Origin: Lachnospiraceae bacterium | GTDB lineage: Bacteria; Bacillota; Clostridia; Lachnospirales; Lachnospiraceae | Reading direction: 5' to 3' | DNA: 44,838 nt | Assembly: GCA_017622505.1 (NCBI GenBank) | Contig: JAGAQZ010000003.1 | Span: forward strand, 1-44,838 | Shown here: piece after piece, positions 1 through 44,838 of the stretch | Position numbering within the stretch: the first letter of the stretch is position 1 | Layout of the letters: the number at the start of each line of letters is the position of its first letter | Notes under the pieces: model-generated | Database searches by the model: none | Told to the model about the DNA's origin: nothing | Seen by the model: only the letters and a program-made list of their open reading frames with translations | Program-made: the position numbers and the translations under genes

Positions 1-103
1 CATCTGCTACGATGTCTGTGAAAGCCTTTAAAGCCTTTTCTGCATCTTTCTTAGATAATCCTGCCTGATCAGCCATAGCTGCGATTAATTCTGTCTTGTT
101 CAT
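1..103 (-). CDS. hup: HU family DNA-binding protein, N-terminal part
   Basis: This is the first 34 codons of a histone-like HU protein; the rest lies beyond the left edge. The reading begins MNKTELIAAMA and continues with a KKDAEKALKAF segment, the standard first two helices of bacterial HU. HU dimers bend and compact DNA. The ATG at 103 has a strong AGGAGGAG ribosome site just upstream, and a good promoter lies at 175-203. The gene is transcribed away from the accessory island and has its own promoter, so it does not depend on mazG, which lies upstream across the island. Confidence 0.93.
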   Translation of the reverse strand, partial: MNKTELIAAMADQAGLSKKDAEKALKAFTDIVAD

Positions 104-174
104 TATTGAACTCCTCCTCTTACTTTTATAGGATGTTTTTAGTTAACTAGGTTGCGTAAACAACCACTATACTA

Positions 175-203
175 GTTATAGTTGTTTTTCCGTAATTTGT
201 CAA
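175..203 (-). promoter_or_regulatory. Sigma-A type promoter of hup
   Basis: On the minus strand there is TTGACA (198-203), exactly 17 bases, then TATAAC (175-180), about 70 bases before the hup start codon. Both boxes and the spacing fit the vegetative consensus. Confidence 0.75.
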
Positions 204-271
204 GAAAAACTTGGACAAAACCACGTTTTTTCGGGGGGTTTTTAACTTTTAGGCTACAAAGATAGTCCGGT

Positions 272-458
272 TTAATTCCAACTATCCATCCATTCTACAA
301 TTTCTTCTGTATGTGCGTCTTCTAACATTGTGCGACCTCCGCCGTAATAATATAACTCAACAGGCTTTATTTCGCCTTCATAATATAAAATTCCGTAATA
401 ATAAATGTCCGGCGCTTCCGGATAATTATTGGTATCAAGCTCTTTTAATAGATTTTTT
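272..458 (-). pseudogene. 5'-truncated remnant of the second lipoprotein family, fused to a lost DUF3298-type gene
   Basis: The minus-strand frame ending at the TAA of 272-274 encodes about 60 residues containing IYYYGILYYEGEIKP and ending EEIVEWMDSWN. This matches the C-terminal part of the proteins at 8059-8661 and 8772-9377 (IYYGLIYNEE ... WMDSWEWE). There is no in-frame start: reading back, the frame meets a TGA close to the end of the preceding gene. Immediately upstream, the end of the 469-1884 gene carries the usual embedded start of the next array member (MKQMGKHKRKK), but that frame stops after 16 codons. The locus therefore looks like the 5' end of a fourth array gene joined out of frame to the 3' end of a different family. 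A deletion is the simplest explanation. Confidence 0.65.
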
Positions 459-468
459 TCTTTTGTGC

Positions 469-1884
469 TTACCCATCTGCTTCATCGTAAATTTCCTCCC
501 AGGAACAAAAGAGCTCCAACGTATCATTTCCCGAAATAATATCTAACTCTTCGTTCAAATAATAGTGAATCGGTAATCCTCCAAGACCATATGTAAACCT
601 TGAACTATATGTAACAATCATACCTTCGTCTGTGAAGTAACATTTTACATATTCTTCTATCGACGGATTCCCTTTATCTCCGGCCTTATCGTATAGCCCA
701 AATGCATATTCATAGTAGGAATCAAACTCCTCTTTGGAATACTGGTCAGGTATCTCGTTTATTTTCTTCTCATATGCTTTCCACATAAGCGCAATTAAAT
801 CTTCTCTGGAATAACTTTCGCCTAAAATATCTTCAAAGGAAACCAACGTTCCTTCTTCCAAATTAAAAGTAAGATAACGGGAATCCTCGCATATCATTTC
901 ACCCTGCCATGTATAATCCCCCGGAATATGAGTATACATATGCACAACCAAGTAACGTTCTCCTACATATATAACCTCATGTGCGCTTATATCGATTGTT
1001 CCTTCTTTTTCCTTATCATTCTTTTCAATTACATCTCTAATCTGTGCATTAATTTGCTCGGCATTTGTAATATCATAAAACTGTAGATATGTAATCCTTC
1101 CATTTTCTTTATTTATAATATTGGTATGCTCACTTTCAAAAGCTTCCAATTGCATTTTGGGCTGCATATCCTTTTCTTCATTTTCATTTAATAATTCAAC
1201 CGCTTCCTCTTGTGAACATAATCGATATTCTCCCTCATCCCATAAAAACATATCCGCATAAGAATGATACATATCTACCTTTCCGTCTTCATTTAAATCC
1301 TTAATATAAAACCGCGGTACATACGAAATAGGATCGCCAAGAAATCCTCTATCATCTATCTCACATTCTACTCTTTCTTTCAATCTATCCACATTATTGC
1401 CTTGCGAAAAAATTTCATACGCCGATGCCCCTATATAACCGCCTTCCCTATCGATTAGAGCCACATATCTCCTTACTATATCCTTTGAAGAAATCGTATA
1501 TATAATCTCTTCAATATAATCACATACCTGATAATCATATGTCTTTATAAATACGATTTGCTCATCTTCTTCCAATTCTAACTGTTGTAAATGCTTTTCC
1601 TCCATCAATTTATTCGAAAGCTGCAAACCATACATCCCCCAATTTTCCGGCTCAATATAATAAATCTTCGAATAATCCTCAAAGTAAATGACTTCTTTAT
1701 ATTTTACATCTATTATCTCAATTTGTGACAGAATACTGTATATACCGGAAGTAAAGTTTTCGCTACTATCTATATCAGACTGAGAGTCTTTATTATTTTG
1801 ACAACCGAATAAAAGAGCAAATATTACTGATATGTAAAATAATAAAAACACTTTTTTTCTTTTGTGCTTATCCCTCTGCTTCAT
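469..1884 (-). CDS. RsiV/DUF3298-like lipoprotein, array member 3
   Basis: A 471-residue predicted lipoprotein: basic N-terminus, hydrophobic stretch, lipobox LLFGC with Cys28. Residues about 50-130 hold a segment conserved in the array (IEPENWGMYGL, CDYIEE). A DxNxDGxxD calcium-loop motif (DLNEDGKVD) is at 196-204. Residues about 255-455 resemble the DUF3298 domain of RsiV: a YVGERYLVV strand, then SRYLTF, a 'sF.DIL' segment and a C-terminal CYFTDEGM strand. The start overlaps the previous gene's stop by 17 bases and uses a GGGAGG site inside that gene. The 5' third resembles member 2 at DNA level and the middle to 3' part resembles member 1. Function is inferred: an outward-facing lipoprotein, possibly immunity to the upstream GH19-like effector. 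Confidence 0.8.
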   Translation of the reverse strand: MKQRDKHKRKKVFLLFYISVIFALLFGCQNNKDSQSDIDSSENFTSGIYSILSQIEIIDVKYKEVIYFEDYSKIYYIEPENWGMYGLQLSNKLMEEKHLQQLELEEDEQIVFIKTYDYQVCDYIEEIIYTISSKDIVRRYVALIDREGGYIGASAYEIFSQGNNVDRLKERVECEIDDRGFLGDPISYVPRFYIKDLNEDGKVDMYHSYADMFLWDEGEYRLCSQEEAVELLNENEEKDMQPKMQLEAFESEHTNIINKENGRITYLQFYDITNAEQINAQIRDVIEKNDKEKEGTIDISAHEVIYVGERYLVVHMYTHIPGDYTWQGEMICEDSRYLTFNLEEGTLVSFEDILGESYSREDLIALMWKAYEKKINEIPDQYSKEEFDSYYEYAFGLYDKAGDKGNPSIEEYVKCYFTDEGMIVTYSSRFTYGLGGLPIHYYLNEELDIISGNDTLELFCSWEEIYDEADG

Positions 1885-3355
1885 CGTAAATTTCCTCCCA
1901 GGAACAAAAATGCTCTATTACATCCTCTCTATCATCTCCGTACTCTTCAGATTCAATCATCTCTAAGCGTTCATTCAAGTAATAATTAACCGGTGGCACA
2001 GGCCAACCAAACCGCACCGAACATCCATATACAACCACCATTCCATCATCCGTGAAATAACACTGTGCATAATCTTCCAATACCGGATTACGATTTCCCT
2101 TATCTTCAGGCATTAGCTCTTCTGCACTCTGTAAATCCTCATTGTATTCTTTCAAAACTCTTGCATAGTATTCATCAAACAGTTCCTTGGAATATTGATC
2201 TGGTACTTCATTCATTTTATTCTCGTAGGCTTTCCACATAAGGTTTGTCATATCATCATAGGCATAGTTTTCTCCTAGTATGTCTTTAAGTGTAATCATA
2301 TTTCCCGTTTTTAAATCAAAGGTCAGATAACGCGAACCATCATCTACCGGTGGTTCTGTATAATATTCCCCATCACTGGTCCGTGTACGCATAAGTACCA
2401 CTAAATATTTCTCACCTACGTATATAATATCATCTATACTCATACTCACGTAATAATCCTTATTTTCTTCTGCCAGTTTACGAATCTGTTCATTTATGAG
2501 TTCAGCATTACTGATATCATGAAACTGTGCATATACAACGTATCTGTTTTCAATTTTCTTGATAGATACATGCTCTTCTATAAAGGTATTCATTCTCTCC
2601 TGTTCCGCTAGTTCCTCCTGACTGCAATAATCTATCCACTGCCAATCTAATGCCTCTTCTTCGGGACGCCTTTCAAATCCGCCGTCCTTTCCAAAATAAA
2701 GCGCAACCGGAAAAGACGGTCTATATAAATCAATATAACCATCTTCGTTAAGGTCGCTAATCACATATCCCGGTACATATGTGTAGTAAAAAAATTTATT
2801 ACCTATTTCCTCTATTTCTCCCAGTATATATTCCTTTAGTTCCTCCTCTTTATTCTCCCCCAATACATAAAAATATTCTTCCTGCTCTTTGGCAGCTCCC
2901 CTAAACGTACCCTCCCGATCCATTATAATAATATATTCTTGGACCATATTATCCGCCGTTATGGTATAAATAAATTCTTCAATATAATCACAAACCTGAT
3001 AATCAAATGTTTGCAAAAAAACAACCTGCTCATCATCCGCAAATGTCATATGGTCAAGTCCTGTTATTGATGCAATCCTTGTGGAATCTTCCAAACCATA
3101 CATCCCCCAATTTTCCGGTTCAATATAATACGTCTTCGAATATGGTTCAAAATTCCAGACTTCTTTGTACTTCACATCTATTATCTCAATTTGTGACAGA
3201 ACACTGTCTAATCCGGAAGTAAGTTCTTCGCTACTGCCCATATCAGCCTGAGAGTCTGTGTTATGATTTTGGCAACCGAATAAAAAAACAACCACTATTA
3301 AAATACCAAGTAGAATCACATACTGTTTTCTTTTGTGCTTACCCATCTGCTTCAT
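1868..3355 (-). CDS. RsiV/DUF3298-like lipoprotein, array member 2
   Basis: About 495 residues, starting at the MKQMGKHKRK methionine. That start aligns with the other array members and has a ribosome site (GGAAGG) inside the last codons of the upstream gene; a longer reading is open but lacks this support. Signal peptide with lipobox FLFGC (Cys about 28). It shares the N-terminal conserved segment, the DLNEDGYID calcium-loop motif and the C-terminal RsiV-like region (YVGEKYLVV, SRYLTFDL, CYFTDDGMVV) with its neighbours. It carries extra residues near the C-terminus (AEELMPEDKG). The end of the gene, coding SWEEIYDEAEG, contains the ribosome site and start of member 3. Predicted to be anchored on the outer face of the membrane. 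Biochemical role unknown. Confidence 0.8.
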   Translation of the reverse strand: MKQMGKHKRKQYVILLGILIVVVFLFGCQNHNTDSQADMGSSEELTSGLDSVLSQIEIIDVKYKEVWNFEPYSKTYYIEPENWGMYGLEDSTRIASITGLDHMTFADDEQVVFLQTFDYQVCDYIEEFIYTITADNMVQEYIIIMDREGTFRGAAKEQEEYFYVLGENKEEELKEYILGEIEEIGNKFFYYTYVPGYVISDLNEDGYIDLYRPSFPVALYFGKDGGFERRPEEEALDWQWIDYCSQEELAEQERMNTFIEEHVSIKKIENRYVVYAQFHDISNAELINEQIRKLAEENKDYYVSMSIDDIIYVGEKYLVVLMRTRTSDGEYYTEPPVDDGSRYLTFDLKTGNMITLKDILGENYAYDDMTNLMWKAYENKMNEVPDQYSKELFDEYYARVLKEYNEDLQSAEELMPEDKGNRNPVLEDYAQCYFTDDGMVVVYGCSVRFGWPVPPVNYYLNERLEMIESEEYGDDREDVIEHFCSWEEIYDEAEG

Positions 3356-4790
3356 CGTAAATTTCCTTCCAGGAACAGAAGAGTTCCAAAGTTTCATATT
3401 CCTTTATAATATCTAATCTTTCATCTAAATCATACTTAACAGGCATATCTCCAAATCCGTATGTAATATAGTCACTATATGTCACGACCATACCTTCATC
3501 GGTAAAGTAACATTTTATATAATCCTCTATGACAGGACTTCCGACAGCACTATGAACATCATAATGCTCAAATACGAATTCATAATAAGAATCAAATTCC
3601 TCTTTGGAATACTGATCCGGCACCTCGTTTATTTTTTTCTCATATGCCTTCCACATAAGTGCCACCAAATCTTCTCTGGTGTAATTTTCACCTAAAATAT
3701 CTCCAAAAGAAACCAGCGCTCCCTTTTCCAAATCAAATGTAAGGTAACGGGAGTCCCTGCATAGGATATCTCCGCGCGCAGTATGATTTCCCGGAGTATA
3801 TGTATACATATGCACAACCAGATAACGTTCCCCCACATATATTACATCACTTGCACTTATATTGAATGCTTTCTCCCTTTCCTTATCTTTCATTTCAATT
3901 ACATCTCTAATCTGTGCATTTATTTCTTCGGCATTCGCAATATCATAAAACTGTAAATATGTAATCCTTCCATTTTCTTTATTTATAATATTGGTATGCT
4001 CACTTTGAAAAGCTTCCAATTGCAATTTTATCTGCATTTCCTCCTCTCCAATTGCATTAAGTACTTCTATCCCTTCTTCTCTTGAACACAATCTGTATTC
4101 TCCTTTATCCCATAAAAACATATCGCCAACGGAAGAATAAATATCTACATATCCATCTTCATTTAAATCGCTTATTTTATAACGCGGTGCATATGTAATT
4201 GCGCCCCATATATAAACACTCTCATCCATCAGTTCTATTACAATTTCTTTTAATCTGTCTGTATATGTTTGTCCAGCAGCCATAACAAAATCCAATTCAT
4301 ATGGGGTTATTCCCATCACATTTCTATCTCTGTCCAGAAGAAGACAGTGTGATTTTACAATATCATCCGGCGTAAACGTATAAAATATTACTTCAATATA
4401 ATCACATACCATAAAATCATACGTTTGCAAAAAAACAACCTGTTCTTCTTCCTCTAACACAACCTGATCAAGACCGGTTTCCCTTGCTACTTTCTCAATA
4501 TCCTCCAAACCATAGTTTCCCCAATTATCAGGCTCAATACAGTACTTTTTGGAATATGGTTCAAAATGCCAGACTTCTTTGTATTCCATCTGCACTATTT
4601 TTTCTTTAAATAGAATGCTATCCATTCCAATAATAATTTTACTATTTTCATCGTATAACGGTTCCTCATCATAACCCTGACATCCGATAAATATAAATAC
4701 ACAACAAAAACATAATACAAATACAGCTACTTTTATTTTTAATACACACAAACTTTTTTTATTCTGATATAACGTTATAAATTGCTTCAT
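3339..4790 (-). CDS. RsiV/DUF3298-like lipoprotein, array member 1
   Basis: About 483 residues from the ATG of MKQFITLY, preceded by an AAAGGGAG ribosome site; a GTG six codons earlier would overlap that site. The start lies 32 bases inside the 3' end of the GH19-like effector gene, so the two are translationally coupled. The N-terminal hydrophobic segment ends in lipobox FIGC (Cys37). The array-wide segments are present, including a DLNEDGYVD loop and the C-terminal RsiV-like part (YVGERYLVV, SRYLTFDL, CYFTDEGMVV). In RsiV this domain binds lysozyme; here that is only an analogy. Being the first gene after the effector, it is the most likely cognate partner. Confidence 0.8.
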   Translation of the reverse strand: MKQFITLYQNKKSLCVLKIKVAVFVLCFCCVFIFIGCQGYDEEPLYDENSKIIIGMDSILFKEKIVQMEYKEVWHFEPYSKKYCIEPDNWGNYGLEDIEKVARETGLDQVVLEEEEQVVFLQTYDFMVCDYIEVIFYTFTPDDIVKSHCLLLDRDRNVMGITPYELDFVMAAGQTYTDRLKEIVIELMDESVYIWGAITYAPRYKISDLNEDGYVDIYSSVGDMFLWDKGEYRLCSREEGIEVLNAIGEEEMQIKLQLEAFQSEHTNIINKENGRITYLQFYDIANAEEINAQIRDVIEMKDKEREKAFNISASDVIYVGERYLVVHMYTYTPGNHTARGDILCRDSRYLTFDLEKGALVSFGDILGENYTREDLVALMWKAYEKKINEVPDQYSKEEFDSYYEFVFEHYDVHSAVGSPVIEDYIKCYFTDEGMVVTYSDYITYGFGDMPVKYDLDERLDIIKEYETLELFCSWKEIYDEADG

Positions 4791-6195
4791 AGACTTTCTC
4801 CCTTTCACCTTGCGTAGTTCCTAGTATTTTTTCGGTTATCTGCTCTATCATATCATCCACATCTACTCTATTTGGACCAATAAAATAATACCATTCTGCA
4901 GATATAAAACAATATTTATCTATAATATATTCGGAATAACAGCCATTTTCTCTGATATCCTGCGCAGCTTCTACATCTCTGTACGTCACCTCTATATAAT
5001 GTGCGAACCGATAATAATTTTCTTTATGTGTTAATTGTAAAACGCCTGCCCCTCTATACTTTATCAAATCACTTATTTCATAAGGGCTAGCCGGGACATT
5101 TCCAATATACGTTTTTAACTCATTGATACGCTGTATAACCAGATTATTGCAAGTATAATGATCTTTGTTCTGACTATAAAGAATATTTGAAAATTCTTCT
5201 TCACTAAGGGATATATTTTCATTATAATTATCCAAATAATCAGCACTATGATTTAATACATATGAATTAGCCAAATTTTCATCAAACATTTCATCCAACT
5301 TTATTTTAGTTGAAAAATCTTCTAATTTCTCACGTGTATATTTTCCACCAAATGTTTCTACATAAATCTGTGATAAAAATAATGCTTTTTTGTCATTTTC
5401 ATATACTTTATTCCTATGGAAGATTTCAACAATTTCTAATGTATTCTCCATACTTAGAAAATCCGGATTCCACGCATAAGGATATTCCATTGATAATAGC
5501 TGGCTCTGTAACTGCACTGCCTCGACATAAATATCTGCCTTCTCTTTTAATTTTTCATACATTTTCTGCTGTACTGCAGTCGGAATTCCGTCTGTTATAT
5601 ATAGCATATATTCATAAGGACACACTCTTTGTATATAACTATGAATGGCATTGAAATATGTTGCAATTTCTGTATCAGACAAATGCTCTGTTTCTTGACG
5701 AATTTCTGCTATTTTATACACGCTTTCCATAATGTAATCAGATAATGCTTTGATCTCTGCCTGTTCCGGATCAAGTAAAAACATTGTCGCTATATGTTCC
5801 GTACCCACTTGACCTGTGCCACTCCGCCACACATCACTCTGAAAATATACACTATTCTCTCGAATTTCATTGGTATATGTATTCTCCACTTCGTACAAAC
5901 CATCTATCAGTCTCTGCATAGCAGAAACTATGATTTGCCCCTCATATTCGCAGTCATAATTTGACAACTTATGATTCATATCCTGTGCTCTTACAATTAA
6001 TTCCTGCTCTCTGACAGACGCAGGAAGATTCTCACATATGTCCTCGGCTCTATAAAGTAATCCCGATACTTCTTCAAACACGGCTTGTCCTCTGCGGAAT
6101 AATGAAATAATACTCAACATCATATCATCAGTAATATAATAATGAATTGCTTTTTTATCGTCCATACTCATCTCTTTATCCTCTGTGTCATTCAT
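4759..6195 (-). CDS. Putative type VII-like effector with C-terminal GH19-like (chitinase/lysozyme fold) domain
   Basis: 478 residues, no Sec signal peptide and no membrane segment. Residues 1-240 are mostly helical and unrecognised. Residues about 250-478 resemble predicted GH19 chitinases/endolysins: LFLSQIYVETFGGKYT (273-287) matches the 'AQIAHESGGF' helix and keeps the putative catalytic Glu280, but Val replaces the usual His. YRGAGVLQLTHKENY (380-394) is close to the diagnostic 'YRGRGLIQLTGRANY'. A later ISAEWYYF...QITEKILG...ERE stretch fits the final helices. The ATG overlaps the stop of the preceding ESX-like gene by one base (TGATG). Gene order (small helical partners, then effector, then lipoproteins) suggests export by a type VII-like machine and attack on peptidoglycan. 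Both points are inference, and no secretion ATPase is in the window. Confidence 0.65.
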   Translation of the reverse strand: MNDTEDKEMSMDDKKAIHYYITDDMMLSIISLFRRGQAVFEEVSGLLYRAEDICENLPASVREQELIVRAQDMNHKLSNYDCEYEGQIIVSAMQRLIDGLYEVENTYTNEIRENSVYFQSDVWRSGTGQVGTEHIATMFLLDPEQAEIKALSDYIMESVYKIAEIRQETEHLSDTEIATYFNAIHSYIQRVCPYEYMLYITDGIPTAVQQKMYEKLKEKADIYVEAVQLQSQLLSMEYPYAWNPDFLSMENTLEIVEIFHRNKVYENDKKALFLSQIYVETFGGKYTREKLEDFSTKIKLDEMFDENLANSYVLNHSADYLDNYNENISLSEEEFSNILYSQNKDHYTCNNLVIQRINELKTYIGNVPASPYEISDLIKYRGAGVLQLTHKENYYRFAHYIEVTYRDVEAAQDIRENGCYSEYIIDKYCFISAEWYYFIGPNRVDVDDMIEQITEKILGTTQGEREKVYEAIYNVISE

Positions 6196-6488
6196 CAGAA
6201 TCTGTTTACGCTTGCACTCTGTTCATCCACTTCCCGAAATCCTTCCGTGGCCTCTCCCACAAACCGGTAAATTTCTTTGAGACATTTTATATACTCATAA
6301 ACTGTCGCTTTTTCTTTTGCAAGTACAATGCTCAGCTCATTTGTAAAACTTCCTTCCATCTCATTAAGTAACTCTTCCAACATTTTATAATCTGCTTCTG
6401 CTTTATCCATTATATTGGTATCTATATACTGTTGTATTTCGTCTACCTTTGCTTCCACATTTACGTAATTAATATTTATATCTGACAT
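6195..6488 (-). CDS. Small WXG100/ESX-like protein (97 aa)
   Basis: A 97-residue all-helical protein: two long helices separated by an EGSF turn near residue 50, where WXG100 proteins carry W-x-G. The C-terminal helix ends in FREVDEQSAS, like the 'F..xD...A' tail of ESX proteins. Ribosome site AAGGGG before the ATG. Its stop codon overlaps the start of the effector gene (TGATG), which points to a stoichiometric partner or export chaperone of that effector. There is no tryptophan in the turn, so family membership is a structural guess. Confidence 0.65.
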   Translation of the reverse strand: MSDININYVNVEAKVDEIQQYIDTNIMDKAEADYKMLEELLNEMEGSFTNELSIVLAKEKATVYEYIKCLKEIYRFVGEATEGFREVDEQSASVNRF

Positions 6489-6500
6489 AATATTCCCCTT

Positions 6501-6785
6501 TTATATATTATCTGCTTCCTGCATGAAATTAATATAATGATAAACACTTTGCTCCATTTTATCGAATCCTTCCCCCAAATGTGTTTTCACCATTTCATCC
6601 CATACTTCCAGAATTTCCTCAATCGTCTTGGATGTCTCCGTTGCATGAAATCCGCCCTCTGTATGTAGCAGCTCTTTCAGTTCATCCTCACAATGTGTAA
6701 TATCTGTTAAAATATGCTCATGTAATTCTTTGTATTTATTAAGAAACGTAGAATACTTCTCTACCGATACTTTTATATTTTCCAT
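6501..6785 (-). CDS. Small WXG100/ESX-like protein (94 aa)
   Basis: 94 residues, predicted helix-turn-helix with a GGF turn (HTEGGFHATE, residues about 41-50) in the position of the WXG turn. Good GGGGGA ribosome site before the ATG. It is 12 bases upstream of the next small gene and 8 bases downstream of the previous one, so it belongs to the same operon. It has about the same length as the 97-residue neighbour but little obvious sequence identity. Likely an export partner of the effector; no enzymatic motif is seen. Confidence 0.65.
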   Translation of the reverse strand: MENIKVSVEKYSTFLNKYKELHEHILTDITHCEDELKELLHTEGGFHATETSKTIEEILEVWDEMVKTHLGEGFDKMEQSVYHYINFMQEADNI

Positions 6786-6793
6786 ATATCCCC

Positions 6794-7060
6794 CTATAAC
6801 ATTATACTTAAACTTTCTATCTCTGCATCAAGGCTGCCGATATGTCTTTGTAGCCTTGCAATCTGCTGTTCCATACTATAAATAATTCCGGATAAATTCT
6901 CAGTATACTCATACATTCTATCTCGGGATTCTTCGAACCTATTTTTGATTTTGCCCGCTCCCACACCCTCAAAAATATCCGGCACTACAATCTCTCCCAG
7001 ATAATCATGTCGAAGCGACTGTTCAAGCAAGGTTTTTAACTCCCACCGGGAATCTTCCAT
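6794..7060 (-). CDS. Small helical protein of the effector operon (88-98 aa)
   Basis: I place the start at the ATG of MEDSRWELKT because AAGGGGG lies just before it; an ATG ten codons earlier (7090) has no ribosome site. The product is about 88 residues with a charged N-terminal helix, a short IVVPDIFEGVGAGK segment and a long C-terminal coiled coil (MEQQIARLQRHIGSLDAEIE). It resembles in size and layout the first small proteins of Bacillus YwqHIJ-like LXG operons, but I cannot assign a family with certainty. Confidence 0.6.
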   Translation of the reverse strand: MEDSRWELKTLLEQSLRHDYLGEIVVPDIFEGVGAGKIKNRFEESRDRMYEYTENLSGIIYSMEQQIARLQRHIGSLDAEIESLSIML

Positions 7061-7108
7061 CTTCCCCCTTAAATGCTTCAGATAATTCATATTATCAATG
7101 CAATTATT

Positions 7109-7252
7109 TTATTCATTCTTCAATCGGGATATTTTATTTTCTATTTCGGCTCTTCGTATACGCTCCGCTTCTTCCCGTTCATAATCCGTCATAAGTTCAT
7201 TTGCATAATCCATATCCTTGGTCACCTCATCTGTTCTGTTTTCGTCCATCAT
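7109..7252 (-). CDS. 47-codon small gene at the head of the effector operon
   Basis: A short frame starting MMDENRTDEV and ending ISRLKNE, strongly charged and helical throughout (Asp/Glu/Arg/Lys rich). It shows codon use and strand like its neighbours and ends about 50 bases before the next start. The ribosome site is poor: AAGGGGG is present but about 24 bases upstream of the ATG. Possible small accessory or regulatory protein of the operon. The coding call rests on composition and context only. Confidence 0.5.
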   Translation of the reverse strand: MMDENRTDEVTKDMDYANELMTDYEREEAERIRRAEIENKISRLKNE

Positions 7253-7264
7253 AGGCACTCTGTT

Positions 7265-7408
7265 TTATATAAAATCCCCCTTTATTATATTTTCATTTCT
7301 ATTTATTTTTTTCAATAGCATTTCGATAAGTGTACTGTTTTTTTCGCTAAGTGTATCTAACTCTTCGTTAAAGTGATGATTTTGCTCTAAAAAATTAAGA
7401 TTCTCCCT
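7265..7408 (-). pseudogene. Possible decayed coiled-coil gene fragment
   Basis: A 47-codon open stretch without a plausible start codon encodes a clearly protein-like, coiled-coil sequence (LEQNHHFNEELDTLSEKN, then LIEMLLKKINRNE). It is in the same frame as the 47-codon gene below it and is separated from it by one TAA and five codons. Upstream the frame is broken by TAG and TGA codons. It may be the remains of an earlier first gene of the operon. The region also holds the likely but unlocated promoter of the operon; a TATAAT lies at 7284-7289 without a well spaced -35 box. Confidence 0.3.
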
Positions 7409-7441
7409 CTACTTTCAATCCGCTGTTTCCAACTAAAAATT

Positions 7442-7474
7442 AAAAAGACAGATAGCTAAACTACCTGTCTTTTT
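7442..7474 (-). terminator. Rho-independent terminator of the mazG-lipoprotein unit
   Basis: A 14-bp stem with one G-U pair (AAAAAGACAGGTAG against CTATCTGTCTTTTT) and a 5-base TTTAG loop, ending in a T run on the minus strand. It lies directly after the stop of the 7477-8007 gene and separates the two island operons. Confidence 0.9.
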
Positions 7475-7476
7475 AC

Positions 7477-8007
7477 TTATCCATTATCGTTTTCAACCGG
7501 AAGCTCCCACTCCCAATTAGCAATCCAATTTTCGACAACCGCTATACTAGGATTATCGGCATCATAAAAATTACTTCCTACCTTTATAAATTCAGGCTGT
7601 CCGTCCAAATATCTTACGCCAAAATATGTAGTATTTAACTCTGTCTCTGCATATTGGCGCGGTTCTTCGCTGTATTTAATATCTCTCTTGATTTGACATA
7701 TTATATTATAAAATCCCTGTATCTGAAACTTCGGTACAGAACCTACAACATTGCCATTTAATATTCTGCCATCGGATATTAAAAGAAAGGGATCTTCTTG
7801 AGTTATCATATGGTATATCAATCCATCGTTATCAACTGCTATAACGGCGTATGTTCGATAATCATATGTAGATGATTCAAAAAACACTATTCTAGTATCC
7901 TTACTTGTCAGCTGATCATATTTATGAAGCGAAGGAATAATAAAAATTCCTATTACAATACCTAATAGTAAGATACTGCCAATAATAATCCAGGGTCGTT
8001 TTTTCAT
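7477..8007 (-). CDS. Membrane-anchored member of the second (unrecognised) island family
   Basis: 176 residues. An N-terminal hydrophobic anchor (about residues 6-26) replaces the lipobox of its two paralogues upstream. The extracytoplasmic part keeps the family pattern: a VIAVDNDGLIYHM strand pair (like 'VIYVDNKGNIYYD' in the next gene), a VGSVPK turn, an YFGVRYLDGQP strand and a final ENWIANWEWEL (like 'ILWMDSWEWEL'). It is the most diverged of the three. AAGGACTT ribosome site, strong terminator behind it. Function unknown; its place in a paralogue array beside a putative toxin suggests an immunity or surface role. Confidence 0.75.
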   Translation of the reverse strand: MKKRPWIIIGSILLLGIVIGIFIIPSLHKYDQLTSKDTRIVFFESSTYDYRTYAVIAVDNDGLIYHMITQEDPFLLISDGRILNGNVVGSVPKFQIQGFYNIICQIKRDIKYSEEPRQYAETELNTTYFGVRYLDGQPEFIKVGSNFYDADNPSIAVVENWIANWEWELPVENDNG

Positions 8008-8058
8008 CCCAAGTCCTTTCTTTCATCAATTGGTAATTATATTTTCCAAAAAAAATTT

Positions 8059-8661
8059 TTAATCAAAATACCAATGGGCGCTTTCTAAGTTACTCCACTC
8101 CGGACAGGGATACCATTGTCGCGTCTCTTTATCCCAGCCTTCTTTTTCCAATTCCCATTCCCAGGAATCCATCCAAAGAATAATATCTTTAGCAGTTTCA
8201 TCATCTAACATACTTATTGTTTCACTATAAGTCCATAATCTTTTTGTCTCTATTGTTTCTTCGTTGTATATCAAACCATAATAAATTTGAATCACTTCGT
8301 CGGATGCTGCACCAATCGTGTCCACTTGTGCCGTAATTACCCCTTCCGGTATTTCGCATAACTTATAATATTTCTCTATCACTTCTTGACTCGGAATCTG
8401 TCCAACAACCTCTCCAAAACTATATGTACCGCTTTCTAACATAGGAATTAAGGGTTCATACAGATAATCATAATAAATATTTCCTTTGTTATCCACATAT
8501 ATCACAGCTACGCCACTCTCGTCCGGAACTGCTTCCGCTATCGCAAAAAGAATAGTTGGCTCATCCTCCGCTGTAATTTGAGAAAAATTATTACACCCCA
8601 TAGATAGTGCAAAAAGTATAAAGCATTGTATTAAAAGTATCGTCTTAATGATTTTTCGCAT
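8059..8661 (-). CDS. Lipoprotein, second island family, copy 2
   Basis: 200 residues with a signal peptide and lipobox LSMGC (Cys about 23). The first 45 residues and the last 45 (WMDSWEWELEKEGWD ... EWSN) are nearly the same as in the 8772-9377 copy, also at DNA level, while the middle third has diverged. AGGAGG ribosome site. The gene sits behind a duplicated tail of mazG, so it arose by tandem duplication of a unit that included the end of mazG. No known domain recognised. Predicted to sit on the outer membrane face of the cell. Confidence 0.8.
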   Translation of the reverse strand: MRKIIKTILLIQCFILFALSMGCNNFSQITAEDEPTILFAIAEAVPDESGVAVIYVDNKGNIYYDYLYEPLIPMLESGTYSFGEVVGQIPSQEVIEKYYKLCEIPEGVITAQVDTIGAASDEVIQIYYGLIYNEETIETKRLWTYSETISMLDDETAKDIILWMDSWEWELEKEGWDKETRQWYPCPEWSNLESAHWYFD

Positions 8662-8719
8662 TTAAACCTCCTTCTATAAGTAAAAACAGTATAGCAAATA
8701 TACTTTTATATAGCCGGTT

Positions 8720-8761
8720 CTACTTCTCATACTTCCTTATAGTTTCTTCCTCGCAGTCAAT
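8720..8761 (-). pseudogene. Duplicated mazG 3' tail
   Basis: The minus strand reads DCEEETIRKYEK followed by a stop, against DCVEETIKKYEK-stop at the true mazG end (9436-9475). The similarity continues past the stop through the 3' flank to the next lipoprotein start. It has no start codon and is a footprint of a tandem duplication. Confidence 0.8.
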
Positions 8762-8771
8762 GCATTTGTTT

Positions 8772-9377
8772 TTATTGTTCTAAATACAAACGAACACATC
8801 CTAAATTACTCCAATCCGAACAAGGATACCATTGTTCAGTTTCTTCATCCCAGCCTTCTTTTTCCATTTCCCATTCCCAGGAATCCATCCAAAGAATAAT
8901 TTCTTTTGCTGATTTATTATCCATTATACCTACCGCACTATCATAACTCCATAACGGAACCACTTCATTTCCTTCTTCATTATACCTCACAGCACAGTAA
9001 AACTGAATTGGTTCCGTAGGTGCCGCACCGAAAACATCAACATGTTCACAGTATACATTCTCTGGAATTTCACAAAACAAATCATACTTGGCAACAATCT
9101 CTTCATTTGAAATATGTCCCACATATTTACTATTGGTAAAATGGTTATTTTCTAATATAAGGGCATAATCCTCATATAAATAATCATAATATAAATCTCC
9201 GTGATTATCTAAATATATAACTGCGCACCCTTCTTCGAAGGGGAGCGCCTCGTATATAGCAAAAAGAATAGTTGGCTCATCCTCCGCCGTAATTTGAGAA
9301 GAAGTATTACACCCCATAGATAGTACAAAAAGTATAAAGCATTGTATTAAAAGTATCGTCTTAATGATTTTTTGCAT
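8772..9377 (-). CDS. Lipoprotein, second island family, copy 1
   Basis: 201 residues; signal peptide with lipobox LSMGC (Cys about 23). Conserved core pattern: AVIYLDNHGDLYYDYLYED, a CEIPENV segment, a Tyr-rich strand, then WMDSWEWEMEKEGWD near the C-terminus. It is the copy adjacent to mazG, 58 bases after its stop, with an AGAGG ribosome site, so co-transcription with mazG is likely. No characterised family recognised. With the copy at 8059-8661 it shows conserved ends and a variable middle, the pattern expected from diversification of a binding surface, but that reading is inference. Confidence 0.8.
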   Translation of the reverse strand: MQKIIKTILLIQCFILFVLSMGCNTSSQITAEDEPTILFAIYEALPFEEGCAVIYLDNHGDLYYDYLYEDYALILENNHFTNSKYVGHISNEEIVAKYDLFCEIPENVYCEHVDVFGAAPTEPIQFYCAVRYNEEGNEVVPLWSYDSAVGIMDNKSAKEIILWMDSWEWEMEKEGWDEETEQWYPCSDWSNLGCVRLYLEQ

Positions 9378-9435
9378 TTAAACCTCTTTCTGTAAATAAA
9401 AAACAATATATCAAATCTACCTTTATATAACTGCC

Positions 9436-10146
9436 CTACTTCTCATACTTCTTTATGGTTTCTTCCACGCAATCAATCAACAGCTGCTCAGAATAAATCT
9501 TCTTCTCTGCCGCAATTGCAGAAAGCTCCATCAGCATTTTACCAAGCTCCTTTTCAAGCTCTTCCTGCGGAATATCCTTCCCCTGCTGTTTTAAAGCCTC
9601 AATGCTTGCACCAAGCTTGTCCAAAGAAGCATCATAGTCAAGGATAGGCTCGTAGACCTTGTTGACTTTCTTAAGGACCTTGGATGCCCGGGTAAGGGCA
9701 GGGTGCTCTGCCGGGATTTCACGCAAAGGCGACTCAATCCAAGCCTTGCCTTCTTTCTCTTTTTTCTTAATGTCGTCCCAGTTGTTTAAAACGTCCGACA
9801 CGCCGGAAACTTCCGTAGTCCCGAATACGTGGGGGTGACGGCGCACCATTTTACGACTGATTTCATTTACCACGTCGTCCATAGTAAAAAGCCCCTCTTC
9901 GCCGGCAATCTCTGCATGCATTACAATCTGTAAAAGCAAATCCCCAAGCTCTTCGCACATATTGTCCGCGCTGCCGGTCTCTTCCAAAATACGAACGGAA
10001 GATAAGAACTCATAAGCCTCCTCCAGCATACAGGGGCGAAGGCTGTCGTGAGTCTGCTCTCTGTCCCAGGGACAGCCGTCAGGCGCCCGCAACGCCTTAA
10101 TGATTTCAAGAAAATCTTCATAACTGTATTTCTCTTTGTTTACCAT
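9436..10146 (-). CDS. mazG: Nucleoside triphosphate pyrophosphohydrolase MazG
   Basis: About 236 residues. MazG hydrolyses (d)NTPs to (d)NMP and pyrophosphate, cleaning the nucleotide pool and, in some bacteria, modulating the stringent response. Visible hallmarks: LRAPDGCPWDREQTHDSL near the N-terminus, the metal-binding EEAYE ... EELGDLLLQ motifs, HPHVFG and NWDDIKKKEK, plus a second degenerate C-terminal half, as in full-length two-domain MazG. I start at MVNKEKYS because AGGAG lies eight bases before it; an ATG five codons earlier is also possible. The gene is usually close to hup in clostridia; here about 9.3 kb of accessory DNA follows it. Confidence 0.93.
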   Translation of the reverse strand: MVNKEKYSYEDFLEIIKALRAPDGCPWDREQTHDSLRPCMLEEAYEFLSSVRILEETGSADNMCEELGDLLLQIVMHAEIAGEEGLFTMDDVVNEISRKMVRRHPHVFGTTEVSGVSDVLNNWDDIKKKEKEGKAWIESPLREIPAEHPALTRASKVLKKVNKVYEPILDYDASLDKLGASIEALKQQGKDIPQEELEKELGKMLMELSAIAAEKKIYSEQLLIDCVEETIKKYEK

Positions 10147-10179
10147 CTCTTTGCTCCTCATGCTTCTCTTTAATGTATC

Positions 10180-10205
10180 ATAGGCGAATTATACAATCCG
10201 CCTAT
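10180..10205 (-). other. Intergenic hairpin between the PEGA lipoprotein gene and mazG
   Basis: An 11-bp stem (ATAGGCGGATT against AATTCGCCTAT, one G-U pair) with a 4-base loop. On the minus strand it is not followed by a T run, so it may be an RNA processing or stability element rather than an intrinsic terminator. Confidence 0.5.
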
Positions 10206-10225
10206 CACTATCCTGCTATTTATTT

Positions 10226-11695
10226 TTACTGTCCAATCTCTAACAAGTCCGAGAAAGAATAGTGCACGTCCTTGTCATCGTCTTCTAACTGAATCGTGTA
10301 GCTTCTCGTCTGATAACCCGTCTTTCTAAGGGTAATCACCACGCTGTTTTCCGGCTTGCTAAAAGAGATGGGGGCGATGCCCACATAGCTTCCGTCCACG
10401 TAAATCTCAGTGCCTGCAGGCCCGTCCACGTACACCTTGGCACTTGTGCCCGTGGTTCCGGTACTGCCGGTAGCAGAACTGTTGCCGGAACTGTTACTGC
10501 TGTTTTCGGAACCGCTGTTATTCTCTGACGAACCGGAACTGCTTTCCGAAGACTGGCTGCTATTCTGGGAACTGTTGTTTTCGGAAGAATTCGAACTGTT
10601 CTCTGACGACTGACTGCTGTTCTGCGAAGAATTCTGGCTTGTGCTTTCCGAACTGTTCTCCGATGATTCACTGCTGTCTTCCGACGAATCTTCATCATCG
10701 TCATCTTCTCCGTTCTCAGTCAACGTCAATGTAACAGACGCCGACGGCTCACCTACCTTAATATAACTTGCCATGGTATCATAGCCGTCCGCACGGCAAA
10801 TCAACTGATGAATACCGTATTCCATAGACACCGGCGCGCCGGTATCCACTTTCTCGCCGTCCACAAATAATTCCGCATCTGACGGATTTAATACAAACAA
10901 TACGTTGCCAAATTTTTTCTCTACATCAATATCGCCCAAATCTAGGGTCACTTCCTGATTACGGCCGATAGTCACACTTTTTACACCGGTAATACCGTCA
11001 TTGCTGATTAACACCTCATAAGACCCTTCAGGCACCGTAAGAAGCATATCCTCCGTTACGGAACGGATGATTTTATTGCCCACTTCAATCCAACCGCCGA
11101 TAAAATATTCATCGTTCTCCAAACGAAGATAACCATGCCCGCTCTGCAGATAAATACTGTAGATGGTATGGTCCTTACCGCAGATGGATATCACATCGCC
11201 CTTGCTCAATTCCATTTGGTCCAGATTCATATTACCGTCGGAAATCGCAAGAAAATCATCCAGCTTATATTCCTCGTTTAGGAACATAAGACGGCTGTCG
11301 TTTTTGATAAACTCTTCAAACGCAATGTCGGAATACACAAAATAATCCGGGGACACATTCAAAGAAAGCAACTTCTTGTCACTTTTATCAAAAGTAATAT
11401 CCGCCACAACACCGCAACGCACCTGCTTTGCCGACATTGCACTACCGTACTTATCGTTAAAATGAGTGACGCCATCGTAGCTTAAGGTATAGCGAAGCCC
11501 CGTTTCAATGTTCTGAAACGTAATGCACTGCTCGCCGGTATCCATAGTGACAAGAATCGCCGTATCTTCATATATGTAATTGGCCGTCTGCTCAGATACA
11601 GGCTCCTCCGATACAGGCTCTTCGTCCCGCCCGCAGGATACTAAACACATCATAAGCAAACACATCATAAGTAGCTTTCGATACTTTTTCATCAT
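10226..11695 (-). CDS. Lipoprotein with two PEGA domains and a Ser-rich linker
   Basis: 489 residues; signal peptide with lipobox CLVSC (Cys about 21). The central part is beta-rich and unassigned. A PEGA-type domain (FVLNPSDAELFVDGEKV, about residues 265-325) is followed by a roughly 80-residue linker made almost only of Ser, Asn, Gln, Glu and Asp (NSSQNSSQSSENSS type). A second PEGA domain (GPAGTEIYVDGSYVG, about 425-480) closes the protein. PEGA domains are small surface beta modules found in cell-envelope proteins. The linker looks like a flexible stalk reaching into or through the wall. An unusual pair of adjacent ATG codons follows GGAGGGCG. Function unknown. Confidence 0.85.
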   Translation of the reverse strand: MMKKYRKLLMMCLLMMCLVSCGRDEEPVSEEPVSEQTANYIYEDTAILVTMDTGEQCITFQNIETGLRYTLSYDGVTHFNDKYGSAMSAKQVRCGVVADITFDKSDKKLLSLNVSPDYFVYSDIAFEEFIKNDSRLMFLNEEYKLDDFLAISDGNMNLDQMELSKGDVISICGKDHTIYSIYLQSGHGYLRLENDEYFIGGWIEVGNKIIRSVTEDMLLTVPEGSYEVLISNDGITGVKSVTIGRNQEVTLDLGDIDVEKKFGNVLFVLNPSDAELFVDGEKVDTGAPVSMEYGIHQLICRADGYDTMASYIKVGEPSASVTLTLTENGEDDDDEDSSEDSSESSENSSESTSQNSSQNSSQSSENSSNSSENNSSQNSSQSSESSSGSSENNSGSENSSNSSGNSSATGSTGTTGTSAKVYVDGPAGTEIYVDGSYVGIAPISFSKPENSVVITLRKTGYQTRSYTIQLEDDDKDVHYSFSDLLEIGQ

Positions 11696-11780
11696 CGCCC
11701 TCCGTAGGCAATATGGTTTGTCGTTGCTCTTTGAAAGAAGTCGTTGCTACATAACTTCCTTCTTCTATATTGTAACACGT

Positions 11781-12773
11781 TTATATTTCATCGTCGAATA
11801 CTTTACGCAAGAACACTGCCTTGGAATTCTCCAGCCGTAAAATATTCTCTAACTTCGCCATATACTGGCCCGATAAAAAGGCCTTGTTGGAATTGTAATA
11901 AAAGTTAGCGATTTTGCGGAATTTCTCAGGGTAAGCCAAGCGGTAAAATAACTGCCGTTTCTCGCTGTCACTAAGGGGATTTACCGCCTCGTATTCTTCC
12001 AGAAGTTTCGCGCCAAGGGCCACGTCCCAGTCTGCCTTCTCCAGGGTTTTACGCATAAAAAGCGCAACGTCCCTCACTCTGCTGTCCCACTGGCACTTCT
12101 CGAAATTAATCACCGCCGCCTGCTCTTTTCCAAACAAAACATTGTGATACTGATAATCGCCGTGGGCAAACTGCCTCTTCGTCTCAATCTCAGCATAAAG
12201 ACCGCCAAAGTCCTCTTCTTTGATCCGTTCCTCAACCTTAAGTGCCTGGGAAAGAAACACATTATAAGCATCCAAAAGTGCCAGCTCAAACTCCGTCTTG
12301 CGCCCGCGCCCGCGGATAAAAGAACGAATCTTTTTAAGACCTTTATTCTGGCGCTCCACATCTGCTTCTAAGTCGAATCTGTGTAAGCCTTCCGGCAAAA
12401 CCTCTTCGGGATAGAAAAGCTCCTCGTGAAGAAGCGCAAGGGAATGCATGGCAAGCTTTAAATCTTCCACATCCTTAGGGGAACACTCTCTTCCCTCTTG
12501 GTAGTCTTTGACCACATAGCCCATACCTTCTCTATCGTAGGAGATGAAATTCCCCTCTTTATCCGGCACAAGCGTATCCACAAAGACCGCCGCCTTCCCT
12601 GCCACAGCCTGCAACAATACGTCCATCAACCCAAGCTTAGACACCGGTGCCTGGTACTCTTTCATAATTTTAAGGCCCTTGTCGGTCTCGCACACAAAAG
12701 CACCTCTTACCTTGTGACTTTTTAATACCGTAAAGTCATAGTTTTCCAAAAGGGTGATGGCCCTGTCATTCAT
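11781..12773 (-). CDS. CotS/aminoglycoside phosphotransferase-like kinase
   Basis: 330 residues, starting at MNDRAITLL, which has AAGGAGG eight bases before it; a longer frame to 12818 lacks such a site. The fold is APH-like: FAHGDYQYHNVLF carries the catalytic loop (H-G-D-x-x-x-x-N) and VINFEKCQWD replaces the usual 'I-D-F/W' metal-binding motif, with Asn-Phe-Glu instead of Asp at the first place. This pattern is typical of CotS-family spore coat proteins. The changed metal ligand leaves catalytic activity open. It lies between a surface lipoprotein gene and cca without a clear operon link. Confidence 0.8.
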   Translation of the reverse strand: MNDRAITLLENYDFTVLKSHKVRGAFVCETDKGLKIMKEYQAPVSKLGLMDVLLQAVAGKAAVFVDTLVPDKEGNFISYDREGMGYVVKDYQEGRECSPKDVEDLKLAMHSLALLHEELFYPEEVLPEGLHRFDLEADVERQNKGLKKIRSFIRGRGRKTEFELALLDAYNVFLSQALKVEERIKEEDFGGLYAEIETKRQFAHGDYQYHNVLFGKEQAAVINFEKCQWDSRVRDVALFMRKTLEKADWDVALGAKLLEEYEAVNPLSDSEKRQLFYRLAYPEKFRKIANFYYNSNKAFLSGQYMAKLENILRLENSKAVFLRKVFDDEI

Positions 12774-12893
12774 TTTATCTTCCTCCTTAGGCTTCATACT
12801 CACAACATACGAAAGCACCGAAACCTTCCTAAAAAGTCTTTCGCTTCTTCCGCTATGATATTGTATGAATGCCCTTGGAAAAGTATGTTAAAA

Positions 12894-14216
12894 TCAGGGC
12901 AGGAATTTCTTTAAAAGATATTCTTTCTCATTGTGCTCCGGGGACTCTATTACTTCTTGTAACATGGCGTCCAAAACCGCGCCGATTTCCTTGCCGGGCT
13001 TCATGCCGCAGGCAATCAAATCCTTGCCGCTCACCGCCAAAGTCGCCTTGGATACACATTGACTCTTCGCACAGATTTCTTCGTAATCCTTGCGGTTTGC
13101 CTCAAGGTTGGCAAGTTTCGTATCTCTTTTATAATTGCTCTGGGCAGAAATGTCTGCTTCCTGCACTTCGAACAATTCAGGAAATGCCTCTTCGCCAATG
13201 CGCGCCATTGCACGACGCATATACTTCAATCCCGGCACAATTCTTTCATCATGATGGCGAATCAGAATGCACACCTTACGAATGGTGTCATTGTCGAATT
13301 TCAATCGGTGAAGGATTTCTTCCGCCATCTCTTCCGACTTCGCGGGGTGCCCGTAATAATGGTCAATTCCTTCTTCGTCCGTCGTAATACATAAGGGTTT
13401 CCCAAAGTCGTGCATCAGCATGGTAAGTCGCAACACCTTATCCGCCCGGATATGCCCGGTGGCAACCAGGGAATGCTCGCCCACCGTATACATGTGGTGA
13501 CGGTTACGTTGCTCGGTCTCCATCGCCAAATCAAACTCCGGCATAAAATATTTCGTAAGTCCTAATTCATAGGCATCTTTCATCATAAAAGGATTAGGCG
13601 AAACCAAGGTTTTTACCAGTTCCACCTGAATACGCTCCGCGCTGATTTTCTTAAGATTCCCGGCAATTTCCTTCATTGCCTTGCGGGTTTCTTCTTCAAT
13701 CGTATAGCCAAGCTGCGCCGCAAAACGCACCGCACGCATCAGACGCAGGGCATCCTCCGTAAAACGCGCTCTCGGGTCGCCTACGCAACGAATTACCTTG
13801 CGCTCTATATCTTCCAATCCGCCGAAAATATCCACCAGCCCATCCGTATCGTTATACGCCATGGCATTGATGGTAAAATCCCTGCGAAGCAGGTCTTCTT
13901 TCAGATTCCTTGTAAAAGTAACTTCCGTCGGGTGTCTGCCGTCCTCGTACTTCCCATCAATTCGATAGGTCGTGACTTCGTAACCCACTTTGTCAATCAT
14001 AATGGTTACGGTACCGTGCTCAATACCCGTATCAATGGTGCGACGAAACAGCGCCTTCACTTCTTCCGGTGATGCGGAGGTTGTAATATCCCAATCGTTG
14101 GGTTCTCTTCCAAGAATCGAATCCCTGACACAACCACCCACGGCATACGCTTCATAGTTATTCTGTTGTAACGTTGCGATAATCTCTTTTACCGCCTGTG
14201 GCATATTAATTTTCAT
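12894..14216 (-). CDS. cca: CCA tRNA nucleotidyltransferase
   Basis: 440 residues from the ATG of MKINMPQAVK, which follows AAAGGAGG; the longer frame to 14261 is unsupported. It adds or repairs the 3' CCA of tRNAs. Class II signature: AYAVGGCVRDSILGREPNDWDI with the catalytic DxD pair, then the RRDFTINAMAY motif, GDPRARFTEDALRLMRAVRFA and SAERIQVEL. An HD-type domain follows (MLMHDFGKP ... HH), as in bacterial enzymes that also have phosphohydrolase activity. The 14247-14380 palindrome lies just upstream, so cca may be expressed from inside or near that element. Confidence 0.95.
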   Translation of the reverse strand: MKINMPQAVKEIIATLQQNNYEAYAVGGCVRDSILGREPNDWDITTSASPEEVKALFRRTIDTGIEHGTVTIMIDKVGYEVTTYRIDGKYEDGRHPTEVTFTRNLKEDLLRRDFTINAMAYNDTDGLVDIFGGLEDIERKVIRCVGDPRARFTEDALRLMRAVRFAAQLGYTIEEETRKAMKEIAGNLKKISAERIQVELVKTLVSPNPFMMKDAYELGLTKYFMPEFDLAMETEQRNRHHMYTVGEHSLVATGHIRADKVLRLTMLMHDFGKPLCITTDEEGIDHYYGHPAKSEEMAEEILHRLKFDNDTIRKVCILIRHHDERIVPGLKYMRRAMARIGEEAFPELFEVQEADISAQSNYKRDTKLANLEANRKDYEEICAKSQCVSKATLAVSGKDLIACGMKPGKEIGAVLDAMLQEVIESPEHNEKEYLLKKFLP

Positions 14217-14246
14217 GGGATACCTCCTTTCTGTTAATATAAGGAC

Positions 14247-14380
14247 GATACAAATAAACAATTCAACGCGGGCACGCTCTCGCTACGTGTCACACACAAC
14301 GGTACATAAGGTTCTAAAAAACAGAACCTAAGTACCGGCGGTTCCCCAGTACCCGCTGATTGAATCTGTTTATTTGTATC
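14247..14380. repeat. Nested palindromic element A
   Basis: The outer arms 14247-14272 and 14352-14380 are imperfect inverted repeats (GATACAAATAAACA ... CGGG against its complement with two small indels). Inside lies a second hairpin, CGGTAC-ata-AGGTTCT (14300-14315) against AGAACCT-aa-GTACCG (14323-14337). The whole can fold into one long cruciform or RNA stem. It fills most of the gap between the HAD gene and cca. No transposase or terminal direct repeat is evident. A MITE-like or structured-RNA element is possible. Confidence 0.65.
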
Positions 14381-14470
14381 TGTGTATTTATAAAATATCA
14401 TAAGTAAAACATATAACGAAATATTTGGATAGAAATATCACATTCAGCACAAAATAAATATTACCTGCCA

Positions 14471-15172
14471 TTATAAATTCTTCAACATCTCAATCATATC
14501 CTTGAATGTGCCCCGCGGTCCGTCCCAAGGATAATCTTCTCTTGCATTAATGTGATCTGTCACCAAATAGCAGTTTAACCCTGCCTGAGACGCTGCATAC
14601 ATATCTTCTTTCTCATCATTGCCAATCATTAAGCAATCCTTGGGTTCCACGCCCAAACGCTTGCAAATCGACTCATAATACTTTGGATTCGGCTTGGCAT
14701 AGCTTTCGGTTTCATAGGCCGTAATCAAATCGAAATCCTCTTCCTTCAAGCCTACAAAAGATGCCCTTGCAAGCTGTGCCGCTATGGGGAAAATCGGCTG
14801 GGATGCCAGCACCACTTTATCCGCTGCCGCTCTTGCGGCTTTTACCGCTTCCACTGCCAAAGGATTCTCTGCGGTCACTGCTTTTACATCATAAAATTCT
14901 TTTTGGTAAAAGGCATCTGACGCCTCGATAAAAGCGGTCGCGTCCACGTTTAATTCCTTCGCAAACACCTGCCAAAATACTTCGTAGTTGGTATGGCTGC
15001 CGTCATTTTGGATCATACCGCCGGTGGCCTTCCAAATTGTTGCAATCAAGGGCTCTTTTTCCACGCCCAAGGGGCATAATTTGCGGGACAATCCGCCAAA
15101 ATAATTTTTAACAAAAAGTTCTTCGTCCATAGGCAGAAGTGTTCTGTCCATATCAAATAAAATTGCTTTCAT
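14471..15172 (-). CDS. HAD-superfamily phosphatase
   Basis: 233 residues. HAD motif I is MKAILFDMDRTLLPMD (Asp nucleophile and Asp+2), motif III has Lys in AKPNPKYYE, and motif IV is CLMIGNDEKEDMYAA. The cap region (residues about 15-90) is helical, as in subclass I enzymes such as phosphoglycolate phosphatase or pyrophosphatase relatives. Substrate not predictable from sequence. AAAGGAAG ribosome site before the ATG. The gene is bracketed by two large palindromic elements, A downstream and B upstream, so its promoter should lie in or beyond element B. Confidence 0.88.
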   Translation of the reverse strand: MKAILFDMDRTLLPMDEELFVKNYFGGLSRKLCPLGVEKEPLIATIWKATGGMIQNDGSHTNYEVFWQVFAKELNVDATAFIEASDAFYQKEFYDVKAVTAENPLAVEAVKAARAAADKVVLASQPIFPIAAQLARASFVGLKEEDFDLITAYETESYAKPNPKYYESICKRLGVEPKDCLMIGNDEKEDMYAASQAGLNCYLVTDHINAREDYPWDGPRGTFKDMIEMLKNL

Positions 15173-15189
15173 GGTTCTTCCTTTGAATC

Positions 15190-15435
15190 AAGGAAGTGCT
15201 TTTGTGTTTGCTACGGACTCGCTCTCGCTATGCGATTCTCGCATAGTACTCCGTACGGATGCGCACCTCGTGAAATTGAATATGCGCTTCACGCTCACGA
15301 GGGCGCAAATGAGTCGTTCCGACTCATTATTTGTGTACGTAACGGATGCTAAGTTCAAATTGAATTACATTCAATTTATCACTAAGCACCGACGCACACA
15401 AAACGGTCCTTAAGCAAATCACAAAACACTTCCTT
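15190..15435. repeat. Nested palindromic element B
   Basis: The outer arms 15190-15212 and 15413-15435 are imperfect inverted repeats (AAGGAAGTG...TTTGCT against AGCAAA...CACTTCCTT). Inside are at least four hairpins: CTATGCG/CGCATAG (15228-15246) enclosed by TACGG/CCGTA; CCTCGTG (15266-15272) with CACGAGG (15296-15302); AATGAGTCG-ttc-CGACTCATT (15308-15328); and AAATTGAAT-tac-ATTCAATTT (15357-15377). This explains most of the 366-base gene-free gap. It shares the string CGCTCTCGCTA with element A, which suggests a related family. No protein-coding content. Confidence 0.65.
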
Positions 15436-15496
15436 GCATACAAGTCTTAAATATCTATAGCATTAATCGTTATTCCGCTTTTAATATGCCTTATGC

Positions 15497-15531
15497 CAAA
15501 TAAAAGCGCATCTGTAAGCCTTCTTACATGC
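15497..15531 (-). terminator. Terminator of the NSS transporter gene
   Basis: On the minus strand GCATGTAAG-AAGG-CTTACAGATGC forms a stem with a 2-base bulge, followed by CTTTTATTT. It lies 8 bases after the stop of the transporter gene. Confidence 0.65.
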
Positions 15532-15538
15532 TTGATAT

Positions 15539-16906
15539 TTACACAAATACATCAATCATCGAAAATACAAATAAAATAAAAATCATCACCGGCAACACAA
15601 ATGTCATATACGGACGCATCCACTTCTTCACCTTAAGACCTTTGCCGGCGTTGGCTTCTGCTTCAAACTTATCCCAGCCCCAGCCGAAACGTGTGGTACA
15701 GTACAAAACATAAATCAAAGTACCTACAGGCAATAAAATATTACTTACGATCAAGTCTTCCAAATCAAGCACGGTTGAAGTACCGCCCAAGGGATGGAAT
15801 CCTGACCAGATACTATAGCCGAAGATACAGGGAAGAACCAGCACCATCATGGCAAATGCATTGATAATACAGGTCTTTTTACGGCTCCAACCGGTCACGT
15901 CCATCGTACAGGAAATGATATTTTCGAATACGGCCAGTACGGTAGACAATGCCGCAAAACTCATAAACACGAAGAACAAACTTCCCCAAAGACGCCCCAT
16001 AGGAAGATGATTAAAAATATTGGGCAAAGTCTCAAAAATCAAAGGTGGTCCTGCATTCACATCTACACCGTATGCCATACAGGCCGGGAACATAATCAAG
16101 CCTGATACAAAAGCCACAAAAGTATCCAAAACCGCTACATTTACGGCCTCACCCATAAGACTGCGTTCCTTGTCCAGGTAACTGCCGAAAATCGCCATGG
16201 AACCGATACCGAGACTCAAAGTAAAGAAAGCCTGTGTCATTGCAGCCACAATCACCTTACCGATACCGACTTCCTGCATTCTTGCCAAATCAGGCACAAG
16301 GTAGAACTTAAGTCCTTCTGCACCGCCCTCTAAGAAAATACTGTTGATTGCCAGGGCCACCATAATTACCAGCAGGGCAATCATCATATATTTGGTTACG
16401 CGCTCGAGACCTTTTTGCACACCGATTGAATTAATGCCGAAGCAAACAATAATTACCAGGAAGGTATAAATAATCATTGCAACAGGTTTATCAAGCATAC
16501 CGTTAAAAATCGCCGAAACACCGGCCGCATCCGCGCCTTCAAACTCGCCTGTGGCAGTTTTCACAAAATACTGTAACATCCAACCTGTTACGCAGGTATA
16601 AAACATCATAAGAATATAGTTTCCGGCCATCGCCATATAACCGTGAATATTCCACACCTTTTTACCGGGCGTAAGTTCCTTGTAAATTTTAACGGGGCTC
16701 TTCTGACTCGCGCGCCCCAAAGAAAATTCCACCGTTAAGGCAGGAACACCCATCACAATTAAGAAAAACAAATAAATCAAAACAAAGGCACCGCCACCAT
16801 TCTGTCCTACCATATAGGGAAATTTCCATACATTACCAATGCCGATTGCGCATCCGGCACTTAACAGAATAAAGCCGAGACGGCTTCCCAAACGCTCTCT
16901 TTTCAT
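15539..16906 (-). CDS. Sodium-dependent amino acid/neurotransmitter transporter (NSS/SNF family)
   Basis: 455 residues from the ATG of MKRERLGSR, which has GAGGTG just upstream; the 32-codon extension to 17002 is unsupported. LeuT-like fold with about 12 membrane helices. The TM1 signature GFILLSAGCAIGIGNVWKFPYM (sodium and substrate site) is intact, followed by NGGGAFVLIYL. A serine-containing LSLGIGSMAIFGSYL segment fits TM6-7, and LSTVLAVFENI fits the TM8 sodium site. It imports an amino acid or related small molecule with Na+; the substrate is not evident. Single gene with terminators on both sides. Confidence 0.93.
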   Translation of the reverse strand: MKRERLGSRLGFILLSAGCAIGIGNVWKFPYMVGQNGGGAFVLIYLFFLIVMGVPALTVEFSLGRASQKSPVKIYKELTPGKKVWNIHGYMAMAGNYILMMFYTCVTGWMLQYFVKTATGEFEGADAAGVSAIFNGMLDKPVAMIIYTFLVIIVCFGINSIGVQKGLERVTKYMMIALLVIMVALAINSIFLEGGAEGLKFYLVPDLARMQEVGIGKVIVAAMTQAFFTLSLGIGSMAIFGSYLDKERSLMGEAVNVAVLDTFVAFVSGLIMFPACMAYGVDVNAGPPLIFETLPNIFNHLPMGRLWGSLFFVFMSFAALSTVLAVFENIISCTMDVTGWSRKKTCIINAFAMMVLVLPCIFGYSIWSGFHPLGGTSTVLDLEDLIVSNILLPVGTLIYVLYCTTRFGWGWDKFEAEANAGKGLKVKKWMRPYMTFVLPVMIFILFVFSMIDVFV

Positions 16907-17019
16907 AAAACACCTCATTCGCAAAAATTCAAGGCGCATTCTTTTATCCACCATAAAATGCGCATACCCTATTATTATACACAAAATAAAATCCCGTAGC
17001 AACTGTTGGAATTATTATG

Positions 17020-17051
17020 AAAAAAGACTTCGGCAATGCGCCGAAGTCTTT
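17020..17051 (-). terminator. Terminator of the EAL-hydrogenase-MCP operon
   Basis: The minus strand carries AAAGACTTCGGC-gcatt-GCCGAAGTCTTT followed by TTTC: a 12-bp perfect stem and T tail, 32 bases after the MCP stop. Confidence 0.9.
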
Positions 17052-17082
17052 ATCCGTTATTTCATATTCATTTATACAAATC

Positions 17083-18567
17083 TTACTGCTGTAATCTTGC
17101 AGCTTCTTCACGTAAGCTTTCCATAATTTCCGCAAGTTTCTGAATGCTTTCCTGGTTCTGGTCGCAACTTTCCAAAGTAGCAATTGCGCTTGCACTTACT
17201 TCTTCGGTTACCGCAGACACATTCTGGATACTTTCCACAACGGCTGAATTTGCTGCAGATGCTGACTCTACCGCTTCTTTTAACTGAACAGCCTGCTCGG
17301 AAATCTTACGGGCACTGTTTCCGATTTCTCGGAAGTGTTCTGCCGTCTGGCCAACGAATTCATTCTGATTCTGATTGCTTGCAAGTAACTCGTCTACCGC
17401 TACAACCACTTCATCCAAAGATTTGCCTACGTTAGCAATTAAGTTATTAATATCATCGGTTGCATGATTGGTCTGTGCCGCCAAGTCAGAAATCTCACCT
17501 GCTACTACCGCAAAGCCCTTACCTGCTTCACCGGCTCTTGCAGCCTCAATACTTGCATTCAATGCCAACATAGAAGTCTGCCTTGCCACCTTACTGATTA
17601 AGTTAACAATGGTAACCATTTTGTCAGCGTATTCTTTTAACTCATCCATTTCCTTCGCTACCAAAGCACCCTTTTCTTCGGATACTTTTACCTGCTCAAG
17701 CAATTCGTTCATTACGCCGTCAGCAACACTGATGCTTTCCTCGGTGTTTCCGATTTCTGTAACGATTTCATCGGTAGAAGCGCCAACGCCTTTAATATAG
17801 CCGTCGATTTCTTCGGTGCTGCACTGCTGTTCCGCAATGGCTGCTGCCGTATCGCCTGCACCGCCTGACAAATCTTCCATAGCATACTTGGTTGCTTCGA
17901 TTGCCTTGCCAAGCGTTTCGCTTTCACCTGCTGCCATCTGGATATTCTCTGTAATGGAAGTTGCAACTTCCATAGTAGTCTGAAGCAATTTCTCAGACTG
18001 ATCTCTCTGCAGATCTGCTTTCGCTGCAGTCTCTTTGCCGATTTGCGCTACTTTGCTGATAGAAACAATACCGAATACACTTAAGAAAATAACAAACGCA
18101 ATTACAATCTCAGCGTTAGCAAGCTCATCCGCAGACAATCCGCCGTCCAATGCATTCTTTACAAAAATAGCAACATTTAAGATAAAAGAATACACACCCA
18201 TAATGATGCTAAGCTTCAAATCCACATAAACCGTCAATATTACAAAAACAACGCCAATGTAGCAAAATGCCAGTGCTGAAGTTGATGTAAACAGTAAATA
18301 AGTATAAAATACCAAAAATCCCACGCTCAAAACATAGCGGATAATTGCATTATCTTTCTTAAGAATATACATCACCCACGCAATAATGGGGGGAACAATA
18401 CAGGTTGCCAATAAGATAAAATAATCTTCTAACTCTCTTGCCTCTTTTAACACCTCAAGAAAATACGCTGCCGCCAACAATACTGTTGTAATTGTCATAC
18501 AGATTAACGCCGTCTTGTTACGGCTGATATCCGCATTCTTCTTAATTGATAAATCCATTTTTGCCAT
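17083..18567 (-). CDS. Methyl-accepting chemotaxis protein with six-helix membrane sensor
   Basis: 494 residues. Residues about 20-185 form roughly six membrane helices with only short loops, so there is no classical periplasmic ligand domain and no obvious HAMP. The rest is a cytoplasmic signalling coiled coil with the MCP tip (QTSMLALNASIEAARAGEAG and GKGFAVVAGEISDLA). It controls a CheA-type kinase. GGAGG ribosome site. The gene is 45 bases behind the hydrogenase gene and ahead of a strong terminator, which makes it the last gene of a three-gene unit. The signal may be a membrane or redox state, or the product of the adjacent hydrogenase; that is inference. Confidence 0.92.
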   Translation of the reverse strand: MAKMDLSIKKNADISRNKTALICMTITTVLLAAAYFLEVLKEARELEDYFILLATCIVPPIIAWVMYILKKDNAIIRYVLSVGFLVFYTYLLFTSTSALAFCYIGVVFVILTVYVDLKLSIIMGVYSFILNVAIFVKNALDGGLSADELANAEIVIAFVIFLSVFGIVSISKVAQIGKETAAKADLQRDQSEKLLQTTMEVATSITENIQMAAGESETLGKAIEATKYAMEDLSGGAGDTAAAIAEQQCSTEEIDGYIKGVGASTDEIVTEIGNTEESISVADGVMNELLEQVKVSEEKGALVAKEMDELKEYADKMVTIVNLISKVARQTSMLALNASIEAARAGEAGKGFAVVAGEISDLAAQTNHATDDINNLIANVGKSLDEVVVAVDELLASNQNQNEFVGQTAEHFREIGNSARKISEQAVQLKEAVESASAANSAVVESIQNVSAVTEEVSASAIATLESCDQNQESIQKLAEIMESLREEAARLQQ

Positions 18568-18612
18568 ATGTAACCTCCGTTTTTATATGTTTTTCCCTTT
18601 ATTTATAAAATT

Positions 18613-20049
18613 TTACTGCAAAATCTTAAGTACATTGGATATGGATTTCTCAAGCGCCTCATTACCGCTCTTATCTACTTCCAACTTGTTACGCTCGCTA
18701 TGGGTTAGACAACCCGCACCATTGACGCAACCGCCCACACAGGCCATACCTTCGATAAAATTCCCCACATCTATGCCTTTATTGGCCTTAAGCAACGTCA
18801 TCTTGCATTCCGCAATACCGTTACAAACCACGGGACGCAACTCAAAATCCGTCACTCCCTGCTCCTTGATGGCCTCTTCCACAGCCTCGGTCAAACCACC
18901 GCTTCTTGCGAAAATTCGGCCAAAGTAAGACGCAAAATACATATGCCCTTCTTCCAGGGTCGTAATATCAATATCCTTACTGTCAAATAAGGCCTGTAAT
19001 TCCTCGAAAGTAATTACACAATCCACGTATGGCCTGATGCTTTCCTGCTGGAATTCGGTCTTCTTTGCGGTACAGGGCCCGATGAAGACAATTTTACAAT
19101 CCGGATGCTTATCTTTCAGCACCTTGCTTAACGCAACCATAGGCGAATCGTTGTGTGAAATATGTTTCACCATATCCGGGAACTGCGTCTTGATGTACTG
19201 TACAAAGGCAGGACAGCAGGAACTTGTAAGAAATCCTTTCTCCACCAGCTCTTTCGCTTCCGAATCCGCTACCATATCTGCGCCCAAAGCAACTTCAACC
19301 ACGTTGTGGAAGCCCATCTCACGAAGCCCGGTCACTACCTGGCCAAGCTTTGCATATTTAAACTGGCTGGCAATGGAGGGTGCTACCAAAGCATATACTT
19401 TATAATTTTTATTATTATCGCTGTTCTTAATCAGTTCGATGGCATCCAAGATAAAAGATGCGTCTGTAATGGCGCCGAAGGGGCACTGGTATACGCAGGC
19501 ACCACAGGAGATACATTTCTCCTCGTCAATCAGCGCTGCCTGATTCTCGTCCATGCTGATTGCTTTCACTTTACAAGCATTCTGACAGGGACGGACATTG
19601 TGCTTGATGGCACTGTAAGGACAAACCTGGGCACATTTACCGCACTCGATACATTTGCTCTTATCAATGTGGGCGTTCTGGTGCTCGTCATAGGTAATGG
19701 CATCGCGGGGACACACATCTCCGCAACGATGGGCAATACAGCCTCGGCAGGCATTGGTTACTTCATAACCTCCTACGGGGCACTCATCACAGGCAATGTC
19801 GATTACCTGAACGATTTTTTTATACCCTTTTCCGTCCATCGTGGTATTCATAGCGATTTTGACACTTTCGCCCAAAACCGCTCTTTCTTTGTACACGCAA
19901 CAACGCATGGTCGGCTCACGCCCCGGAACAATCGCTTTGGGAATTTCAAAAGCTGCATTTTCTAAATTCCCCTCCCAGGCTCTTTTGGCCACTTCGCGCA
20001 GTACCTTATATTTTAAAACCTGTACTTTGGTATCAAATTTTCTAATCAT
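18613..20049 (-). CDS. Monomeric [FeFe] hydrogenase, group B type
   Basis: 478 residues from the ATG of MIRKFDTK (AAAGGA ahead of it). The N-terminal half carries several iron-sulfur Cys sets: CRGC-x4-C-x3-CP, CIECGKCAQVCP, a PCQNAC pair and CISCGACVYQCP. The C-terminal half has the three H-cluster motifs: L1 TSSCCPAFVQ (about 275-284), L2 IGPCTAKKTE (about 323-332) and L3 MACVGGCVNGAG (about 435-446). The L1 form ending in Phe rather than Trp, the extra N-terminal Cys and the lack of PAS or NuoG-like domains point to the poorly characterised group B. It makes or consumes H2 with ferredoxin, or may sense redox state. Located 18 bases behind an EAL gene. Confidence 0.9.
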   Translation of the reverse strand: MIRKFDTKVQVLKYKVLREVAKRAWEGNLENAAFEIPKAIVPGREPTMRCCVYKERAVLGESVKIAMNTTMDGKGYKKIVQVIDIACDECPVGGYEVTNACRGCIAHRCGDVCPRDAITYDEHQNAHIDKSKCIECGKCAQVCPYSAIKHNVRPCQNACKVKAISMDENQAALIDEEKCISCGACVYQCPFGAITDASFILDAIELIKNSDNNKNYKVYALVAPSIASQFKYAKLGQVVTGLREMGFHNVVEVALGADMVADSEAKELVEKGFLTSSCCPAFVQYIKTQFPDMVKHISHNDSPMVALSKVLKDKHPDCKIVFIGPCTAKKTEFQQESIRPYVDCVITFEELQALFDSKDIDITTLEEGHMYFASYFGRIFARSGGLTEAVEEAIKEQGVTDFELRPVVCNGIAECKMTLLKANKGIDVGNFIEGMACVGGCVNGAGCLTHSERNKLEVDKSGNEALEKSISNVLKILQ

Positions 20050-20067
20050 TTCTATTATCCTTTGCAA

Positions 20068-22026
20068 TTATGACAGCATCGCCAAACGGTCTGTCAGCTT
20101 TTCTTTAATGCAGACTTCCGCATTACGCAGGAACTCAATGTATTGGTCGGGCGGAAGCGGTTTCGAGAAATAGTATCCCTGTAAGAATTCACACCTCATA
20201 CTGCGAAGCATAAGTACCTGCTCGAAGGTTTCCACTCCCTCTGCCACGATTTTAAGACCAAGACTTCTAATCATAGCTGCCGTATGTTCCAACACCTTCA
20301 TTGCCTTTTCGTTGTCAGTCGCAGACCAGACCACGCTTTTATCAATCTTTACCAGGTCAAAAGGAAACTCAATCAAATAATCCGCATTAGAGAACCCTGT
20401 ACCGTAATCATCCACTGCGAAAGTACAGCCGGAATCAATCAGGTTAGACATATTGTTCATAAGAATTCGGTTATCCGAAGTTGAGAAGGTCTCTGTCACT
20501 TCGAAATCAATCATATGATAAGGAATCTCGTAGCGGTCCATAATGGCCTTCAAATGTTTATGTAAGTCTTCCTGTATACACTGCACCATAGACAAGTTCA
20601 CTTCCACATAACGAATTCCCAAATTGGTTACCTCGCTGGACTGTAAGAATTCACAAACCTTATGGAATACAATATCGCCAACCTCAAGAATTAAGCCGTT
20701 CTGCTCTGCAATGGGAATAAATTCATCGGGCGGAATAAAACCAAGCTCCGGATCCTGAAGTCTTACAAGGGCTTCTGCCGCACTGAATGCCCGATCTTCA
20801 AAAGAGTATATAGGCTGGAAATAAACATCAAAGCTCTTGTTACGCACCGCACCTTTTAAAATATGGCTGATAATTGCACTTCTCTGGTGCTTCTCAATGG
20901 CTTCCTTTGTTGCCTCAATCACATCATAAGAATTCTCCTCCTTCGCCTGTTCAAGGGAAGAAGTAATGGCATTTAACATCTCTTCACGGGTAGATGCCAC
21001 TTCCGGGAAATCCACCTTACATAAGCGGAGTGATAAGTTTACGGCAACCCTGTTTACGCGGAACGCCGTAACAAAACGCCATTTTAACCAGTCTGCATAC
21101 TCTTCAATTTCTTTGCTGTTTTTATCAAAAATATATGCGAATTTAGTTCCGTCAAGATGATACAAATCACCCTTTAGTTCTTTCAGGCAATCTTTTACTA
21201 CAACAGCAAGCAAGTCATTACCGCTTTCCACACCCATGAATTGGTCTACAAACTGAAATCCTTCGATTTCAAAAGCAAGAACGGTAAAACCGCGTTTTTT
21301 ACCGGAAAGATTGACAATCTTCTGTAAAAAGGCCTTCATGTTAAAAATATCCAATTCCTTATCCAGATACTCATCCGGATTCTGCAAAGAATGGAACAAC
21401 ATAAAGAATAAAAGGGCCGCTACAAAATCAACCAACAGCAATTCATTCCAAACAAACTGAACCAGAATTGCAACAATTGAAATCACTGCAATGACACAAG
21501 TGGTAATAAGATGCATATTGTTAATTTTACGTTTGGAAGTCAAAATGGTAAAAATACATCCGCCCAACATAATAAACGCAACCACATAGAGACTGACATG
21601 CAAGGGGCCATGCTTATATTCATTGCCCTCAAAATAAAAGACTAACTTCAACCAGGGCGTTGTTAAAATTACAAAATTAATGTAAAGAAGAACAACAGAG
21701 TTGACTATTTTTACAACTTTACCATAAGGTTCCTTGTTTCTTTCCGTAATCAAAAGAATGTATATAAAATAAACTATGTAAGTACAGTTGAACGCCAAGA
21801 AAAATGTACAGTTCACCAGGTAATTAAACCAAATAGGAACCGTATCGATATGAGTCAGGGTAAATACCGAAATGACATCGAAAACAGAGGCAGTGATAAT
21901 CAATGCCCCGATTGTTAAGAACAGCCTGTTTGATTTACTGGGAAAATGCTTCTTGGAATAGAATAATCCCCCCACGATAATACATATGAGAATTGCCGCC
22001 AAATCATAATGATAAATATAATTCAT
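20068..22026 (-). CDS. Membrane c-di-GMP phosphodiesterase (degenerate GGDEF + EAL)
   Basis: 652 residues from the ATG of MNYIYHYDL, preceded by GGGAGG; the longer frame to 22065 is unsupported. About seven to eight membrane helices fill residues 1-215. A GGDEF-fold domain follows in which the active motif is lost (HLDGTKFAYIF). The EAL domain keeps its catalytic set: AAEALVRL, YVEVNLS, FEVTET, AVDDYGTG, LVKIDKS, VAEGVET and LQGYYFSKPLP. It should therefore degrade c-di-GMP to pGpG under control of the membrane sensor. First gene of the operon with the hydrogenase and the MCP. Confidence 0.92.
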   Translation of the reverse strand: MNYIYHYDLAAILICIIVGGLFYSKKHFPSKSNRLFLTIGALIITASVFDVISVFTLTHIDTVPIWFNYLVNCTFFLAFNCTYIVYFIYILLITERNKEPYGKVVKIVNSVVLLYINFVILTTPWLKLVFYFEGNEYKHGPLHVSLYVVAFIMLGGCIFTILTSKRKINNMHLITTCVIAVISIVAILVQFVWNELLLVDFVAALLFFMLFHSLQNPDEYLDKELDIFNMKAFLQKIVNLSGKKRGFTVLAFEIEGFQFVDQFMGVESGNDLLAVVVKDCLKELKGDLYHLDGTKFAYIFDKNSKEIEEYADWLKWRFVTAFRVNRVAVNLSLRLCKVDFPEVASTREEMLNAITSSLEQAKEENSYDVIEATKEAIEKHQRSAIISHILKGAVRNKSFDVYFQPIYSFEDRAFSAAEALVRLQDPELGFIPPDEFIPIAEQNGLILEVGDIVFHKVCEFLQSSEVTNLGIRYVEVNLSMVQCIQEDLHKHLKAIMDRYEIPYHMIDFEVTETFSTSDNRILMNNMSNLIDSGCTFAVDDYGTGFSNADYLIEFPFDLVKIDKSVVWSATDNEKAMKVLEHTAAMIRSLGLKIVAEGVETFEQVLMLRSMRCEFLQGYYFSKPLPPDQYIEFLRNAEVCIKEKLTDRLAMLS

Positions 22027-22077
22027 ATGGCCTCCCGCGTTGTAAGTGTTATCCCCTTTAAACACCTATACACAACC

Positions 22078-22099
22078 ATTATAACTTAATCCGTTATAA
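22078..22099 (-). promoter_or_regulatory. Promoter -10 box overlapping a palindrome, upstream of the EAL operon
   Basis: A perfect 7-bp inverted repeat, TTATAAC-ttaatcc-GTTATAA (22079-22099), overlaps a minus-strand TATAAT (22078-22083) about 50 bases before the EAL gene. The -35 region is weak (GTGCAA at 17 bp spacing). The arrangement suits an activator- or repressor-controlled promoter; the regulator is unknown. Confidence 0.45.
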
Positions 22100-22199
22100 A
22101 TTGCACTCTTTTTGTATTAAAATTCTGCTATTTTCTGAAAATTTTATCCTTTTTCCGGACCTTTTATATGTCTTATCACTGTGCCTGCGTGAAAAATCC

Positions 22200-23051
22200 T
22201 TATTTCTGCTTCAGATACATAGCAATGGCAACCACAATAATGATGGCATAACCGATAATACTGAACACGTCCGGCACCTGATTTAGGAAGAAGAATCCAA
22301 GAATCGCCGCAAAAATTACCTGGGAATAATCATATACGGATATCTCCTTAGCAGGCGCATAAGTGTAGGCCGCCGTCACGCAAAACTGCCCGCCGGAAGC
22401 CGCAAGTCCGGTAAGAATCAGGAATCCCCACTGCCACCATTCCATGGGCTGATAATTAAAAATTACAATCGGCGCCAGAATCACGCTGGTAAATGCCGAG
22501 AAGAAGAACACGATAAAAGTGCTTTTCGTTCCTTTTTGACCCAATTTACGCACACAGGTGTATGCAATGCCTGCGCCCAGGCCACCAATTAGGCCCGCTA
22601 CCGCCGGAATGACTTCCATGCCAAAGGTGGGTTTTACGATAAAAAGACTTCCTACGAAGGCTAATACTACCGAAAGCCACTGGAACCAGTTCGCCTTTTC
22701 TTTTAAGAAAATCGCCGAAAAAATTATGACAAAGAAGGGCGCCAGCTTGTTTAACATAGACGCATCGGAAATATTCATATGGTCCACGGCATAAAAGTTG
22801 CATACAAAGCCGATTCCACCTGCTAACGAACGCAAAAAGAGTAACCAAAAATTATCCTTGGTTACTTTTCTCTCTTCTTTCGTAGTGTTTTTGAATAATA
22901 CAATTCCGGAAAAAATCAGCGCCACCGCATTGCGGAAAAACGCCTTTTGTATCACGGGCACATCTCCTGCCAGATTCACGAACAAATTCATCAATGCAAA
23001 GCAGAAGGCACAGCCGATAATACAGAGAATACCTTTTTGTCTGTTACTCAT
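22200..23051 (-). CDS. EamA/DMT-family transporter
   Basis: 283 residues with about ten membrane helices arranged as two EamA repeats (about 7-135 and 145-280). Typical features: FALMNLFVNLAG in helix 1, AFFRNAVAL after it, WFQWLSVVLAFVGSLFIVKP at the end of the first repeat, and YSQVIFAAILGFFFLNQVP in the second. Drug/metabolite transporters of this type export small metabolites or amino acids; the substrate cannot be read from sequence. The ribosome site is weak. Likely a separate transcription unit from the EAL operon. Confidence 0.9.
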   Translation of the reverse strand: MSNRQKGILCIIGCAFCFALMNLFVNLAGDVPVIQKAFFRNAVALIFSGIVLFKNTTKEERKVTKDNFWLLFLRSLAGGIGFVCNFYAVDHMNISDASMLNKLAPFFVIIFSAIFLKEKANWFQWLSVVLAFVGSLFIVKPTFGMEVIPAVAGLIGGLGAGIAYTCVRKLGQKGTKSTFIVFFFSAFTSVILAPIVIFNYQPMEWWQWGFLILTGLAASGGQFCVTAAYTYAPAKEISVYDYSQVIFAAILGFFFLNQVPDVFSIIGYAIIIVVAIAMYLKQK

Positions 23052-23151
23052 TTCTTACACATCTTTCAGACTTCTTTCGAGAAATCATACTTTATTTATG
23101 CCGACCTCTATTCCTATCTTTAGGCTTTCGCCGGCCCGGCTTATTTGCAAA

Positions 23152-23886
23152 CTATTTCAACAATTCACAAATTGCTTCCACCGTGGCAGCCTGCTGCTCC
23201 TCTGCAGACAATTTGGCAACACCATCACCTCTCTGGGCACCGTAGTTACCGAAATTGCCGTGATTACCGCCATTGATCACCAGTTCTGTCATATCTGCGG
23301 GAAGATTGCTTCTGTATGTTTTATAGTTATCCATATTCAAAACGCAGTCCATGGAACCGTAAATACTTAACACTTCCAGATTATCCTTCGTCAAATCTTC
23401 TGTCGAATAGGCAGCCAACAGAATCACACCACGAAGTCCGCTTGCATTTTCATGGGCATAGGTTGATGCCATTGCACCGCCCAAAGAATGACCGGCCAGA
23501 TACCAGTCTGCCACCTTCGGGTAATCCTTACGAACGGCGTCCGCCTTGTCTGTATCCAGAACTGCCAGTTTCAAAGGCATTTTCACAATAACACAAAGAT
23601 ACCCTTCTTCTGCTACCGCGTGCATAAGGGGTGCGTACGCCTCAGGCTCCACGCTTCCGCCGGGATAAAAGATAATCCCCTTATTATAAAATTCTTCCGC
23701 CGGCTCAAATGCAATATAATTTGCCGTCTCTTCCACAGTAACGTATTTACTGCTCTCCAGTGCTTTTATTGCCACCGCGTCCGCAGAATATGCGCCGTTA
23801 TCCACATTTTCCAACATTATTACAACGGCTGTCGCCACCATAAAAATTATAAAACATACAATCCGAAAAATTCTGTTCCTGGACAT
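23152..23886 (-). CDS. Membrane-anchored alpha/beta hydrolase
   Basis: 244 residues with one N-terminal membrane anchor (about 8-25) and an extracytoplasmic alpha/beta-hydrolase domain. Catalytic elements: oxyanion-side FYPGGSVEPEAYAPL, nucleophile elbow AGHSLGG, an acid after LSIYGSMD, and a histidine in NGGNHGNFGNYG. This matches the Abhydrolase_5-like family with the GGNH-x-x-FGxYG ending. Substrate unknown. GGAG ribosome site. It is 265 bases before the EamA start on the same strand; the link, if any, is not clear. Confidence 0.85.
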   Translation of the reverse strand: MSRNRIFRIVCFIIFMVATAVVIMLENVDNGAYSADAVAIKALESSKYVTVEETANYIAFEPAEEFYNKGIIFYPGGSVEPEAYAPLMHAVAEEGYLCVIVKMPLKLAVLDTDKADAVRKDYPKVADWYLAGHSLGGAMASTYAHENASGLRGVILLAAYSTEDLTKDNLEVLSIYGSMDCVLNMDNYKTYRSNLPADMTELVINGGNHGNFGNYGAQRGDGVAKLSAEEQQAATVEAICELLK

Positions 23887-23976
23887 AATTTACTCCGCCT
23901 TCACTTCTCTTTTGGGTTAAATTTATTTTTAAATCTCTCTTTCGCTTTTCTTAAAAAAGCTTCACCGGCACACCTT

Positions 23977-25329
23977 TTACTTGCTAATTCTCTGTAAAAA
24001 TGCCTCTATCTCTTCACGACTCGCCGCAACACTGCCCTGAATCATCTTCACGGAACCGCCGCCTCTGCCGTTTAATGCTGTATTCATATCCTTGGCAAAA
24101 GCACGCAAGTCCGGCTCTTCCACAGACTCATTTTTACCGATGATATAACGATAGCCTGCACCGTCTTGCCCCATAAAACCGGCCACAAGCCCGGGCACAA
24201 CGGTAACACCTTCGTTAATTAATGTACGCATCTGCACCTCATCCAAGGCCTCGTCAAAAATCATATGTACGGTCTTGTCGGGGTGATTACGCACCGCCTC
24301 ATACATTTTATCCATATGCAAGGCCGTAATCTGTTTTTTTAATGCAGTAATGGTCTCGTGCTGGTCTTTCAGCTGCTCACTTACCCTTGCTGCCGCCAAG
24401 TGACACTCCTCACGCTTTGCCGAGAAAAGACGCATCATTTGAGTTATTTCTTCATGTAAAATGCCATAGTCTTCCCGCGCCCATTTACCGCACTTCAATG
24501 TAAAACGGGTACCGCCTCTGTGACTCATAAAATCCATCACCTTAATCAGGCCGATTTCTCCCGTGCGCTGCACGTGGGGCGCACAACATGCGCAGGCATC
24601 ATAATCTTCAATCAATACAACGCGAATATCCTCCGTAAGCTCTAACTTACTGCGATACTCCAGTTCATCGGGATGCTCGGGATATACCGCCTTGATTTCG
24701 CGGTTTGCATCCACACCTTCGTTGGCAAGTCTCTCTAATTTAGCAAAATCCTCCGCAGATAAACTTCCGTTTACATCCACGGTGACACAATCCTTGGACA
24801 TGTGAAAACCTACGTTTTCATAGCCGCATAATTTGTGAATCAGTCCGCAGAACAAATGCTCCCCGGAATGATTCTGCATTCTTTCATAACGCAGGGCAAA
24901 ATCCAGTTTCGCCAACACTTTCGTTCCTGCTGCCAAAGGCTCTTTTACGTAGTGTAAAATAACCCCGTCCTCTTTCTGAACATCTGCCACGGGCAATTCT
25001 TTTACGATTTCCAGGGACGATAAATCCTCTTTGGCTATCGCTCCTGCCTTGCCGGTCGATTCTTCTTTGCTTGTTACTCCTGCCGTGTCAGCTGATTCTT
25101 CTTTACTATCCTCCACAATACAAAGCACTCCCTCATCCGCCGGTTGTCCGCCGCCTTCCGGGAAGAATACGGTTTTATCTAAGACAATTCCGTAGCATTT
25201 TTCTTCTTTATCATCCGTTTGACGGATTACTTCCTTACATTCTAAAACCTTGGCGACACACTCTTTTGCGTATGCATTATCCTCGTAAAGCACTTCTGTA
25301 ATGCCGTTGTTTACTCTTTTATTATTCAT
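23977..25329 (-). CDS. AlaX-type alanyl-tRNA editing protein with DHHA1 domain
   Basis: 450 residues. The N-terminal part resembles the AlaRS beta-barrel (VFFPEGGGQPADEG). The editing domain has the zinc ligands in NHSGEHLFCG and CACCAPHVQRTGEIG. A coiled coil and a DHHA1-like C-terminus (NGRGGGSVKMIQGS) complete the long AlaX-L architecture. It hydrolyses mis-charged Ser- or Gly-tRNA(Ala). Residues 75-104 form an odd insert with two 12-residue repeats (see 25036-25107) in a loop of the barrel. GGAG ribosome site; the diguanylate cyclase gene ends 21 bases upstream. Confidence 0.92.
   Translation of the reverse strand: MNNKRVNNGITEVLYEDNAYAKECVAKVLECKEVIRQTDDKEEKCYGIVLDKTVFFPEGGGQPADEGVLCIVEDSKEESADTAGVTSKEESTGKAGAIAKEDLSSLEIVKELPVADVQKEDGVILHYVKEPLAAGTKVLAKLDFALRYERMQNHSGEHLFCGLIHKLCGYENVGFHMSKDCVTVDVNGSLSAEDFAKLERLANEGVDANREIKAVYPEHPDELEYRSKLELTEDIRVVLIEDYDACACCAPHVQRTGEIGLIKVMDFMSHRGGTRFTLKCGKWAREDYGILHEEITQMMRLFSAKREECHLAAARVSEQLKDQHETITALKKQITALHMDKMYEAVRNHPDKTVHMIFDEALDEVQMRTLINEGVTVVPGLVAGFMGQDGAGYRYIIGKNESVEEPDLRAFAKDMNTALNGRGGGSVKMIQGSVAASREEIEAFLQRISK
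25036..25107 (-). repeat. In-frame 36-bp tandem repeat inside the AlaX gene
   Basis: Two consecutive 36-bp units code SKEESADTAGVT and SKEESTGKAGAI, followed by a partial AKED copy. They fall in a loop between conserved beta-barrel segments, so the insert is probably tolerated rather than functional. Confidence 0.6.
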
Positions 25330-25350
25330 ATCGTTTCTCCAAATCCGCCG

Positions 25351-26685
25351 TTACGCCTGCACTTCCGGCGTTCTCTTCTTTTTGGGCACCACAGGTTCTC
25401 CCACAATCTGATTACGTCCTCCGGTTTTACCCTTGTACAATCTTTCATCCGCAACACGAAGTAACTGGTCCATGTCATCTTCCGCACCGCCCGGGGTAAG
25501 ACCAAAGGTCATGGTAACCTGAATCGGATCTTCAAAACGCTCGTCCGGAATCTGCAGTTTGCGCACGTTATCAAGCACAGCCTTGATTTTCTCAAGGCCT
25601 GCCTCGTATTCCGTCTCATCAAATACAATCAGGAATTCCTCGCCACCCCAGCGGGACACAAAACCTTTGCCTGTCATGGATGCTTTCATAGCCTTAGCGA
25701 CCGCCACAAGCACCTTGTCACCCACCTCATGTCCGTAGGTATCGTTAACCTTCTTAAAAAAGTCAATATCGCCCAAAGCGATGCAGAAACGGGTTCCCGT
25801 AGCCTCTGCCTTGGACATAATTTTCTTAAGACGCTGATTCGCGCATCGGCGGTTATAAAGCTCCGTCAAAACATCCCTCTCAATCAGCACGTGCAGGGAT
25901 TTCTGCATTGCCACAATGGATTTACCCATATCGGAAATCTCATCGTTACGCCCCATAACCGTAGGATGGGGTTCCTTGGACAACTCGCCCTTTGCTACAT
26001 TTGCCAGGGCTTTCTGCAAATTACCGATGGCTATGGCAAGATTTTTCGAATAGCGGAAAGAAATAAAACCCGCTACAAGCATACCTGCCACAATCACAAA
26101 AGCAATGGGAATAACCGCCTTAAAAACCATATCCTTAATAATTTCTGCCGGTTTAGCCACCGCAATCATACCGATACAACCGCCATTTTCGGTAAGAAGG
26201 GGCATATAATAGGCACAATACGCCTTGTTTCCGATGTTTACTTCATCATAAAATTTCGCTGTTTTCAAATCCAAAACATCACGGCAGACAATGGTACTTA
26301 CACCGCTACCGATTAAACGCTGCCCTTCTGCATCTTTGATGGTGGTCAGCATTCTGACATCTTTATAAAAGATGGTAATCTCTGCGCCTGTAGCCTCTTT
26401 CAAACTATCGATAATTGTAAAATCACCGGTAATTTCTTCATCACCCTTATAATAAAAGGCGATATTATCCGCCGTCTCATAACGGTATTCGCCGGGGTAA
26501 ACCGTATCATAGGTAGCCGCGACGGATGCCGCAATATTCTTAAGCTCGTCCTCTACTTTCTCATGCATAACCCCGTTAAAACGCAGGGAACAAATAATTA
26601 GTACCAGCAAACCAAAAAGCATCAACGGCACGATTGCCATCGCCGGTATCATTTTATATATACTGCTTCTTGCCTTCTTCTCCAT
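25351..26685 (-). CDS. Membrane diguanylate cyclase (cache-like sensor, HAMP, GGDEF)
   Basis: 444 residues: a first membrane helix (about 12-34), an extracytoplasmic cache-like sensor (about 35-185), a second membrane helix (about 188-210), a HAMP linker, and a GGDEF domain (about 275-425) with DVLTELYNRR, a metal-binding ALGDIDFFKKVNDTYGHEVGD and an intact GGEEF motif. It should make c-di-GMP in response to an external small molecule. The inhibitory RxxD site is not obvious. It counters the EAL phosphodiesterase encoded 3 kb away. The C-terminal tail is basic and disordered. Confidence 0.93.
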   Translation of the reverse strand: MEKKARSSIYKMIPAMAIVPLMLFGLLVLIICSLRFNGVMHEKVEDELKNIAASVAATYDTVYPGEYRYETADNIAFYYKGDEEITGDFTIIDSLKEATGAEITIFYKDVRMLTTIKDAEGQRLIGSGVSTIVCRDVLDLKTAKFYDEVNIGNKAYCAYYMPLLTENGGCIGMIAVAKPAEIIKDMVFKAVIPIAFVIVAGMLVAGFISFRYSKNLAIAIGNLQKALANVAKGELSKEPHPTVMGRNDEISDMGKSIVAMQKSLHVLIERDVLTELYNRRCANQRLKKIMSKAEATGTRFCIALGDIDFFKKVNDTYGHEVGDKVLVAVAKAMKASMTGKGFVSRWGGEEFLIVFDETEYEAGLEKIKAVLDNVRKLQIPDERFEDPIQVTMTFGLTPGGAEDDMDQLLRVADERLYKGKTGGRNQIVGEPVVPKKKRTPEVQA

Positions 26686-26810
26686 AAAAATACCCCTGTT
26701 CTTCTGCCATACTTTTATCTGTTGAATCTTAATAGATTACTTTTTTAACACTATTGTCAGATTTTTATTTTATCGCATTATGATTTTATGCACAAGAGTA
26801 AACCGCAAAT

Positions 26811-26841
26811 TAAAAAGCCACCGGCGCATAGCCGATGGCTT
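26811..26841 (-). terminator. Terminator of the TIGR00266-family gene
   Basis: The minus strand carries AAGCCATCGGC-tatgc-GCCGGTGGCTT followed by TTTAATTT: an 11-bp stem with one U-G pair and a T tail. The downstream diguanylate cyclase must start from its own promoter. Confidence 0.85.
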
Positions 26842-26875
26842 AAAATTCATATGTATACGTTGCAACTGTAAAATC

Positions 26876-26892
26876 CGGACGCTACGCGTCCG
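26876..26892. other. Short perfect hairpin in the 3' UTR
   Basis: CGGACGC-tac-GCGTCCG, a 7-bp perfect GC-rich stem with a 3-base loop, between the TIGR00266-family stop and its terminator. Without a T run it is not an intrinsic terminator; it may be a transcript end-stabilising element. Confidence 0.45.
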
Positions 26893-26933
26893 CCGCACTT
26901 CACAACTGCTTTCTTTTTGCTTGCCAGCTTTAC

Positions 26934-27614
26934 TTATCTGCCTGTAGGTAAGTAAGGTGTCAATGCGCTTGCAAGACTTGAAACAGGCATGGTCTGTAAC
27001 CAGATACGTCCGGGGCCTGTAAGTACGGTGTTGAAGAATCCTTCTCCACCAAACATCTTGTTTCCAAGACCGCCACCAACAGACTGAGTATCCATTTTAA
27101 CGGTTCCTTCCATAGCTGCAAGACTTCCGGTATCAACTACCATAGTCTGTCCGGGCTGTAATTCATATTCGATTGTGCTTCCGTCTACTTCAAGGAAAAC
27201 ATAGCCCTGACCTGAGAACTTCTGCATAATAAAACCTTCACCGCCAACTAAACCTGCGCCAACCTTCTTCTGGAAATGAACTTCTGTATTAACACCCATT
27301 TCTGAAGCAAGGAAAGATCTCTTCTGTGCAATAATAGTCTTGCCGCCTGATACATCAACTGCAAGGATATTTCCGGGAACGCCTGAACCGAATGCGATCA
27401 TACCTGCGCCACCCTGTGCGGTATAGTTGTTTTCAAACATAGATTCGCCTGTAAATGCCTTACCAAGCATTTTGCCTAATCCGCCACTCTTTGTTTCCAT
27501 CTTCATGTTGGGTGACATCCAGCACATAGCACCGCTCTGGCACTTAACTGTCTCGCCACCTGCGAGATTCATAACAACAACGGGAAACGGTGCACCTTTA
27601 ATTTCAAACTGCAT
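26934..27614 (-). CDS. TIGR00266 / AIM24-like family protein
   Basis: 226 residues without signal or membrane segment. Rich in Gly and beta structure, with the family pattern: QSGAMCWMSPNM near the N-terminus, FTGESMFENNYTA, then GEGFIMQKFSGQGYVFLE and GGEGFFNTVLTGPGRIWLQTMP at the C-terminus. Members share a fold with mitochondrial AIM24 and are widespread in bacteria; their biochemical function is not established. GGAGG ribosome site. Single-gene unit with a clear terminator. Confidence 0.93.
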   Translation of the reverse strand: MQFEIKGAPFPVVVMNLAGGETVKCQSGAMCWMSPNMKMETKSGGLGKMLGKAFTGESMFENNYTAQGGAGMIAFGSGVPGNILAVDVSGGKTIIAQKRSFLASEMGVNTEVHFQKKVGAGLVGGEGFIMQKFSGQGYVFLEVDGSTIEYELQPGQTMVVDTGSLAAMEGTVKMDTQSVGGGLGNKMFGGEGFFNTVLTGPGRIWLQTMPVSSLASALTPYLPTGR

Positions 27615-27772
27615 ATTTTAATTCCTCCTTTTGTAAAAGTTTACACTTATAGAATTTATTTTATCACAGTTTTCTCACAATTTAAACATAATTTTATCAT
27701 TGTTTCACCACATTTTTATCAAAGCTTTTATCCCATCTTATACTATGGTCGCAATTTGCGGCTTTTACAGAT

Positions 27773-27813
27773 AAAAAAGGTTTCACCGACGTTATTTTAC
27801 ATCGGCAAAACCT
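27773..27813 (-). terminator. Terminator of the DUF1846 gene
   Basis: On the minus strand AGGTTTTGCCGA and TCGGTGAAACCT pair (12 bp with two wobble pairs, 12-base loop) and are followed by TTTTTT. It lies 37 bases after the stop. Confidence 0.85.
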
Positions 27814-27849
27814 CTTGAATTTTCTCTTAATATTCGCATATCATATTCA

Positions 27850-29334
27850 CTATTTATGATACAACTTCTTTGTCTGATACACCGGTTCGCAAGTAAGATT
27901 GATACCAAGCTTGCGGAATATGTTTTTGTCCACCTGGGATAAAATGACACTGGAGTGCACTTCGGAACCGCGTAAATTCGGCAACTGCTCCATAGCACGC
28001 TTTGCCTTCTCATCCGTTGCCGCGCAAATGGATAAAGCAATCAGCACTTCATCGGTATGAAGTCTCGGGTTTGCATTGCCGAGATGCTTGATTTTTAACT
28101 TCTGAATCGGCTCAATAACGGTGGGCGCAATCATATGCAACTCATCTTCCAAGCCTGCCAGTTTCTTTAATGCATTTAAAAGCAGTGCTGAAGACGCTCC
28201 CAAAAGCTCACTTGTTTTACCGGTAATAATTTCACCGTTCGGCAGTTCCATAGCCGCCGCAGGTGCTCCCGTCTCTTCCGCTCTGGCATTTGCCGCACCG
28301 ATAACAGGACGGTCATCTACAGTAATACCGGCCTGCTTCATCAGAAGTTCAATCTTCATCACCTGGACATCATCCGCATTTCCCTGGCGTTTTGCACACA
28401 AGGCATCATAATATCTGCGGATAATTTCTTCCTTAGCCGCTTTACTGACAGCTTCGTCATCTATAATGCCGTAGCCAACCATATTAACACCCATATCGGT
28501 AGGTGACTTGTAGGGTGATTCGCCCATAATCTCTTCAAACATTGCATTCAGAACCGGGAAAATCTCCACGTCGCGGTTATAATTGATGGTGGTCTCACCA
28601 TAGGCTTCCAAATGGAAGGGGTCAATCATATTTACATCGTTCAAATCCGCGGTTGCTGCCTCGTAAGCTAAGTTTACGGGGTGCTTCAAGGGCAGATTCC
28701 ATACGGGGAAAGTTTCATATTTCGCATAACCCGCCTTGATGCCTCTTTTATACTCATGATAAATCTGAGAAAGGCAGGTAGCCATTTTACCGCTTCCGGG
28801 ACCGGGTGCCGTAATCACAACCAAAGAACGGCTTGTCTCAATGTAATCATTCTTTCCATAGCCCTCTTCGCTGACGATGTGGGGGATATTGGAAGGATAG
28901 CCCTCGATGTGATAGTGGCGGTATACTTTTAAGCCGAGAGACTCCAATTTCTTCTGATATGCTACAACGCTGGACTGGCCCGCAAACTGGGTCAAAACCA
29001 CGCTTCCCACGTACAATCCGTAACCGCGGAAGGCATCAATCAGACGCAAAACATCCATATCGTAAGAAATACCGATATCGGAACGCACCTTATTCTTCTC
29101 AATATCGCCGGCGCTGATGACAATTACAATTTCAGCCTGGTCTTTTAACTGTACAAGCATGTCAATTTTACTGTCAGGCTTAAATCCGGGCAGAACTCTG
29201 GATGCATGATAGTCATCAAACAACTTACCGCCAAATTCCAAATACAGCTTGCCACCGAAAGCCGCAATACGCTCTTTGATGCGCTCAGACTGCATTTTTA
29301 AATATTTGTCATTGTCAAAACCGATTTTTCGCAT
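27850..29334 (-). CDS. DUF1846 (UPF0371) family protein
   Basis: 494 residues, full length for the family. Typical features: start [19 protein letters not shown], then [21 protein letters not shown], a P-loop-like [15 protein letters not shown] (about residues 174-188), and [13 protein letters not shown]. The family is common in Firmicutes, cytoplasmic, and still without a demonstrated reaction; the P-loop-like segment suggests nucleotide binding. GGAG ribosome site and a recognisable promoter (29369-29397). Divergently oriented to the AraC-type regulator next door. Confidence 0.93.
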
Positions 29335-29368
29335 GATACGTCTCCGTCTTTACTTCATGATAACATTT

Positions 29369-29397
29369 ATTGTAACTATTCAGAACAGCATTCGCAA
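29369..29397 (-). promoter_or_regulatory. Promoter of the DUF1846 gene
   Basis: Minus strand TTGCGA (29392-29397), 17 bases, TACAAT (29369-29374), 35 bases before the start codon. With the regulator promoter at 29519 it accounts for the divergent 302-base gap; nothing else is evident there. Confidence 0.6.
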
Positions 29398-29518
29398 AAT
29401 CGTGCCTTTGGCAATTAGCTCTGAATATTTACAAATAACAAATTTAATCATACCTAATTTCAGGCCGAAAAGCAATATTACATTTATATTTTTTCATATA
29501 AAAAATCTGCCATTTTCC

Positions 29519-29546
29519 TTGTTTTTCTCCCGCACTCTGTTATAAT
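29519..29546 (+). promoter_or_regulatory. Promoter of the AraC-type regulator
   Basis: TTGTTT (29519-29524), 16 bases, TATAAT (29541-29546). The 5' leader then contains a small hairpin (CGGAC-gttgt-GTCCG, about 29577-29591) before the ribosome site. Confidence 0.55.
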
Positions 29547-29636
29547 AAAAATTACCCGGTTGCATATTGGCTATCCGGCGGACGTTGTGTCCGGACTGTT
29601 AAAAGGGAAAACAATGAAATCACAAGGAGAGAGCCT

Positions 29637-30413
29637 ATGACAAAGCAAAAGGACAAGGGGATTAACCACAAACTCTATCTTGCAAGAGATTCCGTTGTGG
29701 AATACCGCTCGTTTGAAAATGAAATGTCCTTCTACGACGCTGTAAAAAATGGGGATTTAGAGACCGTAGAAGAAGAAATGCAGAAATTCCAGAAAGAAGC
29801 CTTACAAGGTAAAGGTGTGCTTTCCGACAATATTGTCAGAAATCTTTTATATCATTTTATTATCTCGACTGCAATGGTTGCCCGTTTCTGCATTGAAGGC
29901 GGTATGGACCACGAAATGGCATATTCCTTGAGTGACTACTATATCCAGAAGGCTGACCACTGTACCACTACGGAAAGCTTGAAGAAATTACAGTACACAA
30001 TGGCTGTGGACTATTGCAAGCGTATGAAACAGATGAAGAAGATTAACATCTATTCCAAGAATATCGTTCGCGTCATCGACTATATTTACGATAACCTTCA
30101 CAAACCTTTGACGGTTAAAATCATCGCAGAGAATGTAGGAATCAGCGAGACCTATCTTTCCAAGCTTTTCAAGAAAGAAACCGGCACTTCTGTCAGTTCT
30201 TACATTCGTTCGCGAAGAATTGAAGCAGCGCAGAATATGCTGAAGTTTTCTGAATACTCCTATGAAGAGATTTCCAACCACTTATGTTTTTCTTCGCAAA
30301 GCCATTTTACAAGTATTTTTAAGAAGGAAACCGGCTGTACTCCCAAGGTATACCGCGACCAGAACTTCAGAAAGAATTTTACCCAGGAAAACGGCAAGAA
30401 ACATTTTTCGTAA
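29637..30413 (+). CDS. AraC-family transcriptional regulator
   Basis: 258 residues; the only confident plus-strand gene. The C-terminal 100 residues are a two-HTH AraC domain: PLTVKIIAENVGISETYLSKLFKKETGTS ... IEAAQNML, then YSYEEISNHLCFSSQSHFTSIFKKETGCTPKVYR. The N-terminal 150 residues are helical and do not look like a cupin sugar-binding domain, so the signal is unknown. AAGGAG ribosome site. It faces away from the DUF1846 gene and could regulate it. A shared bidirectional terminator separates it from acpP. Confidence 0.9.
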   Translation: MTKQKDKGINHKLYLARDSVVEYRSFENEMSFYDAVKNGDLETVEEEMQKFQKEALQGKGVLSDNIVRNLLYHFIISTAMVARFCIEGGMDHEMAYSLSDYYIQKADHCTTTESLKKLQYTMAVDYCKRMKQMKKINIYSKNIVRVIDYIYDNLHKPLTVKIIAENVGISETYLSKLFKKETGTSVSSYIRSRRIEAAQNMLKFSEYSYEEISNHLCFSSQSHFTSIFKKETGCTPKVYRDQNFRKNFTQENGKKHFS

Positions 30414-30447
30414 TGCAACGCATATAGTGAATTTAATATTTTTTAAA

Positions 30448-30488
30448 AACAAAAACTCCACCGGCACAACCGATGGAGTTTCTTTTGT
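30448..30488. terminator. Bidirectional terminator between the AraC gene and acpP
   Basis: AAACTCCACCGG and CCGATGGAGTTT pair around a short loop. On the plus strand the stem is followed by TTTCTTTTG and on the minus strand by TTTTTGTTTTT, so it can end both converging transcripts. Confidence 0.85.
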
Positions 30489-30499
30489 TATTGTAAAAA

Positions 30500-30730
30500 T
30501 TATTCTGCTTCTTTTTTAGAAATGTATTCGATAATATCACCTACAGTATTAACGCCTTCCAAATCCTCGGGTGGAATTTCAACACCGTATTCTGATTCAA
30601 ATGCCATAACCAACTCTAATAAATCAAGAGAATCTGCACCTAAATCATCCTTTAAAGATGTATCCTCTGTAATTTCTACACCTGTGATATTAAGCTGTTC
30701 TACAATAATTTCTGTAATCTTTTCTAACAT
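30500..30730 (-). CDS. acpP: Acyl carrier protein
   Basis: 76 residues, acidic, with the phosphopantetheine attachment motif LGADSLDLLELVMAFE (Ser36) and the usual ending VGDIIEYI. It carries growing acyl chains in fatty acid or related synthesis. AAAGGAG ribosome site and a near-consensus promoter 65 bases upstream. It stands alone, not in a fab operon, so it might serve another acyl pathway instead of being the main housekeeping ACP. Confidence 0.93.
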   Translation of the reverse strand: MLEKITEIIVEQLNITGVEITEDTSLKDDLGADSLDLLELVMAFESEYGVEIPPEDLEGVNTVGDIIEYISKKEAE

Positions 30731-30794
30731 TTCTGTAACTCCTTTGCTGAGAAACTTCGGGATTTTTGCTATGTATTTTCCCTATTACGCTATG

Positions 30795-30823
30795 AGTATA
30801 TTATCTGCATTGTACTTTGTCAA
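30795..30823 (-). promoter_or_regulatory. Promoter of acpP
   Basis: Minus strand TTGACA (30818-30823), 17 bases, TATACT (30795-30800): almost perfect consensus, beginning directly behind the rsmI stop codon. Confidence 0.85.
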
Positions 30824-31666
30824 CTACTTTTCCAAGAGATATTGATAAACATCTCTTTTTGACAAGCCTCGGTCTTTGGCAACCTTCTTCATTGCCTCTT
30901 TCCGATCAATCCCCTGTTCTTCATAAAAGGACATATGCTCCTCAATAGACAACTGCTGCCACTCTTTCTGCTTCTCTTCCTTACGGATTTCTAAGCTTTT
31001 ACCCTCAAGCACAAGTACATACTCGCCCTTCGGTTCATTTTCCTCATAAAAGGAAATCGCTTCCGACAAAGTTGTCGGCATTATGGTTTCAAACTTCTTT
31101 GTCAATTCCCTGCACAGCGTAATTTTGCGCTCACCCAAAGTATCATATAACTCTGCCAGCGTGGCTTTAAGGTGATGGGGCGCCTCGTAAAGGATAATTG
31201 TCCGGCTTTCTTCTTTTAAATCCGCTAAAATATCTCTTCGCTCGTTTTTATCCGCAGGCAAAAAAGCCTCGAAACAAAAGCGTCTCGTAGAAAGTCCCGA
31301 CAAAGTAAGGGCCGTAATACAGGCACAAGCACCGGGCAAAGAGGTTACCGGTACACCATTTTTATGACACATCTGTACAAGTACTTCCCCGGGGTCCGAA
31401 ATCGCCGGTGTTCCCGCGTCGGTAATCAAGGCAATGTTCTTGCCCTCCTGAAGCATGGCAACCAGTTTCTCCGCCTTTTCTACCTTGTTGTATTCATGAT
31501 AGCTTGTCATGGGCGTCTTAATTTCAAAGCGATTCAGTAGTTTGATGCTGTTGCGGGTATCTTCCGCCGCAATCAAATCCACCTCACGAAGGGTATCCAG
31601 CACGCGAAACGTCATATCGTCAAGATTCCCTATGGGGGTTGCGCACAAATATAATGTTCCGGTCAT
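30824..31666 (-). CDS. rsmI: 16S rRNA (cytidine1402-2'-O)-methyltransferase
   Basis: 280 residues from MTGTLYLCATPIGN, which has an AAAGGAG site; a 51-codon extension is unsupported. SAM-dependent tetrapyrrole-methylase fold: TPIGNLDDMTFRVLDTL, AAEDTRNSIKLLN, ITDAGTPAISDPG and LPGACACITALTLSG are all RsmI signatures. It methylates C1402 in the ribosomal P site together with RsmH. Its place after holB, ricT and the yabB-like gene matches the yabC position in Bacillus subtilis. Confidence 0.95.
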   Translation of the reverse strand: MTGTLYLCATPIGNLDDMTFRVLDTLREVDLIAAEDTRNSIKLLNRFEIKTPMTSYHEYNKVEKAEKLVAMLQEGKNIALITDAGTPAISDPGEVLVQMCHKNGVPVTSLPGACACITALTLSGLSTRRFCFEAFLPADKNERRDILADLKEESRTIILYEAPHHLKATLAELYDTLGERKITLCRELTKKFETIMPTTLSEAISFYEENEPKGEYVLVLEGKSLEIRKEEKQKEWQQLSIEEHMSFYEEQGIDRKEAMKKVAKDRGLSKRDVYQYLLEK

Positions 31667-31748
31667 TGCTTTCTCCTTTCTTTGGCATAAAGTTTGTACA
31701 TATTTCGAACTTAAAATCTTCTTATCTTCTTTACTTAATGAAACTACC

Positions 31749-32507
31749 TTATTCTTCCGCCATTTCGCCGTAAATATCGTATATTTCCCGGGTATATACG
31801 CCCGGTTTCTCATACACAATCAACGGCTTTTCCACGGTCATGCGGGATTTACCGCCTCTGGCACCTTCAATCAGCACCATATTGGGCTCTTTATCCACAT
31901 AAGGATACACCAGGCGCATCCGCTTAGGCTCGATTTTATATTTTGACATACATGTCATAATTTCTGCCAGACGAAACGGTCTGTGCACCATATAAAATTT
32001 ACCACCCGGAACCAGTAGCCTTGCACTTCTCGAAATAATGTCTTCCAGCGTACACTTGATTTCATGCCTTGCAACCGCCTTCGGTTCGTCGGGATTGGCA
32101 ATTCCGTGCTGTCCAATCATGTAAGGCGGATTACAGGTGATAACATCAAAGGAAGCAGCCTCAAAATAAGTCTCTGCTTCCTTAATATCGCCGATCACAA
32201 TTGTAATTTTATCTTCCAGATGATTGAGGGCAACGCTACGCCTTGCCATTTCGGCACTTTCTTTCTGAATTTCTAAGGCAATATAACTATTTCCTTCGTA
32301 TCGGGCTTCCATAAGAATCGGAATAATTCCTGTTCCGGTGCCGATATCCAACACCTTGTCTTCAGGCTTTGCCTTCGCAAAATCTGCTAAAAGCACCGCG
32401 TCCATGCCGAAACAAAACTTCCCCGGATCCTGAATAATCCGGTACCCTTTGCGTTGCAGACAATCAATTCTTTCATTCTCTTTGAGATTAATTGTCATTT
32501 CCGCCAT
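31749..32507 (-). CDS. tRNA1(Val) A37 N6-methyltransferase-like protein (YabB/TrmN6)
   Basis: About 252 residues from the ATG of MAEMTINL (AAGGA before it). The start lies 20 bases inside the end of ricT, so translation is coupled; a longer frame to 32606 runs through the ricT tail. Methyltransferase motifs: DPGKFCFGMDAVLLADFA, VLDIGTGTGIIPILM (SAM site) and CNPPYM, the NPPY catalytic motif of N6-adenine methyltransferases. Family enzymes methylate A37 of a tRNA. Synteny with yabB supports the call; I leave the symbol empty because the substrate is not shown. Confidence 0.88.
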   Translation of the reverse strand: MAEMTINLKENERIDCLQRKGYRIIQDPGKFCFGMDAVLLADFAKAKPEDKVLDIGTGTGIIPILMEARYEGNSYIALEIQKESAEMARRSVALNHLEDKITIVIGDIKEAETYFEAASFDVITCNPPYMIGQHGIANPDEPKAVARHEIKCTLEDIISRSARLLVPGGKFYMVHRPFRLAEIMTCMSKYKIEPKRMRLVYPYVDKEPNMVLIEGARGGKSRMTVEKPLIVYEKPGVYTREIYDIYGEMAEE

Positions 32508-33675
32508 TGTTTCCTTCTTGTCTGTCACGACGATGGTGTCGGTTTCTGCGGTTACGATGATGCTTTCCGTTTCTTTCCTGATTTCCTTCGCCGTTGTTTG
32601 GCTCAAAATGAGACTTATGCTCTTTTCTTTCGCCCTCTTTACCGCTATTTTCAGCTACATTATTCTCCTGGGCACCATGGTTTTTATGATTCTGGCGCTC
32701 ATTTCGCTCATGATGGTTGTCGTGTTTCTTCTTCTCGAAATGAGGTCTCTGAGGCTTGTCTTCCGTGCCGTCTTTCTTAGCATCTTCTGCATCCTGACGC
32801 TCTAATTTCTCTAACTCTGCCAGTTCTTCATCCGACAAATCCGACTTATCCTTGCTTACGTACTTCTTCTTAAAAGTAAGCTGGTCTACGTGATATTCCT
32901 TCAGCTCTTTCTCATCGCCTTCTTCGACCAAAACCTTAATTCTCTGGCGAAGAACGTTAACGCTGTGCACTTCTCCTTTTAAACCATCATCAGTAGATAC
33001 GGTATCACCCACATTGGGAAGCTTACGATTCAGCTCCTCGTAAGTCTCTTCCTCATTTTTCAGGCAACACATCAAACGACCGCATACGCCCGATATCTTG
33101 GTAGGATTCAGGGACAAATTCTGCTCCTTTGCCATCTTAATGGATACGGGAACAAATTCAGAGAGGTAGGAATGACAACATAAAACACGTCCGCAAACGC
33201 CGATTCCCCCCATAATTTTAATTTCATCACGAACACCAATCTGGCGCAACTCAATACGGGTTTTAAAAACAGCCGCCAGGTCTTTTACCAGCTCACGGAA
33301 GTCAATTCGTCCGTCTGCCGTAAAATAAAATAATACCTTATTGTTATCAAATGTATACTCCGCATCCACAAGCTTCATATCCAGCTCATGCTTACGAATT
33401 TTCTCAAGGCAGATATCATATGCCTCTTTTTTCTTCTCAAGGTTCTCGGCATTCTGCTTATCGTCTGCCGGTGTAGCAACACGGATTACAGGCTTTAAGG
33501 GCTGAACCACGCGGTCGTCCTCTACTTCACGGATATCACTTACCACAAGGCCGTATTCCATACCTCTTGCGGTCTCCACGATTACGTGCTGGCCTTTTTT
33601 AATTTCAAACTCCAGAGGATCGAAGAAGTAAATCTTTCCTCCCGTCCGAAAACGGACACTGATTACTTTTATCAT
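32488..33675 (-). CDS. ricT: PSP1-domain protein RicT (YaaT)
   Basis: 395 residues. The PSP1 core (about 1-270) has FRTGGKIYFFDP, the Cys-rich GGIGVCGRVLCCHSYL and KISGVCGRLMCCLKNEEE, ligands for iron-sulfur clusters in the RicA-RicF-RicT complex that acts with RNase Y in mRNA maturation. The last 110 residues are a disordered His/Asn/Arg/Glu-rich tail (HHRNRRNRHHRRDRQ type), longer than in Bacillus. Gene order holB-ricT is conserved. The ribosome site is AAAGG at a long spacing of 11. The tail's coding end also supplies the ribosome site of the next gene. Confidence 0.93.
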   Translation of the reverse strand: MIKVISVRFRTGGKIYFFDPLEFEIKKGQHVIVETARGMEYGLVVSDIREVEDDRVVQPLKPVIRVATPADDKQNAENLEKKKEAYDICLEKIRKHELDMKLVDAEYTFDNNKVLFYFTADGRIDFRELVKDLAAVFKTRIELRQIGVRDEIKIMGGIGVCGRVLCCHSYLSEFVPVSIKMAKEQNLSLNPTKISGVCGRLMCCLKNEEETYEELNRKLPNVGDTVSTDDGLKGEVHSVNVLRQRIKVLVEEGDEKELKEYHVDQLTFKKKYVSKDKSDLSDEELAELEKLERQDAEDAKKDGTEDKPQRPHFEKKKHDNHHERNERQNHKNHGAQENNVAENSGKEGERKEHKSHFEPNNGEGNQERNGKHHRNRRNRHHRRDRQEGNNGGNDN

Positions 33676-33695
33676 CTATAATAATACCTTTCTAA

Positions 33696-34685
33696 CTAGT
33701 TTTCCTTGATTGTCATAAGCAACAGCTCAATGGTCAAATCAAAGTTTACATTTGCCCGAAGTCTTGCTTTGGCTTTCTCCAACGCATCGATAATATTCTC
33801 GATGCCTTCGTAAGATGACTTTTTCGCCACCTTCTTAATATACTGTATTTCATTCTTAAAAATCAAGCCGTTTACGTCGTTTGTCGCCTTGAATAAAAGC
33901 ACATCGCGGTACCAGATGGAAATAATATCCAAATAATCCTCAATGTCAAACTTGTATTCCTTGATTTTTTGGATTGCAGCCACAACTTCATGAATTTCCA
34001 TTTCGTCAATGTATTTTAAAAGTGTAACCGCGTCATCACGCATTTTATCAAAATCTTCGTTAGACACCATCACCTTAGCACGTCCCAAGTTTCCGCGCGC
34101 AAAAGCGACACTGATGTCAGCCTTATAATCAGGCACACGCATTTCCTGCATTAAAAATTCTTTTAACACCTTGTCGGGCACCGGCTTCATGGAAAGATTC
34201 ACGCAACGGCTGATAATGGTGGGCAACATTGCTTCCATCGATGTGGTTAAAAGAAGGATAACTGCATACGCAGGGGGCTCTTCTAAGGTCTTTAAAAGGG
34301 CATTCTGCGCCTGTACCGTCATCTTCTCCGCCTCATTCATAATGTAAATCTTGTAAGGCCCCTGATAAGGCTTAATCATAATGTCATTGTTAATCTGGGT
34401 ACGGATATCCTCAACACCGATAGTATTGGGTTTCTCATGAGACACAAAGATAATGTCGGGGTGATTTCCGCTGAAAGCCTTTACGCATGACTGACATGAC
34501 TGACAGGGCGGATTCAACTCGTCCTCACACTGAAGGGCAGCCGCAAAAATCTTCGCGATAAACTCCTTGCCGGAACGAAGTTCGCCGTTAATCAGGTATG
34601 CATGGGATACGTTACCCTCTTTCATATTCTTCTGTAACTGTTCTTTTAAATGTTCCTGTCCAACGATATCTCTAAAATCTGCCAT
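33696..34685 (-). CDS. holB: DNA polymerase III subunit delta'
   Basis: 329 residues from MADFRDIVGQ, preceded by GGAGGTG. Clamp-loader AAA+ fold: DIVGQEHLKEQL, a P-loop-like NGELRSGKEFIA, the four-Cys zinc module CEDELNPPCQSCQSC, and the SRC motif in PTIISRCV. The P-loop is altered (no GKT), as normal for the non-ATP-binding delta' subunit. It helps load the sliding clamp. Directly behind yaaR. Confidence 0.93.
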   Translation of the reverse strand: MADFRDIVGQEHLKEQLQKNMKEGNVSHAYLINGELRSGKEFIAKIFAAALQCEDELNPPCQSCQSCVKAFSGNHPDIIFVSHEKPNTIGVEDIRTQINNDIMIKPYQGPYKIYIMNEAEKMTVQAQNALLKTLEEPPAYAVILLLTTSMEAMLPTIISRCVNLSMKPVPDKVLKEFLMQEMRVPDYKADISVAFARGNLGRAKVMVSNEDFDKMRDDAVTLLKYIDEMEIHEVVAAIQKIKEYKFDIEDYLDIISIWYRDVLLFKATNDVNGLIFKNEIQYIKKVAKKSSYEGIENIIDALEKAKARLRANVNFDLTIELLLMTIKEN

Positions 34686-34700
34686 TCGTGTCACCTCCAT

Positions 34701-35141
34701 CTACGTGAAAACGTCCAACAGCAAGCCCCTGATTTCATCGATTTTATTTAAAATCGCGATGTTGTCCTGCTCGTCTTTTACAAGTTCCTGTGCCAGTTCG
34801 TCCAAAAGCTCGTCTACCTTACGGATAATCCCGTAAACACGGTGCCTTCCACGTCTGTCCAAATAGTTCTCTCTGCTGAATTCGTGGGAATGGGTCACAA
34901 TCTCATTCATAAAATCCTTAATCAGCATACGATACTTCTTCATTTCGCGGATATCCATACGCTTGCCGACTTTCTTGCCCTGCATGGTAATCTCTTCCAT
35001 CATCAGAGTGATTTTGGTCTGCAATTCGTGCTCCGCAATATTGCTTGCCAGCGCAAATTTAAAAGCCTGGTCACCGGTCTGAACCTGGTTTGCCTGTGTC
35101 GGTTGCGTAATCTGTTGTATATTATTCACTTTGATATCCAT
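34701..35141 (-). CDS. yaaR: YaaR family protein (DUF327)
   Basis: 146 residues, helical, without membrane or signal segments. The family region runs from [16 protein letters not shown] to the C-terminus, with [16 protein letters not shown] and [19 protein letters not shown]. The function is unknown, but the gene is conserved directly before holB in Firmicutes, and that order holds here. GGAGGTG ribosome site. Fifteen bases separate it from the holB start. Confidence 0.9.
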
Positions 35142-35233
35142 ACCGACACCTCCCCCTGCTTCATCTTACTCATATATTTTCCGAACCACGCACCTTATGA
35201 GTGCGCCGGTCTTCAAGATTCATAAATCTTTAT

Positions 35234-35833
35234 TTATTCTATCGGCTCTAAGTTCTCTTTAATATAGTCCTCAATCTCTGCAATACAAACATCTAAGGTT
35301 TCATTCACAAAAATTCTGGGAATATTCGCCTCGTCGATTAATTCCTGACGGAAATCTTCCTCATCCGCAAGGAATCTGCGACACATTTCCTGATATTTCG
35401 GCTCTGCCTGGTTGCGCTCGCGGTTTAACGCACGCTGTAAACGCACACCGTTATCCACTTCCACAAGAATCGGTACAACCGCTTCCTGTCCGAAATATTC
35501 CACCGTTTTCTTATAGGATTCCAACGTACCGATGATAAGATAATTGTGCTTCTTTAAATTGATTCGTCCGTCGTTGACGGTCATATATTTCCAGTTTCCG
35601 TGATAAGTCTTGTAGGCGCGAAGTTCAATAATACGGCCCTCGTCCGCCAACTTACGCACTTCTGCGTCATCAATGAAAAAGTACTCTCTGCCGTCTTCCT
35701 CGCCCTCACGAATGGGACGTGTGGTATAGGGCACAATCTTTCGTAATTTAAACTTATTCTCGGTCAGGATATGCTTATAAATCGTATCCTTTCCGCTTGA
35801 ACTTTTACCCATTAAATAAAATATTTTTCCCAT
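35234..35833 (-). CDS. Guanylate kinase-like nucleotide kinase
   Basis: About 199 residues from MGKIFYLMGKSSSGKD (GGGGGA before the ATG); an upstream 23-codon extension is unsupported. Guanylate-kinase features: Walker A GKSSSGKDT with Asp after the Lys in place of Ser/Thr, YTTRPIREGEEDGREYFFID (GMP-binding loop), and a lid region rich in Arg. In Bacillus the same place between the yaaO-type decarboxylase and yaaR carries tmk; here a GMP-kinase-like enzyme sits instead. It may be a second guanylate kinase or act on another nucleotide. Confidence 0.85.
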   Translation of the reverse strand: MGKIFYLMGKSSSGKDTIYKHILTENKFKLRKIVPYTTRPIREGEEDGREYFFIDDAEVRKLADEGRIIELRAYKTYHGNWKYMTVNDGRINLKKHNYLIIGTLESYKKTVEYFGQEAVVPILVEVDNGVRLQRALNRERNQAEPKYQEMCRRFLADEEDFRQELIDEANIPRIFVNETLDVCIAEIEDYIKENLEPIE

Positions 35834-35905
35834 ATGTTCCCCCAAACATGTTTGTTTCTCGGCAATATCCACTGCCCTGCGCCTGTCTGTAAAACAGGCC
35901 ATCTT

Positions 35906-37372
35906 TTATTCTGACACAACCGCGATTCGTTCACAGGTTCCGTCTGCCGGTCCCTGCAATTCGTAGCCTTCTTTCTGTAACTTCACAAAAGCTTTTATCA
36001 TCTCTTTGGAAATCACTTCTCCGGGCACGATAAAAGGAATTCCGGGCGGATACAAGTATATATATTCACCGCTGATTCGTCCCGCCGTCTCTGTCAGTTT
36101 TATCTTCTCGCAGGCTTTATCTTCCAAAACCCACGGATTGTATTTTTTCACAGGTCTCTCTTTCAAAAGTGACACCAATGTCTTTTCTTTCTCTTTCCCG
36201 CCGGCTTTCTTTGCGACAAGTTCGCCATCCAACTCAGCCAATGCCTTATATAAGCGCTCAAAGCCTTCTTCCGTATCAAAAACCGTCATAATTGCCAGCA
36301 CGTAACTGCCCGCACACATTTCAGGCTGTAAATGATAGCGCTCCCTTAAAATCGCATGCAACTCTTTACCGCTGTAAAAGTCACCGCCGCAAATCACGAC
36401 TTTACCGGGATCAGAAGTTCTCTTTACCTTAATGTGAGTCAGTGATTCGCACCTTTTATAAAAGCGCTCTAAGCGCCCTGCAAAGGCCTCAAACAACTCT
36501 GCGCCCTTATTCTGCAAAAGAGAGATGCACTCATCCATATATGCCATAAAAACGTAGGACGGACTGCTGGTCTGATAAACACCTAAGTATTTCTGCACTC
36601 TTGTAAGCTCCACCCGCTCAGAACAACGATGTAAAAGCGCCGTCTGCGTCATAGACGGAAGTGTTTTATGAAGGCTTTGAATGACCAAATCCGCACCCAT
36701 AGTCACTGCGCTCTTCGGAAAATCCTCATGAAATCCGAAATGCGCGCCATGGGCCTCATCCACAATCAAAACCATATCTCTTTGGTGTAAAAGTTCCGCA
36801 ATTTGTTCTACTTCGGACACCATACCTTCGTAGGTCGGTGATGTAAGAATCATACCTTTGATTTGACCGGTGTTCTCCCGGTCTCCGGCATCCTTCCGGC
36901 ATAAATCCCCGGCTTCCTTTTCATTCGAATCCGACACCGAGTCATGCTCCTCCAATATATCCAGCACTTGCTTTGCTGTCACACCGACACTTATGTCATA
37001 TTTGTCATCCACTTCCGGATACAGATACACCGGTTCCAGTCCGCGAAGCTCAATTGCATGATATACCGCCTTGTGACAATTCCTTGCCACCAATACCTTA
37101 TCGCCTCTGCGAAACGCAGCCGTGATTGCCACCAACAAACCACAGGTGCTACCATTTACCAGGAAGAAACTTTCCTTGGCGCCGTACACACTCGCCGCAC
37201 GTTTCTGAGCTTCTAAAATGATGCCGTCCGCATGATACATATTGTCAAAATCATCAATTTCCGTAATATCCAACGCAAACGCCTCATTGCCAAGCCTTTT
37301 ATGACCGGGCATATGATAAGGATAAAAGTCTGATTCACTTAAATTCTGCAATTTTTTAAGGATACCTTCCAA
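35906..37372 (-). CDS. Orn/Lys/Arg decarboxylase family PLP enzyme (YaaO-like)
   Basis: About 488 residues. The best start is an unusual TTG (37372) six bases after AGGAGG; reading further back puts that site inside the protein. Fold-type I PLP enzyme: YPYHMPGHKR, a HGAHFG-containing VDEAHGAHFG, and QSLHKTLPSMTQ with the PLP lysine. The C-terminal part has the PGIPFIVPGE signature. The probable reaction is decarboxylation of lysine, ornithine or arginine to a polyamine. A low-complexity insert (about 150-180, with KEAGDLC and RKDAGDR near-repeats) lies in a surface loop. First gene of the yaaR-holB block. Confidence 0.9.
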   Translation of the reverse strand: MEGILKKLQNLSESDFYPYHMPGHKRLGNEAFALDITEIDDFDNMYHADGIILEAQKRAASVYGAKESFFLVNGSTCGLLVAITAAFRRGDKVLVARNCHKAVYHAIELRGLEPVYLYPEVDDKYDISVGVTAKQVLDILEEHDSVSDSNEKEAGDLCRKDAGDRENTGQIKGMILTSPTYEGMVSEVEQIAELLHQRDMVLIVDEAHGAHFGFHEDFPKSAVTMGADLVIQSLHKTLPSMTQTALLHRCSERVELTRVQKYLGVYQTSSPSYVFMAYMDECISLLQNKGAELFEAFAGRLERFYKRCESLTHIKVKRTSDPGKVVICGGDFYSGKELHAILRERYHLQPEMCAGSYVLAIMTVFDTEEGFERLYKALAELDGELVAKKAGGKEKEKTLVSLLKERPVKKYNPWVLEDKACEKIKLTETAGRISGEYIYLYPPGIPFIVPGEVISKEMIKAFVKLQKEGYELQGPADGTCERIAVVSE

Positions 37373-37554
37373 CTTTTTCCTCCTGTCCAAACAACCGGTC
37401 TTGCGCGTCTTTTATAAGCATATTTTCTTGCTTTTTCTTAGTTGTAAAACTGAACATAATACGACAAGGTTACACCTTATAATAATATCACATTTTGTGT
37501 CTATGGTCTAGGGTTTTCGGCGAAGGAATAAAGACGCGTAATATCCATGTGGTA

Positions 37555-37600
37555 AATATAAAAACCAAAAGCCCCGCGACTGCAAGACTTTTGGTTTTTT
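37555..37600. terminator. Terminator of the degV gene
   Basis: AAAACCAAAAG (37561-37571) pairs with CTTTTGGTTTT (37588-37598) around a 16-base GC-rich loop, with T runs on both strands. It is about 75 bases after the degV stop. The rest of the 37373-37675 gap holds only the unlocated promoter region of the decarboxylase gene. Confidence 0.75.
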
Positions 37601-37675
37601 GCATAAAATGTTTATTTGTTTCTTTAAATCAATTAATCTATAAGCACAATAAAAGTAATTCCATTGTGAAAATTT

Positions 37676-38536
37676 CTACTCTTCCTTCGTATCATAGAAC
37701 AATACGCCCAACGTACCTCTTCCGCAGTGGCTGGAAATAACGCCACCGGCTACGGTTTCGATTACTTCATCAAAATAGTTCAGACTCTTTAAGTAATCTT
37801 TTACCTCTTCCACGATTGCCGGATCCATATCTGTGTGCGTTACGAATACGCGGGTTTTATCGGCGCGAAGAAGTTTGTCTTCCATTTCCTTAACATATTT
37901 TAAGATGACCTTGTTGTACTTTCCTCTGTACTTCTGGCCAACGCCCATTTTACCCATTTTAACATCGATACGGGGCTTTAACTGTAACGTATTTGCAAGC
38001 AACGCAGTTACTGCGGTACAACGTCCGCCTCTTGCAAGATAGGTAAGATTGTCTACCACAAAACTTGCGCGTACGAGAGTTCTTGCCTCAGAAATTGCTT
38101 CCACGATATCTTCCGCACTCTTGCCTTCTGCTGCCATATCAGCTGCTCTTAATACCTGTAAACCGATACCGGTAGACAAGTTCATAGAGTTAATAATGAA
38201 CACTCTGTCATATTCCAGCTCGCTTGCCGCAAGACGAAGCACATTACAGGTGGTACTCATATCCTCGGAAATACCGATATAGATTACATCCTCGCCAGCC
38301 TCCTGGAAAGGCTTTAAGAAATTAATCGCATCTTCAATTCCTGCCGCCGCTGTCTTAGGTGTTGTTTTATTGGCATCTGCCCAGTCAAAAATCTCAAGTG
38401 GCGTCACATCCACCATATCGAAATAACTCTTATCATCCATTACGATACATAAAGGAATGACTTTAACGTCATATTTTTCTTTTAATTCCGGTGACAAGTC
38501 ACAGGTACTGTCAGAAACAATTCTTACCTTTGCCAT
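37676..38536 (-). CDS. degV: DegV family fatty acid-binding protein
   Basis: 286 residues from MAKVRIVSDST, eight bases behind GGAAGG; in-frame ATGs three and nine codons earlier coincide with or precede that site. DegV hallmarks: IVSDSTCDLSPEL, a PKTAAAG segment lining the fatty acid pocket, DVIYIGISEDMSTT, and SHCGRGTLGVLF at the C-terminus. The family binds free fatty acids and, with FakA-type kinases, feeds acyl phosphates to phospholipid synthesis. No kinase gene is adjacent. Confidence 0.9.
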   Translation of the reverse strand: MAKVRIVSDSTCDLSPELKEKYDVKVIPLCIVMDDKSYFDMVDVTPLEIFDWADANKTTPKTAAAGIEDAINFLKPFQEAGEDVIYIGISEDMSTTCNVLRLAASELEYDRVFIINSMNLSTGIGLQVLRAADMAAEGKSAEDIVEAISEARTLVRASFVVDNLTYLARGGRCTAVTALLANTLQLKPRIDVKMGKMGVGQKYRGKYNKVILKYVKEMEDKLLRADKTRVFVTHTDMDPAIVEEVKDYLKSLNYFDEVIETVAGGVISSHCGRGTLGVLFYDTKEE

Positions 38537-38635
38537 AGTTTGCATCCTTCCCTCTTCTTTCATAAATACCGCATTCCATTACCGATAAAACTTATGTAAT
38601 ATCCTCTTCTTTGCCAACTCTGCGGTATCTGTGCG

Positions 38636-38664
38636 AAAAGCCGGAAGTTAAACTTCTCCGGCTT
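38636..38664 (-). terminator. Hairpin, probable terminator of the 38802-39233 gene
   Basis: The minus strand carries AAGCCGGAGAAG-tttaa-CTTCCGGCTT followed by TTCGC, a stem with a 2-base bulge and a short T tail. Confidence 0.55.
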
Positions 38665-38801
38665 GTAACACAGTTTTATACTTATTCTAATACCAAATTA
38701 TAAAATTTTTGTAAACTAATTATAGCAAATAAAAGGATTCCCGCGCAAGTTTCTTTTACATATGATAAAAGAATTACAACCCGGACTCTTTTCCGCCGTT
38801 T

Positions 38802-39233
38802 TTACAGAAACTGCAACAAATCCTGTGACATTTTCTGTTCCATTTCAACAAGTTCCCTGGCAAGGGCAACGCTTTCCGCATCTGCCTTACTGTATTTGTG
38901 TATGTTTTCCGTTGTGGATTTCACACCCATATTACAACCATCAATAAGAATTTCCGCAATTTTATGGGAGTCCTTTTCCATCATCAGTTTCATATCCGTG
39001 CTGATTTTCGCAAAAGCACTGGCCATTTTAGGGGGATCCTGTGTAGTCTCCTGCGCCCGGTTCAACAAACGGTGGCATTTATCGCCGAAATCATCATGTC
39101 GCTCCAAGTACTTGTCAATCACTGCAAGCAAACGCCCTTCTTCCGCATAAGAACGAACCTGCTTCATACTTTCCACACCCATTTTACAACCGGCATCGCA
39201 CTCTTTTAACAACGCAATCGTATCTGTATTCAT
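38802..39233 (-). CDS. Hypothetical helical-bundle protein with a duplicated Cys-Met-Gly motif
   Basis: 143 residues from MNTDTIALL, eight bases after GGAGG. All-helical, probably a four-helix bundle, with an internal duplication: GCKMGVESMKQV near the N-terminus and GCNMGVKSTTENIHKY near residue 100, each followed by a long charged helix. The paired Cys and the bundle fold resemble small ferritin-like or DUF2383-like proteins, but no full metal site is visible. I do not recognise the family. Single-gene unit between degV and the TetR/RND operon. Confidence 0.75.
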   Translation of the reverse strand: MNTDTIALLKECDAGCKMGVESMKQVRSYAEEGRLLAVIDKYLERHDDFGDKCHRLLNRAQETTQDPPKMASAFAKISTDMKLMMEKDSHKIAEILIDGCNMGVKSTTENIHKYSKADAESVALARELVEMEQKMSQDLLQFL

Positions 39234-39333
39234 ATCGCATACCTCCAATCAAATCTCTATTGGTAGTATGTCTCTTTCCTGCTAAAATATGCCTCTTTAT
39301 CATCTTCCGAAGTACATACTTATAAAATTATAA

Positions 39334-39358
39334 TGCAGCGGACATTTTATCCGCTGCA
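39334..39358 (-). terminator. Terminator of the RND-tetR operon
   Basis: TGCAGCGGA and TCCGCTGCA (9-bp perfect stem, 7-base loop) followed on the minus strand by a TTATAATTTTAT stretch. It lies shortly behind the tetR stop. Confidence 0.65.
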
Positions 39359-39373
39359 CATTACAATCATTCA

Positions 39374-40024
39374 CTATACATTCAATAATTTTACCAGACC
39401 CTGATATGAGAAATCCCTTGCTTCTTCCCTTGTCATTTCTCCGGCATAATACTGATTAATAATACAATAAATATAACCTGTCACTTGTGTCGCAAAAACA
39501 CTTCTGCGCATTACTTTTCTTTCTTCCGCAAGAACCCCTTCCTTAAGTCCCTGCTCCATAAAATCATCAATCATACCTTCCACATGTGCAACAGGGCAGG
39601 TTGTACTCTTTTGAATCTTCTCAACTTCTATGCGGAAATTATCTTTTATCTCATAATTTCCCATAAAAATCTTAATCAAATTGCCCGTTGCCTTGGTGTT
39701 TGGCAACTTTTCTTCCAGATAATCCATTAAAAGATAATACTTTTCTTTGAATTTTTTATCTGATTTCATTATTTTTTCTACATTTAAAATATGCACATAC
39801 GTGTCATAAAATAACGCTTTTACAATAATTTCTTCTTTACTTCCGAAATACTCGTAAGCAGTACCCTTACCGATGCCGGCACGGCTCGTTATATCACTTA
39901 CCTTAATGCTGTTGATGTCATAATTCTCCTGTACCATTTCGATAACAGCTTTATACATCAGCATTTCTTTTTCCGCAATGCCGTCAAACATCAGAAATGC
40001 ATTATTTCCACTTTTTTCAATCAT
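39374..40024 (-). CDS. TetR family transcriptional regulator
   Basis: 216 residues. The N-terminal TetR HTH (about 20-70) reads YDINSIKVSDITSRAGIGKGTAYEYFGSKEEI, with recognition helix GKGTAYEYF. The C-terminal ligand domain is helical and unassigned. AGAGG ribosome site; it begins 18 bases behind the RND exporter gene, so both share one transcript. The palindrome TGACCGA-CCGT-TCGGTCA at 44123-44140 upstream of the exporter is the likely operator, giving autoregulation and drug- or metabolite-induced derepression. The target is inferred from position. Confidence 0.9.
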   Translation of the reverse strand: MIEKSGNNAFLMFDGIAEKEMLMYKAVIEMVQENYDINSIKVSDITSRAGIGKGTAYEYFGSKEEIIVKALFYDTYVHILNVEKIMKSDKKFKEKYYLLMDYLEEKLPNTKATGNLIKIFMGNYEIKDNFRIEVEKIQKSTTCPVAHVEGMIDDFMEQGLKEGVLAEERKVMRRSVFATQVTGYIYCIINQYYAGEMTREEARDFSYQGLVKLLNV

Positions 40025-40042
40025 TTTATACCTCTTTTACCC

Positions 40043-43000
40043 TTACAGTTCCTCTTCAACCATACTCTTGTTCTTATTGAAAATATCATATATACAAGGT
40101 ACAACAATCAGTGTCAAAAGAGTACCGTAAATCAAACCGCCCGCCATGGTAACTGCCATGGGTTGCATCATTTCAGACCCTTCACCCATGCCTAAAACCA
40201 TAGGAATCATGGAAAGGATTGTCGTTAAAGCAGTCATAAGAATCGGGCGCAAACGCGCTTTTCCGGCTTCTACAATCGCTTCCTTTTTCGCCATACCTTC
40301 GCGACGAAGCTGATTAATAAAATCTACCATAACGATACCATTGTTTACGATGATACCGGCCAACATTACAAAACCAACCATTGCGATAACACTCACTTCA
40401 TAACCGCTAAAATACAAAGCGCCAAAGCCGCCTGTGAATGCCAGCGGAATTGTAAACATAATGATAAAAGGTGACAACAATGACTGGAACTGTGCAACCA
40501 TTACCATATAGATAAAGATAATTGCCAAAATCAACATTAATGCCATCTGTTCCATTGCATCCATAATCATTTCGTCTTCACCGGCCATCTTTAAAGAATA
40601 GCCTTCGGGAAGTTCGTACGCATCCAGCTTCTCTTGAAGTTCATTACTTACTAAAGTAACATTATGATCCTCATCAACACCGGCAGTTACGTTGATATAA
40701 CGGGTCTGCGCCGAACGATTGATAGAATTCATGGAAATACCTTCTTCAAAAGTCGCAATTTCCGTAATTTTTATCTCTTCTTCTTCACCATCTTCATTTG
40801 TATACGGGAAAGTAATCTTTTTAATATCATTTAAAGTAACTTCCGACTGTTCTTCACTCATGACATAAACGTCATAATCCTTAACATCAGTGGATACCTG
40901 TGTCGATGCAGTATCTGCAGCCATTTCCATATATACAAGCTGGAATACCTGCGCTACCGTCATTTTATAATTAGCCGCTTTCTCCTTATCCACATGGATT
41001 GTCAAAGATGCCGTAGTATCTTCCAAACCATCGTTTACATCGATAGTACCTTCGGTTTCTTCAACAATTTTGGCTACATCCTGTGCAATTTCTTCTAATT
41101 TATCCAAATCGCGTCCCTGAACCTGAATGCTGAGACCACTACCTAACATTGCTGTCATATCCGATGATGAAGAGCTAATTTCAACCAAACCATCAATATC
41201 TTTGGTCTTCTCCTCAATTTCGTCAATAATGTCATACATAGAACGATCGCTTTCCGGGTCCAAAAGAATATAGTAGGTAACCGAATCTGTTCCTGTAGCC
41301 ATCAAACTCATAGTACCGCCACCACCGGCCATGGCACCGATAGTTTCAATACCTTCTATATCAGAAATAGCTTCCGTTGTGTCATCCGCTAATTCTTTTA
41401 ATTCCTCAAAAGTCAAAACCTGATCTTCATTTGGTCCTACAGTCATGGAAATCTGATCTGCTTCCATTTCCATATCCATAAAAGTAAAACCTCTTGAGAA
41501 TGCAGCCCATGTACTTACAATCAATAAAACTACCGATAAAATTAAAACCAACGGTTTCAAACGCAAAATATAATACAATATATTTCCGTACCAGTCTCTG
41601 ATTTTATCATAAAGCTTTGTATTGGGTTCTACCGCATTTTTAAGCATACCGGATGCCATCATCGGGACAAAAGTCAACGCAACAATCAAACTGGCAACCA
41701 AGGTATACGTAATTGTCAATGCAATATCCACAAATAACTGCTTAGTGATACCATCCGTAAAAATAATCGGTGCGAATACGCAAATTGTAGTTAACGTTGA
41801 TGCAATAATCGCACCACCAACCTGGGATGCGCCTTCCACAGCCGCTTTCTTTGCCGACATTCCAAGCTTCTTTAATCGATAAATATTTTCAATAACTACA
41901 ATGGAGTTATCCACCAACATACCGATACCCAGCGCTAAACCGGACAATGAAATCAAGTTTAATGTAATATCCGTAAAATACATTAATACTATGGCAAAAA
42001 CCACACTCATAGGGATTGAGCATGCAATTACAAAGGTAGAACGCCAGTCTTTCAAGAAAATAATCAAGATAATGACTGCCAAAATGGCACCCACAATCAT
42101 ATTTTCCATAACGGATTTTACAATCATATCGATATAAACACCCTGGTCCATTAAGACCGCAATGTTTAACTCCGGATTGGTTTCTTCAAGGCTTTCAAAT
42201 CTGGCCAATAAGTTATCTGTTACCTCACCTGTGGAATAACCGGTCTGCTTTTCGAAAGAAAGCATAATAGCAGGGTTTCCGTTCACACGGGAGTAAGAAT
42301 CTGCTGCATCATTAACTAATTTAATATCTGCTATGTCCTTCAAATAGATAACGCCAACACTATCCATACCCATATCCATTAAGACAAGGTTAGAAAGGTC
42401 ACTGTAAGAAGATACTTCATCACCTACACTAACCATATACTGTGTGTCACCATCCATTACATAACCTGCAGGCATATAAAAATTCTGCGCCATAAAAAGG
42501 TTGTTAATCATATCAACCGTAAGAATCTGAGTTAAATCTGCAGAATCTTTTGCTGACTCTTCCGCATCGTCAATTTGTTGTTCACCGGCTTCAATTTGTG
42601 CAAGCGCAGAGGAGAGCTGAGAAGATGCAGTGCTCATTTCAATAACTGCATTGATTTCAGCTTCTGTTAATGCCATATATGCATCATTTAAAGTGACTTT
42701 ACCGCCATTTACCTGATTTTGTGCATTTTGTGCCGTAGCAATACCTGCGTTTAACTGTGCTAAGGCTTTGGTTAATTGCTCTATAGCCACAGGAAGGTCC
42801 TGATAACTGTTAACAGTTAATCCCATTGTTGCATATGCCTTTTGTGCTTCTTCCGTCTGAAGTCCTGCATTAATTTGATTAAGGATATCCGGTGCAGTTG
42901 CTATTGCACCACCCAATGTCATAGCAAACGGGTATTCTGATTCCGGAAGTACAATACCCTCGTTTTGGAGTTGCTGCTTTGCCTCCTCTTCCGTTATATT

Positions 43001-43924
43001 TCCACTGCTTAATTCAGTTAAAATAGCAGGTCCTACGGAAATAAGTTTTTCAGTCATTAACGCATTCTCATTAAGCGCTTTTAACTCTTTAATTGCCTTT
43101 TCTAGCGGCGCTTTGTTGGCATTTAACTCATTTATAGTCTGTGTTAAAGTATTTCCGCCAATACTCGCCTCAATCTTTCCGTTTACAACGTCATTTGTGT
43201 TAGATGCCATCTGGGATGCTAATTCTTTCTGCGCATTCTCCAGCTCCTTCTGACCACTTTCAACCTCTTCTCTAGCATCAGCGAGTTCTTCTCTTGCCTC
43301 AACAAACTTCTCGTCAATTTCGGCTAAAATCTTTTCATTTAATGCATTAACCTTATCTTCATTGATAATAACGGTATAACGTTCTTCAACGGTACCGGTT
43401 AAGCTAACCGTAGCAACACCTTCCACACTTTCAAGAGAGGGTTTTAATTCGTTTTCTACATATTCAGCTATCTCAATCTGAGACATGCCTTCGATATCAG
43501 CAGAAGCGACCATAATAGGAAGCATATTAGGGTCTAACTGCATAATCATGGGCGCACTGACCGTATCTGCCCAGCCACCTTTTAACTGATCAAGTTTTTG
43601 TTGCATTTCAATAACAACAGAATCCATATTGGTATCCTGCTCATACTCCAAAATAACCATTGAATAGCTGTTTGACGAAACAGAACTAACACTTTTTATA
43701 TTAGATGTAGTTGCCATAGCAGCTTCAATGGGTGCCGTAATACTCTTTTCAATTTCCTCCGGACTTGCACCGGGGTCTGTTGTTATAACCAATGCATAGG
43801 GAAGACTCATATTCGGCAAAAGATCTGTTGTCATTCTCATAAGAGAAACAACACCTAATACCAGTACCAAAACTACCCCTACCCAAACTGTATAAGGTTT
43901 TTTTACACTAAATTTTGAAAACAT
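40043..43924 (-). CDS. RND family efflux transporter, HAE1/SwrC type
   Basis: 1293 residues, about 250 longer than AcrB. Start MFSKFSVKKPYTVWVGVVLVL matches TM1. The porter motif RMTTDLLPNMSLPYALV and the TM4 proton-relay LALGIGMLVDNSIVVIENIYR with its Asp are present, as is the second-half GIIVNNGIVMVDFIN. The extra length is a coiled-coil insert at about residues 195-470 (EEKFVEAREELADAREEVESG region) in the first extracytoplasmic domain. Such inserts are seen in Firmicute RND pumps and may replace a separate adaptor, since no membrane fusion protein gene is adjacent. GGAGG ribosome site and a 170-base leader. Confidence 0.93.
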   Translation of the reverse strand: MFSKFSVKKPYTVWVGVVLVLVLGVVSLMRMTTDLLPNMSLPYALVITTDPGASPEEIEKSITAPIEAAMATTSNIKSVSSVSSNSYSMVILEYEQDTNMDSVVIEMQQKLDQLKGGWADTVSAPMIMQLDPNMLPIMVASADIEGMSQIEIAEYVENELKPSLESVEGVATVSLTGTVEERYTVIINEDKVNALNEKILAEIDEKFVEAREELADAREEVESGQKELENAQKELASQMASNTNDVVNGKIEASIGGNTLTQTINELNANKAPLEKAIKELKALNENALMTEKLISVGPAILTELSSGNITEEEAKQQLQNEGIVLPESEYPFAMTLGGAIATAPDILNQINAGLQTEEAQKAYATMGLTVNSYQDLPVAIEQLTKALAQLNAGIATAQNAQNQVNGGKVTLNDAYMALTEAEINAVIEMSTASSQLSSALAQIEAGEQQIDDAEESAKDSADLTQILTVDMINNLFMAQNFYMPAGYVMDGDTQYMVSVGDEVSSYSDLSNLVLMDMGMDSVGVIYLKDIADIKLVNDAADSYSRVNGNPAIMLSFEKQTGYSTGEVTDNLLARFESLEETNPELNIAVLMDQGVYIDMIVKSVMENMIVGAILAVIILIIFLKDWRSTFVIACSIPMSVVFAIVLMYFTDITLNLISLSGLALGIGMLVDNSIVVIENIYRLKKLGMSAKKAAVEGASQVGGAIIASTLTTICVFAPIIFTDGITKQLFVDIALTITYTLVASLIVALTFVPMMASGMLKNAVEPNTKLYDKIRDWYGNILYYILRLKPLVLILSVVLLIVSTWAAFSRGFTFMDMEMEADQISMTVGPNEDQVLTFEELKELADDTTEAISDIEGIETIGAMAGGGGTMSLMATGTDSVTYYILLDPESDRSMYDIIDEIEEKTKDIDGLVEISSSSSDMTAMLGSGLSIQVQGRDLDKLEEIAQDVAKIVEETEGTIDVNDGLEDTTASLTIHVDKEKAANYKMTVAQVFQLVYMEMAADTASTQVSTDVKDYDVYVMSEEQSEVTLNDIKKITFPYTNEDGEEEEIKITEIATFEEGISMNSINRSAQTRYINVTAGVDEDHNVTLVSNELQEKLDAYELPEGYSLKMAGEDEMIMDAMEQMALMLILAIIFIYMVMVAQFQSLLSPFIIMFTIPLAFTGGFGALYFSGYEVSVIAMVGFVMLAGIIVNNGIVMVDFINQLRREGMAKKEAIVEAGKARLRPILMTALTTILSMIPMVLGMGEGSEMMQPMAVTMAGGLIYGTLLTLIVVPCIYDIFNKNKSMVEEEL

Positions 43925-44122
43925 ATTATGCCTCCGTTTGTTTTATATACATTACTTAAAATTTGCAATTTAATTCGTTGTTTTTGCATAATAGACGTCA
44001 TAAACAGATAAAACGCTTACTTAGCAGCAAATATTATCTAAAAATTTTCTCTAAATGCCAATCTAATACTCACATATCAGAAACATTCTGACCTAGTATA
44101 GACAAAAAATGTGTTTATATTG

Positions 44123-44140
44123 TGACCGACCGTTCGGTCA
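44123..44140. promoter_or_regulatory. TetR-type operator upstream of the RND exporter
   Basis: TGACCGA-CCGT-TCGGTCA, a perfect 7-bp inverted repeat of the kind bound by TetR/AcrR dimers. A minus-strand -10 box TATACT lies at 44095-44100, downstream of it, with a weak -35. Binding would cover the promoter's upstream region. The leader 43925-44094 shows nothing else. Confidence 0.7.
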
Positions 44141-44151
44141 GTTAGGGGCAG

Positions 44152-44176
44152 AAAAAATGGAGTTCTAATGAACTCC
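44152..44176 (-). terminator. Terminator of the rRNA-tRNA transcript
   Basis: The minus strand carries GGAGTTC-atta-GAACTCC, then ATTTTTTC. It lies about 10 bases after the 3' end of tRNA-Phe and closes the cluster. Confidence 0.88.
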
Positions 44177-44185
44177 AATCAAAAA

Positions 44186-44258
<73 letters not shown>

Positions 44259-44279
44259 AATTACTTCCTAAGAAGTTAG

Positions 44280-44353
44280 TAGCGGGGGAAGGATTTGAAC
44301 CTACGACCTCCGGGTTATGAGCCCGACGAGCTTCCAGACTGCTCTACCCCGCG
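44280..44353 (-). tRNA. tRNA-fMet, initiator (anticodon CAT)
   Basis: Acceptor CGCGGGG/CCCCGC with an unpaired first position (C1 against T72) and three G-C pairs below the anticodon (GGG-CTCATAA-CCC), both signs of an initiator. Bacterial initiators usually have A72; T here is unusual. CCA is not encoded. Confidence 0.93.
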
Positions 44354-44428
44354 TTAATACGGTTTGGATAAACCTGAACTTTGTGTAGTGATACTTCCCT
44401 ACCAAAAGCATTTCTCTTAAGAAATGAA

Positions 44429-44510
44429 TGGGCGGAGATGGATTCGAACCATCGAAAGCGTTGCTAACAGATTTACAGTCTGCCCCCTTTGGCCACTCGG
44501 GAACCCGCCC
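44429..44510 (-). tRNA. tRNA-Tyr (anticodon GTA)
   Basis: An 82-base type II tRNA with acceptor GGGCGGG/TCCGCCC, anticodon loop CTGTAAA and a long variable arm. TTCGAATC in the T arm. Confidence 0.94.
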
Positions 44511-44546
44511 ATATATAAGTATTAAATTTGTATCTTACGATACGAG

Positions 44547-44619
44547 TGGGACCTACAGGGCTCGAACCTGTGACCCTCTGCTTGTAAGGCAGATGCTCTC
44601 CCAGCTGAGCTAAGATCCC
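44547..44619 (-). tRNA. tRNA-Val (anticodon TAC)
   Basis: A 73-base cloverleaf with acceptor GGGATCT/GGTCCC, D arm TAGCTCAGCTGGGAGAGC, anticodon loop CTTACAA and TTCGAGCC. Confidence 0.94.
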
Positions 44620-44631
44620 AAATTTTACAAA

Positions 44632-44705
44632 CGACCCAGATCGGACTCGAACCGACGACCTCCGCCGTGACAGGGCGGCGCTCTAACCAACTGAGCCACT
44701 GGGCC
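44632..44705 (-). tRNA. tRNA-Asp (anticodon GTC)
   Basis: A 74-base cloverleaf with acceptor GGCCCAG/CTGGGTC (one G-T), anticodon stem CCGCC/GGCGG, loop CTGTCAC and discriminator G. First tRNA after the 23S gene. Confidence 0.95.
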
Positions 44706-44782
44706 TTGAAGTAATTTATACCTTCAAAACCGAACACAGATATTTCTTCACCAAGCGTTTCCTTCCACACTACTCCTTACCT

Positions 44783-44838
44783 GGATAAGCTTTCGACCTA
44801 TTAGTAACCATCAGCTGAATGCATTACTGCACTTACAC
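44783..44838 (-). rRNA. 23S ribosomal RNA, 3' end (partial)
   Basis: The minus strand carries the conserved 3' tail of 23S: GTGTAAGTGCAGTAATGCA, AGCTGATGGTTACTAATAGG and GTCGAAAGCTTATCC. The gene continues past the right edge. The 77 bases between it and tRNA-Asp are too short for 5S rRNA, so 5S is not in its usual place here. Confidence 0.9.

What the first reader, a model, noticed from the sequence alone, without database searches (positions are those of the whole stretch)
272..7252. Candidate type VII-like toxin operon: ESX-like partners, GH19-like effector, tandem lipoprotein immunity array
Seen: three consecutive small helical genes with WXG-like turns, a signal-less 478-residue protein with a GH19-like C-terminal half, and three overlapping lipoprotein paralogues, all tightly coupled. 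Known: type VII (LXG/WXG) effectors are usually preceded by small helical partners and followed by immunity genes, often in multiple copies. Inference: a contact-dependent, peptidoglycan-directed toxin whose immunity is extracytoplasmic and lipid-anchored. I know of no described system with exactly this pairing, but cannot search.
Basis: partly seen in the sequence, partly recalled or inferred. Interest (0 to 1): 0.82.

Follow-up and report, generated by a model that had tools for sequence, protein, structure and literature searches.

The report
Cell-wall-cutting toxin with lysozyme-inhibitor-like immunity
A bacterium carries a compact gene island that appears to make a cell-wall-cutting weapon against other bacteria, together with three surface-anchored guard proteins related to a known bacterial lysozyme inhibitor, which probably protect the owner from its own weapon.

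Summary
On the minus strand lie four small ORFs, a signal-less 478-aa protein and three overlapping lipoprotein paralogues, inside a ~9.1-kb low-GC island between mazG and hup; these two are adjacent in all four relatives read. The C-terminal half of the 478-aa protein is GH19-like, with two glutamates nine residues apart and the catalytic Thr. The lipoproteins' C-terminal halves match DUF4163/DUF3298, the fold of RsiV, which plugs and inhibits lysozyme. The pairing recurs: in 9 of the 16 genomes whose GH19 neighbourhoods I read, the next gene is a membrane-anchored RsiV-like protein. Of the other seven, four end at a contig edge (one a chitinase), two are chitinases, and one is a real exception. 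One relative has two LXG-GH19 proteins near EssB and EssC; three are RHS toxins. Best reading: an antibacterial GH19 toxin module with RsiV-like immunity lipoproteins. Type VII delivery is likely from gene layout but unproven: the N-terminus is not LXG, and this 90.85%-complete assembly shows no EssC, WXG100 or LXG. Two searches of the held papers found none that describes DUF4163/DUF3298 proteins as toxin immunity.

The parts
4759..6195 (-). 478-aa effector: residues ~1-235 without family; residues ~236-478 GH19 endolysin-like domain with E280, E289 and T389
   Evidence: ORF; invariant E45/E54/T154 of the aligned part (= E280/E289/T389); five-row profile to PDB GH19 4ok7 E=6.2e-14; no signal
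3339..4790 (-). lipoprotein 1 (listed ORF to 4808), RsiV-like C-terminal half; overlaps effector
   Evidence: hhalign 24.3 alone, 48.8 with combined profile, next unrelated ORF 25.4
1868..3355 (-). lipoprotein 2 (listed ORF to 3397), RsiV-like C-terminal half
   Evidence: hhalign 41.5; 68.7
469..1884 (-). lipoprotein 3, RsiV-like C-terminal half
   Evidence: hhalign 32.0; not in the printed top 30
6195..6488 (-). 97-aa small protein, possible ESX-type partner, FREVD (FxxxD) at residues 84-88
6501..6785 (-). 94-aa small protein, weak YwqH-like signal
6794..7090 (-). 98-aa small protein, weak YwqH/WXG100-like signal
   Evidence: (PF16888 E=0.037)
7109..7252 (-). 47-aa small charged ORF upstream of the 98-aa gene
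   Evidence: translation
272..451 (-). remnant: C-terminal end of a small-lipoprotein (A2) family member, behind a truncated fourth copy of the large-lipoprotein start
   Evidence: (203-403, E=7.7e-5)
7477..8007 (-). A2-family protein, 176 aa, N-terminal hydrophobic segment
8059..8661 (-). A2-family lipoprotein, 200 aa
8772..9377 (-). A2-family lipoprotein, 201 aa
272..9377 (-). island between mazG (9436-10161) and hup (1-104, cut by the window start), GC 34.7% against 42.9% for 9436-44838
   Evidence: mazG and hup adjacent in 4 of 4 genus members read

Best explanation
It is an acquired antibacterial toxin-immunity operon. Shown by sequence: the 478-aa protein carries a GH19 endolysin-like domain with an intact Glu-Glu-Thr set; the three lipoproteins carry an RsiV-like DUF4163/DUF3298 domain; GH19 domains in other toxin architectures (LXG, RHS) are followed by the same kind of membrane-anchored protein. 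Inferred: the N-terminus and the small proteins form a type VII-type pre-secretion complex; the protein leaves the cell by a type VII machine (in this strain missing from the assembly or lost) and its GH19 domain cuts the peptidoglycan of neighbouring bacteria. The lipoproteins sit on the outer face of the membrane and plug the GH19 active site, as RsiV plugs lysozyme. The three diverged copies would cover toxin variants. By part: GH19 toxin with RsiV-like immunity ~0.85; type VII-type delivery ~0.65.
For: GH19: invariant E45/E54/T154 in five aligned domains (three). GH19 endolysins have proton donor E49 and base E58, also nine apart (PMC8547705, passages), as has effector TfcB, E34/E43 (PMC11253643, passages). 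The five-row profile finds endolysin 4ok7 at 6.2e-14 and many GH19 chitinases. Immunity: against a DUF3298 profile made only from genes outside the GH19 loci, the top 9 rows (7 genes) of 268 ORFs are all GH19 neighbours (34.9-44.0; next 27.0), and so are the top 5 of 110 ORFs (52.6-27.6; next 26.4); with a combined profile all 15 such genes outrank the rest of 378 ORFs. Recurrence in nine genomes. Two LXG-GH19 genes (PF04740 1.1e-10 and 3.9e-11) upstream of YukC/EssB and EssC (1396.9 bits, cut-off 778.4). Same operon layout near EssC in the genus. RsiV binds the lysozyme active site and inhibits it at 1:1 (PMC5014341, passages). Island: low GC and four empty sites.
Against: No EssC, WXG100 or LXG in the own assembly. 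The effector N-terminus shows no link to LXG or to four other effector N-termini of the genus; the small proteins exceed small controls only slightly, and one large control beats them for WXG100 (21.7). No Pfam or NCBIfam family reaches its cut-off for the ten island proteins scanned. The DUF3298 link of the window lipoproteins rests on profile comparison: alone, one scores 41.5, one 24.3 and the third is outside the printed top 30; PF11738 misses all three. G723's neighbour scored only 19.4 with the DUF3298-only profile and ranked 11th; G630's 27.6 barely clears the next ORF. G050 has a GH19 protein near a phage-hub-like gene without such a neighbour. No structure could be predicted. Nothing was tested in the laboratory.
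Confidence: 0.68

Rival explanations
1. Same toxin and immunity, but the small genes are not ESX-type partners and delivery is not type VII (another apparatus, or release on lysis).
For: No EssC, WXG100 or LXG in the own assembly; N-terminus matches no LXG; GH19 domains in relatives also ride on RHS and on a DUF4280 protein near a phage-hub/type VI-like gene.
Against: Pfam finds neither RHS nor DUF4280 in the window protein; gene order equals EssC-linked operons of the genus; only 1 of 31 genus genomes has an over-cut-off LXG hit although 8 of 31 have over-cut-off EssC, so lacking LXG is common there.
Confidence: 0.2
2. A housekeeping cell-wall remodelling enzyme with lipoprotein regulators, not a weapon.
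For: GH19 enzymes can cut peptidoglycan; the DUF4163 domain is named in Pfam after the deacetylase PdaC.
Against: No signal peptide; not found in the 30 other genus genomes searched; low-GC island with empty sites in four relatives; same pairing in RHS and LXG proteins.
Confidence: 0.06
3. The RsiV-like lipoproteins sense or bind peptidoglycan fragments or foreign lysozyme and are not the immunity proteins of this toxin.
For: RsiV is both receptor and inhibitor of lysozyme (PMC5014341, passages).
Against: The N-terminus is a lipoprotein signal, with no room for a cytoplasmic anti-sigma part; the genes lie directly 3' of the GH19 domain in nine genomes, where immunity genes lie.
Confidence: 0.07
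4. Phage endolysin cargo left by a prophage.
For: GH19 similarity is to endolysins among the best hits; one phage record has a hit, 30.9% over 22% of the protein.
Against: No phage family over its cut-off among 20 window proteins scanned with Pfam; small genes, long N-terminus and lipoproteins do not fit an endolysin cassette (established knowledge).
Confidence: 0.03

Closest known systems
X-Tfe XAC2609 / X-Tfi XAC2610 of Xanthomonas citri (PMC10933484, passages)
   Same: GH19 peptidoglycan hydrolase effector with a dedicated lipoprotein inhibitor, modelled to reach the catalytic Glu
   Different: type IV secretion; the inhibitor has a beta-propeller topology like PliI and Tsi1, not DUF4163/DUF3298
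TslA / TilA / TlaA1-2 of Staphylococcus aureus (PMC10730906, passages)
   Same: type VII toxin with an extracellular immunity lipoprotein, small helical partners, immunity homologues in variable tandem copies
   Different: phospholipase toxin in reverse domain order; TilA is DUF576
RsiV of Bacillus subtilis (PMC5014341, passages)
   Same: DUF4163 + DUF3298 outside the membrane; plugs and inhibits a lysozyme-superfamily enzyme
   Different: anti-sigma factor that answers to c-type lysozyme; transmembrane anchor, not a lipoprotein
TelC / TipC LXG toxin pair of Streptococcus (PMC5555719, passages; PMC9484751, abstract)
   Same: type VII toxin against the cell-wall pathway; immunity genes in several paralogues
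   Different: lipid II phosphatase with LXG domain; TipC was not compared here
TfcB of Stenotrophomonas maltophilia (PMC11253643, passages)
   Same: GH19-fold bactericidal effector, catalytic Glu pair nine residues apart
   Different: type IV secretion; third catalytic residue is Val there, Thr here

Membership tests
GH19 (endolysin/chitinase) | two catalytic glutamates (nine apart in endolysins) and catalytic Ser/Thr | tested here: met
   E280, E289, T389; invariant in five aligned domains; reference positions in PMC8547705 and PMC11253643 (passages)
GH19 (endolysin/chitinase) | profile similarity to GH19 structures | tested here: met
   five-row profile to 4ok7 6.2e-14; window protein alone only 0.19 to 8xcl
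GH19 (endolysin/chitinase) | over the PF00182 cut-off | tested here: not met
   no PF00182 row for the window protein; its relatives G454 20.5 and G231 22.6 bits against 25.5
GH19 (endolysin/chitinase) | GH19 fold | not testable with these tools
   structure prediction switched off
LXG effector of type VIIb secretion | N-terminal LXG domain (PF04740) | tested here: not met
   no hit; hhalign 14.2, controls up to 23.5
LXG effector of type VIIb secretion | small helical partner genes 5' and immunity gene 3' | tested here: inconclusive
   gene order fits; homology of the partners is weak; helicity was judged by eye
LXG effector of type VIIb secretion | C-terminal F/YxxxD/E in a partner | tested here: met
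   FREVD at 84-88 of 97 in the 97-aa protein; short motif, can occur by chance; rule from PMC10730906 (passages)
LXG effector of type VIIb secretion | EssC in the genome | tested here: not met
   only a partial hit of 116.8 bits, an FtsK_SpoIIIE stretch; assembly 90.85% complete
RsiV-like DUF4163/DUF3298 | domain similarity | tested here: met
   lipoproteins as a group: hhalign 41.2 against a maximum of 17.7 in 60 column shuffles; below Pfam cut-offs
RsiV-like DUF4163/DUF3298 | membrane anchoring with domain outside | tested here: met
   hydrophobic N-terminus ending at a Cys; lipobox rule recalled and read by eye
RsiV-like DUF4163/DUF3298 | anti-sigma part (RsiV itself) | tested here: not met
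   N-terminus is a lipoprotein signal
RsiV-like DUF4163/DUF3298 | inhibits a lysozyme-superfamily enzyme | not testable with these tools
   needs binding and activity assay

The most novel reading that the evidence does not exclude
Membrane-anchored DUF4163/DUF3298 proteins are, in large part, an immunity superfamily against lysozyme-fold toxins carried by type VII, RHS and other delivery proteins; RsiV, the lysozyme receptor, would be a branch of it that gained an anti-sigma part. The window operon is a non-LXG type VII member with tandem immunity copies.
Probability: 0.35. Interest if true: 0.85.

Novelty: new variant of a known kind. Interest (0 to 1): 0.7.

Why it matters
It names a candidate immunity family for peptidoglycan-cutting toxins, probably of Gram-positive bacteria (inferred from the firmicute-type EssC of relatives), and ties it to a well-studied member of the fold, the lysozyme receptor RsiV. 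The authors of the RsiV structure left open whether RsiV binds G-type or I-type lysozymes, and whether other Gram-positive lysozyme inhibitors exist (PMC5014341, passages). A GH19 toxin paired with an RsiV-like lipoprotein makes such questions testable with one purified pair. It also gives a handle for finding type VII effectors without an LXG domain, which family searches in this genus mostly miss.

Tried and rejected
Direct homologue hunts mostly failed: effector in genome contigs and viral contigs, lipoprotein alignment in genome contigs, effector in plasmids: none. Phages gave one weak partial hit. Effector in 99 relatives: own genome only. Lipoproteins in 31 genus genomes: own only. Lipoprotein profile against PDB: no hit. 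The second own-genome effector hit (C82, E=0.05) lies in a 521-aa protein that looks like a membrane protein; rejected. G198 (a DnaA-like gene by eye) and G245 hits were rejected after reading the neighbourhoods. The 1293-aa ORF at 40043-43924 is an ACR_tran transporter, not EssC. Comparing the effector N-terminus with LXG gave nothing.

GH19 loci: searches (397 genomes, E<=0.01; 392 genomes, E<=0.001; the two sets overlap in part) give 18 genomes, 19 genes. I read neighbourhoods in 16 genomes (17 genes). Not read: G120 and G279 (stop codons inside, E=0.003 and 0.007). With an RsiV-like 3' neighbour: 10 genes in 9 genomes (own, G453 twice, G454, G231, G678, G480, G633, G630, G723). Without: G046, G240, G499 and G735, where the contig ends 218, 217, 179 and 429 nt behind the gene, so the neighbour is unseen; G054 and G481, whose next genes are others; G050, whose next gene faces it. 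G054, G481 and G735 are ordinary chitinases (PF00182 over its cut-off) with N-terminal signals by eye.

The DUF3298 profile used 27 of 28 proteins; L038 was dropped because my script picked the wrong ORF. Rows include duplicates, because L026 and L080 overlap; gene counts are corrected for this. The column-shuffle control is lenient; the real-ORF controls are the ones to weigh. In one search nine of the 15 genes were in the profile. Six were left out: lipoprotein 2 (68.7), G630 (58.0), G723 (51.3), lipoprotein 1 (48.8), lipoprotein 3 (32.0) and G453's third lipoprotein (139.3, a close paralogue of profile rows); the next ORF had 25.4. Controls were 45 of 87 small and 45 of 69 large ORFs. The single-sequence comparison of lipoprotein 1 with G453's and G454's lipoproteins by BLASTP was weak (E=0.009 and 0.36), and direct hhalign of the window group with G454's gave 19.8 and of G453's with G454's 15.8; the link between them runs through the DUF3298 profile.


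Full report
What is there. The minus strand of 272-9377 is a gene island. From 5' to 3' on that strand: three small lipoprotein or membrane-anchored paralogues of 201, 200 and 176 aa (call it the A2 family), a 47-aa ORF, three small proteins of 98, 94 and 97 aa, the 478-aa protein, three large lipoproteins, and a remnant of an A2-family protein (272-451). The island has 34.7% GC against 42.9% for 9436-44838. In 4 of 4 genus members read, the flanking genes mazG and hup are adjacent (L120, L121, L122; L123), so the island was inserted here; mazG itself was found in 8 of 31 genus genomes at E<=0.001, three of them not read. A2-family remains on both sides suggest that the operon was inserted into, or grew within, an array of A2 genes. 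G019 carries such an array at another chromosomal place (L118).

The enzyme. Pfam and NCBIfam do not recognise the 478-aa protein. A phmmer search of PDB gave only E=0.19, but at the GH19 signature KYRGAGVLQLTHK. A search of 397 genomes of the family found one clear relative of the C-terminal half (G454, E=2.8e-10) and a weak one that proved real (G453, E=0.008). Aligned with these, a second G453 gene and G231, the GH19 part keeps two glutamates nine residues apart and the Thr of the QLT motif. These are residues 280, 289 and 389. In GH19 endolysins the proton donor and base are E49 and E58 (PMC8547705, passages); in the effector TfcB they are E34 and E43 (PMC11253643, passages). A profile of the five domains finds GH19 endolysins and chitinases in PDB, 4ok7 at 6.2e-14. 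The window's own row has a longer stretch between the glutamates and the signature than the others.

The lipoproteins. Two of the three gave a weak DUF3298 match in Pfam (E=0.12 and 0.3). G454's GH19 gene is followed at once by a lipoprotein with a PdaC/DUF4163 match (E=0.001), which led to RsiV. I built a DUF3298 profile from 27 genus proteins found by PF11738, none from a GH19 locus read here. The C-terminal halves of the window lipoproteins as a group score 41.2 by hhalign, against a maximum of 17.7 in 60 column shuffles. Scored one by one among 268 real ORFs of at least 150 aa, the top nine rows (seven genes) are all GH19 neighbours, at 34.9-44.0; the next is 27.0. Lipoprotein 2 is among them (41.5); lipoprotein 1 alone reaches 24.3 and lipoprotein 3 is not in the printed top 30. 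In 110 further ORFs the top five are again GH19 neighbours, though the fifth (27.6) barely clears the sixth (26.4), and G723's neighbour comes 11th (19.4). With a combined profile, all 15 such genes rank above the rest of the 378 ORFs; the window's three, G630 and G723, none of them in that profile, score 68.7, 48.8, 32.0, 58.0 and 51.3, and the next ORF 25.4.

The pairing recurs. GH19 profile searches in 397 genomes of the family and 392 of the order gave 18 genomes. I read the neighbourhoods in 16. In nine (10 GH19 genes) the next gene on the same strand is a membrane-anchored RsiV-like protein: own, G453 (two genes), G454, G231, G678, G480, G633, G630, G723. The carriers differ: LXG in both G453 genes (PF04740 1.1e-10 and 3.9e-11), RHS in G231, G480 and G723, choline-binding repeats in G454. 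Of the seven without such a neighbour, four are cut by a contig end (G046, G240, G499, G735), two are ordinary chitinases (G054, G481; G735 is one too) and G050 is a real exception. DUF3298 genes are not common: 28 matches were listed for the 31 genus genomes, in 20 of them. Finding such a gene by chance next to most GH19 toxins is therefore very unlikely; I did not compute a probability.

How it would work. RsiV consists of DUF4163 and DUF3298, binds the lysozyme active site and inhibits the enzyme almost completely at 1:1 (PMC5014341, passages). GH19 belongs to the lysozyme superfamily (start of the abstract of PMC7844276 in the listing). The simplest reading is that the lipoproteins are anchored inhibitors that plug the GH19 cleft on the outer face of the membrane, where the toxin would otherwise cut the cell's own wall. 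This is inference. The three copies diverge (44% and 60% identity to the first) and share near-identical seams of about 52 nt at the gene junctions, including one behind the last copy. Recombination between tandem immunity paralogues is described for esaG and tipC (PMC9484751, abstract).

Delivery. The order helical partners, effector, immunity gene is that of LXG operons (PMC10730906, passages). In G453 the two LXG-GH19 genes lie upstream of YukC/EssB and EssC on the same contig; about 5 kb separate the second from EssB. In the window's own genus, EssC loci of G015, G002 and G016 carry operons of small proteins, a large effector without Pfam or NCBIfam hit at E<=0.01, and a lipoprotein (L029, L028, L027). 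Only 1 of 31 genus genomes has an over-cut-off LXG match, while 8 of 31 have over-cut-off EssC, so lack of LXG is a weak argument against type VII here. The 97-aa and 98-aa proteins score 19.7 and 19.4 against a WXG100 set (best of 45 small controls 17.4, but best of 45 large controls 21.7), and the 98-aa and 94-aa proteins 18.4 and 19.1 against a YwqH-like set (best small control 15.1, best large 16.9). The 97-aa protein has FREVD near its C-terminus. These are hints. Against: the own assembly has no EssC beyond an FtsK_SpoIIIE stretch, no WXG100 and no LXG, and the N-terminus matches nothing tested. With 90.85% completeness a single missing locus could explain this; equally the strain may have lost the machine and keep the module for protection, or use another route.

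Literature. Lipoprotein immunity to a type VII toxin is known (TilA, PMC10730906, passages), and a GH19 toxin with a lipoprotein inhibitor is known in Xanthomonas (PMC10933484, passages). In the 2012 survey of polymorphic toxins Imm65 was the only lipoprotein immunity family, and GH19 does not occur in the part of the text held (PMC3482391, passages). A search for DUF3298 with immunity and lysozyme listed two papers (the RsiV structure, and one on Mycobacterium Mpt64 that I did not open), and one for DUF4163 with toxin and immunity listed the RsiV paper alone. The wider searches showed nothing of the kind in the rows listed; apart from the papers named I saw titles and abstract starts only. 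The library holds only part of the literature.

Verdict. I file the operon as a GH19 toxin module with RsiV-like immunity that works like a type VII effector system. I do not file the protein as an LXG effector, because the LXG domain was tested and not met.

Noticed in passing
L026:7050-9623 and L080:4362-16434 (genome G453): Two tandem LXG-GH19 genes with four RsiV-like lipoprotein genes, a WXG100 and a YwqH-like gene, a LytTR-like regulator (by eye), YukC/EssB and EssC on one contig.
   Followed up: yes
window 456-507, 1855-1906, 3326-3377: Near-identical ~52-nt seams at the lipoprotein junctions hold the end of one gene and the RBS and start of the next; the last seam opens a truncated fourth copy whose frame closes after 16 codons.
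   Followed up: partly
window 7477-9377; L118:9749-12132; L119:6549-7052: A family of small lipoproteins (A2) occurs as three-gene arrays at different chromosomal sites in two genomes of the genus, with a single copy elsewhere in one of them; function unknown, perhaps orphan immunity.
   Followed up: partly
L027:3336-7496, L028:4331-8710, L029:15467-18983: EssC loci of this genus carry large effectors without Pfam or NCBIfam hit at E<=0.01, each followed by a lipoprotein gene: possible unclassified type VII toxin-lipoprotein pairs.
   Followed up: partly
L034:15965-18832 (genome G003): A run of small WXG100-like genes downstream of a 1676-aa EssC; one search lists eight WXG100 matches on that contig.
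   Followed up: no
L084:219-5059 (genome G046): DUF4280 protein with a GH19 C-terminus downstream of a phage-hub/type VI-like gene (two genes between); the contig ends just behind it, so its immunity gene is unseen.
   Followed up: partly
genome G026, C119:11544-12798: Cluster of four WXG100 matches in a genome without an over-cut-off EssC (84% complete).
   Followed up: no
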